From: Myxacorys almedinensis A
Lineage (GTDB): Bacteria > Cyanobacteriota > Cyanobacteriia > Leptolyngbyales > Leptolyngbyaceae
NCBI RefSeq assembly: GCF_010091945.1
Contig: NZ_WVIE01000009.1
Location: 124,001 to 188,000 of the forward strand
Reading direction: 5' to 3'
DNA length: 64,000 bases
Part shown: in pieces, positions 1-64,000 of the stretch
Layout: each line of letters opens with the position of its first letter
How positions within the stretch are numbered: the stretch's first letter is position 1
Notes under the pieces: model-generated
The model's database searches: none
What the model saw: the letters and a program-made list of their open reading frames with translations, nothing else
What the model was told of the DNA's origin: nothing
Position numbers and translations under genes: made by a program

Positions 1-1965
1 AAGTGGGATGCCCATCCACAGTGTTTCGAGGGTGGTGGTTGCGCCGTTGTAGGGGAAGGTGTCGAGAACAACATCTGCGATCGCTAGATTCGCTCGGTGT
101 GCTGATTCTGTCGGAGCATCAGGAAGAAAGCGAAGTCGATCTCTTGCTACATCTGCTTTGTCAGCAATTTCAAAGAAGAACTTCTGAATCGAGTCTTCAT
201 CTGCAAAACCTTTGATCAAGAAGTAACTGTTAGGCACTTCTTTAATAATTTGCATTTGTAATTTTGCTGTGTCTCGGTGGCGTTTACACCCTCGCTGAGC
301 GCTGAGAAAGGTAATAGCATCCGCTGGAATGTTTAACTGATCTCGGCGGAGCGTGGGAACGCCAATTTCAAATCCATCGACAGCAATGTAGGTTTGAGGA
401 AGTCGCCAGATCTTTTCAGAGTAGTAGGTTTGAGCATTTTTGGGCAACACGTACGGATCAGCTATGAAATAGTCAACGGCGGGCAATCCGGATGCATCCC
501 ATCCTAGCCAGGTGAGTTGAATGGGTGCGGGTTTGAGGGACAAGATTTCGCACGTTAGATCTAGGGTGACACTATCAAGATCTACGAGAATGTCTATCTC
601 GTTTTGATAGATTTTTTCAGCTAAATCTAAGCTGTTGTTGGCGATATCAACGCCCATAACACAATGCTGCTCCATCTGATTGATATACCACTGCTGGAGT
701 GGATCATTTAGGCGCTCATTGTAGAAATAACCGTTGATTTGGAAGCGATCGCGATCGTGATGCTGAATTAACCATCGCGCTAACCAACCTACGGAATGGC
801 TGCCCATGCAGTGAGAAAGATAGCCAATTTTGAGCCGTTTTGTTGGTGGCTGACTATGAGATGTTTTTGCTCGTTGGTAGCGATCGCACTGACTCGCCGC
901 CCGAAGCCGAATGTTGTCTTGACAAAGTTTACCGATTTGGTTTTGAAACGCTCGGTGTTTCTCGGCGTTGTCAGAGAAGTAGGGTAGGTAATAGCAAGAG
1001 TTGAAAAGTCGATCGGTGTGGACAATGTTTAAGTCTGTCGGCTGGTCGGCAAGCAATTTTATTAGAAGAGTTTCGTGATGTTGCAAGGCACTGATGGCTT
1101 CTTGCCAATGTCCTCCAGTATTGAGCAACCCACGCAGTAGCAGGTGGCTAGAAAACGCTTTTTCTGACCAATCATCCACAGAATTTAACCGCGATCGCGC
1201 GATCGCAATTCCTTTTTCATACTCTCGCGCACTTTGGTAAAACAGCGCTAAATGTCCTGAAATCTCGACGTTATTTGCATCTAAACGTAAGTATAGTTCT
1301 GATAACTGTGCGGCTATGTTAGGTTGCCTCATGGTGTAAGCAATTTGAATAGCAGCAGGCAGCAGAACCGCCATTAGTGCAGAGGGAGTTTGAATATAGG
1401 GCAAACATGCTTCTGTGAAATCGATGACGATGGGATGAGGCGCGATCGCGGCTAAAGTACTTTTTAAAACTCGAAGTAATAACCTCTCATCAATGCTGTA
1501 GGTTTGATTTTCTTGAAGACGCGAAATAATTTGCAAGTCGTCTAACTCTTCTGCTGTTAGTTTCTCTAGCCGAATCGAGAGTGCAACTAAATGCAGCGCA
1601 TTTTCAAGATGGTATGGGTTGATTTCTCGAATGTGTTGGCAAATCACCCAAGCCATTGAATCGTTTTCTAGGGCTTCTAGCCGATTTGCTTCTGTTTGCA
1701 ATACCTGGATCAGTTCATCTGTCCATTGTTCAATTTGTGTTTCTTCGCCTTCCGACATGGCAAATAGCCACATTGTTTGCGCGTCTGCTTCTTGACCGTG
1801 GAGTAACAGTGCTAAACCTAAATACCAATAGTAAGATCTAACTTCTGGCTCTGCTTCAATGGCTTGTTCATAGAGACTAATCGCTACTTCGTAATGTTGA
1901 TCTACCAGGGCTTGATAAGCGGGCACATGCTGAGAAGTGATTGGGGTGATGGATTCCGTAGGCAT
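1..1965 (-). CDS. SPINDLY/OGT-type O-GlcNAc transferase-like protein, partial
   Basis: The minus-strand frame from an ATG at 1965 stays open to the left edge (655 codons read), so the C-terminus lies outside the window. The first half is helical and TPR-like (for example AISLYEQAIEAEPEVRSYYW near residues 30-50). The second half matches the GT41 catalytic region: KRLKIGYLSHCMGSHSVG near residue 385, and the highly characteristic VVLDTFPYNGATTT near residues 630-645 just before the edge. Enzymes of this family transfer a sugar from a UDP-sugar to Ser/Thr of proteins in the cytoplasm. It lies 154 bases downstream of the pilin gene on the same strand, behind a strong terminator, so it may be transcribed separately. 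A role in pilin glycosylation is inference from position only. Confidence 0.85.
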   Translation of the reverse strand, partial: MPTESITPITSQHVPAYQALVDQHYEVAISLYEQAIEAEPEVRSYYWYLGLALLLHGQEADAQTMWLFAMSEGEETQIEQWTDELIQVLQTEANRLEALENDSMAWVICQHIREINPYHLENALHLVALSIRLEKLTAEELDDLQIISRLQENQTYSIDERLLLRVLKSTLAAIAPHPIVIDFTEACLPYIQTPSALMAVLLPAAIQIAYTMRQPNIAAQLSELYLRLDANNVEISGHLALFYQSAREYEKGIAIARSRLNSVDDWSEKAFSSHLLLRGLLNTGGHWQEAISALQHHETLLIKLLADQPTDLNIVHTDRLFNSCYYLPYFSDNAEKHRAFQNQIGKLCQDNIRLRAASQCDRYQRAKTSHSQPPTKRLKIGYLSHCMGSHSVGWLARWLIQHHDRDRFQINGYFYNERLNDPLQQWYINQMEQHCVMGVDIANNSLDLAEKIYQNEIDILVDLDSVTLDLTCEILSLKPAPIQLTWLGWDASGLPAVDYFIADPYVLPKNAQTYYSEKIWRLPQTYIAVDGFEIGVPTLRRDQLNIPADAITFLSAQRGCKRHRDTAKLQMQIIKEVPNSYFLIKGFADEDSIQKFFFEIADKADVARDRLRFLPDAPTESAHRANLAIADVVLDTFPYNGATTTLETLWMGIPL

Positions 1966-2035
1966 ACCAGTAACCGCAGAACGAGAGGGCTAATTGTGTA
2001 TTATTTATAACTTCAGAAATGAAGATTAAAAAAAT

Positions 2036-2063
2036 AAAGTGGATAGACTGCTCTACCCACTTT
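2036..2063 (-). terminator. Rho-independent terminator after the pilin gene
   Basis: AAAGTGG and CCACTTT pair around an inner TAGA/TCTA stem with a four-base loop. On the minus strand the hairpin is followed by a T-rich run (2027-2035). It sits 57 bases after the pilin stop codon. Confidence 0.8.
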
Positions 2064-2119
2064 GTTCATTCAAACTTACTTAATTTGGTTAAGCTACAGC
2101 AAAATTACTTTTTGATTCT

Positions 2120-2683
2120 TTACTTGATTGCTGTGAAACCAGCAGTACAAGCAGGAGCCGCGGTAGCATTGAAGGTAAGCGAACCAACAACAGCATCAGC
2201 ACCGCCACCAGATTTTGCAGCATCAGCCTCACATAGAGAAGCTAGCGTCGTTGCTTCACTTGTTGCTGCAATGTTTCCAACGGAAACACCACCTGCATAA
2301 GTCTTAAGGGGAGCGGTTGCAACTACCGTATTGGCAAGGTTCGCAACAGCGGGGGGAGCAGCGCCACCATCTGCTGTCGTGTATTTGTAGTTAGCAGTTT
2401 CGGTTGCAACGCCCAAACCCAACTTGCCAAAGTCAGTTGCTGCACTTACAAATGCATTTTTTTCTAGATAAAATGCTTGCTGAGCGCGGTTCATCGAACC
2501 AATGTAGGTTTTTGATTCAGATTGCTTTGCTTTGTTGGCTTGGTTCAAAAACGAAGGCAGAGCAATAGCCGACAAAATACCGATGATGATGATAACAACC
2601 AACAATTCAATCAGGGTAAAACCACTGTCTTTCTTTTTGCGGTTGAGGTGTTGTAGAAACTTTGCAGTGAGTTCAGATTTCAT
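2120..2683 (-). CDS. pilA: Type IV pilin (PilA-like major or minor pilin)
   Basis: This 187-residue protein is a prepilin. A basic leader (RKKK at 15-18) ends in Gly21, followed by the mature N-terminus FTLIELLVV with Glu at mature position 5, and a hydrophobic alpha1 segment to about residue 45. PilD-type peptidase would cleave and methylate Phe22. The remainder is a small Ala/Gly/Thr-rich globular head with two late cysteines (about residues 151 and 179), as in cyanobacterial PilA heads. It functions as a subunit of the extracellular type IV pilus for motility, adhesion or DNA uptake. A methyltransferase gene lies 120 bases upstream and a GT41 glycosyltransferase downstream. Copy number and whether this is the major pilin cannot be told from the window. 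Confidence 0.93.
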   Translation of the reverse strand: MKSELTAKFLQHLNRKKKDSGFTLIELLVVIIIIGILSAIALPSFLNQANKAKQSESKTYIGSMNRAQQAFYLEKNAFVSAATDFGKLGLGVATETANYKYTTADGGAAPPAVANLANTVVATAPLKTYAGGVSVGNIAATSEATTLASLCEADAAKSGGGADAVVGSLTFNATAAPACTAGFTAIK

Positions 2684-2803
2684 TGAAATTTCTCCTTAAA
2701 GGTGCGGTGTGTTGAACTTCTAACGCCTGCATATAACTTGCCCACAGCAATTGCTTTTCATATCACTTGGCTGGAAAGATTTTCCTGACTTAGAGAGAAG
2801 CGC

Positions 2804-4123
2804 TCAGGCAGAGCATTCGAGCAAGATATAGCCCAAGGTTTCGAGTTGGAGTAAGAGTTGCTTAACCATCTCAAAGCTGTCTTTCTGATCCGTTGTTTCC
2901 AAAGTTATGGGGTTAAGCGGTCTAAGTTGTTGCCATCGCTCTACTAAATCAGGCATTCTTTGAGGAGCATTTAGGAGCGGCAGAAGACAAGCCGCGAGCA
3001 AGCTATCAATTGTTATGGGACGATCCGTGAGGTTGAGATGCTGGCTGATCTCAAACATTTTTAACTCAGTGACACAGGCAATCAAATCTTGTTTAAACGC
3101 ATCAGTGATCAGTTGGGGATGCAAATGAACTAAGGACTTTCTCCAGTGTTGATCTGTCCATTCGCTGACTGGCGTGTAATTATGGGCTGCACTCGGATGA
3201 CCACACCAGACATCTAAAAGCCGATGGATCGGGTGCAAAAGCTCGAACAAATGCAATTGTTCTTCATAAGATTTGTCTGCTAAGCCCATGATGATGGTGA
3301 TTGGCAACTCATCAATATCCCGGAAGAGACTGAGCAAATCCCAAGTGCGCCAATCTGACATATTGATGAACTCTAACCCTGCTTCCCTGAGTGCCTTGAA
3401 GAATTCGGGTAACGTCCACCCTCTATCACCTTGCAGTAAATGATTCACCAACAGCCGTTCATCATCTGTCTCAAAAATCGCACGCCACGTTGTGGACTTG
3501 ATAAACACATGATCCTTCAAGTTACCCATGGTCTGGCGCACAAGCTCTACATCCGATTCGCAAGAAGCGCCTTCCATTAACCCGACTAATTTGAAGAATT
3601 TTTGCGATCGCAAATAGACATCTCGTTGTAGCGAACTGTGAAAGTTAGTCCGCAAGATGCCATCTGGTTTCAAAACAGCCTGCATAGCTTTTAGCCCTGC
3701 GATCGGGTCGGGCAGCAAATAAAGAACTTCATCGTTATTGATGTAATCAAACTCTATGCCTAAGCTGGGCAGTTCTTCTAAGGGCATCGCATGAAATTCC
3801 ACGTTTTCAACCTTGTGAAATTTCAACCGTTGACGGGCAAGCTTGACTGATTCTTCTGACAGGTCAATCCCTACAATTTTTGCTCCCGGATTTGCAGCCG
3901 CCAACTCTAATGATTTGTAACCCGTACCGCAGCCCGCATCTAAAATTACGCGATTTTTTGGGCTGATGACCTTACGATTTCTGTGATAGTAGGCAGTAAC
4001 AAGGCTGTGAATATATAAGCGATTGGGATCGGTCGGAAAGGACTCTAGCGGAATTCTAGGATATGGGGTGTTATCAAACTGTTGCCGCAACTTCTCCAGC
4101 AAATCAGAGGCTTGAATGCTCAT
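2804..4123 (-). CDS. Class I SAM-dependent methyltransferase with C-terminal helical extension
   Basis: The 439-residue product starts with a short helical segment, then a Rossmann methyltransferase domain. Motif I is LDAGCGTG at residues 61-68, the acidic ribose-binding residue is in VGIDLSEES near 83-91, and motif IV lies near FDYINNDEVLYLLPDP. About 200 further residues follow without a recognised motif. The substrate is unknown. The gene precedes the pilin gene on the same strand, an arrangement I recall from other cyanobacteria (a methyltransferase next to pilA in Synechocystis), so a link to pilus assembly or modification is plausible but not shown. There is no sign of truncation. Confidence 0.8.
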   Translation of the reverse strand: MSIQASDLLEKLRQQFDNTPYPRIPLESFPTDPNRLYIHSLVTAYYHRNRKVISPKNRVILDAGCGTGYKSLELAAANPGAKIVGIDLSEESVKLARQRLKFHKVENVEFHAMPLEELPSLGIEFDYINNDEVLYLLPDPIAGLKAMQAVLKPDGILRTNFHSSLQRDVYLRSQKFFKLVGLMEGASCESDVELVRQTMGNLKDHVFIKSTTWRAIFETDDERLLVNHLLQGDRGWTLPEFFKALREAGLEFINMSDWRTWDLLSLFRDIDELPITIIMGLADKSYEEQLHLFELLHPIHRLLDVWCGHPSAAHNYTPVSEWTDQHWRKSLVHLHPQLITDAFKQDLIACVTELKMFEISQHLNLTDRPITIDSLLAACLLPLLNAPQRMPDLVERWQQLRPLNPITLETTDQKDSFEMVKQLLLQLETLGYILLECSA

Positions 4124-4246
4124 CGGGGGATCTCCTAAGCAAGGGGCTGTATAAAAACTGCTCCTAATATGCCCACTTTGAGATCAAGTGATTCAAGCCC
4201 GCTACGGTGTTGTTTGAGATCACACTTCCGTAAGAAACTCCATAAA

Positions 4247-4286
4247 AAGCCGCGATCGCACCCGGTTAAAGATGCGATCGCGGCTT
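4247..4286 (-). terminator. groEL terminator built from two HIP1 palindromes
   Basis: AAGCCGCGATCGCA at 4247-4260 pairs with TGCGATCGCGGCTT at 4273-4286, a 14-base-pair stem with a 12-base loop. Each arm carries one HIP1 octamer GCGATCGC. On the minus strand the stem is followed by TTTTTATGG. It lies 19 bases beyond the groEL stop. Confidence 0.75.
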
Positions 4287-4304
4287 CAAAAAACTGCGAC
4301 AGAA

Positions 4305-6002
<1,698 letters not shown>

Positions 6003-6025
6003 TCAGACCTTCACTGAGCTAGAAC

Positions 6026-6337
6026 TTAGGACACGATCGCCAAAATATCTTTCTCAGACAACAAGACATACTCGTCAGTCCCAAGTTTGATGTCTGTGCC
6101 TGCATACTTCGAGTAAAGAACTTTGTCGCCTTCTTTAACTTCGATTTCGCTGCGAGAACCATCATCATTGCGCTTGCCAGGCCCGACGGCAACAATTTCG
6201 CCGACTTGAGGCTTTTCTTTCGCATTATCTGGCAGAAGAATACCTCCTGCGGTTTTCTCTTCTGCGGCACTCACTTTGACAAACACGCGATCGCCCAACG
6301 GCTTTAGGGTAGATACGCTTAGAGTTACGGCTGCCAT
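6026..6337 (-). CDS. groES: 10 kDa co-chaperonin GroES
   Basis: A 103-residue co-chaperonin that caps the GroEL ring. It begins [22 protein letters not shown], followed by the mobile-loop region [18 protein letters not shown] and ending in EKDILAIVS, all typical of the family. Length is normal for cyanobacteria. It is the first gene of the groESL operon, with a CIRCE operator 170 bases upstream of the start codon. Confidence 0.98.
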
Positions 6338-6506
6338 ACAAATTCTCCAAACTACTTGAACGGGATCAATATTTACTGATCAATGTTTTACTGAGGATGG
6401 GGCTGGAAAGGCAAACTCGGCTTGCCTAAATAGCAGCAGTCCAACCGATCCAACACGTAGCCCTGGTAACTGACCGTTTACCAGTCTACTGTGATTTGGA
6501 GCATAG

Positions 6507-6533
6507 TTAGCACTCTCTGCCCCTGAGTGCTAA
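6507..6533. promoter_or_regulatory. CIRCE operator of groESL
   Basis: Perfect inverted repeat TTAGCACTC, nine-base spacer, GAGTGCTAA, which is the textbook HrcA-binding element. It predicts repression of groESL by HrcA and release on heat shock. It is 170 bases from the groES start, leaving a long leader. Confidence 0.95.
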
Positions 6534-6617
6534 TTTATCGGAGCTTGGAGCCAGGTGCAACTTGGGAAAGTGTACGGGTTTCCGAACTGGAGAGGACTCT
6601 AGACCTGAGGTTAGGAA

Positions 6618-7622
6618 CTATCGAAGGGTGGCAACGAGTTGATCTAAAAGAGCATCACCTTCTCTCGCTAAGTAGGCTTCGGCAACGTGGATCAGAGCAT
6701 TTAGGTGAGCGTCATCTGCTCGATCGATATCGTCAAACACTGGAGCTAGCTCAGTTTGAAACCGAAAATAATCGCTTGAGGACAGCAGTTGGCGAGAAAT
6801 ATAATCGACAGAATCCGCAGAACCATCGAATAAAACATTGATTAATGGCAAAGCCCAGCCGATCGCACCCCACGTTTGAGATTCTCGGATGCTGATCGGG
6901 CGGGCGACATCACCTGTGCCAAACGATGCCACGACGAAGGTTTTTAAGCCTCGAAAATTGTCTTCTGTAACATGATCTTCAGCAAAATCGGCTCTGGCAG
7001 CACCGTCGCGATCGTGGTGAATTCGCACTGCCTCCGCGATCGCACATGCCGCCGGATTGTTTGCCACCACACCGCCATCAATGAGCGGCACAACCTGACC
7101 TCTAATTCGGGTAAGGTGGGCTGGAAAATAGACCGGAGCCGATGCCGAGGCTTTGCAAATTTCCCAAATTGGCATCCCATTATGCTTTTCTGCTCTGCCT
7201 TCGATCGTTTTAAAGATCAGCGGTTCGCGCCTGTGCAAGTCGTAGGTCGTGATCAGCGTTGGAACCTTTAACTCGCCAAAGCTGCGATCGCCAAACACGT
7301 CTCGCAAGACGCGCTCTAATCCTTCGCCATCATAGCGGGGTTGGAAGAACTGCCTCAAAAACCGCCAAAAGCGATTGAGCCACCACGCTCTGGGAGTTGG
7401 AAAAATGTCTTTGGCACGAGTGCGGTAAAGATCGACGATTGCGATCGCAGGTATGCCCGACGCTAACGCGCACGCGATCAGTGCTCCGGTAGACGTTCCG
7501 GCTATCAGATCAAAGTGCTGAGCGATCGGGGTTCCTAATTTCTGCTCAAGGCGCTGTAACCAGACAGCCGTGATCAACCCCCGCACGCCGCCACCACTAA
7601 GAGACAAGATCTTGTAGCTCAT
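6618..7622 (-). CDS. Patatin-like phospholipase
   Basis: The product (334 residues from the ATG at 7622) is a patatin-family lipid acyl hydrolase using a Ser-Asp dyad. The oxyanion loop SGGGVRGL is near the N-terminus, the nucleophile elbow is GTSTG, and the dyad Asp lies in LIDGGVVANNP. A GTG five codons upstream is possible, but the ATG is preferred because the upstream purine-rich GGGAGTGTGG is better placed as its ribosome-binding site. No signal peptide is seen, so action on inner or thylakoid membrane lipids from the cytosolic side is likely. The membrane protease gene ends 73 bases upstream, so the two may be cotranscribed. Confidence 0.9.
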   Translation of the reverse strand: MSYKILSLSGGGVRGLITAVWLQRLEQKLGTPIAQHFDLIAGTSTGALIACALASGIPAIAIVDLYRTRAKDIFPTPRAWWLNRFWRFLRQFFQPRYDGEGLERVLRDVFGDRSFGELKVPTLITTYDLHRREPLIFKTIEGRAEKHNGMPIWEICKASASAPVYFPAHLTRIRGQVVPLIDGGVVANNPAACAIAEAVRIHHDRDGAARADFAEDHVTEDNFRGLKTFVVASFGTGDVARPISIRESQTWGAIGWALPLINVLFDGSADSVDYISRQLLSSSDYFRFQTELAPVFDDIDRADDAHLNALIHVAEAYLAREGDALLDQLVATLR

Positions 7623-7694
7623 ACCCCACACTCCCACTTAGTAAACCACTGGAAGTGTGAAAGACTTTAAGCCAAAGCGCGACAAACTAGAGAC

Positions 7695-8936
7695 TTATTT
7701 TGCTCGCAAATCTGCTGCCGACTGCGCGATCGTACCCAACTTCAAACCAGGGGGGTAGGCTCCTTCTTCTTTAATTTGTTTGATAATCGCATCGGAGATC
7801 GGCAAATTCATTTTCTGACCCAACGCCCGCACAATATCACCGCGATCGATCACTCCAGCTACCGCTTCAGCCGGAGAAAGCACCGTGATGTGAGGTAAAT
7901 TTTTGTCTTCAAGCAACTGAATGACTTCCACGATCGGCGTTGTTTCTTGAACGGCAGGCACATCGCTCAGCGACTTCAGAATGCTGTCTAGGGTCTTGCT
8001 TTCCCACTCGCTGCGCTCTATCAGATGCAAAGCATCGACATCTACCATGCCGCGATACCGACCGTTTGACGCCGCATAGTAGACAGGGGCACGATTTCCA
8101 GAGAGCAAATGATCATCAGCAAACCGGCGCAGGGTCATGTCGGCATCAATCACCCGAAAATCGCGAGTCATCGCGTCTTGAGACTTAATCTTCAACAGCG
8201 CTTCTTGCAAATCCGTCAGACGGTTGTAGGTCGCCGCATTTTGCACGATAAACCACCCAATCAGCGCAATCCACAGACCCCCGATCTGAGGTAAACCCAG
8301 CGATCGCGTCACGCCGAAGGTGTCTGCTAGCCCCCAAACGATCGCTACAAAGCCCAGCAATTTACCAGAACTGGCTGCCCAGCGAATCCCTTGAATTTGG
8401 CTGCCTGTTGCTTTCCAAACGATCGACTTGAGCACCTGACCGCCATCGAGGGGCAATCCTGGAATCAGATTAAACAAGGTCAACACGAGATTGATTCCGG
8501 CTAGCCGAGTGAAGAGAACCTGGAGAGGAGCCTCATCCCCAGAAGCGAGAAACCCGATCAATCCAAAAATCAGAAATAAACTAAAGCTGACCAGCGGTCC
8601 TGCGATCGCAACTTGAAACGCTTTTCCTGGGGTTTTCGGTTCCTGCTCGATCGCGGCAATGCCACCAAAGAAAAACAGCGTAATCGACTCTACCCGAATC
8701 CCTTGAAGTCGGGCGACGAGGCTATGCCCCAATTCATGGAGCAGCACCGACAAAAATAGCAGCAGCGCGGTTGCAAATCCCACGCCCCAAGCCAACTGCA
8801 CGCCCCAGGCTTGAGCATATCTAGCTTGGTACTCGGCTCCAGCGCCCAGAGTCACCAGAAATACGACAAAGAACCAAGACGGATCGACTAGTAAAGGAAT
8901 GCCAAGTAATGATCCGACTCGCCAACCTGATTGCAT
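7695..8936 (-). CDS. Site-2-type intramembrane metalloprotease (M50) with CBS pair
   Basis: A 413-residue M50B membrane protease. The zinc motif HELGH is at residues 67-71 within a hydrophobic helix, and the second metal-binding motif is LIPGLPLDGG near 158-167. About five to six membrane segments cover residues 10-235. The C-terminal third holds a CBS-domain pair (about 250-375), usually an adenine-nucleotide sensor, and the sequence ends in a short helical tail. An SD-like AGGAAAGAG precedes the ATG. Members of this family (Rip/SpoIVFB branch) cleave transmembrane regulators; the substrate here is unknown. Confidence 0.9.
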   Translation of the reverse strand: MQSGWRVGSLLGIPLLVDPSWFFVVFLVTLGAGAEYQARYAQAWGVQLAWGVGFATALLLFLSVLLHELGHSLVARLQGIRVESITLFFFGGIAAIEQEPKTPGKAFQVAIAGPLVSFSLFLIFGLIGFLASGDEAPLQVLFTRLAGINLVLTLFNLIPGLPLDGGQVLKSIVWKATGSQIQGIRWAASSGKLLGFVAIVWGLADTFGVTRSLGLPQIGGLWIALIGWFIVQNAATYNRLTDLQEALLKIKSQDAMTRDFRVIDADMTLRRFADDHLLSGNRAPVYYAASNGRYRGMVDVDALHLIERSEWESKTLDSILKSLSDVPAVQETTPIVEVIQLLEDKNLPHITVLSPAEAVAGVIDRGDIVRALGQKMNLPISDAIIKQIKEEGAYPPGLKLGTIAQSAADLRAK

Positions 8937-8994
8937 GACTCTTTCCTAAAGCATCTTCTTCCAGGATAGACGAGACGGGAAGGATGGGGAGAAG

Positions 8995-9074
8995 CGATGA
9001 GGGATGAAAACCGGCTATCGAGTCATTTGGCGACGCTGACTGACCAGTACATCGCGCATTAGTAACCCTCATCG
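8995..9074. repeat. Widely spaced 9-base inverted repeat between the protease gene and psaK
   Basis: CGATGAGGG at 8995-9003 and CCCTCATCG at 9066-9074 are perfect inverted copies about 60 bases apart in the spacer after psaK. They could form a long-loop hairpin in the psaK 3' untranslated region. No T-run follows, so it is not a standard terminator. Confidence 0.35.
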
Positions 9075-9093
9075 GCTCCTCATTGGCTTTGGT

Positions 9094-9369
9094 CTACAGC
9101 ACGCCTGCGTTAGTCAACCCCAAAATAACTCCCGCCCCTAACACATGCCCAAAGCTCATGGTGCCAAGCAGTTCAGGTAATCCAAAACCGGCAAACAGGT
9201 CAGGCTTAGACAGGGGCAGTTCGGGACCGACGCCACGATTTTTAATGGCAAATCGCCCGATCGCTACCGAAAATAAACAACAGGCGGTCATGACAATTCC
9301 TACGGCAGGTGTCCATTCAGCCGTGCGGGGAGCAACCGACAGTGCCGCAAATAACGTTGAATAAACCAT
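9094..9369 (-). CDS. psaK: Photosystem I reaction center subunit PsaK (subunit X)
   Basis: A 91-residue thylakoid membrane protein with two hydrophobic segments (about 20-42 and 68-88) joined by the loop FAIKNRGVGPELPLSKPDLF, matching PsaK, a peripheral PSI antenna subunit near PsaA. The C-terminal segment GTMSFGHVLGAGVILGL is also typical. A good ribosome-binding site AAGGAG precedes the ATG. Whether this is the constitutive or the high-light PsaK paralogue cannot be told by eye. Confidence 0.93.
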   Translation of the reverse strand: MVYSTLFAALSVAPRTAEWTPAVGIVMTACCLFSVAIGRFAIKNRGVGPELPLSKPDLFAGFGLPELLGTMSFGHVLGAGVILGLTNAGVL

Positions 9370-9574
9370 GGTGTTTCTCCTTAAACTTGTGAAATTGGTT
9401 CACAGACTTGAACGTTGCAAACACCTGGAATTATAGAGAGATATGCTTATGCTCTTGGGAAGAAATGCCACTTTGTTTTAAGAGTTAACACAGCAGTTAA
9501 ATTTTTGATACAAACAAGAGAGCGCGGGTAATATTCAATTTTTTAGATCACTCAATGAGTTGGGATAAGAAACC

Positions 9575-10243
9575 ATGGAACTTGGGGTCAAGATTTGCGG
9601 CATCACAAAACCGGAACAAGGACGAGCGATCGCATCTCTTGGGGCAACCGCCCTGGGGTTTATCTGCGTTCCAAACACGCCACGATATGTCTCACCTCAG
9701 CAGATTCGAGCGATCGTCGAGCAACTACCCGATGAAACGCCCTGCGATCGCGTGGGTGTTTTTCTCAATGCTAGTGTTGAAGATATTTGTCAGACTGTTG
9801 AAAACGCCAATCTCAATTGTGTTCAACTTCACGGTAGCGAATCAACCCGTTTTTGTGATGATCTCCGCGTTGCGTTTCCCGATGTTAAACTCATTAAAGC
9901 CCTCCGAATCCGATCAATTGCCGATCTCAATCAAGCTAGCATTTACGAACCTTGGGTTGATGCATTGTTGCTCGATGCCTACCATCCAGACCAGGCAGGC
10001 GGCACAGGACGCACGATCGACTGGGCAATGCTAAAGCAGTTTCGCCCTCATTGTCCGTGGTTTCTAGCAGGTGGGCTAAATCCTCACAATGTGTTAGACG
10101 CTCTAAATCTAGTTTCACCCGATGGCATCGATCTTTCTAGCGGGGTTGAAACTGCCCCAGGCGACAAAAACCTGAGGCAGGTTGCCCAACTATTCCAAAC
10201 GTTGAAAGACTCGAAACATGAAAACACTACCATCTGTGACTAA
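9575..10243 (+). CDS. trpF: Phosphoribosylanthranilate isomerase (tryptophan synthesis)
   Basis: TrpF converts N-(5-phosphoribosyl)anthranilate to CdRP in the cytosol. This 222-residue TIM barrel shows [10 protein letters not shown] near residues 5-14 with the catalytic Cys, [36 protein letters not shown] and the phosphate-binding [11 protein letters not shown] and GIDLSSGVE. Length is normal. It is divergent from psaK (205 bases apart) and convergent with folE, and stands alone, as trp genes usually do in cyanobacteria. Confidence 0.96.
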
Positions 10244-10307
10244 TTCCTGGGGCAGCATCTCCCGCAGCGCTCAAGTCAACTAGCCTCTAACAACGCCCAA
10301 CCGCCAA

Positions 10308-10997
10308 CTACCAAAAGCTAGGCTGATGGCGAATCAAATTGAGATACTCTTCGCGCGTCTTTTGATCCTCCTGAAATACCCCAACCATCGCGCTTGTCAC
10401 CGTCCAAGACCCCGGCTTTTGGACTCCACGCATCACCATGCACATATGGGTTGCCTCCATAACAACCGCAACCCCCCTCGGTTCTAAAATCTCCTGGACT
10501 GCCTCTGCCACTTGGCGCGTCAACCGCTCTTGCACCTGCAATCGCCGAGAATACATTTCCACAATCCGCGCCAGTTTGCTCAACCCAACTACCTTTTGAT
10601 TGGGGATATACGCTACGTGCGCTTTGCCCATAAAGGGCAGCATATGATGTTCACACAAACTGAAGAAGTTGATGTCTCGCACCAACACCATTTCGTTGTG
10701 CCCTTCATCAAAAATTGCCCCATTCACCAGATCATCGAGCGATTGGTTGTAGCCACTCGTTAAGAACCTCATCGCTTCGGCTACCCGCTTCGGCGTCTTC
10801 AGCAGTCCTTCACGTTCGGGATCTTCGCCGACGCCTAACAGCATCGTTCTCACTGAATCTTTCATCGCTTCTAGATGCTCGTCGGTCGGCGGCGTGATCT
10901 TCGCCTCTTGCCCGTTTTGCGTATTGCGATCGGGTCTCGCCTCCAAGCTTTTCTTAGCATCGGGGAGATCCGAACCATTAGGAGAAGTGATAGTCAT
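10308..10997 (-). CDS. folE: GTP cyclohydrolase I (folate/pterin biosynthesis)
   Basis: FolE converts GTP to 7,8-dihydroneopterin triphosphate. With the ATG at 10997 the product is 229 residues; a TTG further upstream would add 11 residues and is less likely. Family signatures are visible: [20 protein letters not shown], the zinc ligands in [33 protein letters not shown] and the second zinc Cys in [11 protein letters not shown] variable, charged N-terminal extension of about 50 residues precedes the conserved core. It lies downstream of the dehydrogenase gene on the same strand (72 bases) and close to the alkane/accA block. Confidence 0.96.
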
Positions 10998-11069
10998 AGT
11001 AAGTCGAAATGAATGTGTACAAAAAGTCAAAACGCGAACATTACCGTTGCTAGACCATGCCAGCCTTCG

Positions 11070-11792
11070 CTAGAACGTGCCAGCATTCGGCATCAGAAGA
11101 ATCTCCTCAACAACCGCATCAGGCGGCATCGTAGCCGCATGAAGAATCGACTGAGCTACTACATCAGGCGTCAACATTTGGCTGCGATCGAAGTCTGCTT
11201 GCACCGTTTTTGTATCCCAAATCGCGGTATTCACCGAGCCAGGGGACACCGTTACAACGCGAATGCCATGGGCGCGCTCTTCAGCCGCCAGGGTTTTGGA
11301 CAATGCCAACAGCCCAAATTTGCTGACACAGTAGGCTCCCCAGTTGGGAAACGCTTGATGGGCGGCAACAGAGGCAACGTTAATGATGGTGCTGCGATGC
11401 TTTTGTCGCAGCGTCGGCAGTGCGCCCTGAATCACTTGAAAAACGCTGGTGAGATTGAGATCAATCACATGCTGCCAATCGGCTAGGGGCGTCTCCATCA
11501 GGGTTCCGGTGTAGCCCATGCCTGCATTGTTGACGAGAATATCGATCGTACCCACCTCTGAAGCGATCGCATGGATGCGCGATCGCACCTGATCGATCTC
11601 TGCCAAATCGATCGCCTCAGTTCGCACCTCCACACCAAACTGACGCGCCGCCTCTGCCACCGCTTCCAACTTAGAAGCGGAACGGCTGACCAACATCAAA
11701 TCAATACCAGCTTGAGCAAAAGCGAGGGCGGTTGCCTCACCGATGCCACTGCTTGCTCCAGTAATCAGAGCACAATGTTCGGAGGGAGTCAT
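11070..11792 (-). CDS. Short-chain dehydrogenase/reductase (SDR)
   Basis: A 240-residue classical SDR using NAD(P)H. The cofactor motif TGASSGIGEA is near residues 11-20, NNAG near 88, the catalytic Ser in INVASVAAHQ, and the YxxxK pair in YCVSK near 153-157. The substrate is unknown. Its position between accA and folE, on the same strand as the ado/aar cluster, is a recurring neighbourhood in cyanobacteria as I remember it, so a role in fatty aldehyde or pterin metabolism has been suggested by context only. A GGAGGGAG Shine-Dalgarno is not visible in front of the ATG. Confidence 0.85.
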   Translation of the reverse strand: MTPSEHCALITGASSGIGEATALAFAQAGIDLMLVSRSASKLEAVAEAARQFGVEVRTEAIDLAEIDQVRSRIHAIASEVGTIDILVNNAGMGYTGTLMETPLADWQHVIDLNLTSVFQVIQGALPTLRQKHRSTIINVASVAAHQAFPNWGAYCVSKFGLLALSKTLAAEERAHGIRVVTVSPGSVNTAIWDTKTVQADFDRSQMLTPDVVAQSILHAATMPPDAVVEEILLMPNAGTF

Positions 11793-12190
11793 GAATACTC
11801 ATCCAGAAACAATAGTGAAAAATTGAGTGAAAAACTGCGCCACGGAGAACAGAGCGCAGAAAACCAGGGGCAAGTCCAACCTATCGATTCTTGGGCTGAC
11901 CTGACAACACTCAACCCCATCACCCTAGCCTCCTTCAAAAGAGAGGATCAAAAGTAGGGAGATCGGCTCCCTTTCTCTTAGAAAACGTGGAAAAAGGGAT
12001 TGGGGCAAAGGGATGTCAGCAGCGATCGCACAAGATACGAATGAAGTCGGAAAAACAGGAGTCCTCTCTAGGTTTAGATTGGCTTAAAAGCTAGTCAATA
12101 TCAGGGTTGCAGAGAATCTAGCAACGGTGGAAATAAGAAACTCATTAACAATTGTTAATTATATCGCGAAGCCGTTCATTTCAGCAGGAG
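11793..12190. other. Spacer between the SDR gene and accA with no supported gene
   Basis: About 400 bases. Short frames exist but have no family features. The A/T-rich part at 12120-12180 (AACAATTGTTAATTATAT) could hold a promoter for the SDR gene. No terminator hairpin was recognised. Confidence 0.5.
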
Positions 12191-13186
12191 TTAGCGTGCA
12201 GGCATCATCCCCGCTTCGATGAAGACTCCAAAGCTCCGGAACTTTTGATAGCGGAGGTCACATCGTTGCTCTGAGGTGAGTTGATCGAGTTCAGCAAGAT
12301 GTCGCACGATCGCCGCTTTAAGGGTTTCTGCGGTTTTCAAGGGGTCAGAATGAGCGCCACCGATCGGCTCTGGCAAAATCTCATCTAAAATCCCCAACGT
12401 CTTCAAATCTTGGGCTGTGATTTTGAGAGCTTCTGCGGCTTGCGGCGCTTTAGCAGCATCTCTCCACAAAATCGAAGCACAGCCTTCTGGGCTAATGACG
12501 GTATAGACTGAATGCTCAAACATCATCAAGCGATCGCCGACGCCAATCCCCAGCGCGCCGCCCGATCCACCTTCCCCGATCACGGTGCAAATAATCGGCA
12601 CTTCCAAACGAAACATCTCGCGCAAATTATATGCGATCGCTTCTCCCTGCCCTTCCTGCTCTCCCACAAGCCCCGGAAACGCCCCCGCCGTATCGATAAA
12701 CGTAATGATCGGCATGTCAAATTGGCTGGCATGCTCCATCAGGCGCATGGCTTTACGATAGCCGCTAGGAGACGCCATCCCAAAGTTTCGATACACATTA
12801 TCTTTGGTATCTCGCCCTTTTTGCTGCCCCACAATCACCACCGGGCGTCCATCAATCCGCGCTACCCCGCCAACCATCGCCGGGTCGTCATGACCGCCGC
12901 GATCGCCGTGCAACTCCATCCAATCATCGCTAATTGCCTGAACATAGTCCAGCGTGCTGGGTCGGCGAGGATGGCGGGCAACTTGAAGCTGTTGCAGAGG
13001 CGTCAAGCTGCTGAAAATTTCCTGACGAAGCTGCACCGCTCGCTCCTCAAGCAGATGGATCTGATCAGAAACATCGACCTCGTTTTCTTCGGCAAGTTCC
13101 CGAATCTGGATAATGCGGGTCTCTAACTCTGCCAAAGGCTTTTCAAAGTCAAGCAAAATGGGGCGACGATCGGAGGAATTAGCCAT
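12191..13186 (-). CDS. accA: Acetyl-CoA carboxylase carboxyltransferase subunit alpha
   Basis: AccA, with AccD, transfers carboxyl from biotin to acetyl-CoA to make malonyl-CoA, the first step of fatty acid synthesis. The 331-residue protein shows the helical N-terminal segment, [37 protein letters not shown] (conserved oxyanion region), [19 protein letters not shown] and [15 protein letters not shown]. It lies 94 bases downstream of aar on the same strand, the usual cyanobacterial order ado-aar-accA, so malonyl-CoA supply and alkane formation may be coregulated. Confidence 0.97.
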
Positions 13187-13280
13187 GCCAAAAAGTGCTC
13201 CAATGGAGGAGAAGGGTCAAGACGCTATAGATCTAGAGTACGGGAATAGTGAAGGGTAGACAACCCGCCCCATTAGTCCA

Positions 13281-14300
13281 TTAAATCAGTAGAGGGCGAA
13301 AGCCATGCTTGACCGACGCCTGCCCAATTTGATCCATCTTTTCAACGGTAATGCGATTGCGCCCCCAGGAAAAATTGGTGTAGAGCTTCTCAAATTCTAG
13401 AAGCATAGATTCAGCAAAACAGGCAAAGAGTTGTCGCGCCGGAACATCCATATTCACGATGCTCATGATGCGCCAGTCAATATCTAGCGAATGCTCAACA
13501 ATACCGCCATTGAGAACATGCACCCCCGGATGCTGCACCTTCACGCCCAGATTTTTGGGATAGCCGCCATCGATCAGCAGGCAAGGCTGCTTCAAAACGG
13601 CCGGATCGATCTCAACGCCTTTGGGCATACTCGCCACCCAAACAATGATGTCGGCTTCGGGTAACGCGGCTTCTAGCCCCATAATCTTGCCACGCCCAAG
13701 CTCAGATTGCAGGGTTTGCAAGCGTTCTTGGTCACGGGCAATCAGCAGCAACTCAGCCACATCAGTACGGGCATCTAGCCAGCGACAGATAGCACTGCCA
13801 ATGTCTCCTGTTGCACCGCAGACTGCGATCGTAGCTTGAGACAGATCGATGCCAACTTGTTGAGATGCCTGCTCAACCTGCCGACAGATAATGTAAGCCG
13901 TGTGAGTGTTTCCCGTCGTAAAGCGTTCAAACTCTAATTTGACATTGCGGACTTGCTGAACTTGCTGCAAGTTAAAATTCTCGAAAATAATCGACGAAAA
14001 ACCGCCCAACGCCGTAATATTGATTCCGTGCTTTTGGGCATGGGCCATCGCATTAATCACTTTCCGGGTGGCCGCTTTAATCCGGCGACTTGCTAGCATC
14101 TCTGGCAAGAAACAGGACTCGACATAACGCCCTTCAATGGTTTGCCCTGTGGCACTGGTAACTTTGATGGTGTCTACGATTTGAGGCGGCGCACTACACC
14201 AGAAATCTAACCCCTGATCAGCATATTCTGGATAACCCAGTTCTCGTGCGACAGATTGAGCGTGTTCTAAGCTTGTAAGATGACCAATTAAACCAAACAT
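13281..14300 (-). CDS. aar: Long-chain acyl-ACP reductase (aldehyde-forming)
   Basis: AAR reduces fatty acyl-ACP to fatty aldehyde with NADPH through an acyl-cysteine intermediate. The 339-residue length and the start [26 protein letters not shown] are diagnostic of the family. The central Rossmann motif is [12 protein letters not shown] near residues 158-169, and conserved Cys residues lie in WCSAPP, SCFLPEM and IICRQVEQ. It forms the alkane pathway with ado, 241 bases upstream on the same strand; a terminator separates them, so aar probably has its own promoter. Confidence 0.97.
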
Positions 14301-14424
14301 CGATGGATTTGAGCCTGAGATCCAGGTGTTGAAAGATCTAAAACTAAAAAAGTAAAACCAAAAAAGAGATCAGGGGAAGTCGTAATCGGAGATTGGGGTT
14401 TACGATCATTTGTGCCAAGCTCTA

Positions 14425-14490
14425 CAGGAGTTCGCAACGCGAAGTCTAGAGGAGCGCAGCCTTCCTAGCCTAAAGCTAGACGCTTAGGCA
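14425..14490. repeat. Possible dispersed intergenic repeat between ado and aar
   Basis: The stretch around CAACGCGAAGTCTAGAGGAG, then GCCTAAAGCTAGACGCTTAGGC (14469-14490, with partly complementary arms), resembles the short CG-rich dispersed repeats common in cyanobacterial spacers. This is judged by style only; no second copy was found in the window. Confidence 0.25.
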
Positions 14491-14497
14491 GGTAAAA

Positions 14498-14531
14498 ATC
14501 GGCTATGAGAATCTCTTCTCCCACAGCCGAT
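14498..14531 (-). terminator. Rho-independent terminator of ado
   Basis: ATCGGCT at 14498-14504 pairs with AGCCGAT at 14525-14531; inside, GAGAA pairs with TTCTC around a four-base loop. On the minus strand it is followed by TTTTACC. It ends 10 bases after the ado stop, so most ado transcripts should not reach aar. Confidence 0.85.
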
Positions 14532-14541
14532 AGGCATAAAC

Positions 14542-15237
14542 TTAGACAGCCGACAGCCCATAGGCTGACATTCGCATGATGTCGCGTGTCGTAAAGCCGA
14601 TGTTGCTCAGCGCTTCACCATACTGAATCATAAAGTCTTCGACCAAGGCTTCTCGTTCCATTGCCAGAACGTGAGCATCGGTTTCGACCTCATTCAACAT
14701 TTTCCACACCAGAGGAAGGTTTTGGCGGTTGGCTTCTTCTAACTCTGCCCTAGACGCTTCAAAGTTTGCCTTAAGCCATTCTTCGCCAAAGTTGAGGTGT
14801 AGATACTCATCTTTGACAACGCCTTCAGTGATTTTTCGAGCGAAGTCGTCAGCAACCGGGATGTAGATGTTGTATGCCGAAATTGCAAAACACTCGATAA
14901 TCAGCGACTGAATCAGTAAGCAGGTGACAATTTTGCCTTCTGCGGCGGCTACTTGAAAGTTATCGTGCAATCGAGAAAAGAACGCTTGGGCAAACTCCAT
15001 GTCTGGCGTTACTTTCAAGTTTTTTCCACACGCTTCAAAGCCTTTTTTGTGGCGATTTTCCATCTTCGCCAGACCTAATAAATTATCTTTCTCGTCTGGA
15101 AGCAATTCGGCTAACTGTTGATAATTATCGTGGGCTTCGCGTTCGCCTTCGATCACGATCGCATTAATGCGGCTATACGCATCTTTGTAGATTTCACTTT
15201 GGAAATCTAATTCTGGGGTCGCCTCAAGTTGCGGCAT
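14542..15237 (-). CDS. ado: Aldehyde-deformylating oxygenase (cyanobacterial alkane synthase)
   Basis: ADO converts Cn fatty aldehyde to Cn-1 alkane plus formate using O2 and four electrons from ferredoxin. The 231-residue ferritin-like protein shows all di-iron ligands: Glu in [12 protein letters not shown], the ExxH pair in MENRHKKGF, Glu in [12 protein letters not shown], and Glu plus ExxH in [18 protein letters not shown]. Length and C-terminus ([10 protein letters not shown]) match the family. It is followed by a strong terminator, with aar and accA downstream. Confidence 0.98.
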
Positions 15238-15265
15238 AAATTCGGTGTCTCCTGGTCACGACAAC

Positions 15266-15281
15266 ATCGGCACATGCCGAT
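15266..15281 (-). promoter_or_regulatory. Small stem-loop in the ado 5' leader
   Basis: ATCGGC, ACAT, GCCGAT forms a six-base-pair hairpin about 30 bases upstream of the ado ATG. It could affect ado mRNA stability or translation, or be a protein site; function is unproven. Confidence 0.35.
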
Positions 15282-15504
15282 TAAGGTTCGGGGTTAGGGA
15301 AAAGCGGGGGGTTGGCTTAACTCCGATTTAGCTCCTAACCTACACTTTACCGTCTCAGGCTAAGGATGGAGCCGAAAATCCTTAAATTCTCCCTATCGTG
15401 GTGCTTTAGACAGGTAAAACGCCATTTTTTGAGTCTGAGCCGGTCAAGGGTTAGTGTAACGTGTAGAAATGCTAATTTTCTAGCAAAGCCGTTTTCCCGA
15501 TGAT

Positions 15505-16338
15505 ATGAACCGCGATCGATTCTTCTGCCTAATCAATCCTAAATCTGTAACGCCGATTTTTTGGTTTATGTTGCTGGCGATCGGAGCGGGAGTCGTGCTG
15601 CTGCCGTTGGGCGTTGTCCTGATAACGTCGTTGATGCCTACTGGAGATCAGGTTGGGGCTGCTTCGATAACGTTAGAAAATTATCGAGTTGCCTGGGATC
15701 GCGGCGGGTTTCTGCTGGCGTTTGCCAATTCGACGCTGGTTGCCCTAGCGGTGACGGCGTTGCAGATCCTCACGTCGGCGTTGGCAGGCTACGCTTTAGC
15801 ACGACTCAAATTTCGGGGCAAACAAGCATTGCTTTTACTAGTTCTAGCCACGCTAGTCATCCCGTTTCAAATTCTTGTGATCCCAATTTTTTTGGTGCTG
15901 AAATGGGGACATTTAATTAACACTTACGGTGCGTTGATTTTACCGACAGCAGCGAATGGATTTGGCATCTTCCTGATGCGGCAATATTTTCAAACCATTC
16001 CGGTAGAGTTAGAAGAAGCGGCAATGTTAGACGGGGCAAATCGCTGGCAGGTGGTGTGGCGCATTATGTTGCCGTTGGCTCGTCCGGCGTTGGTGACCTT
16101 GTTTTTGTTTACGTTTATTGGCGAGTGGAATGATTTGTTTAAGCCCTTGGTGTTTACAACTCGCCCAGAATTGCGAACGGTGCAGTTAGCGTTAGCCAGT
16201 TTTCAAGAACAATTTACAAACAGTTGGGCGCTGATGATGGCTGCTGTGGTGATTGCGACAATTCCGGTGATTGTGCTGTTTTTGATCGGTCAGCGCCAGC
16301 TAATTCGAGGCATTGCGACTACAGGGATTAAGAATTAA
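15505..16338 (+). CDS. Carbohydrate-type ABC transporter permease (MalG family), orphan
   Basis: The 277-residue protein has six predicted membrane segments and the cytoplasmic EAA loop VELEEAAMLDGANRWQVVWR near residues 165-185, which couples to the ATPase. It looks like the second permease of a sugar importer (MalG/UgpE type). No MalF-type partner, binding protein or ATPase lies beside it, so the substrate is unknown and partners must be encoded elsewhere. It starts at an ATG 267 bases from, and divergent to, ado. Confidence 0.88.
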   Translation: MNRDRFFCLINPKSVTPIFWFMLLAIGAGVVLLPLGVVLITSLMPTGDQVGAASITLENYRVAWDRGGFLLAFANSTLVALAVTALQILTSALAGYALARLKFRGKQALLLLVLATLVIPFQILVIPIFLVLKWGHLINTYGALILPTAANGFGIFLMRQYFQTIPVELEEAAMLDGANRWQVVWRIMLPLARPALVTLFLFTFIGEWNDLFKPLVFTTRPELRTVQLALASFQEQFTNSWALMMAAVVIATIPVIVLFLIGQRQLIRGIATTGIKN

Positions 16339-16381
16339 TGTTCTCATTCTAGAATGGCACCGATTTTACTAGGGTGAGTTA

Positions 16382-16625
16382 ATGAGAAAGGTGGGAATTG
16401 GGCTAATCATAGTTTCGTTTGTGCCATGGGGATTGGCGTTTGCTGTGCCGTTTATGAGACTACCGCTTTCGCAAAAGGCAGCAACGGCGGTGGCGCTTTT
16501 TATGTGGCACAAAAATAATATTTTGGATTGGGGTACTGATTGTCGGCAAGGAAGTAGCGGATCGCTACCGACAGTGGTTTGATCCGCGTGTTGTGTGGCG
16601 AAACATTCGGGGCGGTAACCGGTGA
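16382..16625 (+). pseudogene. Small two-helix membrane protein, frameshifted ('transporter suffix' type)
   Basis: The frame from the ATG at 16382 reads MRKVGIGLIIVSFVPWGLAF and a first hydrophobic helix, then turns to nonsense after ATAVALF near 16500. The plus-one frame from about 16510 continues with a second hydrophobic helix (IIFWIGVLIVGKEVADRYRQ) and ends at TGA 16623-16625. Joined, the halves make about 81 residues with the layout of the short two-helix membrane proteins annotated as transporter suffix domain proteins. The net change is one extra base (or two lost). It may be a real pseudogene or a sequencing error. Confidence 0.6.
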
Positions 16626-16633
16626 GCAACGCT

Positions 16634-17731
16634 TTAGGAGGCTTCCCAAGTTCCAGTATCTAGGGCTAAATCTGCTTCTAATTTCAATCGAATGGTGCGC
16701 GAAAATTTGTCGCCTCTGGGATCACCAAAAAAGAATTCAATTTCTTCGCCCGATAACCGCTCTAAGGATTTCAACAGTGTGCGGAGGTTTGGGGTGCTGG
16801 CTCCGGTATCCACGTAAAGCCGCTCAGATAGACTGTTCAGGCGTTTCCAGGTGGTGTAGAGCTTTGCGATCGCACCTTCTAACTGCGCGGCTTGGTTCAC
16901 AATTTCTGCCGTGGTATTGAGGCATCCGAGGCGCAAAGCTTCCTCTAAGGCTTGCTCCATATCGAGATCATCAAGCGCTTGGACGTGGGCAGCCGATTCG
17001 AGATAGCGACAGAGCGATCGCGCTTCACCCGTTGCCTGCTTGAGCGTATCCAAATCAGGATGGTCTGCCATCGCTTCACGAATCGAGGCTTGATGGGCTT
17101 CGGGCAGTTTCTCTAAGTGGCGAACTAACGGTGCAACATAGCGCGTCGGAATCGTTTGATCGGTGACTTTAGCACGAAGTTCTTCGGGCAACAGATCAGA
17201 GGACATTGCCGACCAATCGTCTGAAAGTTGGCGGACTTCGCGGCGGGTAATGCGATCGCCGCGTTTTGCGGCATCTCCCACCATTTGCTGCACTTCCGGA
17301 GCCGACTGCGCGGTTTCAACAAACGCCCGTTTGCTAAACCGGTTGACATCTTGCGCGTCAAGATAGCCGGTTTCCAGCAGCGTATCGGCACTGTTCGCCA
17401 GTTCGATCAAGCTGTAGGCACTGGTTTTGCTAATTTCTCGATCTTGCAGCCAGTTGAGAAATCCGGCTCCGCGCCCGTCGCCGCGTTGCTTTTCGCGATC
17501 CTTCGGAGTTTGGCAGTGCCAATCGCGCACCGCTCTCAAAATCTGTCCGCGCCAAATATCGGTTTGCAAATCAAAGCGATCGCACACCTGCCAAGCCCGC
17601 TCGATCTGCTGCCGAAAGTCAATCTCTGAAATCTCCTCATCGTTTGGGTCGGGAAGCTGAAACCCAAGGTCTAAATCTTGGTCAAGGTCAGCGAGGGTGA
17701 GAGATTTGGCAGTTTTCGTCGTTGGAGCCAT
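16634..17731 (-). CDS. Conserved cyanobacterial protein of unknown function
   Basis: The 365-residue protein is acidic and helical, with no signal peptide or membrane segment. It opens with a charged low-complexity stretch (about 1-35), then a region with FLNWLQDREISKTSAYSLIELA near 95-116, which has the look of a helix-turn-helix or helical-bundle segment, and ends with a coiled region (LEGAIAKLYTTWKRLNSL). A DNA-binding or partition-related role is conceivable but not supported by a recognised motif. It converges on the frameshifted small membrane gene, with 8 bases between them. Confidence 0.65.
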   Translation of the reverse strand: MAPTTKTAKSLTLADLDQDLDLGFQLPDPNDEEISEIDFRQQIERAWQVCDRFDLQTDIWRGQILRAVRDWHCQTPKDREKQRGDGRGAGFLNWLQDREISKTSAYSLIELANSADTLLETGYLDAQDVNRFSKRAFVETAQSAPEVQQMVGDAAKRGDRITRREVRQLSDDWSAMSSDLLPEELRAKVTDQTIPTRYVAPLVRHLEKLPEAHQASIREAMADHPDLDTLKQATGEARSLCRYLESAAHVQALDDLDMEQALEEALRLGCLNTTAEIVNQAAQLEGAIAKLYTTWKRLNSLSERLYVDTGASTPNLRTLLKSLERLSGEEIEFFFGDPRGDKFSRTIRLKLEADLALDTGTWEAS

Positions 17732-17842
17732 CAGATGCGGTGAGAAACAGCCGAACTATTATTGCACAGGACTTACGCCATCGAAGATAGCCCTCTTTGG
17801 ACTAGGGTCGATTCCACTTGTGGGAAGTCTCAAGTTGAGGTT

Positions 17843-18319
17843 TTATTGAAAGAGGGCGTTCCAGACCAGGGCGATGATCACTCCAGTGAGGGCAGCCAGC
17901 GCGATCGCAAGCATTAAAAAGCCGCTTAGCAGCAACAGGACAAACGCTGGGTTGGCTTTTTTCTCAACGTTTGGGGCATTTAAGTGAGCTTCTAAGAGGG
18001 AAAGATTTTTGCTGTTGGCTTTCCACGTTGCATCAAAAAAGTCTCCCACCACAGGAAACGAACCGAGTGCCGCGTCTAAAACTAGATTTGAGACCATTTT
18101 CGTGACGGTAGCAGGTGGCACCCCCAGTTGAGCCGACTCCCACACCATGTAGATCGAAAGAATTGCGCCGATCATATCTCCGCCGCCAGGCAGCAATCCT
18201 AAGACGGGATCAAGCCCAACGCGATAGCGCGTTCCGGGAAGTGCGATCGCATTGTCGAGAACGTGAGAAATCGTGCGTAGTTTTGACAAAGAAGCCGCCG
18301 TTCGCGGATCGAGTTGCAT
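17843..18319 (-). CDS. DUF4112 membrane protein
   Basis: The ATG at 18319 gives 158 residues, with AGGA seven bases upstream; an earlier start would overlap the preceding gene. The conserved block is AIALPGTRYRVGLDPVLGLLPGGGDMIGAI, then a second block FPVVGDFFDATWKANSKNL, both characteristic of DUF4112. Two or three hydrophobic segments are present, the last at the C-terminus. Function is unknown. It is the last gene of a likely clpS-CPBP-DUF4112 transcription unit, 58 bases after the CPBP gene. Confidence 0.85.
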   Translation of the reverse strand: MQLDPRTAASLSKLRTISHVLDNAIALPGTRYRVGLDPVLGLLPGGGDMIGAILSIYMVWESAQLGVPPATVTKMVSNLVLDAALGSFPVVGDFFDATWKANSKNLSLLEAHLNAPNVEKKANPAFVLLLLSGFLMLAIALAALTGVIIALVWNALFQ

Positions 18320-18377
18320 AAATATCCTGAAATTTTTGTCTTTAGAATACACTGCTTTTCGCAGCACTCTAAGCCTC

Positions 18378-19232
18378 CTAAGACATGCCCACTCTGCCCT
18401 GGCGTCGGGCAGCCCCCCGTATCCAAAGTGCGATCGCACCAAGGGAGAAAATGCCCACAATTCCTGCCAATGGGTTTCGACCAATCCCGGTTACCCACTC
18501 TGGAACCTGGTCTGAATAGGTCACCAACTGCCCCACATTGACGATGTAGTAGCCCCAAATCAGCCCCGCGTGAAACCCAATCGACAGCCCCAGCCGCCCT
18601 TGAGTGAGCCGCTTTGCCCACACCAAGATCAGACCTAAAATAATCAGCGCTGGAAACTGAATCGATTCTTGCAGTGGGCGGATGCAGTGCAGTGCCGCAT
18701 AAATGATGCTGCTGGTGAGAAGAGCCGTTTGCGCCGAATAGCCGCGCTGAAGTTCATCTAATAACCAGCCGCGAAATAATAATTCTTCTGCCACACCGTA
18801 CGCGATCGCAACGCCTGCCCCCTCTAGAAAGATCCGCGCAAAAGTGGGTTGAGGAAATTGCCAGACCACCCAGCCAAAGGCACTTTGCAGCACAAACATC
18901 AGCAGCAAGCTCAGCAGACCGACACTCACCCCCCGAACGACATCGCGAAGATTTTTGCGGGGCTGCCGAAAGCCATAGCGCTTGAAAAGATTAGTCTGAC
19001 CGTAAACAAAGCGCCCCCACAGCACCACCAAAAGAACAAACTCAGCGTACAGCAGGGGCATCGTTAAAATGGTGACAAGGTTGCGAGCCGCTTCAGTGTT
19101 TCCATAAGTAGCGCTCACAAACCAATCGATCGGCAACGCGATCGGAACCCACATCAGCAACAGCATCACGACAAATAGCCCAATCCGGGCAGGAGTTGGA
19201 AACTGAGCGATCTGGGTAAAATTGGGTTTCAA
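18378..19232 (-). CDS. CPBP-family intramembrane metalloprotease (CAAX/bacteriocin-processing type)
   Basis: The 284-residue protein has seven or eight hydrophobic segments. The motif 1 EELLFRGWLL near residues 145-154 and motif 2 with His in IYAALHCI near 175 supply the family's Glu/His catalytic residues. Substrates of cyanobacterial members are unknown. It begins 33 bases after the clpS stop on the same strand, so it is probably cotranscribed with the protease adaptor. Confidence 0.9.
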   Translation of the reverse strand: MKPNFTQIAQFPTPARIGLFVVMLLLMWVPIALPIDWFVSATYGNTEAARNLVTILTMPLLYAEFVLLVVLWGRFVYGQTNLFKRYGFRQPRKNLRDVVRGVSVGLLSLLLMFVLQSAFGWVVWQFPQPTFARIFLEGAGVAIAYGVAEELLFRGWLLDELQRGYSAQTALLTSSIIYAALHCIRPLQESIQFPALIILGLILVWAKRLTQGRLGLSIGFHAGLIWGYYIVNVGQLVTYSDQVPEWVTGIGRNPLAGIVGIFSLGAIALWIRGAARRQGRVGMS

Positions 19233-19265
19233 TGTCGTCGTCGGATAATGTCGTCGGATGGGGCG

Positions 19266-19553
19266 CTATTCGTCAGGCTCGATTGTACTATCTAGACCGT
19301 GCATTTTCAGAGTTTCGCTGTAAAACTCAGCCGGTTCTTGAGCGCAAGTAATCACCAAGGCAAGCCCATTTACATGAGCTTCCATCATGATGTTGACTGC
19401 CTGAGGCTGAGTTAGGCTGGGCACGGTTTGGATCAACACCTGCACCACATGCTCCATGGGGTTAACGTCATCGTTATGAAGTAACACGCGATAGCGGGGG
19501 GCAGGTTTACGGACGGTTGACGTTGAGCGCTGCTCAATAGTTTCGACAGACAC
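19266..19553 (-). CDS. clpS: ATP-dependent Clp protease adaptor ClpS
   Basis: ClpS binds N-degron substrates and delivers them to ClpC/ClpA. The conserved core is RYRVLLHNDDVNPMEHVVQV and ends with MEAHVNGLALVITCAQEPAEFY. The open frame extends 72 codons further upstream, but a GTG start at 19553 is chosen: it is preceded seven bases upstream by AGAGGAG and yields a 95-residue protein starting VSVETIEQRS, the normal ClpS size. The longer N-terminus has no family character. Confidence 0.93.
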   Translation of the reverse strand: MSVETIEQRSTSTVRKPAPRYRVLLHNDDVNPMEHVVQVLIQTVPSLTQPQAVNIMMEAHVNGLALVITCAQEPAEFYSETLKMHGLDSTIEPDE

Positions 19554-19765
19554 AGTTTTCTCCTCTGCATAATCGATGGACGATAGATCACGAGGTTGGC
19601 TGCTACCTCGACGACTCTTCCCACCTCGAAATGACAGGTTTAGACTCGTCGTTAGTCTGCGGGTAAAAGTCTGAATAAGCCTTTGCCATTCTAACGTGGC
19701 TTTCTGGTGTACAAGTTGTGTTTGGGGCAATTTTTTACTAACGATGAACTGGACTAGGCTTCTCC

Positions 19766-20179
19766 TCAATCCAGCAAAGGTTCATCGGTCTGAGCGAGGG
19801 GCAAGGATGGAGAAGAAGGCAACAGAGGAGGGGGAGAGAAGGGAAGTGCGATCGCAGGTTGAGTTTCTGAAACATTGCTGAGTCCCCACTTGGCAATCGC
19901 TTTTAGCACCGGGCGTAGGCTTTCTCCTTGCTCAGTCAGATGGTAGTTCATGCGACGAGAATGGGCGCTGTAAGGCTGTTTAGAAACTAAGCCAAGGTGT
20001 TCTAGTTTTTTGAGCCGATCAGTCAAAATATTGGTTGAAATTCCTTCAGGCGAGTCTAAGAATTCATCAAATCGTTGTTTTTTCAGAAACAGCATGTCGC
20101 GAATGATCAGCAACGTCCAGCGATCGCCAATCAGGTCTAACGTACATGCGATCGGGCAACTCGAACGACGCTCTTGCAT
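19766..20179 (-). CDS. HxlR-family winged-helix transcriptional regulator
   Basis: The 137-residue protein has the HxlR layout: an N-terminal CPIACTLDLIGDRWTLLIIRD (Cys at residue 8), recognition region with GISTNILTDRLKKLEHLGLV, and the wing YHLTEQGESLRPVL. Family members are usually redox- or metabolite-responsive repressors or activators. The last 30 residues are Pro/Ser-rich and unconserved. It is divergent from a cupin gene with 94 bases between, which includes an inverted repeat that could be its operator. Confidence 0.92.
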   Translation of the reverse strand: MQERRSSCPIACTLDLIGDRWTLLIIRDMLFLKKQRFDEFLDSPEGISTNILTDRLKKLEHLGLVSKQPYSAHSRRMNYHLTEQGESLRPVLKAIAKWGLSNVSETQPAIALPFSPPPLLPSSPSLPLAQTDEPLLD

Positions 20180-20220
20180 AAACTATGAACCTAAACCTTG
20201 AACTGTTTGCTTGCATTTTA

Positions 20221-20252
20221 CAAGTTATTTTGATAGTGTTACTTTTAACTTG
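20221..20252. promoter_or_regulatory. Inverted repeat, candidate HxlR operator
   Basis: CAAGTTA at 20221-20227 and TAACTTG at 20246-20252 are perfect inverted copies, centre to centre 25 bases, in an A/T-rich divergent promoter. The flanks repeat TTGCA. Assignment to the adjacent HxlR protein is inference. Confidence 0.5.
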
Positions 20253-20273
20253 CAATTTAAGATTTAGAAAGCT

Positions 20274-20735
20274 ATGGATACTAAAGTAGGTAATAACTTT
20301 GCAGTTGTCAATCTTGGAGCTTTCTCTGAGCTAGCGCAATTTACCTTCAAGGCAACTACCGTTCCTCTCACCGTCCAAGGGAAAGTATTTTTGAAGGAGC
20401 GGCTCAACCTCAGCAGCACAGAAATTTCTTTCAATACCCTCCCGCCCGGAAAATCTCTCTCGTTTTATCACACGCATTGCTTGAACGAAGAAATTTATAT
20501 TTTTATCCAGGGCGAGGGCGAGTTTCAGGTTGATGATGCAGTGTTTTCAGTGACCGAAGGCACCGTTGTGAAAGTTGATTGTGAGGGGGAACGTTGCTGG
20601 CGAAACACCTCTCCCGCAGAAAACTTGTACTGCATCGTCATTCAAGCGCGGGCAGGATCGGTGCTCGACCCTGATATTCAAGATGGGCGCAAGGTTGGGA
20701 GAGTTGTAAGTTGGGAGGGTAAAAATCGGATCTAG
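20274..20735 (+). CDS. Single-domain cupin protein
   Basis: The 153-residue protein is a cupin beta-barrel. Motif 1 is PPGKSLSFYHTHCLNEEIYIF near residues 62-82 with His-His-Glu metal ligands, and the second motif lies around EGTVVKVDCEGERCWRN. Such proteins bind metals and small acids; this one could sequester or modify a small compound sensed by the neighbouring regulator. The enzymatic activity is unknown. It is likely controlled by the divergent HxlR-family gene. Confidence 0.82.
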   Translation: MDTKVGNNFAVVNLGAFSELAQFTFKATTVPLTVQGKVFLKERLNLSSTEISFNTLPPGKSLSFYHTHCLNEEIYIFIQGEGEFQVDDAVFSVTEGTVVKVDCEGERCWRNTSPAENLYCIVIQARAGSVLDPDIQDGRKVGRVVSWEGKNRI

Positions 20736-21515
20736 CCTCATCTAACTAGAGAAATGTTGAACAAGTACGTCAATATATTGCAAGAAGTATTGATTTAAGG
20801 ACAAATCGTCATACATGCACTTTTTTCTTGGGCAGAGCAGGATGATAAGGAGGCAAATCAGAAGGTGCTTGGATCGAGAAGTCGAATACGCTAGATGGCG
20901 TAGCTTTAGCAAAGTTTTTGCCAAGTTGCTGAGATTTGTCGGTCAGATGCTCTTTTTTGCGCTAACGTACGAACTTAATGCCAGAATTGCACGTCTTCGG
21001 ATTATCGCCATTTGAAGTTGAGGAAAGATCAGCTTGACTGCGATCGCTAAAATCCTCGTTTGCAAAAAACTCTGGTTTACAAATAGTGTTAGCTGCGATC
21101 GCTAAAATCAGTCTCCCAAAAATCGCACCCTGCTATTGTTACCGATGGCGTAATAACCGAACACGGAGAAGTACGGTTAGATTTGAGAACACACGAATCC
21201 TTCTCCAAGGTCATACAGATATATATTCCGACTGAGATATAATTCCGAAAAATCAGTCTGGTAGCCGCTCCGAAATCTACCACTAGGTCAGTACTTTTGC
21301 CTAGCCACTCCTGTAACCTTCGATATATTACGAGTGTGAGACGGAAGACACTTTTTGATTTGTCAAGTCGAAATTTCCGTCTTGGCAAAATATGAGTTTT
21401 ATCTTAAACATATCTTAGCGACCCTGCGCTTTCATGCCCATGCAGGCACGCTTTTACTCGTAATGAGGCTACCGAACTATTAACTTTGGAATCATTAACC
21501 TTGTAGGAGGTTTAC
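20736..21515. other. 780-base spacer with no supported gene
   Basis: Only short frames without family character occur. The region contains a 17-base direct repeat at 21038 and 21093 and A/T-rich promoter-like stretches (21385-21420) before the glycosyltransferase gene. It could contain a small RNA, which cannot be judged by eye. Confidence 0.5.
21038..21109. repeat. 17-base direct repeat containing HIP1
   Basis: CTGCGATCGCTAAAATC occurs identically at 21038-21054 and 21093-21109, 55 bases apart. The conserved flank beyond the HIP1 octamer shows it is more than a chance HIP1 pair. Confidence 0.6.
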
Positions 21516-22601
21516 ATGCGGATTGCTCAAGTTGCGCCATTATGGGAGCGGGTTCCCCCTCCAGCCTATGGCGGTATTGAGTTGGTCGTGAGCTTGCTAA
21601 CCGATGAGCTAGTGCGCCGTGGACATGAAGTCACACTGTTTGCAACTGGCGATTCGTTGACCCTGGCAAAGCTTGAGTCAGTTCATGCTCGTGCAGTGCG
21701 TCTCGATCCCCTCGTGAAGGAGTATCAAATTTATGAGATGCTTCAGCTAACCCAGGTTTACGAGCGCGCTCACGAATTTGATGTGATTCATTCTCACATG
21801 GGTTGTGCGGCTCTACCTTATGCAAACTTTACAAAAACCCCAACCGTTCACACGCTGCACGGCGTTTTTACTTCAGATAATGAAAAGATGTTTAGCCATG
21901 CTCACAAGCAGCCATTTGTGAGTATCTCAGACGCACAGCGAGAGGCTCGTCTGAAACTAAACTGCGTTGCCACGGTTTATAACGGCATTGATGTAGACAG
22001 CTACAAATTCTATGCTGAGCCGTCTGATCCGCCCTATCTAGCATTTTTAGGTCGGTTGTCGCCGGAGAAAGGTCCTCATATTGCGATCGAGATTGCCAAG
22101 CGCACAGGCTGGCGGCTCAAGATGGCAGGAAAAGTTGATATTGTTGATCAAGAATTTTACGAAACCGAACTTAAGCCCCACATTGATGGCGACCAGATTG
22201 AGTATTTGGGCGAAGCCAATCATGTTCAGAAAAACACATTAATGGGCAATGCGTATGCTACCCTTTTCCCCATCACTTGGCGTGAACCGTTTGGCTTGGT
22301 GATGGTGGAATCGATGGCATCCGGAACGCCTGTCATTGGTATGAATCTAGGGTCTGCACCAGAAGTCATTGCTCACGGAAAGAGCGGATTTTTGTGCGAG
22401 TCGATTGATGATTGCATTGCAGCACTAGATCAAGTTCCTGATCTCGATCGCAGCGCCTGTCGCCAGCAGGTGATTGATAAATTCAGCGTTCAGCAAATGA
22501 CCGATGGCTATGAAACTGTTTACCGTCAGTTGATGGGTGAACGATTTAAGCAAAATGGTCGCTTGTTGAGCTTAAGCACTCTGTCAGACAGACGAAATTA
22601 G
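21516..22601 (+). CDS. GT4 family glycosyltransferase
   Basis: The 361-residue GT-B enzyme begins MRIAQVAPLWERVPPPAYGG, with the GG glycine pair of the nucleotide-sugar fold. The C-terminal half has FLGRLSPEKGPH and the EX7E motif in REPFGLVMVESMASGTPVIG. AGGAGG lies nine bases before the ATG. Acceptor and donor are unknown; this clade occurs in cyanobacteria near stress or exopolysaccharide genes. A terminator follows immediately, so it is probably monocistronic and separate from the next GT4 gene. Confidence 0.9.
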   Translation: MRIAQVAPLWERVPPPAYGGIELVVSLLTDELVRRGHEVTLFATGDSLTLAKLESVHARAVRLDPLVKEYQIYEMLQLTQVYERAHEFDVIHSHMGCAALPYANFTKTPTVHTLHGVFTSDNEKMFSHAHKQPFVSISDAQREARLKLNCVATVYNGIDVDSYKFYAEPSDPPYLAFLGRLSPEKGPHIAIEIAKRTGWRLKMAGKVDIVDQEFYETELKPHIDGDQIEYLGEANHVQKNTLMGNAYATLFPITWREPFGLVMVESMASGTPVIGMNLGSAPEVIAHGKSGFLCESIDDCIAALDQVPDLDRSACRQQVIDKFSVQQMTDGYETVYRQLMGERFKQNGRLLSLSTLSDRRN

Positions 22602-22603
22602 CC

Positions 22604-22632
22604 AGGTGGAGCAAGTGCATCCGCCTTTTTTT
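22604..22632 (+). terminator. Rho-independent terminator after the first GT4 gene
   Basis: AGGTGGA and TCCGCCT (one G-T pair) flank a nine-base loop, followed by a run of seven T. It starts 2 bases after the stop codon. Confidence 0.8.
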
Positions 22633-22807
22633 GTCCCAACTTTGCTTTGGGTGGTTCGCTATTTGCGCTCTACCCTCAGCGTTTGGGATTGGCTAAGGTT
22701 GTAAAGAGGTCTGATAACCCGTTTTTTGTCCAAACGAGGCAATAGGCTAAGTTGGCTGTGGTTCGCCCTCCCTATCGCCTCTACTTCGTCTTTATGAGGT
22801 GAACGTT

Positions 22808-24244
22808 ATGGTATTTGTAAACGGAAAGTCACTTACATCCACTAGTGGGTCTACGGCGTCGCAATCGACGTTTTTTGCGCCCCGCTCGAAAACGCCAAAT
22901 CGACAAGCGATCGCACTCATTTCAGATCATGGCGATCCGGCGGCTGAGATTGGCAAGGAAGAAGCGGGCGGGCAAAATGTCTATGTGCGGCAAGTTGGAG
23001 AAGCCCTGTCGAAACTGGGTTGGCAGGTGGATATGTTTACCCGCAAGGCAAAAGCAGACGATCCGACGATCGTGCAGCACAACCCTCATTGCCGCACCAT
23101 TCGTCTGAGCGCAGGACCAGAAGAATTCGTCCCCCGCGATCGCTTGTTTGAGTATATGCCGCAATTTGTGGAAGAGTTTCACAAGTACCAAGCCAAGCAT
23201 CACTATCCGTTAATTCACACGAATTATTGGATGTCGGCTTGGGTGGGGCTAGAGGTACAAAAAACCCACAATGTTCAGTTGATTAATACCTATCATTCGC
23301 TGGGGGCGGTGAAGTATCAAGCTGTGCCCCATCGTCCTGCGATCGCAGAGACCCGATTAGCGGTTGAGAAAGCCATCTTAGAAAACGCCCATTGCACCGT
23401 TGCCACGAGTCCGCAGGAAGCAGACATGCTGCGATCGCTCGTTTCTGATTTGGGACATATTGAAGTGATTCCTTGTGGAACAGATATTAGCCGATTTTAC
23501 GCAATTCCTAAGGTAGACGCTCGGCTCCAGCTTGGGTTAAAGCCAACGGATGAAGTTATCGTCTATGTCGGGCGATTTGATCCGCGCAAGGGAATCGAAA
23601 CACTCGTGAGAGCGGCTCAACTCATTAAGCGCAACACTGTAGATGCCTCTAATTTACGCCTTGTGATCGTGGGCGGCAGCGACCCAACAAAACCCGACGG
23701 GCAAGAACGCCAACGCATTGAGCAACTTGTTGGTGAATTAGGATTAGCAGAACACACCACGTTTGCCGGACGAGTAGGGCACGATCGCTTGCCGCTCTAC
23801 TATACGGCGGCTGATGTGTGTGTCATTCCTAGCCACTATGAGCCATTTGGGTTAGTTGCGATCGAAGCCATGGCTTGTGGGACTCCGGTAGTTGCATCCG
23901 ATGTCGGTGGACTAAAATTTAGCGTTGTTCCTGAAGAAACAGGATTGCTGGTTCCGCCTCAAGATGAAACTGCTTTTGCCGCTGCGATCGAGCGGATTTT
24001 GAGCGATGAACTATGGGCGAGAAAGCTCAGAAAGCGGGCATCTGAGCGGGTTCAACAGAATTTTAGTTGGACAGGAGTAGCGGCTCAGCTAAGCGACTTG
24101 TATCGTCGGATGTTGGCTCAGTCGATCATGGGCGACATGATTTTGCCGAGTCAGTCTGCGATCAGCGTTTCGCTCAATCCAGACGCGCTACCTAACCCAT
24201 CACGTAAACCTGCTTTAACAAAAAGCCTCACAAAGGTTTCGTAG
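22808..24244 (+). CDS. GT4 family glycosyltransferase, sucrose-phosphate-synthase/MshA-like
   Basis: The ATG at 22808 is chosen because GAGGTGA lies six bases upstream; a GTG nine bases earlier overlaps that Shine-Dalgarno. The product has about 478 residues. The N-terminal half carries SDHGDPAAEIGKEEAGGQNVYV, the glycine loop seen in sucrose synthase, sucrose-phosphate synthase and MshA relatives. The C-terminal half has VGRFDPRKGIETLV and the EX7E motif in EPFGLVAIEAMACGTPVV. UDP-glucose-dependent synthesis of a small sugar is plausible; the acceptor is not deducible. The neighbouring GH13 enzyme suggests a carbohydrate locus. Confidence 0.88.
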   Translation: MVFVNGKSLTSTSGSTASQSTFFAPRSKTPNRQAIALISDHGDPAAEIGKEEAGGQNVYVRQVGEALSKLGWQVDMFTRKAKADDPTIVQHNPHCRTIRLSAGPEEFVPRDRLFEYMPQFVEEFHKYQAKHHYPLIHTNYWMSAWVGLEVQKTHNVQLINTYHSLGAVKYQAVPHRPAIAETRLAVEKAILENAHCTVATSPQEADMLRSLVSDLGHIEVIPCGTDISRFYAIPKVDARLQLGLKPTDEVIVYVGRFDPRKGIETLVRAAQLIKRNTVDASNLRLVIVGGSDPTKPDGQERQRIEQLVGELGLAEHTTFAGRVGHDRLPLYYTAADVCVIPSHYEPFGLVAIEAMACGTPVVASDVGGLKFSVVPEETGLLVPPQDETAFAAAIERILSDELWARKLRKRASERVQQNFSWTGVAAQLSDLYRRMLAQSIMGDMILPSQSAISVSLNPDALPNPSRKPALTKSLTKVS

Positions 24245-24371
24245 CAGCACAAAGATCTGTTCTTTCCTGAGATCACGAATGTCGCTCCATTCGTGACGCT
24301 ATCTGCTAACAACCCCTTTCCTCGGCTCACAGCAAAGTAGCCCTGCTAGCCTAAATCAACTAACACCAAAT

Positions 24372-24408
24372 AGAGCAGATAAAGGGTTTAAATCCGTCTA
24401 TCTGCTCT
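24372..24408 (+). terminator. Terminator between the second GT4 gene and the GH13 gene
   Basis: AGAGCAGATA at 24372-24381 and TATCTGCTCT at 24399-24408 form a ten-base-pair stem. On the plus strand it is followed by GTTTGTTGTG. The two flanking genes converge, so it could serve either; the plus-strand tail is richer in T. Confidence 0.7.
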
Positions 24409-24449
24409 GTTTGTTGTGACCAATGGGATGAGCAATGCTAAGTCAAGAA

Positions 24450-26108
24450 TCACTGCCAGACAAACACTTTTGCCTCAAACGCACCCAGGTCAGTCATTAG
24501 AGAACTATCATTTGCATCCACATCATAGTTTCCTGTCCATTCGTGCCACGTTCCATTTTCTGGAAAATCTGGCACTGTATATCCTGCCAAGAACTGCTCT
24601 GAAAAATTGGCGACAACCACAACTCGCGAGCCTTCGTCATTCCACCGCGTGTATGCCAGCACTTTTGCCTCTGGGTTTTCGTGGAAGAAGTTGATGTTTT
24701 CGGTGTAGAGCGCGCGATTGCTTTTTCGCAATGCAATCAGACCTTTGTAATACTCAAACAGCCCGCGATTGAGATCGCCCCCTAGCAGCGTCCAATCAAT
24801 CTTGGCTTGCTCTTGCACTTTGTGTTTATATTCACCAAATTCTTCGCCCATCCAAATAAGGGGCACGCCTACGGCAGTCAGTAACACGGCAGCACCCAAT
24901 TTTGCCCGTTGAAAAGCGGCTTCGTCTAGAATCTGGCGATCGCCCAACTCTGCCATCACATGGTTGTGATCATGATTGGTCAGATAGTTGACCACGTTGG
25001 TTGTGCCCATAAATCCTTGACGTTTGCAATCGATCGCATCTTTGAGTCGTTCTAGGTCGAACACTTCGCCAGTCATGTGTTCTAGCAGGCAATGATAAAA
25101 ACTGTCGTGCCAGCAGCCATCCATCGGGCCGTCGGCATTGGTAATACTGGTGGTTTCAGGAATGTGTTCGGCAACGTTATAAAACGGTTTTCCTCCTGCT
25201 GTTTCTCTTGCTTGCTGAACAATCCAATGCATGAAATCATAATTGGCAATCTGTCGGGCAGCATCATAGCGAATGCCATCGAGATGAAATTCGGAAACCC
25301 AATAGCGAATGGTATCCCCAATAAAGCGACGAGCAGGATAGGTATCTAGTTGATCATCATAAAATTCATAGTTAAATTCGGGTCCCCAATTGTTATCTGG
25401 GTCGCGCGGCTCATGGTGATACCAATAGTCGTGATCAATCTGGGTGAGCGGAGCGGAGGCTTCAGAATGGTTATAAATTCCATCCATAATGACGCGAATA
25501 CCGCGACCGTGGCACTCATCTATAAATTGCTTGAGATCGGCGGTGGAACCGTAGCTCGATTCGGTTGCAAAAAAGTGCCGTGGATTGTAGCCCCAGCTAT
25601 AATCCCCTGGATATTCTTTGAGCGGCATTAGCTCGATCGCATTTACGCCTAACTCAGACAAATAATCGAGCTTTGCGATCGCATCGACATATTTGCCCCG
25701 CACCTTGGGATCGTCTTCGCCACCCGAAAAATCTGCCATGTGCAGTTCATAGATCACAAGCTCACGATCGGCAGGCAGCGGCTGATCGTCATGTTGCCAA
25801 ACATAGTGATCAACCGTGCGATCGCCGCCGTGAATCTGGACGATAGAATTTTCGCTAGAGCTTTTGCCATCCACATCGGTGGCGTAGGGGTCGGTGACAT
25901 CGACCCACTCATCTGGCTCAAAAAACCAGCTTTTCGATCGCACTCGAAACTTGTATTCGTGCGTCCCATCTTCTAAATCGACCGTGACCCGAAAATAGCC
26001 ATCGTCGCCTTTCTGCATCGGAATCTCGTTCCAATCTGAAAACGAACCGACGATCGCGGCTTCCTTGTTATAAGGAGCAAACAAATTAAACTCGACAGGA
26101 TTTGCCAT
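24450..26108 (-). CDS. GH13 alpha-glucan enzyme with N-terminal CBM48 (alpha-amylase/branching type)
   Basis: The 552-residue protein starts with a CBM48 sandwich (about 1-85: FNLFAPYNKEAAIVGSFSDWNE and DGTHEYKFRV). The (beta/alpha)8 barrel follows, with conserved region I in DGIYNHS, region II DGIRYDAAR carrying the nucleophile Asp, region III NVAEHIPE with the acid/base Glu, and region IV YLTNHDHN with the third Asp. A C-terminal beta domain ends the chain. No signal peptide is seen, so it acts on intracellular glycogen or oligosaccharides. Whether it hydrolyses or branches is not clear; it resembles short cyanobacterial and bacterial branching-enzyme-like GH13 proteins. Confidence 0.9.
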   Translation of the reverse strand: MANPVEFNLFAPYNKEAAIVGSFSDWNEIPMQKGDDGYFRVTVDLEDGTHEYKFRVRSKSWFFEPDEWVDVTDPYATDVDGKSSSENSIVQIHGGDRTVDHYVWQHDDQPLPADRELVIYELHMADFSGGEDDPKVRGKYVDAIAKLDYLSELGVNAIELMPLKEYPGDYSWGYNPRHFFATESSYGSTADLKQFIDECHGRGIRVIMDGIYNHSEASAPLTQIDHDYWYHHEPRDPDNNWGPEFNYEFYDDQLDTYPARRFIGDTIRYWVSEFHLDGIRYDAARQIANYDFMHWIVQQARETAGGKPFYNVAEHIPETTSITNADGPMDGCWHDSFYHCLLEHMTGEVFDLERLKDAIDCKRQGFMGTTNVVNYLTNHDHNHVMAELGDRQILDEAAFQRAKLGAAVLLTAVGVPLIWMGEEFGEYKHKVQEQAKIDWTLLGGDLNRGLFEYYKGLIALRKSNRALYTENINFFHENPEAKVLAYTRWNDEGSRVVVVANFSEQFLAGYTVPDFPENGTWHEWTGNYDVDANDSSLMTDLGAFEAKVFVWQ

Positions 26109-26630
26109 AAAGCTTTCTATAGTCAGACGTTTGACTTACGGTTGAGAGGAACGTATCGCATTGTCTACTGCAAATCCAGCATTTTGTATCTAGCCTTAGA
26201 CCCTAACCGCCCCCTAGTTTCCTATTCCTCTAGGCGCAGGTTAACCGAAGAGTGCGAATTTCATCCCCGCTTCTTGGCAGGGCTGATTTATCGGCGGTAT
26301 AAACAGGAGAATAAAGGAGTTGCTCTTGATCTAAGTTGTCATGAGCTTGATTGAACATCTCAAACAAATCCGCGATTTTTGCACTGAACTCATCTCTCTT
26401 TTGCAGTCCCGTTTGCGCGAATTAATCTGTCAATGTTAGAGATCGAATTTCCAGTCATACGGCTGATGATATTCGCGATCGCAGAGCTATTGTTAAAACA
26501 ATGCTGCCGTTTGTGAGAATTGAGAACTGTTGAAAAAAGTTGGCGATCGTTCAGTTCAACAACAAACCGTGGTAGAACCCTATCATTGGTTCCGGCGATC
26601 GCAAGATAACGTATGTTGACACAACTGCTG
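26109..26630. other. 520-base spacer with no supported gene
   Basis: Frames are short and lack family motifs. It should contain the promoter of the GH13 gene near its left end. Several HIP1 octamers are present; no terminator was recognised for the gene on the right. Confidence 0.45.
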
Positions 26631-27437
26631 CTACTTTCGCTCCATTGGGCGCTTTGAGAGGTTGAGTGTGGCGCGTGAAACAGGGGCAGCGGTTGTCATA
26701 ATGCGGGTGCGGCTTTGGGACTTCCAATGTTGATATCGCAGCAAGGGAAAAGACGCGACCTGTTTTGCCAATGCCCAGAAAAAGACGTAGCTTGCCAACA
26801 ATCGCTCAAATGAATCAAACCGGGCTTCTCGGAATTGCCCCAGCGTGATCTGTCGTTCGAGAGGACTGTCATTCGACTCAATCAAAACAGGCGAGACACT
26901 AGACAAAATAATCGCGTCTTGAAAGCCTTGATGTGCGATCGCGCTGTTGTGCCCCAAGGCGATGATTTCTGCTCCTGTATCTAAATTTCGGACTCCAGTT
27001 GCTTGCTTGCCCGTCATGATGATTGCACTTTCATTCTCTTTTTGCGTCGGGCTGCGTCGCCCATCGGGGACTCCTAAGAAGATTAACGTCCCTCTGACGA
27101 CTCGATGACCAAAATGGTGCAGCATATGATCTTGTGGATTCGCACCATGAACGTCTAGGGAAGCGATACCGTAGCTGAGTGAAAATAGTTTGCTGACATA
27201 CACTTTCAAGAGTTGATGAACCCAAGGCACATCGCCAATCACAAGCGATCGCTTTCCGGTACGGGCTAGGAGGGGTCTCTTCTGCACAGAGCGCAGTCCC
27301 AAGCTCCAAAGCCAAGGACCAAAAATATAGAGCAAGATATCTGCCACTGTGAGCAATGGGAGCAACAACGTAGGAACTGGCAAATTTGCAACGCCAAACA
27401 TCGCACGAAATAAGGTTTGAACCAATGGCGCGTGCAA
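26631..27437 (-). CDS. Membrane/SIS-like protein, probably the out-of-frame second half of the upstream SIS gene
   Basis: The 268-residue frame begins with a TTG, but the same frame stays open upstream to 27608, overlapping the end of the preceding SIS gene by about 54 bases. The upstream extension includes coding-looking sequence WAWHILETPLAWGIHALYIL that would complete a membrane helix. Two hydrophobic segments lie near the start (residues 5-50), followed by a soluble domain with LVIGDVPWVHQLLKVY, and DAIILSSVSPVLI, which resembles a second SIS half. The chain ends in a basic tail. Function unknown; it is likely a segment of a larger GlmS-like protein with a disrupted frame. Confidence 0.55.
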   Translation of the reverse strand: MHAPLVQTLFRAMFGVANLPVPTLLLPLLTVADILLYIFGPWLWSLGLRSVQKRPLLARTGKRSLVIGDVPWVHQLLKVYVSKLFSLSYGIASLDVHGANPQDHMLHHFGHRVVRGTLIFLGVPDGRRSPTQKENESAIIMTGKQATGVRNLDTGAEIIALGHNSAIAHQGFQDAIILSSVSPVLIESNDSPLERQITLGQFREARFDSFERLLASYVFFWALAKQVASFPLLRYQHWKSQSRTRIMTTAAPVSRATLNLSKRPMERK

Positions 27438-27553
27438 TCCTACGGTAATCAGAATATAGAGCGCATGAATTCCCCAAGCTAAGGGAGTTTCTAGGATGTG
27501 CCATGCCCATTTCTGACTACTCCGAATCAGTTGCTGATGATCTGAAGATCGGT

Positions 27554-28621
27554 TCAGTTCGCCACTTGCGGTTGTTCCAACAACTGTGCGATCGCAGTTC
27601 CCATCAGACTACAAATCTCTCCCGTCATAATGAAGAGTTCGCTGATACTTCCTTGGCGGCGGAGTTCTTCTAGAGCGTTGGTCGCTTGCAAGGTCGGAAA
27701 GGTCTGCCCAGACTGACTAATCGCCAGCACGATCGAGGTTTTACCCAGACGCAACCCTTTCCAGTCATACTGCAATCGTTGTAAAAGCTGATTGGCAGAA
27801 ATGGTTTTGACGCTAAGCGAGGGGAATAGCAGGGTTAAATCTTGGGCGAATCGCTCACCTAGCCACAGACTGCTTTCAACCCCCGTAATTAGAAGATCGA
27901 TCGCGGCGATATCTGCAACCTGCTCTAGTTTGAAATTAACGGTTGCACGCTGCCTGTGATCCCAGAGCTTTGCTTTCTCAATCAGTAATTCAACCAAATA
28001 GTCTGCGGTCTGACGATTAAACGAAACTGGATCGCGCCAAGATTGCTCGATCGACTTGAGAACTTTAGGAATATCCTGAATGTCTCGTTGGACTGGATCG
28101 TTTGCCTGTTCTTCTGGCGGCAGAATGTAGGCATTGTCTTGAAGCGGAATCCAGCGTTCTTCGAGTTCTGAACCGCGCAGTTCACGGTCTTCTAGCATGG
28201 AATAAACCGTGATGTGATTCACGCCGACCCAGGCAATTTCACCTGCTTTTTGGTCTAAGTCCAATCGATACGATCGGGGAATGAGGGTCGCTTCTCTATA
28301 GATGTAATTGCGGTGTTCAGGCTGGCTGCGGAAATTCTCAAAGACCTCTAGGGCGGCGTAAGCCGGAACGGTTTCGCTGATAAACTTGGGCGAGGTCTCT
28401 AACTGTTTTTGAAGCAGAGGCGCAACGTGTTCACTGGTATAGCTTCTGACTGCATTCATAGTTTGAGTCAGGATTTCAGCTTTTGTTGAAACTTCATCCT
28501 CGGCTTTGTGCTGCATTGCCCGTGACAATGTAATTCCACTCAGAATTGTTCCACCTAGAAAAATCAGAGTGAGTAGCAACGTAAATTGAGTTCCCAGCCT
28601 GAGCTTTCTAAGCATTTCCAC
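27554..28621 (-). CDS. DUF3365 (Tll0287-like) and SIS-domain fusion
   Basis: The 355-residue protein has an N-terminal membrane helix (about 12-33) and a DUF3365-like region with TMNAVRSYTSEHVAPLL near 54-70 and the EATLIP segment near 110-115, which in Tll0287 relatives belongs to a heme-binding PAS-like fold. After about residue 125 the sequence changes to a sugar-isomerase (SIS) layout, with LLITGVESSLWLGERFAQ near 243-260 and the sugar-phosphate loop VLAISQSGQTFPTLQAT near 298-314, as in GlmS. It ends soon after the SIS core. Combined with the next frame it may once have encoded one protein. Biochemical role unknown. Confidence 0.65.
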   Translation of the reverse strand: MEMLRKLRLGTQFTLLLTLIFLGGTILSGITLSRAMQHKAEDEVSTKAEILTQTMNAVRSYTSEHVAPLLQKQLETSPKFISETVPAYAALEVFENFRSQPEHRNYIYREATLIPRSYRLDLDQKAGEIAWVGVNHITVYSMLEDRELRGSELEERWIPLQDNAYILPPEEQANDPVQRDIQDIPKVLKSIEQSWRDPVSFNRQTADYLVELLIEKAKLWDHRQRATVNFKLEQVADIAAIDLLITGVESSLWLGERFAQDLTLLFPSLSVKTISANQLLQRLQYDWKGLRLGKTSIVLAISQSGQTFPTLQATNALEELRRQGSISELFIMTGEICSLMGTAIAQLLEQPQVAN

Positions 28622-29106
28622 TCCTTGAGTCAGAGATTGCTAGAACGATATTAGGTGATATGCAACTTTAAACTTGATAGTTAAAACCGCTCCTAATCCA
28701 GCCAAAGCGTGCCTCCGCACACTCACAGTCAACCTGAGAAAGCAGTCCACGAAGGTAGACTTCGTTTGTATGCCCGCGAATTTTATTTGCCAAGTCAAAA
28801 GAAGTCTGCGCATCGCCTAATATTACGATGAGCGTCAAAGATTTCGTTCTTTAGACGGTAGCTGAGTTAATCTTTCTGCACTTCGTCTTCGGAGTCTTCG
28901 GATGAAATCAATATAGGAAAGACTGTAGGTCTTGTCAAATTTAATATAAAACGTTAAGCAAAACGATCGTCGTCTTGAGACCGCATCAAACACTACGGGT
29001 TTTAAGGGGTTTGGTACGCATAATGACGTGCAGAAGATTGTAGATCACGATACAGTTTTAATCTCAAAATGTGGCTATTAGTAATTGCTGATTTATTCAC
29101 AAATCA
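28622..29106. other. 485-base spacer with no supported gene
   Basis: A/T-rich sequence between the DUF3365/SIS gene and a TPR-like fragment. No gene, tRNA or clear hairpin was recognised. The promoter of the SIS gene should lie near its left edge. Confidence 0.45.
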
Positions 29107-29451
29107 ATGATCGATTTTGCTAAGTTTTGGGTGAACAGATCACGATCCATCGAGTCAGAAATCGTGATGGTAACTCTGTCATCCAGATCATCCAGCGTGA
29201 TCGCGATCCTTTGTGGTGAACAAACAGAGCCGAATTGTGGAAAAGAGAGTGCAGTTGCGATCGCGCGTCAGCCGTCTGATCCGTTTGGAGAAGCCGCCGG
29301 ATTAGGAAGCTTAGGCAATGTTTATCGACTACAGAATCAGGCGATAGCACGGCAAAAGATGAGTTTATTCAACAGGCAATTGATATGGCATATGCTCAGA
29401 GAGCCTGATTCGCGCTACGATTTTCCCACTTTCGGATATGCAATTCGCTGA
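29107..29451 (+). pseudogene. Possible TPR-gene remnant
   Basis: The 114-codon frame has one TPR-like stretch, EAAGLGSLGNVYRLQNQAIA near residues 62-81, similar to TPR_12-type repeats of cyanobacterial CHAT/kinesin-light-chain-like proteins, with unconvincing sequence around it. A second frame gives DEFIQQAIDMAYAQRA at the end. This fits a decayed TPR gene. It overlaps the last bases of the convergent 7TM-HD gene. Confidence 0.3.
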
Positions 29452-31835
29452 TGATTAGACTGTTGCCATACTTGGACAAACACCTGAGCAATTTTAGACA
29501 TTTCTTCACGAGTCAGCCCAGAGTCATCTAGCTGCCCTTCTTTCCAACGCGCCGCCAAAATTTTATTGAGCATATTCAAGGCATCGTCGGGAGTGGCTTC
29601 TTTGAGCGATCGCAGGGCGGCTTCTGCCGAATCTGCCAACATCACTAGCGCCGTTTCTCGCGATTGAGGCGAAGGTCCTTCGTAGCGAAAGTCTGCCTCG
29701 TTCACCCGAATTGTGGGATCGGCTTTTGCCCATTCTTGAGCCTGGTGGTAGAAATAAGCGATCGCCATCGTGCCTTGATGCTCTGGAATAAACGCCTGCA
29801 CCGCTTTGGGAAGCCGGGCTTTTCGCGCCATGACGATCCCTTCGGTAACATGCTTTCTGATAATGCAAGCACTTTGCCACGGGTCGTTGATCAGATCATG
29901 CTTGTTAGGACCCCCCATCTGATTTTCGATGAAGCTGAGCGGATCGTGCATCTTACCAATGTCGTGATAGAGCGTTCCTGCTCGCACCAGTTCGACATGG
30001 CAGCCAAGGTCGCGGGCAGCCGCCTCAGCCAGATTTGCCACAAATAACGTGTGTTGAAACGTACCAGGCGTCTCGGCGGCGAGGCGTTTAAGCAAGGGGC
30101 GATTTGGGTTGGATAACTCGACAAGCCGAATAGTGGTGACTACATCAAACGCATGTTCTAGATAAGGGCTGATGCCACTGGCAACAATGCTCCACGCTAG
30201 CCCCAGCAGCGCATACAAAATCGCTTTGCCGATCAACCCGTACCACACCACGCCAGAAGCAGCCCCGATCACGAGATAGAGCATGCCCTGAATCAACCCG
30301 ATCGCCAACCCCAGCAGCGCCAATTCTTCGCGCGATCGCATGCGTCTGCCCAAAATCGCCGCGACCAACCCTCCGGCGGCACTTGGCAACCACTGGCTCA
30401 CGCTGATCGTCATTCCCATCGGAATCAGCCCACTGAGCAGACCCACGAGCGGAACCGCCAACACCGAGCCATAGAACGTACTCATCAACAGCCCGATCGC
30501 GGGTAGGTTGGTCGAAGGAAGACCCAGCATCACCATCACAGGCGTACTGAGGGTCATCAACCAAACCAGCCAATAGTCCCGATTTCGCAGCCCCTCCGGA
30601 TGAAAGCGTTGCTCAAGTTGCCAAAACACCACCACTGCCCCACCGACGAGAACCCCAAAGCCTACCAACCCTGCCCAATGAGTTTCTCGACGGCTCAACT
30701 GAAAATAATCGAGCAGCAAAAAATCTTGAGGGGTAATCGGCTGCCCCGCTTGAGCAATCACTTCGCCTCGGCGGACGCTGACCAGTTCTGGCGGAACATC
30801 TTGCGCCGCTTTCTCGGCTTGCAGGCGCGATCGCTCCTCGTCTTTGATCAAGTTTGGTTTCAGGGTGCTGAGGAGAAGTTTTGTGGCAATCTCGCGCGTT
30901 TCGGGCGGCGTCGCAATGTCTAAATTGAGCGCGATCGCTCTTTCCACCTGGCTCGATGGCAACCCAGGCGGAATGCCCTGCACCAACATTCGTTCACTCG
31001 TTTGCAGCACTTCACTTTGCATCTTTTGCCACATCGGTTCTGGAATGTCTAAAATGGAAAAGTCATACACTGGTTGGGTTGCCGGAGTTTGAAAGGCACT
31101 GAGTGTTGTGGCATACTGCTGTCGTGCCTGGGTAATTTGCTCTACAAGCTTTGAAAAGATTTGCGGGCGGGGGCGATGTAGCTGCAAGTCTACCATTGCG
31201 CCCCATTGCGACGGATCGCTGAGCGTGGTGGAGTCGTTTTGCTCAGACGATTGTTGAGCCGCTTCTAAAATCTGTTGCCATTCCCGCTCTTCGGCACGCC
31301 GCAAATATTTCTGAGTTGCCTCCGAGAGCAGCCGTGGATCGGCAAACGGAACCGTTCCCACTTGCTGCCGCAACCGTGCGCCCTTGACGAGCGCGGTTTG
31401 CACCTCTTGCCGGATGCGGTCTGTCGTGGTGGAATCGAGCATCCAAACTGCGATCGCAACTGTACGAGCCTTTTTTCGCTTTTCTTCTGTGGCGGGCTTG
31501 TCTTCTACCGTGGCGTCTACGGGCGCTTGAATCGTTTGGGGGGCAAGCTTGCCAACGCTAAGCTGAGGCTGGTTGTAAAAGCCGTGTCCTAAAGCACTGG
31601 TGAGGGATAAAGCAGCGAGAACCAGCGCCATTTGCCCTGCAAAGCCTTGACGGATTACTTGGGGAACACCATCTTTATGAGTTAACCGTTTGCGAAGCGT
31701 TTTGACTCGATTGATCGATGTGATAGAAACGAAAAAATATTGCAGATGATCAATCGAAACGGCGCGATGGAGATGCCAACCCCACTGAATGCACACCTGT
31801 TGAAGTCGCCGAGTCAATGACCGAAAGGATCGCAT
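29415..31835 (-). CDS. 7TM-HD family phosphohydrolase (PgpH-type, probable c-di-AMP phosphodiesterase)
   Basis: The 806-residue protein has a membrane helix near 65-83, a large extracytoplasmic 7TMR-HDED domain (about 90-390), seven membrane helices (about 395-575) and a cytoplasmic HD domain. The metal motif is GTLYHDIGKMHDP, preceded by PGTFQHTLFVANLAEAAA and followed by IRKHVTEGIVMAR and FIPEHQGT. PgpH relatives hydrolyse c-di-AMP, which regulates osmolyte and K+ balance and night survival in cyanobacteria. The first 60 residues are a basic extension longer than usual. Function is inferred from the family. Confidence 0.92.
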   Translation of the reverse strand: MRSFRSLTRRLQQVCIQWGWHLHRAVSIDHLQYFFVSITSINRVKTLRKRLTHKDGVPQVIRQGFAGQMALVLAALSLTSALGHGFYNQPQLSVGKLAPQTIQAPVDATVEDKPATEEKRKKARTVAIAVWMLDSTTTDRIRQEVQTALVKGARLRQQVGTVPFADPRLLSEATQKYLRRAEEREWQQILEAAQQSSEQNDSTTLSDPSQWGAMVDLQLHRPRPQIFSKLVEQITQARQQYATTLSAFQTPATQPVYDFSILDIPEPMWQKMQSEVLQTSERMLVQGIPPGLPSSQVERAIALNLDIATPPETREIATKLLLSTLKPNLIKDEERSRLQAEKAAQDVPPELVSVRRGEVIAQAGQPITPQDFLLLDYFQLSRRETHWAGLVGFGVLVGGAVVVFWQLEQRFHPEGLRNRDYWLVWLMTLSTPVMVMLGLPSTNLPAIGLLMSTFYGSVLAVPLVGLLSGLIPMGMTISVSQWLPSAAGGLVAAILGRRMRSREELALLGLAIGLIQGMLYLVIGAASGVVWYGLIGKAILYALLGLAWSIVASGISPYLEHAFDVVTTIRLVELSNPNRPLLKRLAAETPGTFQHTLFVANLAEAAARDLGCHVELVRAGTLYHDIGKMHDPLSFIENQMGGPNKHDLINDPWQSACIIRKHVTEGIVMARKARLPKAVQAFIPEHQGTMAIAYFYHQAQEWAKADPTIRVNEADFRYEGPSPQSRETALVMLADSAEAALRSLKEATPDDALNMLNKILAARWKEGQLDDSGLTREEMSKIAQVFVQVWQQSNHQRIAYPKVGKS

Positions 31836-31972
31836 AATCGCAAACGTATCAGGTTAATAAACATCAGGGTGAACGGACGTTACTGCGCTAGAGCTAAGAC
31901 ACCGGAAATTGATCGACTCCTTTAGAGTATGTTTTGACTACTTATTTTTTGTTGTATTTTTTTGTTTTATAA

Positions 31973-32028
31973 GTAGAAAGGTAAGAGGTTTTTATAAGTA
32001 GAAAAGTAAGAGGTAGAAAGGTAAGAGG
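31973..32028. repeat. Three copies of a 16-base repeat
   Basis: GTAGAAAGGTAAGAGG occurs at 31973-31988 and 32013-32028, with a one-base variant at 31998-32013. The spacing is 25 then 15 bases. It lies in the promoter region of the 7TM-HD gene. Confidence 0.8.
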
Positions 32029-32092
32029 CTGATGCGATCGCTAAGTCAAATCTAACGGTGACGCCTTTAATGAAGACTCTTAGCTGTCAATC

Positions 32093-32119
32093 CTAGTTGA
32101 CAATTTCAAGGTTGACAGC
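32093..32119. repeat. Inverted repeat hairpin
   Basis: GCTGTCAA at 32093-32100 and TTGACAGC at 32112-32119 are perfect inverted copies. It may terminate transcription of the minus-strand gene ending at 32231, although no T-run is evident. Confidence 0.4.
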
Positions 32120-32230
32120 CCCAATCGCTCTGCTTTCAAGGACGGTGCGTAAGTTCTATTAAATACCACGCTTATCCGTATACTGCCATTCGTTTCATTA
32201 TAGAAATAGGGGCAAAAAATAATCCCGATT

Positions 32231-33136
32231 TCAAGCCCTGCGGATCGGGCGGTTGTGCATCGCGCGAGGGGCAGCAACGAATAGCAGAGACTCAGAGCAA
32301 GCGAGGTCATGAACTCCTGACCACTGAGCAAAAAGCTGAGTTGCAAGACGGAGCATGGTTTCTAGCGTCTCATCCGCCATTTGGAGCCGCCACTCAATGG
32401 GAATGGCGATCGTAGCGTTGTGTGCCCCCGATAGCGCCCCCGTGAGGGAACAGACTAGCGAGGGCTGGTAACCTGCCTGTGCTGCGCGCAATAGCGAAAG
32501 TCGGAAATCTCCAACCGTGCTTAAAAAACAATAAAGCGCGATCGCAATGCACGCTTCTGCCGAGGGTGCAGATTCATCGCAGTGAGCCACAATTGATCGT
32601 ACCGCCTCTTCCAACCCAATGGGCTGCGCCAACAGAGTTTGAACGTGCTGAAGCCTATTTTTTGGAGCAAATTGCAGCATCGGTAAGGTCTCAAACCTGC
32701 TTGCTATCAGGGTTTGGGGAATACAGGTCGGCACGTCTAGCGTTTCTAGAAGTGCTTGAGAAAGGGGATGAGCGATCGCCAAGAGATCCGGTGGAGAAAC
32801 CTCAGCCGTCTGCCAAACCTCTAGCACGTCTTGAATATTTTGTCGAAGTTTCCGGGGGTCTTCATGAAAGAACAGAAAAACGGGGAGGAGTGCGATCGCG
32901 GCTTCGGCAGTATTGAGGGGCAGTTGAAAGACTGGATCAGATGGGTTTTCGAGGCGGTTGGGCGTGATCAAAGACTCGGCATAAAACTGAGTCACTGGCA
33001 GCAGCGACCCCCCAAAACCTGATGAGCCAAGTTGACCACTCGATGAACCCATGGGCAAACTTTGCTGCCCGATCATTTCTCCGATCGCGGCACCCAGCAG
33101 CGTTGCCTGAAACCGATTGAGAAGCCCATACTGCAT
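32231..33136 (-). CDS. ADP-ribosylglycohydrolase-fold protein with degenerate metal ligands
   Basis: The 301-residue helical protein has the DraG-fold layout: an opening LLGAAIGEMIG where active enzymes have GxxxGDAxG, and a late GALSGAHNATIAIPIEW matching the family's GALaGAxyGxxaIP region. The Asp residues that bind Mg in the first motif are replaced (GD to GE) and the usual DDT motif is not visible, so hydrolase activity is doubtful. It lies upstream of the 7TM-HD phosphohydrolase gene on the same strand, 395 bases away. Function unknown. Confidence 0.7.
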   Translation of the reverse strand: MQYGLLNRFQATLLGAAIGEMIGQQSLPMGSSSGQLGSSGFGGSLLPVTQFYAESLITPNRLENPSDPVFQLPLNTAEAAIALLPVFLFFHEDPRKLRQNIQDVLEVWQTAEVSPPDLLAIAHPLSQALLETLDVPTCIPQTLIASRFETLPMLQFAPKNRLQHVQTLLAQPIGLEEAVRSIVAHCDESAPSAEACIAIALYCFLSTVGDFRLSLLRAAQAGYQPSLVCSLTGALSGAHNATIAIPIEWRLQMADETLETMLRLATQLFAQWSGVHDLACSESLLFVAAPRAMHNRPIRRA

Positions 33137-33495
33137 GATTGAAGCACTCTAGAATTTGGTGTAGTTCAATCTTCGCTGATCTGTAGGAATTTCGCAGCCT
33201 CGGTTGCAGATCGTAAAACAGGACTAATGCCTTTCGATCGATTGCCTATCCTCCGAGCTTAGGGCTGGGAGCATTTAGACGATGAGTACGTCAGTCTAAA
33301 CCAGGCTGATGCATTGGCAACTCAACAGGCAACTCAAAAAAAGACTTTCCAGCAAAACTCTCAACATGTAGTAGAATTTTTCTAATTTATTAGAGCCAAT
33401 GCGCTACATTTGGAATTTACCTCTATAATTGGGGCGAACAATTTCCAACCATACGCTCGTTTTTCCACGTCTTCCCACTGGCTGAGGTTAAATAG
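33137..33495. other. Divergent promoter region, no gene
   Basis: 360 bases between the ADP-ribosylglycohydrolase-like gene and the peptidoglycan-binding gene. A/T-rich stretch TAGAATTTTTCTAATTTATTAGA at 33372-33394 has local dyad symmetry. Nothing else recognised. Confidence 0.4.
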
Positions 33496-34140
33496 ATGGA
33501 ATTTCCGCGAAAGCTAACCGCAATTTTTGTAGCCCGACTCATGCACACCACGGCAAAACAGGCACATTGGCAACGTTACAGCCTCCTAGTAGGGGTGCTC
33601 ATTGCCAGTTGTTTAGTGCCAACCGCCGCGCTAAGCCAAATTGGAGGCGTCACGCGATCGCTCCTCAGAGAGGGCAGCCAAGGGGCAGAAGTGACCGAAT
33701 TGCAGTCTACCTTGACATTGCTCGGATTTTTTAACGGGGCTGTAGACGGCGTATTTGGCAACAACACAGCAGAAGCAGTGACTCGGTTTCAGCAGGCGGC
33801 CGGCGTCGAGCAAGATGGCATTGTCGGGCAAGCAACCTGGAACAGATTATTTCCGCCCACCTCTATCAGCGCTACTCTTCCCGCTCCCAGCCAGCCTTCT
33901 ACGCCTTCAGCCCCGGCTAATCCTGCTCCTACGCCTTATCCAATTTTAAGAAGAGGAGCGAGAGGAGCGGCAGTCATTGGTTTGCAGTCGAGGCTAAGAG
34001 CGATCGGAGTCTTTAGCGGCGAAGTAGATGGAGTCTTTGGTGATGAGACCCTGGCAGGGGTAGAAGAGGCTCAGCGACAGTTGAACCTAGAGCCAGATGG
34101 AATCGTGGGTCCTTCAACCTGGGAGGCGCTGCTTCGTTAG
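33496..34140 (+). CDS. Exported protein with two peptidoglycan-binding domains
   Basis: The 214-residue product has a long basic N-region and a hydrophobic segment YSLLVGVLIASCLVPTAALS (about 28-48) ending in a signal-peptidase-like site. Two PG_binding_1 domains follow: LLREGSQGAEVTELQ to DGIVGQATWNRLF (about 58-115) and LRRGARGAAVIGLQ to DGIVGPSTWEALL (about 152-213), joined by a Pro/Ala/Ser linker. No catalytic domain is present, so it likely anchors to or signals from the cell wall. An internal ATG at residue 16 is an alternative start. Confidence 0.88.
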   Translation: MEFPRKLTAIFVARLMHTTAKQAHWQRYSLLVGVLIASCLVPTAALSQIGGVTRSLLREGSQGAEVTELQSTLTLLGFFNGAVDGVFGNNTAEAVTRFQQAAGVEQDGIVGQATWNRLFPPTSISATLPAPSQPSTPSAPANPAPTPYPILRRGARGAAVIGLQSRLRAIGVFSGEVDGVFGDETLAGVEEAQRQLNLEPDGIVGPSTWEALLR

Positions 34141-34691
34141 AAGTTCAACTAGCTTTAGAAGATGATTGCGACGGGTGAACAGATATTAACTTTGGTGAAA
34201 TAGGCGCGATCGCAGCGGTAGCGAATGCTAATTTAAATGCAGGCACACAGGAAGCCAACTTGCTTCTCAAAAAGTTTTTAGATTAAAGCTTGTGCCTCCT
34301 GCTTTAATCGCGATCGCAACAGTTAATTCCAGTCGCAACAACCTCATCATTTTTAGCTTCCGGTATCTCTCCACTTACCCTTCACATTCCGCTCCCTTGA
34401 GACGAGAGAACGCCAAGCTAATAGCACAGCCTGAATCGGCTGAGAGGCGGCTGCAAGTAATTTGGTGTGATGCCCAGTAAACCCTACTTAGTTTTTTGAT
34501 TGAACACGATTGATCAAACCAGCTACAATCCAACAAAACTACTGTTCTGAGGGTTCGCCACATTGGTCGAACCCTTCAATATTTTATAGAAAGATTTTAT
34601 CGAAAGCCAGGCTGATTGACTCATCCTCTAAAAGCACCCCACCCGATCGCTTTCCCGCAGAAAAAGATTAGCGATCGTGAGCGCCCAGATT
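34141..34691. other. 550-base spacer, no supported gene
   Basis: Short frames on both strands lack conservation signs. It contains a terminator-like hairpin at 34550-34575 and HIP1-type sites. Confidence 0.45.
34550..34575 (+). terminator. Hairpin, possible terminator
   Basis: AGGGTTCG and CGAACCCT pair over a ten-base loop, followed on the plus strand by TCAATATTTTATAG. The T-run is poor and the nearest plus-strand gene ends 410 bases upstream, so the role is unsure. Confidence 0.35.
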
Positions 34692-35786
34692 TTACCGACA
34701 GCGAACGGCTGCAAGATTGCTGTAGAGATGAAACGCTGAGTTCCAAAGGCTAGATTCTTGCCCAAACATATGGATATTAGAGGGTAGTTTTTGCAGCAGC
34801 ACTGGAAAATCAATGACGGTTTCTGCAAAACTTGTAAACTCTGACCAAACCGGTTTATTGGGCAGTAAATCGTTAAGAAACGAGGTCAAGCTATTCCAAT
34901 GCAAACGATTGACGAACTGATCTAGCTCAATGACATCTTTACCTAGTGCTGCAAACTCGATGCCTTGATCAAACCTGTATTTCCAATCGCAAAGCCGCAA
35001 AATGCACCGTCTTCCAGGTAAATGCAAATCACAAATGCGGGCAAAATCCTGAGTTTGTTCTTTGCGCTGGCGCTCAATGCCTTTACGGGGCGAAATATCC
35101 ACCACTCGCTCATACACGGGTAGCATTCCCTCTACTCGTTGGCTGACTTCTGCCCACGCAAATTTGAGCATTCCTAGCTGCCCCTGTTCGTTTTCACAAA
35201 CGGCGAGCGCATCAGGTTCATAGTCTTGAAAGTGATGCACCTGAAAGACAGAAAAGGTTTGAACGTCAGTTACACTTGCCCAAAAGCTAGGGATGTTGGC
35301 GGCTTGAAGCTGCTGCCCATATAGCCTCAGTTCGCCGATCGCACCAATTCGATAAAGCTTCCATCCTTTGTTGGGCAATTGCAGCCGAGCCGTGTAGGGG
35401 TCGATCTTCATGATTTGGGCAAATGCTTGAGCCGCCGTTGGTTTAGCCGCAGATGCCATTGTTTCAAGGATCAACATGCCTAGCTCGGCATCTTGCGGAT
35501 CAGCAGTTGCCTGAGCGATCGCGGCTTGATGTTTCGCTTGCTCTAATGCATCAATTTGCCCAAGTGCCTGCCGCGCCTGAACCACAACTTTAGGATTGAG
35601 GGCTTCTCGCAAAATTTGCTGATAGAGCTTTCTCGCGTTTTCCCAGTCTCCAGAGGCTTCGGACAATTTACCTCGATAAAAGTGCCCCCACGGGTTTTGA
35701 GGAGAGTCTTTGAGAAAGGCTTTTAGCAGGGAAGCAGCCGTTTTGTAGTCTTGACGATCGAAGGCAGCAGCGAGTTGATCGAGCAT
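34692..35786 (-). CDS. TPR-containing cyanobacterial protein
   Basis: With the ATG at 35786 the product is 364 residues; a TTG 17 codons upstream is possible but adds only low-complexity sequence. The first 100 residues hold two TPR-like units (LAAAFDRQDYKTAASLLKAF and GDWENARKLYQQILREA). A conserved-looking middle follows (MKIDPYTARLQLPNKGWKLYRIG). The C-terminal half has no recognised motif, including CILRLCDWKYRFDQ. No signal peptide or membrane helix. The gene is upstream of nothing obvious; rsmE lies 94 bases further upstream on the same strand. Confidence 0.7.
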   Translation of the reverse strand: MLDQLAAAFDRQDYKTAASLLKAFLKDSPQNPWGHFYRGKLSEASGDWENARKLYQQILREALNPKVVVQARQALGQIDALEQAKHQAAIAQATADPQDAELGMLILETMASAAKPTAAQAFAQIMKIDPYTARLQLPNKGWKLYRIGAIGELRLYGQQLQAANIPSFWASVTDVQTFSVFQVHHFQDYEPDALAVCENEQGQLGMLKFAWAEVSQRVEGMLPVYERVVDISPRKGIERQRKEQTQDFARICDLHLPGRRCILRLCDWKYRFDQGIEFAALGKDVIELDQFVNRLHWNSLTSFLNDLLPNKPVWSEFTSFAETVIDFPVLLQKLPSNIHMFGQESSLWNSAFHLYSNLAAVRCR

Positions 35787-35879
35787 AGGAAGAAGGGAGG
35801 AAAAGGGAAACGGCGAAGGGATGCGTTGGAAGCCCAAGTTTTCCCTATCGCTTCAAGATTTCCCAAAAAGCCCCCTCGG

Positions 35880-36593
35880 CTATGTCATCTCGCGGGATTC
35901 TTGCGCTCCAGCGAGGAGTGCCATGGCAGCAATAGGCGCGGTTACGGCTCGCAGAATGCGACGACCCAAAGAAACGGGCTGGTATTGAGATGCGATCGCA
36001 CGATCAATTTCTGCATCTGTCCATCCGCCTTCACACCCGATCGCAACACACACAGACGGAGCCACCAACCGACAGGTTAACAAATGAGGCGACGCTCCCC
36101 TGGCAGCACAAATCAAGCGTTGCTTGGCGTCAATCGTCTGTAGGGCAGTAGAGAACGAGAGCGGATCGAGGATGGCGGGGACACACTGCCGCTCAGATTG
36201 TTCGGCGGCTTCTTGAGCGATGCGCCGCCAGCGTTCTAGCTTGTTGGGGCTAGGATTTAGCAGCGTGCGATCGCTGATGATCGGCACAACACAGGCAACG
36301 CCTAATTCGGTCAGGGGGCGAATGACATCATCAAATCCGGTTTTAGGCAATGCCAGCATCAATGTTACAGCGATCGGTAATTCGGATTGAAAAATGATCG
36401 GTTCGATTAAAGCCGCGTGATCGGGTTGCAATTCGGCTAACCAACTGTTGCCTTGACCATCCATAGCAATGAAGCGATCGCCAGATTTTAGCCTCAATAC
36501 ACGATAAAGATAATGCTGCTGTTCAGGTTTGAGAATGACGATCGAAGCTTGTTTTTGCGAGGCTGAAATTACTAAGCGCTGTAGCTGAGCCAT
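35880..36593 (-). CDS. rsmE: 16S rRNA (uracil1498-N3)-methyltransferase
   Basis: RsmE methylates U1498 of 16S rRNA using SAM. The 237-residue SPOUT protein has the N-terminal PUA-like region (HYLYRVLRLKSGDRFIAMDGQG) and the trefoil-knot motifs VCVAIGCEGGWTDAEI (usual GPEGG here GCEGG) and VSLGRRILRAVTAPIAAMALL (usual LGxRILRxETA, here AVTA). Two typical positions are changed (Pro to Cys, Glu to Val), unusual but compatible with the fold. It begins 15 bases after the PIN gene stop on the same strand. Confidence 0.92.
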   Translation of the reverse strand: MAQLQRLVISASQKQASIVILKPEQQHYLYRVLRLKSGDRFIAMDGQGNSWLAELQPDHAALIEPIIFQSELPIAVTLMLALPKTGFDDVIRPLTELGVACVVPIISDRTLLNPSPNKLERWRRIAQEAAEQSERQCVPAILDPLSFSTALQTIDAKQRLICAARGASPHLLTCRLVAPSVCVAIGCEGGWTDAEIDRAIASQYQPVSLGRRILRAVTAPIAAMALLAGAQESREMT

Positions 36594-36608
36594 TTGTATA
36601 GGTTCAAA

Positions 36609-37109
36609 TCAGTTCCATCCAAACGTCCGAATATTATTAAAGTTAATCACGTCGATTTGTTTATTTTGAAGATAACTTGCTAGCCGTAAGTCATCTGTTA
36701 GCACTAGATATCTATTCTGCGCTAACTGCAAAATGCTACTGTCTGTTAGCCCAAACTTTGCAAATTTTTCTGAACGGACTAGTTCACTACTCGCAATGTA
36801 AAACTCGTCTAAAACTTCTAGATGCTGTGCAAAAACTCCGTAGCATTGAGAGCGTTCTGGTTCTCCAAGTTGATTCACCAAACTATTAACTTCAGTCAGG
36901 ATATTTGGGGTAGTAACTCTCGTTTGAAAGTACTCTAAAATTTGCAACAAAAGGTCAAAGTCTTCTGGCAAAAACTTCTCAGTGCGGTTAAATCTTGATA
37001 TTCGTTCCCGATTAACGTTGCCAACAAAGTAGAGAAGTAAAATATTTGTATCAACAAGAATTCCTTTCTGACGATATCGAGCAAAAAGGGCTTGGATCTC
37101 ACCAATCAT
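36609..37109 (-). CDS. PIN-domain protein (VapC-like putative ribonuclease)
   Basis: The 166-residue protein shows the PIN acidic pattern: first Asp in ILVDTNILLLYF near 17-28, Glu in ILTEVNSLV, Asp in GLTDSSILQLA and late Asp in LVLTDDLRLASYL. Such proteins are metal-dependent RNases, often toxins. It overlaps the upstream small gene by four bases (ATGA), typical of translational coupling in toxin-antitoxin pairs. It is longer than most VapC toxins (about 130), with an insert of 20-30 residues before the second acidic motif. Toxicity is unproven. Confidence 0.82.
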   Translation of the reverse strand: MIGEIQALFARYRQKGILVDTNILLLYFVGNVNRERISRFNRTEKFLPEDFDLLLQILEYFQTRVTTPNILTEVNSLVNQLGEPERSQCYGVFAQHLEVLDEFYIASSELVRSEKFAKFGLTDSSILQLAQNRYLVLTDDLRLASYLQNKQIDVINFNNIRTFGWN

Positions 37110-37405
37110 ACTTTTCTGATATTCATTGCTTCTACTTCACCCGTTTCTGAATTAACTTTAAACACTTTGTACTCTCGCCGATATCTTGTAGGGTTACTGA
37201 TTCCGCTACCCAATCCCAACGTAGGCACTACTTCTTTAGTATTGACATCATATCCAAGCGTGATTGACCAAGCATTCTTATCGTCTGACAATTCAGCTTC
37301 TTCAAGCCTTAAATCTTGCATGGAAGAGTTGCCTACTAAATCTTGCACGTATCTTAGATACTCAATAGCGGAATTTGTAGCGGCTCTAACGTCAATAGTT
37401 GGCAT
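37106..37405 (-). CDS. Small partner of the PIN protein, possible antitoxin
   Basis: The 99-residue protein opens MPTIDVRAATNSAIEYLRYV, has an acidic helix (LRLEEAELSDDKNAW) and a beta-rich C-terminus (YRREYKVFKVNSETGEV). No DNA-binding motif of the common VapB families is visible. Its last four bases overlap the PIN start, so the pair is almost certainly an operon. An antitoxin role is inference from the arrangement. Confidence 0.65.
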   Translation of the reverse strand: MPTIDVRAATNSAIEYLRYVQDLVGNSSMQDLRLEEAELSDDKNAWSITLGYDVNTKEVVPTLGLGSGISNPTRYRREYKVFKVNSETGEVEAMNIRKV

Positions 37406-37520
37406 AGCTGAAACATCTCGCTTCTAGATTTAGACATTTGTTTTACTATGATAACTTGGTACTTTGGCTTGAATTAGCTATCCATTCGCTGAGTTTTCTC
37501 CTGATCGATAAAAACTAAAA

Positions 37521-37539
37521 AGGGCGGTGGTGACGCCCT
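37521..37539 (-). terminator. Rho-independent terminator of sir
   Basis: AGGGCG and CGCCCT flank a seven-base loop; on the minus strand TTTTTAGTTTTTATC follows. It is 42 bases after the sir stop. Confidence 0.85.
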
Positions 37540-37581
37540 CATTTACGCAGCAGAGAATGAAATTAGATCAGCGAACCGGAA

Positions 37582-39339
37582 TCAATGAGCCGCGACATAT
37601 TGATGAATTGCATCAAGCCCAACGCGATCGCAAAAGTCACCAAAACTTTCACCCGGTTTTCGATCCTGCTTAAAGTAAGTAAACACTGGCTCAAAAGTAG
37701 TTTCTAGATCATCAATGTTCAGCTTTTCTAGATACACTTTTGCTAGCCGCGTTTGGTTTGGAGCCGCGCCCATCCAAACTTGATAAGTGTTTGGACCATT
37801 TCCCACAAACGCCAACTCTGCCAAATAGGGACGTGCACACCCGTTGGGGCAGCCGGTCATCCGCAGGAAGAAATGCTCATCCGGCAACCCAACTTGATCT
37901 AAAAGCGATCGCACCCGGCTTAAAATGCTGGGCATCACCCGCTCAGATTCGGCGGTTGCTAGCCCACAGGTGGGCAGCGCTGGGCATGCCATCGAATAGC
38001 GGACGAGCGAATCGAGTTTTTTAGGGCGAGCCACTTTTGCGCGATCGAGAATGCCTTGAATCTTGCTTTTATCTGCCGGATCGATATCAAACAAAATGGC
38101 ATCTTGGCTCGGCGTCAGCATGATTGGCAGATTAAATCGCTCGACAATCCGCTTCAGCGCGCTCTTGAGCTTGAAGCCGCCTTCGTCCTTAATTCGCCCG
38201 TTTTGGATCGAAAGCCCTAAAAATAGCTTGCCATCGCCCTGGGGATGCCAGCCCAAAAAATCGAGATATTTCCACTCTGGCAAGGGTTTAGAGGGCGCGA
38301 TCGCTTGACCAAAATACTCTTCGACCTTGGCGCAAAATCGCTCCAGCCCCCAATCGGCGATCAGATACTTCATTCGGGCATGGCGGCGATCACTGCGATC
38401 GCCATAGTCGCGCTGCGTAGCCACGATCGCCTTGACCATATCGTAGACATCCGCTTTGTCAACGTAACCGATCGGATCAGCAAGCCGGGGGAAGGTTTCT
38501 TCTTTATTGTGAGTCCGCCCTAAGCCACCCCCTGCCAACACATTAAAGCCTTCAAGCTCTCCTTGAGCGTTGGTTAGAACCACCAGGGTCAGATCTTGCG
38601 AGAACAAATCGACCGAGTTATCACCGGGAACCGTGACGCAAATTTTGAACTTGCGCGGCAGGTAGTGTGAGCCATAAATCGGCTCGATCGAACCCTCCAC
38701 ATTGCTCCCGTTGATAGTGCGCTTGCGCGCCGCCACCACTTCGGGATCTTCTTCTCCAGAAACCGCTTTCTCGCCGTCTAGCCAAATTTCGTAATAGGCT
38801 CCCGATTGAGGCGTTAGCAGGTCGGCAACATTGTTGGCGTAGGTACGCGCTAGATCGTATTCAGGGCGGTTGCGATAAGGCGCAGCCGGGGACATAACGT
38901 TACGATTGACATCCCCGCAGGCGGTCAGCGTTGATCCTAAATTGTGAACAATCTCAGCGATCGTCTGCTTCAAATTTTTCTTGAGAATGCCATGAAGTTG
39001 AAACGCCTGGCGTGTCGTAATCCGCAGTGTGTGATTGCCATATTGATCCGACAATCGATCGAGGGTTAAATAAAGCTGCGGCGGCACAAAGCCACCCGGT
39101 GTGCGAGTCCGCAGCATCATCGAGTAATCTTTTTCCTGCCCTTTGACGCGGTTATCCCGATTGTCTTGCTGATACGAGCCGTGAAACTTGAGCAGTTGAA
39201 TCGCATCTTCAGTGAAATGGGTTGTGTCAAGCAACACTTCAGACGCGACGGGTTCCCGCAGTAGATTGCTGCGGTCTTTGATGCCTTCAACCTTAGAAGG
39301 CTTTCGGAGTTGGAGGTTTGGCTGTGAAGAAATAACCAT
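37582..39339 (-). CDS. sir: Ferredoxin-dependent sulfite reductase
   Basis: Sir reduces sulfite to sulfide with six ferredoxin electrons using siroheme and a 4Fe-4S cluster. With the ATG at 39339 it has 585 residues; an upstream start ten codons earlier is possible. Visible motifs: [12 protein letters not shown] and [12 protein letters not shown] (substrate/siroheme), [11 protein letters not shown], and the cluster cysteines in ACPALPTCG and [11 protein letters not shown] near the C-terminus. The overall length and C-terminal sequence fit Sir better than NirA nitrite reductase. It is monocistronic, with a strong terminator downstream. Sulfate uptake genes occur 19 kb away in this window. Confidence 0.94.
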
Positions 39340-39995
39340 GAATCTGCTGCGATCGCATAGAGACAACAATTGGTAATCGGCAACCCAATCGACAGATGCC
39401 CATTACCAAAACGAGAACTATTTCCGGTAAATTGGTCGGAATTGTGATGAATACTGTTAGTTTAGCATCCTCTTCTTTCCGACACGAGTTCTTACGAAAC
39501 ATTTCAGAAGTCGCTTTTCTCAGAATTAGGCATAGGTCGATGCTAACAGTAGAGAAAAAGTAGAGAAAAAAGATGCTTCACTTAAGCGAGGTCAGGGTTC
39601 AATGACCAAATGACCACGCCCACGCTAATGCGGATCAAATTGTGATCAAAAGAACATCTTTTTCCATCTCACCTTAGATCCCTTCCAACGCCCATTCCCC
39701 GTACTTAAAAGAATCTAAAGAATTCCCTAACCACGACTTTCATTCCCTAAAGAAATGCTGGGCTGCGATCGCAGCCGCCCAGTTGATACCAAATGAATCT
39801 GTAAATGCTACAGACGTGCGACCTCCCCCAACCCCTCCTCAGTCAGAAGGGGAGCCGAAAAGTCCCTCCTGACCCAAGGGGGTGCCGTAGGCAGGCGGGG
39901 TCGAGGATCTGTCGCAGTGAAAAATCAATTGGGTATGAGATCACTCTTTGATGACATCGATTTTTAGATCAATGCTTCAGTTCTTCTACCGAACG
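39340..39995. other. Spacer upstream of sir, containing a repeat-like element
   Basis: About 650 bases with no supported gene. It should contain the sir promoter near 39340-39480. The stretch 39820-39905 is a pyrimidine/purine alternating element described separately. Confidence 0.45.
39820..39905. repeat. Palindromic C/G-run element, dispersed-repeat-like
   Basis: CCTCCCCCAACCCCTCC, then AGAAGGGGAG, TCCCTCCTGACCCAAGGGGG and GGCGGGGTCGAGG alternate C-rich and G-rich tracts that can pair in several ways. This style matches small MITE-like spacer repeats of filamentous cyanobacteria. Only one copy is in the window. Confidence 0.4.
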
Positions 39996-41732
39996 TTACT
40001 GCCCTTGCAATCGTTTAGCGGCGTTCTGAGCGCGTTGGCGTTCGTCAGGCATAGTCTGACCATACAATCGTGCCGCCTGCTCGTAGTCTTGAACGGCAGC
40101 CTGATTGTCCCGTAATGCGACATAAGCGTTGGCACGGTTGAAGTAGGCATCGGCAAATGCAGGATCGAGGTTAACAGCACGGTCATAGTTCGCGATCGCT
40201 TGCTGGTGATTCCCCGCTTTGGCAAACTCGATGCCTCGGTTGTAGTAAAAATTTGAATTGTCAGGATTGAGCGTAATGGCTTGGGTGTAGTGATCGATCG
40301 CGCCTTGACGATCGCGCTCTTGGCTTCTGCGATATGCTTCTTGAAAAAAGTCTTCGGCGCTATTGAGCGTATTGGCAGACCGGGGAGTGAGCGTCTGAAA
40401 AAGCAAAAATAAGACGGCTCCGAGCAGCCCCACCACAGCAAGAGCCGCGATCGCAATCAGCCAACCATCGGAAACCGAATCGCGGGGCAAATTGCGATTT
40501 TGAAAAAACTGATTCACCCGTTCTAGGCGGGAAGGTGGGCGGCTATCGAGTTCGGTGGGGCTGTCGAGTTCGGTGGGCGGCACTTCGGGCGGGTTGGGGT
40601 CAGGCGGAGGCGGTTCGGGTAAGGGGGCGAGGGTTTGCTGAGAATCTACCACTCCTGCTGCGCCCATTTCAGGGTAAGGAGACAGGTTTGGAGGAGGAGA
40701 GCTAGAACCCGGTTGTAAGGCGTAGATTTCTTGCAACCGCATCAACTCTGTTTGGGTATTGTCGCTGAGTTGTCCTTCGCGTTGCGTCACTTCAGCGCGG
40801 AGGTCTTCTAGCTGTTTGCGCTTATCCCGTTGAAGTTGGTAGGGCTTGATGGCGTCTCGCTTAATCGCACGGGCAATTTCATCTGAAATCCCGTGGCGTA
40901 GCTGTAGTTCATCTAAAATTCGATGTCCGACGAGAGAAATTTCTCCTCGGCTTGCCAAACTCAGGGCTTCTTGGCGAAAGTCGAGATAGGGAGCGTGCGC
41001 GATCACAATTTCGTACCCTTGTCCTGCGGTGTAGAATCTGGGCTGAGCCGCAGGCAAATCGGTTGCCATGCGATCGCAGATATAGTCATGCAACTCAATG
41101 GTGGTCACGTCTCCATTGAGGCTGCGATGCCCCATGCCGTCAGCCATGCCGGTGGCTAAGCCATTCAGCAAATATTGCGTGTACGTCGAAACGAGCGCCG
41201 ATTTTTGGTTAGGGGAATAGTCGAGCGACCACGGAGAAGTAAGCAAAACGCGACGTTTACTGCTGATCTGCTGCCCGATCTGATCAATGTCGGCAGCGGC
41301 AACCATTCCTTGAGCATAAGCCCCTCTAAAGCAGCAGTCGAGAATCACAACTTGCGGCTGCGATGGAAAGTGATGATCCAAGTACTGTTGCAACTCTGCG
41401 ATCGACAGGGCTGTGTCTTCAAGCTGAGAGCGCTGGGTGTTGCCTGTTGCTAAAAATAAGTGCCCTTGGTCATCGACAATGCCATACCCAGAAAAGTAAA
41501 AGAGAACAACGTCGGTAGGTTGGCAGGTGGTTGCGAGCGTTTCTAAGGCAGAGCGCAGGGATGACAAGTCTGGAGGATCGCTTAGCGCCAGCACTTCTGA
41601 AGCGCGACTGGCACCAATGTTTGGATGCCGCAGCATCTCTTGCAGGGCGGCGACATCTTGTGTCGTGGCGGGCAATGCGCTAAAACTTGGATCTTTGTAT
41701 TGACCCATCCCAACAAGCAGTGCTGCTGTCAT
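39996..41732 (-). CDS. Caspase-like (orthocaspase) protein with TM segment and TPRs, His lost
   Basis: The 578-residue protein starts with a caspase p20 domain (about 1-250). The strand preceding the catalytic His reads VLFYFSGYGIVDD near 76-88, where active enzymes have SGHG; Tyr replaces His. The Cys motif is VVILDCCFRGAYA near 128-140, so Cys is kept. A charged linker (about 290-410), a membrane helix (IAIAALAVVGLLGAVLFLLF near 425-445) and three C-terminal TPRs (for example QGAIDHYTQAITLNPDNSNFYYNRG) follow. It is probably proteolytically inactive, a pseudo-orthocaspase acting as a scaffold or sensor, which is inference from the His loss. Confidence 0.88.
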   Translation of the reverse strand: MTAALLVGMGQYKDPSFSALPATTQDVAALQEMLRHPNIGASRASEVLALSDPPDLSSLRSALETLATTCQPTDVVLFYFSGYGIVDDQGHLFLATGNTQRSQLEDTALSIAELQQYLDHHFPSQPQVVILDCCFRGAYAQGMVAAADIDQIGQQISSKRRVLLTSPWSLDYSPNQKSALVSTYTQYLLNGLATGMADGMGHRSLNGDVTTIELHDYICDRMATDLPAAQPRFYTAGQGYEIVIAHAPYLDFRQEALSLASRGEISLVGHRILDELQLRHGISDEIARAIKRDAIKPYQLQRDKRKQLEDLRAEVTQREGQLSDNTQTELMRLQEIYALQPGSSSPPPNLSPYPEMGAAGVVDSQQTLAPLPEPPPPDPNPPEVPPTELDSPTELDSRPPSRLERVNQFFQNRNLPRDSVSDGWLIAIAALAVVGLLGAVLFLLFQTLTPRSANTLNSAEDFFQEAYRRSQERDRQGAIDHYTQAITLNPDNSNFYYNRGIEFAKAGNHQQAIANYDRAVNLDPAFADAYFNRANAYVALRDNQAAVQDYEQAARLYGQTMPDERQRAQNAAKRLQGQ

Positions 41733-41853
41733 GCAGACCCCCGATCAATGTTCTAACGTAAGATTTTAAGCTATCCCTTGGTCAGAAAAAGAACAGAATT
41801 TTGGGACGGGGCTAAAGCGGGGGAAACAGTCCCAGGGTTCTCAAGGGAGAGGG

Positions 41854-43122
41854 TTACAAAATCTCCGAGGACAGCGATCGCTCAGGTTCGTCTATCTGCA
41901 CCATTTTAGTAGGGCTGGAGGCGGTTACGCCTGATTCCCAACGCTCTAGAATGACTGCATTTGCGACATTTCCCATTAAGTTCAAAACGGTATGAAAACC
42001 GTCCATCAAGCGATCAACGCCTGCCAAAATTGCGACGCCTTCTAGGGGCAATCCGGCGGCGGTCAACACGGTTGTCAGCATGACGATGCCTGCGCCCGGA
42101 ACACCTGCCGTGCTGAACGACACGAGGAGCGTACTCAGCGCGATCGCACAGAGCAAACTGGCGGTGATCGGCACATTAAATAACTGAGCCACAAACAACG
42201 CATTGATCGCTTGACCAAGCGCCATCCCGTCTCGTTTTAGGGCAGTGCCAAGCGGAATGGCAAAGCTGGCGATCGTAGGCGATAAGCCGTAATCTTCGGC
42301 ATTGCTGAGCGCAACCGGGAGGGCTGCATTAGAACTTGCTGTACCAAACCCGAGAGAAAAGCTCGGAAAAAAGCTTCGGAAAAAATGGATGGGTTTCCCC
42401 TTGACAAGTCCCAAGAGTAGCCCGTAGAGCAGTGTCATCAGTGCGATCGCAGATACGACGCTCACCATATAAGTAATCAACCGCCCCAAAATCGACAATC
42501 CTTGCTCGGCAATGACCGAACTAATCAGCGCAAAAACCCCAACGGGAGCAAGATATAGGATAAAAAATAAAATTTTTTCACTAATGGCGTAAATACTTTC
42601 CACAAACGCCAAAAACGGTTTTGCTCTCTCACCGGCTTGCTGAATGCCAACACCAATCAAGGCTCCAGACAAAATGGTTTGCAGCAAATTTCCACTGCTA
42701 AGCGCGGCTAGTGGGTTCACCGGAATTAGACTCACCAACCAATCAATTAGATTCGGCGCGATCGCAGGTTCAGCCCTTTGATCCAACGCAAACCCTTCCA
42801 CCCCAACCCCAGGATGCAAAATGATTGCCGTCATCATCCCCACCCCAACTGCGATCGCGCTGGTAAGGACATAACCCGACAATAACTTTGCTGTGTATCG
42901 TCCCACCTGAGCCGCATTCTGCACTCGCGTTAGCCCCATGATCAGCGAGGAAAAAACGATGGGAACCACCACAAACTGAATGAGGCGAAGAAAAGCTTGC
43001 CCCAACGGAGCTAAGCAGTAAGCATTTAATGGCGTGACCCACGTTGGAAATGCTGCGTGTACCGTTGCTCCAAAGCCGATTCCTAGCCCTAAAGCGAGCA
43101 AAATAATTGCTGAAAGGTTCAT
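41854..43122 (-). CDS. Dicarboxylate/amino acid:cation symporter (DAACS family)
   Basis: The 422-residue membrane protein matches GltP/DctA-type sodium- or proton-coupled transporters of glutamate, aspartate or C4-dicarboxylates. Family marks: LGLGIGFGATVHAAFP near the start, VVPIVFSSLIMGLTRV, and the re-entrant loop region FGTASSNAALPVALSNAEDYGLS followed by FAIPLGTALKRDGMALGQAIN. The expected SSS-like serine motif is ASSNAA here. Substrate is not decidable. It is unlinked to its neighbours. Confidence 0.92.
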   Translation of the reverse strand: MNLSAIILLALGLGIGFGATVHAAFPTWVTPLNAYCLAPLGQAFLRLIQFVVVPIVFSSLIMGLTRVQNAAQVGRYTAKLLSGYVLTSAIAVGVGMMTAIILHPGVGVEGFALDQRAEPAIAPNLIDWLVSLIPVNPLAALSSGNLLQTILSGALIGVGIQQAGERAKPFLAFVESIYAISEKILFFILYLAPVGVFALISSVIAEQGLSILGRLITYMVSVVSAIALMTLLYGLLLGLVKGKPIHFFRSFFPSFSLGFGTASSNAALPVALSNAEDYGLSPTIASFAIPLGTALKRDGMALGQAINALFVAQLFNVPITASLLCAIALSTLLVSFSTAGVPGAGIVMLTTVLTAAGLPLEGVAILAGVDRLMDGFHTVLNLMGNVANAVILERWESGVTASSPTKMVQIDEPERSLSSEIL

Positions 43123-43790
43123 TCGTCGTAGCCTCTAGGAGATGACAACATGCACTGCTGACAGATTCAATTTAAGATGCACAGTTTCTCACGATAGCAA
43201 GCGACGACGCTTTAAGTTTGTATGATCAGTAACGAATATTGGCACGCGATTGTAATTGAACATCTATGTAATCAAAAAGTTTGGACATCTGGCGAATAAA
43301 AATACTTAAAGAAGATTTGGGCTATTAGGAACAAGATTTAAGCAACGAAGTTACCGTTTTAGCAGTAAAATTGGGTCGTGTTATTTTCGGCAGAAGTTAA
43401 GAATTTAGAATCGCAAGGTATCTATGAGAGACAACACTAAATGAACCTGTAAGTTATTAAAATTTCTGGTTGACAGCAGATTTGGTAGCGGATGTAGCGG
43501 ATTCCTTTAGCGCTGCTTTGGGAGGAAATCGATATGTTTCACTATCCCCGCTAATCCATAATCAATCCAGCATCAATCCATCGTTAATCCGTTACATTGG
43601 TTCTCTAATCTACTGTTGAGAAACGGTATAATCTTGAATCTCATATAATCTTGGATCTCAATTGTTGCATCTCAAATGTTGAACTAATGCTGAACTAATG
43701 CTGAACTGAACTGATGCTAAACCTGCTCTAGAAACCGCTATCCTGGCTTTACGATCTTGGCTTTAAGAGTAAGACACATAAAAACACACA
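43123..43790. other. Repeat-rich spacer upstream of the peptide-binding protein gene
   Basis: About 670 bases without a gene. From 43551 it becomes short-repeat rich, in front of the binding-protein gene. Confidence 0.5.
43551..43720. repeat. Cluster of short degenerate tandem repeats
   Basis: Three families follow each other: AATCCAT/AATCAATCCAGCATCAATCCATC (43555-43583); ATAATCTTGAATCTCAT then ATAATCTTGGATCTCAA (43629-43662, two copies with one or two changes); and GAACTAATGCT repeated (43681-43703) followed by variants GAACTGAACTGATGCT. They look slipped-strand derived. Confidence 0.7.
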
Positions 43791-45458
43791 ATGGCACGAC
43801 GCACCCTATCTTCTTTTTTTCCCTCAAAGCCTTGGCGGATTGGCGTTCTCGCTAGCTTATTTGTCCTTGCGATCGCGGTGACCAACTGCACCTCGCAAAA
43901 CGCCTCAAGCCCAGATGTAAAGGGGTCTACTTCCTCGGCAGGTGTCCTGATTTACGGCTCTGGGGGGCAACCTGTCAATCTAGAAGCAGGCAACGTCACC
44001 GATGGAAATTCATTGGTGGTTCACAACCAGATTTACAACCGCTTGATTGAATTTAAACCGGGAACAACCGAGCTAGATCCAAGCTTAGCCACAGGTTGGG
44101 CGGCTTCGCCCGATGGTAAAACCTATACCTTTAAGTTGCGCTCAGGCATTAAATTTCACGACGGGACAGACTTTAATGCTGAAGCTGTCACCTTTAACTT
44201 CGATCGCTGGTGGGACAAAAATGATCCAAACGGGTTTCGCAATGCTGGCAAGACGTACGAAATTTGGGGTCAGATATTTGGCGGCTATAAAGGTGAACCA
44301 ACCTCGCTGATTCAAGACATCAAGGCGGTAGATGGGTCTACCGTTCAGTTTGTGCTAAAGCAACCGTTTGCGGCGTTTCCGTCTGCGATCGCATCAAGTT
44401 ATTTCAGCATTGCCAGTCCCACCGCCATTAGGAAAGCCGGGGCAACCTACGGAACTCCGGCAGGGGGAGCCGTGGGAACGGGAGGATTTGTGTTTAAAGA
44501 ATGGCGGAGCGGCGATCGCATCGTTCTCGAAAAAAATCCCGATTACTGGAAAGCGGGGTTGCCAAAAACCAATCAGCTTGTGATGCGATTTGTCAGCGAT
44601 GCCAGCGCCAGATTGGCTCAGTTGCGCGCCGGGCAGCTTGATTTTACCGTTGATCTTGCGCCCGATCAAAAAGCTGAAATTGAGCGCGATACAGCCCTTT
44701 CAGCCATCAGCCGTCCCTCGTTTAACGTGGGCTATTTGGCGTTAAATCCGAGCTACAAGCCCTTTGCAGATGTGCGGATCAGACACGCGATCGCTCATGC
44801 CATCAATCAGCAAGCGATCGTCCAAGCGTTTTGGCAAGGGGCGGCAGTTAACGATGCTCACTTTGTGCCGCAGACGTTTGATTGGGCGAAAGGGGCAAAC
44901 CTGCCAGCCTACGAGTTCAATCCGCCAAAGGCAAAAGACTTGCTCACTCAAGCGGGTTACCCCAACGGGTTTGATTTGGATCTGTGGTATATGCCCGTGT
45001 CGCGACCTTATTTTCCAACGCCAAAGCCGATCGCAGAAGCCTTTGCCGCAGACCTCAGCGCGGTCGGAATTCGGGTCAACCTCAAGACCAAAGATTGGGC
45101 ATCTTATCTGAGCGATCGCATCAAACCTCCAGGCTATCAGGCATTTATGATGGGCTGGATTGGCGACTATGGCGACCCAGACACGTTTTACTATCCCCAC
45201 TTTGGTCCTGACGGCACAAATGATATCGGCAAGTGGAAAAACGAGCAGGTGCTGCAACTTTTAGAACAAGCCAGAACTGCATCAGCGCAATCTGATCGAG
45301 GCAAGCTATATGCACAAGTTGATGAAATTATCCATCGGGAAGCGGTCAGGCTACCGATCGTGCATGCTGAGCCATTGTTAGCGCAACGGAAAAGCCTCGA
45401 AGGCTGGATTCCTAGCCCGCTTGGAAGCGAACCCTTTGAAGCGATCGCAAAGCGATAG
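43791..45458 (+). CDS. Oligopeptide/nickel-type ABC substrate-binding lipoprotein, orphan
   Basis: The 555-residue family 5 solute-binding protein has a signal segment (IGVLASLFVLAIAVTNC near 17-33) and a lipid-attachment-like Cys33; the minus-one Asn is unusual for a lipobox. Conserved parts include VVHNQIYNRLIEF, LRSGIKFHDGTDFNAEAV (family signature), RHAIAHAINQQAIV and GWIGDYGDPDTFYY. No peptide permease or ATPase gene is next to it; a sugar-type permease gene converges 5 bases away. Substrate unknown. Confidence 0.9.
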   Translation: MARRTLSSFFPSKPWRIGVLASLFVLAIAVTNCTSQNASSPDVKGSTSSAGVLIYGSGGQPVNLEAGNVTDGNSLVVHNQIYNRLIEFKPGTTELDPSLATGWAASPDGKTYTFKLRSGIKFHDGTDFNAEAVTFNFDRWWDKNDPNGFRNAGKTYEIWGQIFGGYKGEPTSLIQDIKAVDGSTVQFVLKQPFAAFPSAIASSYFSIASPTAIRKAGATYGTPAGGAVGTGGFVFKEWRSGDRIVLEKNPDYWKAGLPKTNQLVMRFVSDASARLAQLRAGQLDFTVDLAPDQKAEIERDTALSAISRPSFNVGYLALNPSYKPFADVRIRHAIAHAINQQAIVQAFWQGAAVNDAHFVPQTFDWAKGANLPAYEFNPPKAKDLLTQAGYPNGFDLDLWYMPVSRPYFPTPKPIAEAFAADLSAVGIRVNLKTKDWASYLSDRIKPPGYQAFMMGWIGDYGDPDTFYYPHFGPDGTNDIGKWKNEQVLQLLEQARTASAQSDRGKLYAQVDEIIHREAVRLPIVHAEPLLAQRKSLEGWIPSPLGSEPFEAIAKR

Positions 45459-45463
45459 GCGGC

Positions 45464-46306
45464 TCACCCCTTAACCCCACTGCCCGATTCGGTCGGCACG
45501 ATGTAGTGCTGCATTGCCACAAAAAACATTAGAATTGGCACGATCGAAATGACCGATCCGGCGGCGATCAATCGCCAGTCTAAGGTAAATGTGCCAGCTA
45601 GGTTAGCGACGCCGAGGGGCAAGGTGAATAGTTCAGGACGATCTAACACGAGCAAAGGCCATAGAAAATCGCTCCACGACCCGATAAACACAAAAATTGC
45701 CAGCGTCACCAACGCCGGACGAATCGAGGGAATCATGACATGCCACCACACCCCAACCTCTGAGCAGCCGTCCATCCGCGCGGCTTCTTCAAGCTCTTTG
45801 GGAACGCCTTGAAAAGCTTGGCGAAGTAAAAAAATTCCGAATGCAGAGGCGATTCCTGGAAAGATAACGCCTAGATATGTATTGAGCAATTGGAGCTTGA
45901 CCGCCAAAACATACAGGGGAATCATGACAATCTGAAAGGGAATCAGAATAGTCGAAACAACCGCGCTAAAAATAATTTCTCGACCCTTAAATGAAAGCCT
46001 TGCCAATGGGTAAGCTGCCAGAGAGCAAAACAGTAAATTTAACGCTACCGTCAGCACAGAAACCAATGTGCTGTTAAACAAATAGCGCCCGAATGGATTG
46101 CTTTGCCAAACGGTCACAAAATTCTCAACCGTTGGCTGCACGGGAATTAACTGCGGTGGAAACTGAAAAATATTTTCCGTGGGTGACTTAAAAGATGTGC
46201 TGACGAGCCACACCAAAGGAATGAGCATAATTAGTGCGATCGCACTTAAGACCCCATACATTCCCCACGATCGCCACCTTCGATTATGCTGAATCATCGC
46301 TCTCAA
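45464..46306 (-). CDS. Carbohydrate-type ABC transporter permease (MalG family), orphan
   Basis: The 280-residue protein has six membrane segments and the EAA loop VPKELEEAARMDGCSEVGVWWH near residues 168-190. N-terminal Arg-rich segment precedes the first helix. A second ATG lies at residue 4. It is the MalG-type partner of a sugar importer, but no MalF, binding protein or ATPase neighbours it; the adjacent binding protein is of a different (peptide) family. It begins 13 bases downstream of nothing on its strand except the methyltransferase gene, which ends at 46320. Confidence 0.88.
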   Translation of the reverse strand: MRAMIQHNRRWRSWGMYGVLSAIALIMLIPLVWLVSTSFKSPTENIFQFPPQLIPVQPTVENFVTVWQSNPFGRYLFNSTLVSVLTVALNLLFCSLAAYPLARLSFKGREIIFSAVVSTILIPFQIVMIPLYVLAVKLQLLNTYLGVIFPGIASAFGIFLLRQAFQGVPKELEEAARMDGCSEVGVWWHVMIPSIRPALVTLAIFVFIGSWSDFLWPLLVLDRPELFTLPLGVANLAGTFTLDWRLIAAGSVISIVPILMFFVAMQHYIVPTESGSGVKG

Positions 46307-46319
46307 TGCTTACCCAAAC

Positions 46320-47120
46320 TTATTTTGTCGCTACCACTGCCACGTTCCACGCCATGCGTTTCATCCACGGCAGCTTTTTCAACACTCGATCGAGCCTTTC
46401 TAAGTTGAGATAGGTTTTTTCTAGCCTGGCTTGCTCAACGATAATTTTTTTCCAGTATCGCTCTTCGTTGGGGTTCACTTTCTCGATCAGGTAAAATTGC
46501 AGAAAAATCCACAAGCTGGCGATCCAAAACGTGTCGTAATGGGTTTGTGAATACAGCGATCGAATGTAATTCACCAGGTTAATATCTAGCGGCGTTTCAT
46601 CGGCGGTTCGCACTTCGGTTGCCATTTTGCGGTAGACATTGATCACCGGATTATGCTTCAACGGGTCCCAAAAGCAGGCTTTGCCCCCCGGTTTTAGCAC
46701 TCGATGCATTTCGTGCAGCGTTAGTTTCGGATCGGGAATGTGGTGCAGCAAATTAGATGCATAAACAATATCAAACGTGTTGTCAGGAAAATCGATCGCC
46801 ATCGCATTGATCACTTTCCCCTCAACCTGCACTCCGTTTCGCGCCGCTAACTGGGTCGCCACCTCCACCATGCCAGACGAATAGTCAGTCGCCATGCATC
46901 GCGCGCCGAGTTGTGCAAAATAAACGCTGTTCTCCCCTGCCCCGCAACCGAGATCGAGCAGATATTTACCCCGGACATCGCCCAATTGTCTTAAGATAAA
47001 ACGATTTTCAGGAGCGGTGCAGGCTTCAAAATAATCTTTAACTCGTATGCCGTCGATGTCGATCGTGCTTGCCCACTGATCGTGAAAATCTTGCTCTCGG
47101 CGCAACAAATCGTCTTGCAT
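46320..47120 (-). CDS. Class I SAM-dependent methyltransferase
   Basis: The ATG at 47120 gives 266 residues; another ATG 18 codons upstream adds a hydrophobic segment. Motif I is LLDLGCGAGENSVYFA, then ATDYSSGMVEVA, and FDIVYASNLLHHIPDP (motif IV to post-II), with ALKPGGK-like VLKPGGKACFWDP. The C-terminal 110 residues include an amphipathic/hydrophobic helix (FWIASLWIFLQFYLIEKV), so it may act on lipids or at a membrane. Methyl acceptor unknown. The permease gene lies 13 bases downstream on the same strand. Confidence 0.85.
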   Translation of the reverse strand: MQDDLLRREQDFHDQWASTIDIDGIRVKDYFEACTAPENRFILRQLGDVRGKYLLDLGCGAGENSVYFAQLGARCMATDYSSGMVEVATQLAARNGVQVEGKVINAMAIDFPDNTFDIVYASNLLHHIPDPKLTLHEMHRVLKPGGKACFWDPLKHNPVINVYRKMATEVRTADETPLDINLVNYIRSLYSQTHYDTFWIASLWIFLQFYLIEKVNPNEERYWKKIIVEQARLEKTYLNLERLDRVLKKLPWMKRMAWNVAVVATK

Positions 47121-47218
47121 AACATTTAGAAGATCATTAAAAAGGGGCAGTGATAAACCACCCCAAAATACCATTGAACGAAGTTCTGTAGAAGGAAGCG
47201 TTAAGTTCTGTCTCGGTG

Positions 47219-48844
47219 CTAGCGAACCGGCGTTGCCACGGGTTCGACAGGCTGCAACGAGGCATACAAACGGTTCAGCGCGTTGACATAGGCTTGCGCC
47301 GACGCCACGATGATATCGGTATTGGCTGCATGTCCAGAGAAGATGCGATTGGCGGGCACAACCCCAAAAGAGCCGCCATATTTCAACCGAATCGTCACTT
47401 CCCCGATCGCATCGATTCCCGCCGTCACCGACTGCACCGAATACTCAATCAGTTGGTTGGGCACATTCACCACGCGGTTGATGGCTTTGTATACCGCATC
47501 GACCGGACCGGTTCCCGTCGCCGCATCGGTCAGTTCTTCGCCATCGGGGGTGGTCAGCGAAACCGTTGCCGTTGGGCAAGAGCGATTGCCGCACGAAACC
47601 TGCACTAATTCCAGCCGGAACAATTCGGGAACGTGCTGAACTTCGTCGTTGACGATCGCTTCTAAGTCGCGATCGCTGAGTTCTTTTTTCTTGTCTGCCA
47701 GTTCTTTAAACCGCACAAAGGCTTTATTCAAATCTTGCTCAGAGAGGTCATAGCCTAGTTCTTTCAAGCGAGTGCGGAAGGCGTTGCGACCGGAATGCTT
47801 GCCTAACACCAGTAAGGTTTGGGTTAGCCCGATCGTTTGAGCATCCATAATTTCGTAGGTTTGCCGATTCTTCAGCATTCCGTCTTGATGAATGCCCGAC
47901 TCGTGGGCAAAGGCATTTGCCCCCACGATCGCTTTGTTGGGCTGCACGAGCATCCCCGTCAAGGTCGAAACCATGCGGGAGGTCTTGTAAATTTCCTGAG
48001 TATTGATTTGCGTTAGAGGCGCGTCCGACGCCACCGGACGACCCAAGAACGGATTAAAATACTGGCGGCGGACATGCAGCGCCATCACTAATTCTTCGAG
48101 AGACGCATTTCCGGCGCGCTCTCCAATGCCGTTGATCGTACATTCAAGCTGTCGCGCGCCATTCTTGACCGCTTCTAAAAAGCACGCCACCGCCAAGCCC
48201 AAATCGTTGTGACCGTGAACCGAAATAATCGCTTGATCGACATTCGGCACGTTTTCTTTGATGCCGCGAATCATATCGCCAAACTCGCTTGGCGTCATAT
48301 ACCCCACTGTGTCGGGGATATTGATCGTGGTTGCCCCCGATGCGATCGCGCGTTCTAACACTTGATACAAATACGCCGGATCAGAGCGGGCAGCATCCAT
48401 CGGAGAAAACTCGACATCTTCCACAAACGACTTTGCGTAGGCAACCATCTCCTCTGCGATCGCTAACACTTCGCCGCGAGTCTTCTTTAATTGATATTCC
48501 AGATGAATATCTGAGGTAGAAATGAACGTGTGAATTCTGCCTTTTGCCGCCGGTTTAAGCGCTTCGGCAGCAGCCTTAATGTCATTGGGAATTGCCCGTG
48601 CCAAACTACAGATCACCGGACCATCCGCCGTCCCAACCGCTTGAGCAATTTTTTGCACCGCTGTAAAGTCACCCGGACTTGCGTAAGCAAAGCCCGCTTC
48701 AATCACATCAACGCCGAGCCGCGCGAGTTGCCGTGCGATCGTCAGTTTTTCATCGACATCAAGGGTTGCACCTGGGCATTGCTCGCCATCACGCAACGTC
48801 GTGTCAAAAATGATAATTCGCTTAGACTGTGATTGAACGTTCAT
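47219..48844 (-). CDS. leuA: 2-isopropylmalate synthase (leucine biosynthesis)
   Basis: LeuA condenses 2-oxoisovalerate and acetyl-CoA. The ATG at 48844 is chosen because the next residues [20 protein letters not shown] match the family start; the frame extends 27 codons further. Total 541 residues. Conserved points: [10 protein letters not shown] (metal Asp), [14 protein letters not shown] (metal His), [19 protein letters not shown], and the C-terminal leucine-binding LeuA dimer domain (about 390-520), implying feedback inhibition by leucine. Unlinked to other leu genes. Confidence 0.97.
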
Positions 48845-49019
48845 AGCTCCAATAGGGGATAGAGAATAGTCGTAGCAATGCTGCCCCGCAACCTGGCGGT
48901 TTTTTGCCATCCGCAAGGCGAGCAAACACGCTGGATAATGGCAATCTTAAGCCCTTATTCTAGACGTTAGTATGAAACTTATGGCGTTTAGAAATGTTTA
49001 CTGTAGAAAATAGACGGTT

Positions 49020-49574
49020 TTAATATTCAGATTTCTCAATTTTGGCTCGAATATCATTGAGATCAATATAGCGATCGGTGACATTTCGCAATTCGCGGGC
49101 GATCATGCCTTCAGTAGAAACGACCGTAATGTGAGTGTTTTTTGACCTCAAAAACTCGATTGCTCGCTCAAAATCGCCATCTCCACTAAACAAAATAACG
49201 CGATCGTACTGCTCGACCGTGTTAAACATATCCACCACAATTTCGATATCAAGATTGGCTTTTTGGGAATAGCGCCCCGATGAATCGTCATAATATTCTT
49301 TCAAAATTTTAGTTCTGACGGTGTAGCCAAGACTAATCAGGGCATCGCGAAAGCCGCGCTGGTCTTGGGGGTCTTTTAATCCGGTGTACCAAAATGCATT
49401 CACTAGCTCAACGCCTCGTTCAGTCGTAAAATGCTCAAGTACCCGTTTTGGATCGAAGAACCACCCGTTTTTTTGCTGAGCATAGAACATATTATTGCCG
49501 TCTACAAATATCGATAGACGGTTCATTAAATAACGCATAGATGGTTTAGACTCAGAATCTGTAGAAACAAGCAT
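49020..49574 (-). CDS. LabA/DUF88-type NYN-domain protein
   Basis: The 184-residue protein from the ATG at 49574 has the NYN nuclease fold: SIFVDGNNMFYAQQ with the first Asp, LDIEIVVDMFNTV with Asp, and VILFSGDGDFERAIEFL. LabA homologues act in circadian output in Synechococcus elongatus; NYN domains relate to PIN RNases. Further starts at 49709 and 49526 are possible; 49574 is a middle choice and uncertain. It is followed by the leuA gene 175 bases downstream, apparently unrelated. Confidence 0.85.
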   Translation of the reverse strand: MLVSTDSESKPSMRYLMNRLSIFVDGNNMFYAQQKNGWFFDPKRVLEHFTTERGVELVNAFWYTGLKDPQDQRGFRDALISLGYTVRTKILKEYYDDSSGRYSQKANLDIEIVVDMFNTVEQYDRVILFSGDGDFERAIEFLRSKNTHITVVSTEGMIARELRNVTDRYIDLNDIRAKIEKSEY

Positions 49575-50170
49575 GTGAGTAATTAATTCTAGCAACGGAA
49601 AACAAGGGAGAACACGAAACTGAATCGAATTGGAAATGGTATTTGTCCCCAATCCAAGCCAGTCATGTGAAATAGCTGACCGATAAAGCCCTTCTGAACG
49701 AAACGGCACCCCCTCGCCCCTTTGACCTAAAACCTTGCTGCCAAAATAGAAGTTGATGAGTCAGAACAAGAACTGAAAAATAAGGGGATAGGAAAACGAT
49801 ATAAAATCTGATAGCAGAAAAATAGAGGGCGATCCGGTCGAGTTTGGCAGCGCCAATTACAGACGAAGGATTTTCTAACATTTTGAAGGCAAGGTAGACG
49901 AGCGCTTGGGGCAGACCTTTTCAATAAAGTGAACTGCGATCAATCAAATAAATTCCTCACCTTATAGATAGATTTCTTTACTTTTTAATTATTACAAATT
50001 CTTGAAAAAAGATTATCCGTGGGCAGCCTTAAGATTTACCTGAAGCGCAGCCTATGATTGGAATAAAGTAAAGAGTAAGGCTCTAAAAGACCCGTTCTTG
50101 CTGGAGTCTAGGTGAATTGTTATCACCGCGATCCGTTGCCCAACGATAGAAATTGCTCCCTAAACTGCCC
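49575..50170. other. Divergent spacer between the NYN gene and the CHASE2 kinase gene
   Basis: About 600 bases; parts of the left end may code an N-terminal extension of the NYN protein. A/T-rich promoter-like sequence at 49940-50000. No other gene supported. Confidence 0.4.
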
Positions 50171-52612
50171 ATGGCTAAGAAACGAACATCAGCCGGTTTT
50201 CTGCACTCGCTAACGTTGACGCTACGTTCAGGAGTGCTGAAATCGACGGCTCCGACTCCGCCTACTGTGCCCAATCACACGGTGACCCTGCCCGACGACG
50301 AGGCAGCCCCAACGCAATCAGAGCAGGGGTCGCGATCGGGGTGGGGGTTGACCGAGTTGGGTCATGGATTGATGATATTTTGGGCGATCGCGGCTGGATC
50401 TGCGATCGCCACCCACTTTGCACCCGTGCAAGCCTGGGAGCGGCAGGCGCAAAGTGTGATGCTGCGCGTCCGGGGAACGGTTGCGCCCCCTGAGGATATC
50501 GTGATTTTGGCGGTGGATGACGAGTCATTGTTGCAGCTTTCAGGGTCGAGTTGGCCGTTGAGACGGGCGACCTATGCCCAAGCGATCGACAAAATTATGC
50601 AAGCAGGGGCAAAAACCGTTGCCGTGGATATTCGCTGGGATTTGCCCAGTAGCTTTGGGCGCGACAGTCAGTCTTCTGCCGATTGCTCAAATGATGACAT
50701 TCTTGTCTCAGACGATGATCAGCAACTGCAAGCGGTGCTGCAACGCTACGATGGGCGAGTCACCCTCGCTGTTGATTTAGATGAGCTAGAGCAGCGACAG
50801 GGAGAGCAATCTCGCATTAGTTTGCCGTTCTGCCCATTTCGGACTGCCAAAGCCTCTTTGGGATTGATCAAGTTCCCCCTAGAGCCAAATGGTCGGGTGC
50901 ATCGGTTTGGGCAGGCGTTTCTGAGCGAAGAGTCGGAGGGAATGAAGTTACTGAAAGCAGAAAATATTAGCTCGTTTGCCCAAGCAACGCTGAAAGCAGG
51001 CGGCATCCCATCTGTGCTACCAAAGGGAGACAGTATTTTCTTTTACGGCAGAGCCGGAACGTTTCAGCGAGTCCCGTTTTGGACAGTGCTATCGCCAGAG
51101 AACTGGAACGATGACTATCTTAAGCAGGGGAGCATCTTCAAAGACAAAATCGTGGTGATTGGTCCGGTGGCGTCTAGGGTTGGAGATGAACTGAATACGC
51201 CCTTTGGGATCATGCCCGGAGTGGAGCTTCATGCCAATGCGATCGCGGCGCTGCTGCAAAACCGCTCCCTGCCCTCAGCGTTTCCCAACCCAGCGATCGC
51301 GGGATTAGCCGTATCGTTGCTGGTGATCGGGGCTAGCGTGCTGCCTCATCAAGCCAAGCATCCAGTCGCTCGATTTGGCTGGGCACTGGCGATCGCGCTT
51401 TCTTGGTCTGGCGTGACCTACGTGTTGCTGACCCAAGCCTCGATGCTGGTGCCGATCGCGGCTCCGATGGGTGCGATCGCATTAGCCGGAGTGTCTTACC
51501 TGGGAACCGGGCTGACCCGTGACCATCGCAACAAACAGCGGTTTCGCAAGACGCTCAAGCACTATTCCCGCTCGCCCCTAGTGCAAGAAATGATGAGTGG
51601 GCAAGACGAGTTTAAAGATCTGTTGCAGGAGCGAGAACTCGAAATTTTGGGCAAAAACTTGGGAGGGCGCTACAAAATTACAAAAGTTCTTGGCTCTGGT
51701 GGCTTCGGGGAAACCTATATTGCAGAAGATATTCAGCGTCCGGGTGCGCCTCAATGCGTGGTGAAGCAATTGCGCCCCAGCACAAATAACCCAAAGCATC
51801 TGCGTTTAGCACGCCGCTTGTTTCAGGCGGAAGCAGAGACCCTAGAACGGCTGGGAGAGCACGATCAAATTCCGCGCCTTTTAGCCTATTTTGAAGAAGA
51901 TCAAGAATTTTATTTAGCGCAAGAATTTATCCCTGGTCCGCCGCTCAGTGAGGAGTTGTCGTTGGGGAGACACCTGCCCGAATCGCGCATTGTCGAAGTG
52001 TTGCAGGAGCTTTTAGAAGTCCTCAGTTTTGTCCACAGCAAAAATGTGATTCATCGAGACATCAAGCCCAGCAATGTGATCAAGCGCCAGTCAGACGACA
52101 AGCTTGTGCTCATTGACTTTGGTGCGGTGAAAGCGCTGCACGATCAAATCATCGACAGTGATATTCCGTCTACGGCAACGATCGGCATTGGCACACAAGG
52201 GTATATGCCTCCAGAACAGTGTGCTGGCAACCCACGGTTTAACAGCGATATTTACGCGGTGGGCATGATGGGCATTCAGGCGCTCACTGGATTGCCGCCC
52301 AGCCAACTCAAGGAAAACCCGCAGACCGGAGAAATTCAATGGCGGGACAAAGCGATCGTTAGTCCTGCCCTGGCTGCCATTCTGACCAAAATGGTGCATT
52401 ACGACTTTCAGAAGCGCTATCAGTCTGCGATCGCGGTGTTGCAAGATGTGACGCAGGTCTCCAACTTGTCTACCATTTCGCTAGTGCTAGATGACTTGCT
52501 AGCAGATGAGTTGCTGGCAGATGGGTTAGGAGAAGATGAGACCATGACTCGCCCTTGGCCCGCTGCGTTTGCCGAAGATCTACCGCCAACAGAGCCGCCC
52601 CCCACCGAATAG
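50171..52612 (+). CDS. CHASE2-domain transmembrane Ser/Thr protein kinase
   Basis: The ATG at 50171 gives 813 residues (a TTG six codons upstream is possible). Order: cytoplasmic low-complexity N-terminus, membrane helix (about 63-80), CHASE2 sensor region (about 85-360: PPEDIVILAVDDESLLQLSG and KTVAVDIRWD), three further helices (about 370-455), then a Hanks-type kinase. Kinase motifs: Gly loop LGSGGFGETYIAED, VAIK-type Lys in CVVKQLRPS, HRDIKPSNVI, DFGAVKAL, and the activation segment GTQGYMPPEQ. Probably senses an extracytoplasmic signal and phosphorylates cytoplasmic targets. It converges on the HEAT-NACHT gene 31 bases away. Confidence 0.93.
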   Translation: MAKKRTSAGFLHSLTLTLRSGVLKSTAPTPPTVPNHTVTLPDDEAAPTQSEQGSRSGWGLTELGHGLMIFWAIAAGSAIATHFAPVQAWERQAQSVMLRVRGTVAPPEDIVILAVDDESLLQLSGSSWPLRRATYAQAIDKIMQAGAKTVAVDIRWDLPSSFGRDSQSSADCSNDDILVSDDDQQLQAVLQRYDGRVTLAVDLDELEQRQGEQSRISLPFCPFRTAKASLGLIKFPLEPNGRVHRFGQAFLSEESEGMKLLKAENISSFAQATLKAGGIPSVLPKGDSIFFYGRAGTFQRVPFWTVLSPENWNDDYLKQGSIFKDKIVVIGPVASRVGDELNTPFGIMPGVELHANAIAALLQNRSLPSAFPNPAIAGLAVSLLVIGASVLPHQAKHPVARFGWALAIALSWSGVTYVLLTQASMLVPIAAPMGAIALAGVSYLGTGLTRDHRNKQRFRKTLKHYSRSPLVQEMMSGQDEFKDLLQERELEILGKNLGGRYKITKVLGSGGFGETYIAEDIQRPGAPQCVVKQLRPSTNNPKHLRLARRLFQAEAETLERLGEHDQIPRLLAYFEEDQEFYLAQEFIPGPPLSEELSLGRHLPESRIVEVLQELLEVLSFVHSKNVIHRDIKPSNVIKRQSDDKLVLIDFGAVKALHDQIIDSDIPSTATIGIGTQGYMPPEQCAGNPRFNSDIYAVGMMGIQALTGLPPSQLKENPQTGEIQWRDKAIVSPALAAILTKMVHYDFQKRYQSAIAVLQDVTQVSNLSTISLVLDDLLADELLADGLGEDETMTRPWPAAFAEDLPPTEPPPTE

Positions 52613-52643
52613 AGGAAACTGAACCACCGCAGCAAATAAGTTA

Positions 52644-55600
52644 TCAGTTTCGGTCGTTTCCACGCCCTATATCCCCTAGTGCCGCCACGATCGCTTCTGC
52701 CTCTCCGCTAATGCGCCAAAGGGTGCGACTTGCCTCTTTGCTCACCAGTTCATACTCGCCTCGGAACGCTTCGATCAAAACCGGAATTGCCGATTTTGCA
52801 TCGGGACCGATGCAGCCCAACGCATAGGCAGCCACCCAGCGCACCTGCCAATCGTCGTCTCTCAGGGCAGCAGTCAGGGCGGGGATAGCAGGTTTTGCAG
52901 CGGCATTGAAACTAGACAACACCCAGGCAGCAGTGCTGCGAACATAGGCAGGCTGCGATTCTAACGCCGTGATCAAGGCAGGCAAAGCGGCGGTGCCGAT
53001 CTTGCCAAGGGCTGCGATCGCTTCTCCACTCACCCGTCGATCAGGATCGCGCAACCGCTCGATCAACGCTGGAATCGCCATGCGAGCCTCTGACCCAATC
53101 AGCCCGATCGACCAAGCCACTTCTCGACGAATGCGCCAATCTCGATCTTGCAGTTCTCGCACCAGCGCTGGCAACACTCCTTTCGCGGCTGCGCCCAGTT
53201 CCCCTAGTTCTCGAATGGCATCTAATCGCGCGATCGTGTCTCCGGTAGACAAGAGCGGCGTCAACCGGCGCATTCGCTGCTCGACTTGAGACTTTCGTAA
53301 GGTCTCAGCACTTAGCCCCACTCGCTGCCCCAATTCACCCAACACATAATCGGGAATGTCGATTTCTGACCCACGGGTGAGGCAGCAGTCGCGCATTGCC
53401 AAGAGAAAGCCTTGAATGCTCTCTGGTGCGCCAGGCACCGCGTCGGCAAACATCAGCCACTCATCCCACAGCGCTTTATCGCTGCCATACAGATCTACAA
53501 GATGAAGCGCGGCTAAGCATTCGGCAAGCGGATCGAGCGCAAAGCAAATTTGGTCTTGCGCCGGACCGAGTGCTTGCACAACCCGGAGACGTTTTTCTAA
53601 ATGCTTGAGCCGAAGTTTGGCAGATTCTTCCTCGCTGCCAGAGGGCAATTCACGCTGCGAAGCAGACGACGATCGCAGCTTGGCTAAAATGACATCGCGC
53701 TTGGCAGGAGCAGGACGATAGTATTGTTGCAAGCACTCCCAGGCAATAATTTTCGCGTCTTCGTGGACGGTGAGATTGTCTGGCGTATCGTCTGGGGTGT
53801 CGCGATTTAATTCGTTTAAATAGCTCAACATCAAATCGGGAATGTTATCGGGCAATGCACTTTCATCGTTGATGCCTTCTTTTTTGCCGATCATTTGTTC
53901 AGCATAGAGCGTTGCTAACAGCACCGTGATATGACGCTGACCCACCATTTTTGACAGTTGGCTACAGGCATCAAAGTATTCAGAATCGGTGAAGAGTTCC
54001 CGTTTGCTGCGCTGCATCAAGTACGCCTCTAAAAACGAGGATAGGCGATTGCCTTCAATGCGGAGCGGTTTAATCGTGGTTTTGGGCACTTCGTCGAGCA
54101 CTTCTTCTGCCCGCGAGGTGACGATCAGTGCATTTGCTGGAAAGTCTGGGTGCCCAGGGCGAATCTGCTGACGGGTTTCCTCGCTCAGTTCTGACAAGCG
54201 ATCGACAATCACTAAAATGCGACGCTGCCGCAGGAGTTTTTCTAAAAAGTCATCTGAGATCGGCTCTGAAGCATCGATCAGCGCTTGCACTTGTCCGCGA
54301 ATCGCTTCCCTAAACGGATTTTTGCCCTCAGGAAGTTTGAAGTCTAGCTCTTGCTCGATCAGCACAGGCAACATGCGGTGATGGCAAAGCCGATGAGATT
54401 TTTGATCCGCCATTGCCCATTTTGCCAGGTGACACGCCAAGCTGGTTTTCCCGATGCCCCCTTCGCCCCAAATGAGCAGACACTGCCGCCCGTCCCAAAA
54501 GGTGGTGTGTAGATCGTTGTTGGCAAGTTCTGGAACGGTGTTGCCGTTTAAAACGACGGGAATGGGGATGTAAACCTTGCGATCGCTGACCGTGTTTTTA
54601 TGGGCAAAGCCTTCTCGCGCTCCGGCAATCTGCTGATTGACCCAGGCATCGAGTACCCTGGGATGATAGTGAAACCAGCCAACAAACAAGACAAACCGCA
54701 ACGGAACTTTGATGCTGTTGCCCATGGGAATGGGAATTTCAAAGTCGGTATAGGGCTGGAGGGCATTGTTGAGTTTCAGCAGCCATGAGGGGCGCACCAG
54801 CAACAGGGCAAACCAGAGGCTAGGCATGCCCACGAGATAGAGCAGCGCCCCCGCGATCGCCGGGTTTGCCTGCCCCCACTCAACCACGCGCTCAAACGGG
54901 CGAGAGTCTTTTTCGTTTTTGAGAACGCTGATCGAGCGGCGCACCGAGATCACCAATTCTTCATTGAGTCGAGCGCTGGGATTTTCCAACAGCGGCAACG
55001 CACCTTCTAACGTGGTGTACGCCGTGTAAATCTCGACGACAGACAGAGAAGGCGCTTTATCTTGCAGACTAGCGGCAATCAACCGGAGCGCATTGGCAGC
55101 ACCCAGCCGCACTTCGGAATTTTCATCGCTCAGCAGTTTGACTAATTCAGGCAAAGCGTTTTGTGCCTCTAGCCCTATGCGTCCTAATGCCGTTGCAGAT
55201 TGCAGCCGCACATCTTTTTCGGGGTCGGGCAGCGCTTTAGTCAGGTCGGGAACGGCGGCTTTGGCGGGGCTGCCAACTCTGCCTAATGCGATCGCAGCAA
55301 AGGCGCGCGTTCTACCATCGGCGTGGCTCAGCGCCCGCACAAGTTGAGGAACGGCTGGACTTGCTTCCGCTCCAATACTGACGAGGGCGCTCGCTGCCTT
55401 GAGCCGAATATCGGTGTTAGCGTCGCTGAGCGCTTGGGCCAGAAAGGGGGTGGCTGATTTGGCATCGGCTCCTAGTTTGCCGAGGGCGGTAATGGTGGCG
55501 AGGCGCACGTCTAGCTCTGCCGTTGATAACGCCTGAATCAGTTCTGGAATGGCTGGCTTTGCGGCAGTTCCTAAATTAGAAATCGCGTCGATCGCCGTCA

Positions 55601-56153
55601 CCCGTACCGCTTTGCTAGGATCATCGAAGGCTTCGATCAAGCTCGGAACGGTGATCTCTGGAAAACTGCTCAGGCTGCCCAGGGCACGAGCCGCCGCAAC
55701 ACGCACCTCTTCATCATCATCTTTGAGGGCTTTTACTACGTCAGGAACAGCGGCTTTGGCAGCAGCACCGATCTTGGCTAAGGCATCTAGGGTAGCAATC
55801 TGAAGGACTTTTTGCTTAGCCGTCGTTCCTTTTGCAAGGGTAGAAACGGCGGGTCTAGCATCGGCTCCTAACCGACCGAGAGCCGCGATCGCGCCTAACC
55901 GCACAGACAGCTTTTCTTTGTCATTTTTGAGCAGGGTAATCAATTCTGTGATCGTCGGCGCATCTGGCTTGCCCACCAAAGCTGTAGTAGTTTTGGGTGC
56001 TTGACGGTTTACCTGTTGCCGCAGTTGGGCAGACACCTCGATCGCATCGGCTCTTTCGCTGGTGTCGCGGTTGGGTGGATGCACGATCGCAGAGGCACAG
56101 AGGAGGCTGATCTGACATGCCAGCAAGAAAAGTTGTCGGTTACGCACTGTCAT
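52644..56153 (-). CDS. Large membrane HEAT-NACHT-HEAT protein
   Basis: The 1169-residue protein starts with a hydrophobic segment (about 7-25), then about eight HEAT repeats (65-362, for example VRVAAARALGSL, VRLATITALGKLGADAKSA), a membrane helix (431-453, ALLYLVGMPSLWFALLLV), and a P-loop NTPase domain of NACHT/STAND type. Walker A is IWGEGGIGKTSLA (561-573), and Walker B-like is ILVIVDRLSE. A second set of about five HEAT repeats (980-1160) ends the chain. Predicted topology puts the first HEAT block outside the membrane and the NTPase plus second block inside. The role is unknown; STAND proteins often act as signalling or defence switches. Confidence 0.88.
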   Translation of the reverse strand: MTVRNRQLFLLACQISLLCASAIVHPPNRDTSERADAIEVSAQLRQQVNRQAPKTTTALVGKPDAPTITELITLLKNDKEKLSVRLGAIAALGRLGADARPAVSTLAKGTTAKQKVLQIATLDALAKIGAAAKAAVPDVVKALKDDDEEVRVAAARALGSLSSFPEITVPSLIEAFDDPSKAVRVTAIDAISNLGTAAKPAIPELIQALSTAELDVRLATITALGKLGADAKSATPFLAQALSDANTDIRLKAASALVSIGAEASPAVPQLVRALSHADGRTRAFAAIALGRVGSPAKAAVPDLTKALPDPEKDVRLQSATALGRIGLEAQNALPELVKLLSDENSEVRLGAANALRLIAASLQDKAPSLSVVEIYTAYTTLEGALPLLENPSARLNEELVISVRRSISVLKNEKDSRPFERVVEWGQANPAIAGALLYLVGMPSLWFALLLVRPSWLLKLNNALQPYTDFEIPIPMGNSIKVPLRFVLFVGWFHYHPRVLDAWVNQQIAGAREGFAHKNTVSDRKVYIPIPVVLNGNTVPELANNDLHTTFWDGRQCLLIWGEGGIGKTSLACHLAKWAMADQKSHRLCHHRMLPVLIEQELDFKLPEGKNPFREAIRGQVQALIDASEPISDDFLEKLLRQRRILVIVDRLSELSEETRQQIRPGHPDFPANALIVTSRAEEVLDEVPKTTIKPLRIEGNRLSSFLEAYLMQRSKRELFTDSEYFDACSQLSKMVGQRHITVLLATLYAEQMIGKKEGINDESALPDNIPDLMLSYLNELNRDTPDDTPDNLTVHEDAKIIAWECLQQYYRPAPAKRDVILAKLRSSSASQRELPSGSEEESAKLRLKHLEKRLRVVQALGPAQDQICFALDPLAECLAALHLVDLYGSDKALWDEWLMFADAVPGAPESIQGFLLAMRDCCLTRGSEIDIPDYVLGELGQRVGLSAETLRKSQVEQRMRRLTPLLSTGDTIARLDAIRELGELGAAAKGVLPALVRELQDRDWRIRREVAWSIGLIGSEARMAIPALIERLRDPDRRVSGEAIAALGKIGTAALPALITALESQPAYVRSTAAWVLSSFNAAAKPAIPALTAALRDDDWQVRWVAAYALGCIGPDAKSAIPVLIEAFRGEYELVSKEASRTLWRISGEAEAIVAALGDIGRGNDRN

Positions 56154-56344
56154 AAGAACACTGCAAAGCGAATAGGTGGGCTACGGTGCAAGGCTGCCAC
56201 CTGAACGGCAAAGCAAGGAAGATGACTCCGTAGAGCTAACGAGACTGCCTTGCGTTGAGGCTAATTTTTGGTAAAGGCGCAACCCTGACCCCGTAATTAT
56301 TCCCAAGCAATTGCACGGAGTAACGGCAAGCGAACTCATGTGTT

Positions 56345-56374
56345 AAAAAAAGCTCCAGTGAAAAACTAGAGCTT
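56345..56374 (-). terminator. Rho-independent terminator after the 98-residue gene
   Basis: AAGCTC pairs with GAGCTT, and AGT with ACT inside, over a short loop. On the minus strand the hairpin ends in seven T. It is 41 bases after the stop at 56415. Confidence 0.85.
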
Positions 56375-56414
56375 CTTAGAAAACAGTTTAGAAAAGTCGG
56401 AAAAATTGCATTAT

Positions 56415-56711
56415 TCAAAGTAATGCGTTCAACTGTTGCACGATCGCATTATGTTGCCGAAGTTTGATCCGCTTGTACTGAATCACCACCTCAGCCGCTA
56501 CTTGGCTCTCGATCGCTTTCTTCACACTGGGTTGATGGGCATAAGGCAATGTTGAGTAGCGATCGCACCGAAACGCCGTCTCAGCGATCTCATTCAACAA
56601 AGCTTCATCCAACGGCATCACCGCTGCGCCCACTAAAGAATCCGTTAATAAATGCATTTTGGCTTTGCACTTGATAATCGATCGGCGGGGAAACAAGTAA
56701 GACGACGACAT
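56415..56711 (-). CDS. Small protein of unknown function
   Basis: The 98-residue product is helical and basic, reading CRDRYSTLPYAHQPS-like segments without any recognised motif; VAAEVVIQYKRIKLRQHNAIVQ looks like a coiled helix. It has an adjacent strong terminator, which supports it being a real, single-gene transcript. Function is unknown. Confidence 0.55.
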   Translation of the reverse strand: MSSSYLFPRRSIIKCKAKMHLLTDSLVGAAVMPLDEALLNEIAETAFRCDRYSTLPYAHQPSVKKAIESQVAAEVVIQYKRIKLRQHNAIVQQLNALL

Positions 56712-56814
56712 AAACAGCTACCTACATCCAAAATCATTTCACAAAATCATTTGGTGAAGTATACATGCCAATGTTTCCCCTGGCAATTTTATTGACCCAA
56801 ATGCAGTGCATCTC

Positions 56815-57990
56815 CTAAGATTCGCCAGAAGGGGTAGCAGCGTGAATTAGATCTGGCGGCTGCTGAGCAGGAGGACGCTCAATGATTTGATCCCCGGCAG
56901 GACGGCGATCGCGATCAAGCGGCTCAAGCTGAACAAAGTCGCCCGTCTCGATCGAGTGGTAAAGGGCACGAATAATCCGAACATCGATCAACCCTTCTTT
57001 TCCAGACGGTTCTGGGTCTCTGTTCTGTAAAATACAGTTTGAGAAATAAACAAACTCTGCGGCAAGCTGATCGTGGGATTCAAACGATCGCTCTTCTTTC
57101 TCGCCCTTGATCGTCAGGGTGTGAGTAATTTCACCTTGAGCACCATACGCTGGATCAACCTGCAAATCGCCCTTTGTCCCTACGATTTGATAGTTTGAGA
57201 CCTTTGCTGCTCCGAAGCTACAGGTAAACGTTGCGAGGCGTTCGGCATTGCTGCCCGTTGAGGAATTACCAGGAAAGCGCAAAATGGCGCTGGTCATTTC
57301 TGCCACTTCTTGAAATCGTTCCTCTCCGTTGGTTGCACGGGTCGCAAAAACTGCGATCGGCTCATCTTGAAACAAATAACGAGCGGCATTGATGCAGTAA
57401 ATTCCAATATCATCCAAAGTGCCGCCGCCTTTTTCCTCTTCAAGCCGAATGTTGCCTTCCTCAACTTGCTGAGTAAATACTGAATTGAAGATGCGCGGCT
57501 CACCAATTTGGCGCGATTTTACAACTTCAACTGCCTGCATATTTGCTTCTTCTAAATGGAGGCGATAAGCAATCATCAGTTTCACACCATTGCTGTTGCA
57601 CGCAGAAATCATCTGCTCGCACTCGGCTTCTGTCACGGCCATCGGCTTTTCACACAGCACATGAATGCCTTGATTAGCGGCTCGTACCGTGTATTCGCAG
57701 TGCAGATGGTTGGGTAGCGCAATGTAAACTGCATCTACGTTGCCGCTTGTTAAACAATCCTCATACTCTCCGTAGGAATAGGTATGCTGCACGCCATATT
57801 CTTGGCTAAGTTCCTTTAGCTTGGTAGGGTCACCAGAAACTAGCGCCGTCAATTCTGAGTTTTCCGCTTGAGCAAAGGCTGGCAGTGCGGAGGCTTGAGC
57901 AAACCAGCCCAACCCAACCACAGCATACCGAATTTTACGATCGCTACTATTTTGACTGGTTTGGTTGTTGTTTGTATTTGATGAGGTCAT
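56815..57990 (-). CDS. Gfo/Idh/MocA family oxidoreductase
   Basis: The 391-residue protein has an N-terminal Rossmann domain with YAVVGLGWFAQASALPAF near 22-39, IALPNHLH near 92-99 and the hallmark CEKPMAV near 114-120 with the catalytic Lys, and a C-terminal substrate-binding alpha/beta domain. It resembles glucose-fructose oxidoreductase relatives that use NADP and sugar substrates. The first 19 residues and the Pro-rich last 35 are unconserved. It is divergent from sbpA with a 525-base spacer. Confidence 0.92.
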   Translation of the reverse strand: MTSSNTNNNQTSQNSSDRKIRYAVVGLGWFAQASALPAFAQAENSELTALVSGDPTKLKELSQEYGVQHTYSYGEYEDCLTSGNVDAVYIALPNHLHCEYTVRAANQGIHVLCEKPMAVTEAECEQMISACNSNGVKLMIAYRLHLEEANMQAVEVVKSRQIGEPRIFNSVFTQQVEEGNIRLEEEKGGGTLDDIGIYCINAARYLFQDEPIAVFATRATNGEERFQEVAEMTSAILRFPGNSSTGSNAERLATFTCSFGAAKVSNYQIVGTKGDLQVDPAYGAQGEITHTLTIKGEKEERSFESHDQLAAEFVYFSNCILQNRDPEPSGKEGLIDVRIIRALYHSIETGDFVQLEPLDRDRRPAGDQIIERPPAQQPPDLIHAATPSGES

Positions 57991-58097
57991 TGAACTGTCT
58001 CCACGTCGCTTTATCTAAATCGAGTATTTGGTTTATCAAGCAAGTAATTAGTTATAGATGCCTATGGTTAGGCTCGAATGAGTGCGCTTTGCTTTAT

Positions 58098-58131
58098 CCG
58101 CGATCGCAAGGCAATATGGATGCGATCGCGG
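58098..58131. repeat. HIP1-HIP1 hairpin
   Basis: CCGCGATCGCA at 58098-58108 pairs with TGCGATCGCGG at 58121-58131, an 11-base-pair stem around AGGCAATATGGA. No gene ends nearby, so it is not an obvious terminator. Confidence 0.7.
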
Positions 58132-58471
58132 GTAATGTCTGTTGAGTGTCATCAAGCCCTTGTTTATGAGGCAGTTTCTACATCCTTGAGTGTAAGAAGG
58201 GCAGCATGTCGCATCTTCAATCAATAGGGGTAGATTCAGAGGGGAGATTTCGCCTCAAACATCTTCGTAGTTTGCAAACCGTAAGTTTCCCAAATCTTCT
58301 AGAGTTAGCGTTGCTTGATAAATTAAACCCTTGAGTAAATGCTCGATTAAACAACATCCGACTCTGCTGCTGATCTCAGCAATAGCTTAAACCCCCATAA
58401 ACCGAGCAAGAAGCAGGAGTATTTCCTTGCAGTTTGCAGAATTCCCCAGTAGGATTGATAAGCAATCATAA

Positions 58472-58497
58472 TACGGTAATTACAGCTACTTACCGTA
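58472..58497. promoter_or_regulatory. Operator-like palindrome in front of sbpA
   Basis: TACGGTAA, a ten-base spacer, TTACCGTA is a perfect eight-base inverted repeat, ending 18 bases before the sbpA ATG and overlapping the presumed leader. It could bind a sulfur regulator of CRP or LysR type. The identity of the regulator is not known from this window. Confidence 0.55.
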
Positions 58498-58515
58498 GTT
58501 TAAGGGAGAGAGACC

Positions 58516-59664
58516 ATGCAGTTGAGGCAAAATATTGAAAGACAATGGATAGGCTTTCGGGCAGGCGTTGCCCAGGCTTACCAAACGGTGTTGGGGCGAC
58601 GGTCAGTGAGAAATTTTGTTGCGCTGTTTTTCCTTGGGGCAACCTTGAGTGTTGCGATCGTAGCGTGTGGAAACAATAATGCCTCTACATCTACCGCTCC
58701 GGGAGGCGCTAGCCCTGTTGCAAGCACCGGTAGAACCGCAGAACTTACCCTCGTAGCCTACGCCATTCCCAAAGCAGCACACGATGCCATCATTCCAAAA
58801 TTTGTGGAGCAGTGGCGGCAAGAAAAAGGTCAGACCGTCATCTTTGTGCAAAGTTACGGCGGCTCTGGTTCCCAAACTCGCGCCGTGATTGATGGGCTAG
58901 ACGCTGACATCACCCACTTGGCACTCTCCGCTGATATTGAAAAGCTGGCTAAAACAGGTCTCGTTAGTCAAGATTGGGCAACCAAGGTTCCCAATGGTGG
59001 AACGGTCGCAAAAACAGTGGCAGTGATTGTTGTGCGCCCTGGCAATCCTAAAAACATCAAGTCGTTTGCGGATTTGGTACGAAGCGACGTGAAGTGGGTC
59101 ACAGCCGACCCAAAAACGTCTGGTGGCGCACGGTGGAACTTTATCGCACTGTGGGATTATGCTCTAAAAACAAACGGTAATGATGAAGCAAAAGCGCGGG
59201 AATTTGTGACCCAAGCCTACAAAAATATCGCGGTACTCTCTAAAGATGCACGAGAATCAATGGATGCATTTTCAAAACAGGGTCAGGGGGATGCTTTAAT
59301 CAACTATGAGAACGAAGTGATTTTGGCAAACCAGAAAGGCGAAAACCTTGACTATATCGTGCCAGATATCAACGTTTCGATTGATACGCCCGTTGCGATC
59401 GTGGATAAAAATGTAGACCGACATGGAACCCGTGAAGTGGCAGAGGCATTTGCCAAATTTCTCTTCACCCCAGAAGCGCAAGCAGAATTCATCAAACTCG
59501 GATACCGTCCCCTTGATGAAGCCACTGCAAACCAAAAAGAAAACGTCGATAAATACCCACCTATCAAGACGTTAACAACAATCAAAGACTTCGGTGGCTG
59601 GGACGAAGTAGAGCAAAAATTCTTTGAGGACGGTGCAATTTTTGATCAGATTCGCGGCGCTTAA
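58516..59664 (+). CDS. sbpA: Sulfate-binding protein of the sulfate/thiosulfate ABC importer
   Basis: The 382-residue periplasmic protein has a long N-region and hydrophobic signal (VALFFLGATLSVAIVACG, Cys near 51 in a lipobox-like IVACG), then LTLVAYAIPKAAHDAIIPKF and QSYGGSGSQTRAVIDGLDADI, and the family's VTADPKTSGGARWNF region, a mark of sulfate-binding proteins. AAGGGAGAGAG precedes the ATG. It is first of sbpA-cysT-cysW and is probably induced by sulfur starvation through the upstream palindrome. Confidence 0.94.
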   Translation: MQLRQNIERQWIGFRAGVAQAYQTVLGRRSVRNFVALFFLGATLSVAIVACGNNNASTSTAPGGASPVASTGRTAELTLVAYAIPKAAHDAIIPKFVEQWRQEKGQTVIFVQSYGGSGSQTRAVIDGLDADITHLALSADIEKLAKTGLVSQDWATKVPNGGTVAKTVAVIVVRPGNPKNIKSFADLVRSDVKWVTADPKTSGGARWNFIALWDYALKTNGNDEAKAREFVTQAYKNIAVLSKDARESMDAFSKQGQGDALINYENEVILANQKGENLDYIVPDINVSIDTPVAIVDKNVDRHGTREVAEAFAKFLFTPEAQAEFIKLGYRPLDEATANQKENVDKYPPIKTLTTIKDFGGWDEVEQKFFEDGAIFDQIRGA

Positions 59665-59749
59665 TCGCGGTTTCGCCCGCAAGCGAGCCTGCTTAACCGT
59701 TCTTGCTTGTGGGTCTTTAGACAGCTTTGCTTCCGTTGGAGTGTAACCA

Positions 59750-60634
59750 ATGACTTCTGCCCAAGGCACACCCGAAACCGTTTCCAAGGGGAACTTCTTG
59801 ATACGATCGCTAACTCAGATGCCGTGGACATGGCGGATCATGCTGGGCTATCTAACCGTCATGCTGCTGCTGCCTACCTTGGCGATGTTTTTAAGGGCGT
59901 CTACGGTCGGTCCTGCCCAATTTTGGAGCATTGCCACAAGCCCAGTAGCCTTGGCAACTTACGACATTACGTTCACCACCTCTGTGATTGCAGCCTTGGT
60001 GAATGGCATCTTTGGGACACTGATCGCTTGGGTACTGGTGCGCTACGACTTTCCCTTCAAGCGCATCATTGATGCCTCGGTCGATTTGCCGTTTGCACTT
60101 CCTACCTCAGTCGCCGGATTGACCCTAGCAACCGTGTACAGCGACAACGGCTGGATCGGTTCGCTCGTTGCCCCCTTTGGGATCAAGATTGCCTTTACAC
60201 GTTTGGGCGTTGGCATCGCCATGGTCTTTATCTCGCTGCCGTTTGTCATCCGCACTGTGCAGCCTGTGTTGGCAGAAATGGAAAAAGAAGTAGAGGAAGC
60301 CGCTTGGAGCCTTGGTGCTTCTTCGTGGCAAACGTTTCGGCGGGTGGTGTTGCCGCCGTTGATGCCGGCTATTCTAACAGGCGTTGCCCTAGGGTTTTCA
60401 CGGGCAGTGGGTGAGTATGGCTCGATTGTGATTATTTCATCCAATACACCATTTGCAGATCTGATCGCGCCAGTGTTGATCTTTCAGCGACTAGAGCAAT
60501 ACGATTATGCAGGTGCGACTGTGATTGGTGTGGTGCTATTGCTGATCTCGCTGGTGATGTTGCTTGCAATTAACTTTCTGCAAGCCTGGGGTCGGCGATA
60601 TGAAACGGGGTTGGGCAAAATGCCTGGACATTGA
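59750..60634 (+). CDS. cysT: Sulfate ABC transporter permease CysT (CysU)
   Basis: The 294-residue membrane protein has six helices and the EAA loop [19 protein letters not shown] near 183-201. Its sequence follows CysT closely ([39 protein letters not shown]). It forms the channel with CysW. It starts 85 bases after sbpA. Confidence 0.95.
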
Positions 60635-60665
60635 GCAGCCTTTGATCTTAGGAGAACAAACAGAA

Positions 60666-61526
60666 ATGAGTACGATCGCACCTTCGCCCCGTCTAGTGAA
60701 ACGAGCCGATGCCAAGCGCAAGAGTTGGGTTCCGACTTTGCTAATTGGCATTACGATCGTCTATCTGGGTCTGGTGCTGTATATTCCTGCGGCAAATGTT
60801 TTTTATCAAGCCTTTAAAAACGGAATTGGTCCATTTATAGAAAACCTGACCCAGCCTAATTTTATTCAGGCGGTGCGGCTGACGGTAATGCTGGCTGCGA
60901 TCGCAGTTCCGTTAAATACAATTTTTGGCTTGTGTACCGCTTGGGCACTGGCACGGCGGCAATTTCGAGGGCGGTCGTTTATGTTGAGTCTGATCGATCT
61001 TCCGTTTGCAATCTCACCGGTGGTCGCAGGGTTGATGTTGGTGTTGCTGTATGGGCGGCAAGGGTGGTTTGGCGATGTTCTTCAATCGAACAATATTAGA
61101 ATCATCTTTGCGTTTCCAGGCATGGTGTTAGCCACGATGTTTGTGAGTATGCCGTTTGTGGCACGAGAAGTGATTCCAGTGCTAGAAGAAGCAGGAGCCG
61201 ATCAAGAAGAAGCGGCACAAACCTTAGGGGCAAATGGTTGGCAGACGTTTTGGCGGGTGACGTTGCCCAGTATTCGCTGGGGCTTGCTCTATGGCTTAAT
61301 TCTGACCAATGCAAGGGCAATGGGTGAGTTTGGAGCGGTTTCGGTTGTCTCTGGTAATTTATCAGGTAAAACCCAGAGTTTGCCGTTGTATGTAGAAGAG
61401 GCTTACAAGCAGTACGAAACCGAAGCTGCCTATTCTGCGGCAGTGTTGCTTGCCTTGCTTGCGGTGGTGACGTTAGTGCTGAAGGAAATTATGGAACGCA
61501 AAACCCGGATTAAAGAGGTGGAGTAG
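60666..61526 (+). CDS. cysW: Sulfate ABC transporter permease CysW
   Basis: The ATG at 60666 (AGGAG 13 bases upstream) gives 286 residues; the open frame extends 34 codons upstream into cysT and is not used. Six helices, with IDLPFAISPVVAGLMLVLLYG and the EAA loop QEEAAQTLGANGWQTFWRVTLP, and NARAMGEFGAVSVVSGNLSGKTQSLPL, the CysW signature. It is last in the cluster; cysA, the ATPase that powers the complex, does not follow. Confidence 0.95.
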   Translation: MSTIAPSPRLVKRADAKRKSWVPTLLIGITIVYLGLVLYIPAANVFYQAFKNGIGPFIENLTQPNFIQAVRLTVMLAAIAVPLNTIFGLCTAWALARRQFRGRSFMLSLIDLPFAISPVVAGLMLVLLYGRQGWFGDVLQSNNIRIIFAFPGMVLATMFVSMPFVAREVIPVLEEAGADQEEAAQTLGANGWQTFWRVTLPSIRWGLLYGLILTNARAMGEFGAVSVVSGNLSGKTQSLPLYVEEAYKQYETEAAYSAAVLLALLAVVTLVLKEIMERKTRIKEVE

Positions 61527-61551
61527 ACAGTGCAAAGTGGGTAACGTCTGT

Positions 61552-61579
61552 TTGCTGGGTTGCGATCGCAGCCCAGCAA
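61552..61579 (+). terminator. Hairpin downstream of cysW
   Basis: TTGCTGGG and CCCAGCAA flank a loop that contains HIP1. It starts 26 bases after the cysW stop. There is no T-run, so it may stabilise the 3' end or be only partly active as a terminator. Confidence 0.5.
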
Positions 61580-61808
61580 CTCTGCTGAACTCACGTCTTT
61601 TTAGAGTACTTAGTGCGAGAACTCCGACTTTGCTCAAAAAGCTAGCGTTCTCGCGATTGGGGCGTTTGGGTTTGAATTTAGCACCCAACGCAAGCGTGTA
61701 GATCAAGCAGGCTGTCGTTGAGTTCCTCACAAAAAATTGCCGCCCATTGTTCCAAGTGTTCCAAGTTCGCGGCAATCTCAAGCGATGCGGCTGGTTTTGC
61801 CGAACCGA

Positions 61809-62030
61809 TCAAATAATTTCTAGCTCGGCTTCTTGTAGGTGAACCCGTAGCTTTGTGCCAATCTTGACCAAAACAGGAAAATTTGCGCTGACAGGACGAC
61901 CACGCCACTCTGTGACGATCGCAATCACTTCCCCTTCTTCACCCTGCAAATCAAACGGTTGATTTCGGTGTTGGGGATGGTGATAAATCACAACCGATTC
62001 CTTAACCCGAACCCGTGCGCCAATTTCCAT
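61809..62030 (-). CDS. ftrV: Ferredoxin-thioredoxin reductase variable (alpha) chain
   Basis: The 73-residue SH3-like protein from the ATG at 62030 reads MEIGARVRVKESVVIYHHP, then NQPFDLQGEEGEVIAI, TEWRGRPVSANFPVLVKI and ends LQEAELEII, matching the FTR variable subunit. With the catalytic chain FtrC (not here) it reduces thioredoxins from photosynthetic ferredoxin. An upstream in-frame ATG twelve codons earlier is less likely. Confidence 0.95.
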   Translation of the reverse strand: MEIGARVRVKESVVIYHHPQHRNQPFDLQGEEGEVIAIVTEWRGRPVSANFPVLVKIGTKLRVHLQEAELEII

Positions 62031-62129
62031 AATGTGTAACGTACCCCTATCAGCAGCCTTAACCACAAGCAGCTAGACCTAAATTAACAAAGACAGCTTT
62101 TTTATCTTTGCACAGGTGGGGACTTCTTC

Positions 62130-63980
62130 CTAACGTTTAAGAAACGTGTCTGGAATGCGATCGCGCACCTCGTTTGTGATGCGCTCACCTACTTGCCGAA
62201 CTTGAGCCGGGTTGACCAAGTACCAAACGCCAAGCCCAACGGCTCCACTCAGCACCAAAAAGACGATGAACCAGAGCAACAACCCTGAACGGCGCGGTTT
62301 CGCTACGGGAACATCAACGCTTTCGACGGGCGCAGTCTCGGTGAGTTGCAGATCGACGGCAGGAGGCACAATAGGAACGCGGATATCCGAAAGCGACGAC
62401 GAGACATGGCAGTAGGTTAAGACGATCGATGCATTGTCATGCCCATTCTGCTCGTTGGCGTAGGCTAGCCACGATCGTACGGTTGATTCTAAAGAGTCTT
62501 TTCCTCGGAGAATCCGTTCGGCATAGTCTGACCACGATCGCTCAACCAAGTCGTTGTCGCTCAAGCCATCAGAGCACAGCAGCAACATTCCGTCTTCTTC
62601 GAGCACAAATCGCTGCACTGCCGGATGGAGGTATTCACTATCTCGTGTGCCAAGTGCTTGAGTCAGGGCACCCGCATCAGGGCGGGCAATCGACTCTTGG
62701 CGCACCGCTCGACCCATGCGAACCTCGCGCACTGCCACATCATCATCCACGGTGAGTTGATGACAATATTCGGGCGTTATCCAGTAGGCTCTGCTGTCGC
62801 CGACATTGACAAGGTAAAGTTCGTGGGCGTTGGCAGCGATCGCACCGTCGGGCAGTTTAACCCGTTGGGGAATTTGAAGCGCCATCACCAGCGTTGTACC
62901 CATGCGGCGGCGAGCAGCGCGATCTTGAGCATCGTTTTGAGCCGCAATCACGTTATTCACCACTCGCACGATCGCCGCTAACTGCTCTGCCATCACCTCT
63001 GGAGACACCGGATCTGGCTCTTCTGCAACCTCTGTTAGCAACGCCCTAACCTGCATTTGCAGGGCTTGCACCGCAAGCTGGCTGGCAACTTCTCCGCCAT
63101 CGTGCCCGCCGATGCCGTCGCACACAATCGTTAAGCGAGGCGTGAGATCATCGTGCAGGGGGTCGCCCGTTGCCGTCAGCGGATAGCAGGTATCTTCGTT
63201 GTGCGATCGCCGCCGCCCAATATCAGTTGCTCCCTGCACCTGCAAGCGTAAGGGCAAGCGGGCAGACTGTTCCAACAAAAGCCGGTTAAGCTGCACCGCC
63301 ACTTGAGGATAGCCAATTGCGTCGGCTTGAATTTGCTCGCAGAGGGCTTGTAGAGGCTCTGCGATCGCCGCTTTAGCATCGGGCAACAGCAGAGACCAAC
63401 ACTGCGCCAAATGCCCCAACGACGGCTTTGAAACCGAAGCGATTGAGCGTCCAATCTGGGGGTCTTGATCTTGAATCAGTTCTCTGACGCGGAGCCGCCA
63501 GCCTTCAACATGCAAATTTTCAGGCGATAATAGACTAGAAGCGACATTTAGCTTCCAAAATGGCATCCAAAGCTCTAGCATTTGCCACAGCCAGTAGGCT
63601 TGCCGCACTGCCGTAGCTCCATGCCACGATCGCACCAACGAGGGCAGCAGTTCCCCTGCCGCTGTGAGGGGAGCATTCTCTAGCAGTAAAATGTCCTCTC
63701 CGGTCTTGTCGTCTTTGCAAAAGCCGTACACTTCTGGCACATGGAGCCGGTAGGGATACAAGTAAAGGTAGGCTAGCACATCATCTTCAAAAAACTCTGG
63801 AGAGTTTGGTCCGTGGTGGGGCTGCCTATCGACCCACACATGAGGAGCCATAATCTCGTAGCGATCGCCCTCAATGCGGCTGCCGGTAGGGTGGTGGGCA
63901 ACCGTTGAGCCAACTGCCCAAAGATAGGAGCTTGAGCGAGCAGCAGTTCCTTCAGAGGTCGGCAGGGCACTCATCGACAC
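62130..63980 (-). CDS. PP2C-type protein phosphatase with N-terminal pseudokinase-like region and C-terminal TM anchor
   Basis: The 616-residue protein has a C-terminal PPM/PP2C domain (about 245-510): TDIGRRRSHNEDTCYPL, VCDGIGGHDGGEVAS, LVNVGDSRAYW, LCSDGLSDNDLV and NGHDNASIVL supply the metal ligands. The first 240 residues, with LLLENAPL, LWQMLELWMPFWKLNV and LSPENLHVEGWRLRV, have the look of a worn-down protein kinase C-lobe (compare HRDIKPENxLVxG..xLxDF), without catalytic residues. A membrane helix near 585-605 (LLLWFIVFLVLSGAVGLGVWYL) anchors it with the catalytic domain in the cytosol. It may reverse the action of Hanks-type kinases such as the CHASE2 kinase in the window, which is inference. 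Confidence 0.9.
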   Translation of the reverse strand: MSMSALPTSEGTAARSSSYLWAVGSTVAHHPTGSRIEGDRYEIMAPHVWVDRQPHHGPNSPEFFEDDVLAYLYLYPYRLHVPEVYGFCKDDKTGEDILLLENAPLTAAGELLPSLVRSWHGATAVRQAYWLWQMLELWMPFWKLNVASSLLSPENLHVEGWRLRVRELIQDQDPQIGRSIASVSKPSLGHLAQCWSLLLPDAKAAIAEPLQALCEQIQADAIGYPQVAVQLNRLLLEQSARLPLRLQVQGATDIGRRRSHNEDTCYPLTATGDPLHDDLTPRLTIVCDGIGGHDGGEVASQLAVQALQMQVRALLTEVAEEPDPVSPEVMAEQLAAIVRVVNNVIAAQNDAQDRAARRRMGTTLVMALQIPQRVKLPDGAIAANAHELYLVNVGDSRAYWITPEYCHQLTVDDDVAVREVRMGRAVRQESIARPDAGALTQALGTRDSEYLHPAVQRFVLEEDGMLLLCSDGLSDNDLVERSWSDYAERILRGKDSLESTVRSWLAYANEQNGHDNASIVLTYCHVSSSLSDIRVPIVPPAVDLQLTETAPVESVDVPVAKPRRSGLLLWFIVFLVLSGAVGLGVWYLVNPAQVRQVGERITNEVRDRIPDTFLKR

Positions 63981-64000
63981 AGGATAGGAAAAACTAGAGC

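Follow-up and report, generated by a model that had tools for sequence, protein, structure and literature searches.

Organization of the locus

The window analysed here is a 64,000-nucleotide stretch of the cyanobacterium Myxacorys almedinensis A. Between positions 26631 and 28621 its minus strand holds two overlapping reading frames. The first is an ORF at 27554–28621 that encodes 355 amino acids, with a DUF3365 head and the loop ISQSGQT at residues 301–307. It contains no further stops, and by eye a good ribosome-binding site (AAGGAG) lies ahead of an ATG at 28615. The PF11845 profile (Tll0287-like/DUF3365) matched ORF residues 37–118 with 39.2 bits (cut-off 24.1, E 1.2e-9), covering only the first part of the profile (positions 1–66 of 144). 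The second frame is open from 27608 to 26631 and encodes two hydrophobic segments (residues 49–67 and 78–96 in frame numbering) followed by a SIS2-like end. The two frames share 55 bases, and according to the ORF list the second one offers no ATG, GTG or TTG before 27437. A CXXCH heme c motif is absent from both. The arrangement of the two frames described in the initial annotation was thus confirmed. Pfam called no SIS domain in either frame, such that the earlier SIS call had rested on the loop; the assignment is nevertheless borne out by ISQSGQT together with the predicted fold of an intact relative (see below).

Intact relatives carry both halves in one gene

When 42 genomes of the order were searched with the second frame, four other genomes (G018, G033, G039 and, with three copies, G019) proved to encode intact homologues as single ORFs, with lengths between 989 and about 1240 amino acids. 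A scan of GTDB genomes provided 13 loci, all cyanobacterial and some of them on the same contigs as those of G033 and G039, while 386 genomes sampled over the phylum added only one further genome with the gene. Neither a plasmid nor a phage collection contained a match to the intact protein. Overall, each intact relative is one cyanobacterial ORF, about 990–1,280 amino acids in length, with the order glutaminase, SIS1, membrane segment, SIS2.

Window residues 114–350 match residues 382–618 of the G018 protein P0003, an intact homologue of 1017 amino acids, at 85% identity. The second frame matches its C-terminal third, residues 696–1014, at 82% identity. The E-values for the frames (2.8e-141 and 0.0) place this similarity far beyond chance. 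A database search for a single gene with both halves, as the initial annotation had advised, was therefore successful: rather than being always two separate genes, the relatives hold both halves in one frame. This supports the proposal that the two window frames derive from one ancestral GlmS-like gene. The proposed DUF3365-SIS-TM-SIS arrangement survived in part. Its SIS-TM-SIS half is ancestral to the intact family and was not made at the window locus. The full architecture, which had been considered a novel fusion, occurs in none of the intact homologues, and no intact DUF3365-SIS gene was found.

The frame junction lacks 250 bp

The change between the frames had been attributed to a one-base indel. 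In the DNA alignment to G018, however, an advance of two bases in the window corresponds to a step from 7460 to 7712 in G018, such that a net 250 bp are missing. G033 and the loci L013, L026 and L027 show the same loss. It places an out-of-frame breakpoint at 27581–27583, between the middle of the GlmS-like gene (27583–28282, minus strand), comprising the end of the glutaminase and most of SIS1 including ISQSGQT, and its 3' part in the other frame (26631–27583, minus strand), comprising the two membrane helices and the SIS2-like end. The loss removes about 80 conserved codons, among them the last part of SIS1, at the overlap of the frames. Since 250 bp do not make up whole codons, the loss explains the frame change and leaves SIS1 and SIS2 of the window copy in different reading frames.

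The DUF3365 head stems from the first gene of an operon

In G018, G033 and G019 the GlmS-like gene closes a run of four genes that share one strand. The run starts with a DUF3365 hybrid histidine kinase, followed by a 700-residue HisKA/receiver/HAMP/MinD-like protein (kinase/MinD-like ATPase), a roughly 600-residue multi-receiver/HisKA protein and the membrane GlmS-like amidotransferase gene. The first 113 residues encoded at the window locus (28283–28621, minus strand), which cover a membrane helix and the start of the sensor domain, are 89–90% identical to the N-terminus of the DUF3365 kinases of G018 and G033. The DUF3365 alignment ends at 28290 and the GlmS-like alignment starts at 28282; within this interval kinase codon 113 is joined directly and in frame to GlmS-like codon 382. 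The DUF3365 part therefore stops at residue 113 and not near residue 125 as had been estimated, while the suspected past recombination between a DUF3365 head and a GlmS-like gene did take place. At this junction 7298 bp are missing relative to G018 and 7257 bp relative to G033, i.e. about 7.3 kb. As codon 113 belongs to gene 1 and codon 382 to gene 4, the fusion corresponds to the two ends of the operon being brought together.

Relative to the DUF3365/Tll0287 heme-Cache histidine kinases, the window copy is truncated before both the CXXCH motif and the kinase part. The motif reads CLQCH and lies at 165–170 in four intact kinases; it is 99% conserved in the DUF3365/Tll0287 family (PMC12889525). 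In G019 (L028) a second kinase copy lies downstream of a GlmS-like gene, a reverse order that could not yield the window fusion by one deletion. At L060:4965-11004 (G020) the DUF3365 kinase and two partner genes are followed by a minus-strand ORF with no GlmS-like gene after them, and at L061 (G024) the kinase and both partners are present where the contig ends.

The main rival to a true deletion is that the strain holds an intact operon of which the assembler skipped the interior. The genome is in 85 contigs, and the breakpoints rest on the assembly rather than on reads. Such an artefact would, however, require two independent gaps. The missing GlmS-like parts, including P0003 residues 1–378, have no counterpart on any other contig of the host genome, whose assembly is 100% complete, and there is no intact second copy in it. 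Furthermore, no long direct repeats that could mislead an assembler were found at the breakpoints, with microhomology at the first junction amounting to at most a few bases. We thus consider a skipped interior improbable. The comparisons establish the homology, the ancestral gene order, the absence of the missing GlmS-like parts and the breakpoints, the latter as they stand in the assembly of one genome.

Age of the remnant and its genomic site

Both GlmS-like pieces have a dN/dS of about 0.08 against G018 (dN 0.10, dS 1.17–1.19), close to the 0.06–0.08 found between pairs of intact genes. Since the piece behind the frameshift shows no relaxed dN/dS, the inactivation must have been recent. The low value could also be read as a sign that the 355-residue fusion is a young functional gene, for instance one for a SIS protein in the membrane whose role would be to bind a sugar phosphate or to disturb signalling, in line with its open frame and the in-frame first junction. 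Yet only half of the sensor domain is present and SIS1 is truncated. Moreover, dN/dS is just as low in the frame beyond the second break, which is out of reach for translation from the start of the stub; the low value is thus a legacy of the time when the gene was intact. A young gene is accordingly very unlikely.

Looking at the locus in relatives, which had also been advised, provided two pictures: the four-gene operon in the three genomes above and, in the congener G001, a site without the segment. There, about 120 bp separate the two flanking genes (window 24450–26108 and 29415–31835), and no other gene lies in between. G001:C25:16376-18122 matches window 24454–26202 and G001:C25:18242-20719 matches 29415–31898, such that window 26203–29414 is missing from the congener. 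The patchy distribution fits either an entry of the operon into the window lineage or a loss from G001.

Three intergenic stretches around the remnant (26276–26390, 26401–26536 and 28689–28798) resemble sequences scattered over several places in related genomes and look like small dispersed repeats; copies of these flanks within the own genome were not found. Elsewhere in the window, inspection by eye revealed a 1169-residue protein with HEAT-like repeats and a NACHT-like NTPase core (GEGGIGKTSL; 52644–56153, minus strand), and a protein whose N-terminus is caspase-like (metacaspase-type), with a membrane helix and TPR-like repeats behind it (39996–41732, minus strand).

Nature of the intact GlmS-like proteins

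Sequence profiles did not place the intact relatives in a described family: Pfam returned nothing above its cut-offs for the intact protein, the NCBIfam glmS equivalog scored 20.3 bits on the relatives against a cut-off of 418.05, and a PDB sequence search with the protein or its profile gave no match. For the L014 relative, AlphaFold2 produced a model from 11 sequences. Its mean pLDDT was 61.6, with fair to good quality for residues 1–600, poor quality after 779 and a poorly modelled SIS2, whose confidence was too low for placing the catalytic residues of the isomerase. The model aligned to human GFAT-1 with a Z of 22.3 (441 residues, rmsd 4.7) and to the glutaminase of E. coli GlmS with a Z of 22.1 (235 residues, rmsd 2.8); SIS1 alone reached a Z of about 15. 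By fold comparison, the intact relatives thus have the GlmS fold of glutaminase plus SIS. In the alignment Cys2, H103-Y104-R105 and H151-N152-G153 are invariant, and we take the latter two to resemble the glutamine-binding motifs of GlmS.

The intact protein is best interpreted as a putative GlmS-like amidotransferase that carries an insertion of membrane helices between SIS1 and SIS2. With GlmS/GFAT it shares the order glutaminase, SIS1, SIS2 and the invariant Cys2; it differs by its length of about 990–1,280 residues, the inserted helices and a weak sequence similarity. Some relatives carry a further membrane extension in front: at L013, L017, L022, L024, L025 and L028:6588-10313, roughly 220 residues precede the glutaminase. 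This puts the invariant Cys inside the chain (FNCGNFGF), and only after cleavage would it be an N-terminal nucleophile. The window copy, in contrast to GlmS/GFAT, lacks most of the glutaminase with its Cys nucleophile and is frameshifted.

Discussion

With a probability of about 0.92, we consider the locus to be a recent pseudogene, left behind after a four-gene operon of patchy distribution suffered two deletions. A deletion of about 7.3 kb would have linked codons 1–113 of gene 1 to codon 382 of gene 4 without a change of frame, and the frame would have been shifted by a second one, which took 250 bp out of gene 4, the order and cause of both being something that we infer. The sole product would be a 355-residue membrane stub. 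As it would lack the heme motif, the glutaminase nucleophile and a complete SIS1 or SIS2, it is most likely inactive, and the window copy has most likely lost its function. That one intact DUF3365-SIS-TM-SIS gene was broken only by a one-base indel, as overlapping frames of common ancestry might suggest, is ruled out at the junction by the 250 bp and about 80 conserved codons missing exactly there, and with no intact DUF3365-SIS gene found this scheme has practically no probability left.

The pseudogene resembles others formed by deletion within an operon: the beginning of the first gene runs into the end of the last, the interior between them is lost, and a secondary deletion shifts the frame. 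The window locus shows nothing unusual in this comparison. With this, the false lead of a new DUF3365-SIS fusion is removed and replaced by a case of recent operon decay for which both breakpoints, the ancestral order and an empty site are available.

The intact relatives provide the better lead. A literature search on a membrane GlmS-like family found nothing relevant. The relatives may make an amino sugar phosphate under the control of the kinases. We tentatively suggest, at somewhat less than even odds, that they are GlmS-like amidotransferases with a membrane insertion and form a family of their own that has not been described, present in a few cyanobacteria and encoded in one operon with a heme-c sensor phosphorelay as their possible regulator, and that the window records the recent loss of this family. 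This unnamed, patchily distributed family with its ties to heme-sensor two-component genes would be biochemically testable.

Follow-up and report, generated by a model that had tools for sequence, protein, structure and literature searches.

Sequence comparison identifies a 33-bp element upstream of the sulfate-uptake genes of Myxacorys almedinensis A as the operator of a sulfur regulon, and the copy described here is one unusually symmetrical instance of an operator that is widely conserved. The conservation of the element, its spacing, its position after predicted promoters, the membership of the regulon and the unbiased pairing of the dyad all point to an operator. The best candidate for its binding protein is probably the Rrf2-family regulator that is encoded next to cysK and ends in -MYYI, as suggested by the linkage of rrf2 to cysK, by this tail and by the presence of the element in rrf2 promoters. 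On balance, we consider it likely that an Rrf2 dimer represses sbpA-cysTW, cysA, sir and rrf2-cysK through the operator, with CysK and O-acetylserine providing the signal.

The operator upstream of sbpA

The window, by which we mean the whole 64-kb stretch of DNA analysed, contains on its plus strand a left arm TACGGTAA (58472-58479), a 10-base spacer TTACAGCTAC (58480-58489) and a right arm TTACCGTA (58490-58497), all three read directly from the sequence; the G at 58495 is invariant in 55 aligned sequences. The perfect 8-base inverted repeat reported by the first-pass annotation at 58472-58497 is thus present exactly as described, and the reported distance of 18 bases (58498-58515) to the ATG of sbpA at 58516 is also borne out. 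The exact repeat pattern occurs only once in the 4.96-Mb genome. It is contained in the 33-bp element AATACGGTAATTACAGCTACTTACCGTAGTTTA (58470..58502, plus strand), which is followed by a likely Shine-Dalgarno sequence, AAGGGAG (58502..58508, plus strand), and by the genes, in this order and on the same strand, for the sulfate ABC transporter substrate-binding protein SbpA (58516..59664; TIGR00971, 270 bits, cut-off 155.5) and the sulfate permease subunits CysT (59750..60634; TIGR02139, 413 bits) and CysW (60603..61526, start codon uncertain; TIGR02140, 392 bits). On the minus strand, the window also encodes a large protein (52644-56153) in which, as read by eye, HEAT-like repeats flank an apparent NTPase region.

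A search for sbpA in 97 genomes, including that of M. almedinensis, gave matches at E <= 0.001 in 86 of them, and 70 upstream regions of strong matches were used to build a motif. An iterated weight matrix converged on one gapless 33-column motif in 65 of the 70 regions, with a consensus near AATACGGTATTCCGACYGANTAACCGTAGATTA; the element scores at least 20 in 61 of the 70 (59 distinct sequences, the window copy included), and both counts include the sequences from which the matrix was built. Two of the five regions outside the motif (L013, L037) are at contig ends and have hardly any sequence upstream. The window copy fits the gapless family alignment (A1), with a weight-matrix score of 29.9 and, in a search of its own genome with model R1, 20 bits (E 0.004), although it belongs to the sequences from which the matrix, the alignment and R1 were made. 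A later set of 80 named loci, three of which were dropped for too little upstream sequence, provided 60 usable sbpA loci (from L241 on), mostly of Nostocales according to their titles. Of these, 54 score at least 15, as opposed to none of 308 coding-sequence windows; two of the 54 matches (L259, L277) are over 400 bp upstream and may represent something other than the site of sbpA. Because a few of the 60 genomes were already in the first set (e.g. L243, L246, L256), this second set is nearly, not wholly, independent. In many of the Nostocales (L241-L302), the sbpA element is less symmetrical, for example ATAACTGTATTCCCATCAATTATCTGTAGATTT, and its arms form almost a direct repeat.

The spacing was also examined without any matrix. 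Among 30 perfect TACGGTA-N2..30-TACCGTA sites in the 97 genomes, 16 have a spacer of exactly N12 (counted by eye); since a reversed control pattern is commoner in total, only the spacing, and not the total, is informative.

Upstream of the element, a promoter scan predicted a -35 box, TTGCAG (58427..58432, plus strand), whose TTGC recurs in relatives, and a -10 box, TAGGAT (58450..58455, plus strand), 17 nt after the -35 box and 16 nt before TACGGTA. Such pairs count as predictions because the scan prefers promoter-like hexamers. Transcription would accordingly start near 58462, and the operator would then span about +10 to +36, so that a protein bound there would stand in the way of RNA polymerase. 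The same arrangement appears to be common, as the element lies 15-19 nt after the predicted -10 box in 43 of the 58 sbpA regions with a promoter-like pair. The first-pass annotation had proposed a site for either a repressor or a starvation-dependent activator of sulfate uptake; a control site for sulfate uptake is supported by the comparisons, and of the two modes, its location just after the predicted -10 box speaks for repression. A second block, ATAAACCGAGCAAGAAGCAGGAGTATTTCC (58397-58426), lies upstream of the sbpA -35 box and is weakly to moderately conserved in sbpA promoters of the same family; it is possibly an activator site.

Other genes preceded by the element

Model R1, a sequence-only model of 55 sequences, has four matches in the M. 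almedinensis genome at E <= 10, and the best three precede sbpA, cysA and sir. The cysA match scores 15 bits (E 0.15), and the identity of cysA is supported by TIGR00968 (437 bits). The element before sir is a second, weaker copy, TCATCACAATTCCGACCAATTTACCGGAAATAG (39418..39450, minus strand; weight-matrix score 14.5; R1 11.8 bits, E 1.6), upstream of the gene for ferredoxin-dependent sulfite reductase (37582..39339, minus strand; TIGR02042, 997 bits). The fourth match (10.2 bits, E 5.4), near genes that by eye encode citrate synthase and an NdhA-like protein, looks like a chance occurrence. At sir loci across genomes, the element recurs: 29 loci, our own included, had enough upstream sequence (one more was dropped), and the element scores at least 14 in 20 of them, compared with none of 87 coding windows; all but one of the remaining nine score above zero. 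A search for the same motif at sir and other sulfur genes, suggested earlier as a check, therefore turned out positive at cysA and sir of M. almedinensis itself, at the sir loci and in relatives.

At E <= 0.1, R1 matches 77 of the 97 genomes, and in relatives the element precedes cysA, cysT, cysH, cysK and genes for rhodanese, sulfonate uptake, sulfatase and regulators. To catalogue the targets, we took 40 stretches among the matches listed and a dozen loci given directly, mostly other than sbpA, which yielded 47 first open reading frames (ORFs) after leaving out duplicates, five sites with only ORFs under 85 codons and seven sites without an ORF; for L077 and L089, the ORF counted is a NIL-domain protein. 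Among the matches listed, 25 of the 47 encode sulfur proteins or Rrf2, as judged by family or resemblance: seven CysA-type ATPases, four rhodaneses, three Ssu/NMT1-type binding proteins, two sulfatases, two CysT-type permeases, two Rrf2 proteins and one each of Sir, PAPS reductase, chromate transporter, TauE and sulfate-binding protein. The ABC-type names have NCBIfam support at L073, L092 and L126 and otherwise rest on Pfam and sequence resemblance. Five more of the 47 among the matches listed are NIL-domain proteins, and at three the likely target is on the other side of the site (cysK, a CysR-like gene and a sulfonate-type ABC-transporter operon). The remaining 14 among the matches listed have no evident sulfur role: UPF0182, an SCO4226-like protein, an aldolase, a carbonic anhydrase, a trypsin-like protein, OprB, two BLH phosphatases, two proteins of unknown function, an amylase, a 2-hydroxyacid dehydrogenase, a LysR-NMT1 protein and a short-chain dehydrogenase.

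The NIL-domain proteins, of about 95 amino acids, follow the operator in five genomes (L179:2665-2946, L089, L113, L117, L118), and a conserved-looking protein of about 430 amino acids with no confident Pfam family follows it in two (L125:1426-2700, L137:428-1750). A protein of about 140 amino acids without a Pfam match adjoins an Rrf2 gene (L183:5476-5901).

An Rrf2 protein encoded next to cysK

The M. almedinensis genome has two Rrf2 genes. The product of one of them, P0001, belongs to the Rrf2 family (PF02082, 118.6 bits; TIGR00738, 108.7 bits, cut-off 73.3) and ends in -MYYI; its gene (C1:150364-150813) precedes cysK by about 165 bases, both being on one strand. In 30 loci, our own included, 27 Rrf2 proteins were identified by the search string; all 27 end in -MYYI, and in 25 cases cysK is close by on the same strand. 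A looser search recovered the tail in 28 of the 30 loci, and MYYI is invariant in the protein alignment (A4). Among proteins of solved structure, those closest to P0001 in sequence are 4cic (82 bits), with the same MYYI ending, and CymR 2y75 (61 bits). IscR carries a cysteine triad as ligands of its [2Fe-2S] cluster. By sequence, the cysK-linked Rrf2 proteins lack this triad: cysteines common to all 28 of them are found only near positions 8 and 86, and an alignment of 23 Rrf2 sequences has no invariant cysteine column.

A variant of the element with a sequence near ACCTACAAAACCCTAGTGGAAAACCGGAGTATA also occurs in the rrf2 promoters themselves, where it is recognizable by eye in all 27 examined, 26 of which, our own included, are shared with the set of 27 proteins above. 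When scored, 22 of the 27 reach at least 5 (1 of 108 controls) and 14 reach at least 8 (0 of 108). The rrf2-cysK site of M. almedinensis scores only 4.5, in a range where at least 4 is reached at 9 of 128,000 window positions and at least 2 in 4 of 108 controls. For second Rrf2 paralogs, which often belong to sulfur islands, 10 of 20 upstream regions have a site scoring at least 15, compared with none of 124 controls. The only other genome of this genus in the set (G001, L186:12632-13801) encodes two distinct Rrf2 proteins with the -MYYI tail in adjacent genes, close to which there are sites, indicating expansion of these paralogs.

The motif is found in 75 of the 89 genomes with a close Rrf2 (E <= 1e-30) and in two of the eight without one, but it also tracks sbpA (74 of 82 genomes with the gene, 3 of 15 without), and these co-occurrence tables, with thresholds that we chose, are confounded by phylogeny and by the presence of sbpA. 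The two genomes with the motif and no close Rrf2 are G031 (95% complete) and G034 (69% complete); in another 14, which do encode a close Rrf2, the motif has no match at E <= 0.1.

In plasmid pANL of Synechococcus elongatus PCC 7942, an Rrf2 gene whose product ends in -MFYI lies inside a sulfur island (L323:24420-43308) with two cysK genes, epsC, the srpI encapsulin gene and genes for a cysteine desulfurase and a chromate transporter. The 46-kb plasmid has only three sites scoring at least 6 (9.1-9.7), all of them in the island, whereas five shuffles gave none or one each; one site directly precedes rrf2, and the others precede the carbonic anhydrase gene after rrf2 and a DUF4242 gene that heads a transporter cluster. 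To judge by the title of a 1995 study by Nicholson and Laudenbach, genes on a cyanobacterial plasmid, which we take to be pANL, reportedly respond to sulfur and CysR. On a Pseudanabaena plasmid, cysK-cysE-rrf2 follow a site scoring 27.6; in two other plasmid Rrf2 regions (L325, L326) there was no site near Rrf2.

Alternative explanations

The first-pass annotation regarded so long and perfect a repeat as unlikely to arise by chance. Perfection and length do not carry that argument: the window has 33 raw and 21 distinct perfect 8-base inverted repeats with spacers of 4-20, five mononucleotide shuffles of it have 6-19 raw ones each, and only two of the 59 distinct sbpA elements have perfect 8-base arms. 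With 21 distinct repeats of this kind in 64 kb, the palindrome alone is weak evidence and might be a chance occurrence without function, yet this reading is contradicted by the conserved position, spacing and sequence of the element across the class, which is where the original claim does hold, and we consider its probability negligible. A functional repeat could still act as RNA, either as a leader hairpin that affects translation, as had been suggested, or transcript stability, or as an unknown riboswitch. In most sbpA leaders, the element indeed stands in a single orientation downstream of the predicted promoter and ahead of the start codon, the window copy can form an 8-bp stem, the outer pairs of the element covary, and double-sided changes exceed those in shuffles (13 cells versus 6.0); however, a DNA dyad explains such changes equally well, so they are no signature of RNA. 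An RNA stem should favour G-U, whereas a DNA dyad makes no distinction between G-U and A-C, and among the non-Watson-Crick cells G-U and A-C are equally frequent (25:21, 23:24 and 12:13 in three site sets, as raw tallies over related sequences uncorrected for kinship), with no G-U excess over independence, which argues for DNA. In addition, Watson-Crick pairing is only 61% in the later sbpA set, the region 57900-58700 has no Rfam match up to E 1, folding is unremarkable (z -1.41), and at genes other than sbpA the distance from the site to the first ORF ranges from about 0 to 350 bp, with many sites well upstream of the start codon and at least one between divergent genes. All this makes a hairpin acting on translation, or any other RNA reading, very unlikely. 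A pseudoknot between the loop and the Shine-Dalgarno sequence was considered and dropped, the loop sequence not being kept in the window copy and its nearest matches.

If the element is an operator, it could be bound by a protein other than the cysK-linked Rrf2. The Crp-type regulator CysR, as repressor or activator, is an obvious candidate, being a known sulfur regulator in Synechococcus 7942 according to the available part of one report (PMC12016511). CysR-like genes adjoin sites in several genomes (L077, L102/L103, L134, G079, G012, G061), and there is a weak co-occurrence, with the motif in 53 of the 60 genomes that have a CysR-like protein (Fisher p 0.009). Nevertheless, the motif is present in 24 of the 37 genomes in which no CysR-like protein reaches E <= 1e-24, and a number of these have it at sbpA (e.g. 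L010, L012, L016, L022, L026, L028), so CysR seems not to be required. Furthermore, the 26-bp dyad is longer than a classical Crp site, and a position just after the -10 box is unusual for an activator. CysR, which the first-pass annotation had named for binding assays together with LysR-type proteins, is therefore disfavoured, and we regard it as a distinctly improbable binder. Alternatively, some other DNA-binding protein, for example of the LysR type, might occupy the element, the Rrf2 gene being merely a member of the regulon. The binding of Rrf2 is deduced from sequence; two sulfur islands (L183, L184) have a LysR-type gene adjacent to cysA, and in L135 a site is followed by a LysR gene. 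These three loci were the only ones in which LysR genes were noticed in a casual reading, whereas 89 of the 97 genomes encode a close Rrf2 and the rrf2 promoters carry the element; a binder of this other kind appears unlikely.

Proposed mechanism

We infer that the cysK-linked Rrf2 protein is the binder, that it acts as a dimer and as a repressor, and that CysK and O-acetylserine are the signal. The dimeric repressor with its -MYYI tail would bind the 26-bp dyad just downstream of the sbpA promoter and, at about +10 to +36, would block transcription of sbpA-cysTW as long as sulfur is plentiful; through variant sites it would also control its own rrf2-cysK operon together with cysA and sir. CysK would take hold of the C-terminal tail of Rrf2, as CymR of Bacillus suggests by analogy, and stabilise the repressor on DNA. 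When sulfide is short and O-acetylserine accumulates, the complex of Rrf2 and CysK would fall apart and the uptake genes would be derepressed. Repression under sulfur sufficiency fits both the position of the site and the starvation induction of these genes in Synechocystis, where sbpA-cysTWA is stated to rise on sulfur starvation (PMC2491639, available part).

A broader version of this proposal is an ancient switch for sulfur starvation, widespread among cyanobacteria, in which CysK, bound to the -MYYI tail of Rrf2, senses O-acetylserine and controls a large regulon for sulfate and sulfonate uptake, sulfite reductase, sulfatases and rhodaneses, with CysR and plasmid sulfur islands such as pANL as later layers under the same operator; we see the chances of this as even. 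The analysis suggests that cyanobacterial Rrf2 proteins of the -MYYI, cysK-linked type govern sulfur uptake. The sensing of sulfur limitation in most cyanobacteria seems to be poorly described, and an operator, a list of its regulon and a candidate repressor encoded beside cysK allow the question to be tested directly in laboratory strains.

Comparison with known systems

In titles and abstract openings, our literature search recognised no cyanobacterial description of this operator or of an Rrf2-cysK sulfur regulon; most subscription papers and RegPrecise lay outside its scope, and an earlier description is possible. The one regulator of sulfate uptake that it found is CysR of Synechococcus 7942, a member of the Crp family that, in the text available, is likewise described as controlling cyanobacterial sulfate uptake genes (PMC12016511) but differs in that the element occurs in many genomes without a CysR-like protein (the 24 of 37 above). 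For photosynthetic sulfate transport, a control motif, TAAWATGATT, has been proposed at plastid cysT/cysA (PMC3773388, in the part available); it resembles the element in its proposed role but consists of one box and has a different sequence.

IscR and Slr0846, the latter presumably of the Rrf2 type, belong to the same superfamily as P0001, but P0001 scores lower with IscR (73 bits) than with CymR (98 bits). Slr0846 is listed as IscR and 'not studied' in a 2020 review, as far as its available text goes (PMC7058544).

The closest parallel is CymR-CysK of Bacillus subtilis and Staphylococcus aureus, in which an Rrf2 protein without the IscR cysteine triad is likewise linked to CysK, has a C-terminal tail and targets sulfur assimilation. 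According to the accessible portion of PMC11487621, the repressing complex of B. subtilis consists of CymR and CysK, and the C-terminus of CymR has been modelled as an anchor in CysK. The CymR equivalog model NF047409 is the best-scoring equivalog for P0001 and matches positions 2-139 of 139, but the score of 98 bits is below the curated cut-off of 195, so we do not file P0001 as CymR. The CymR site of B. subtilis cysK, the one site compared, matches our motif no better than shuffles do (132 of 500 reach its score), and a similarity of the two operators was accordingly rejected as not significant. In contrast to the CymR system, the cyanobacterial targets include sulfate ABC transport, ferredoxin sulfite reductase and sulfonate uptake, and the regulon contains second Rrf2 paralogs and CysR-like genes. 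To judge by its anatomy, P0001 may nevertheless work like CymR.
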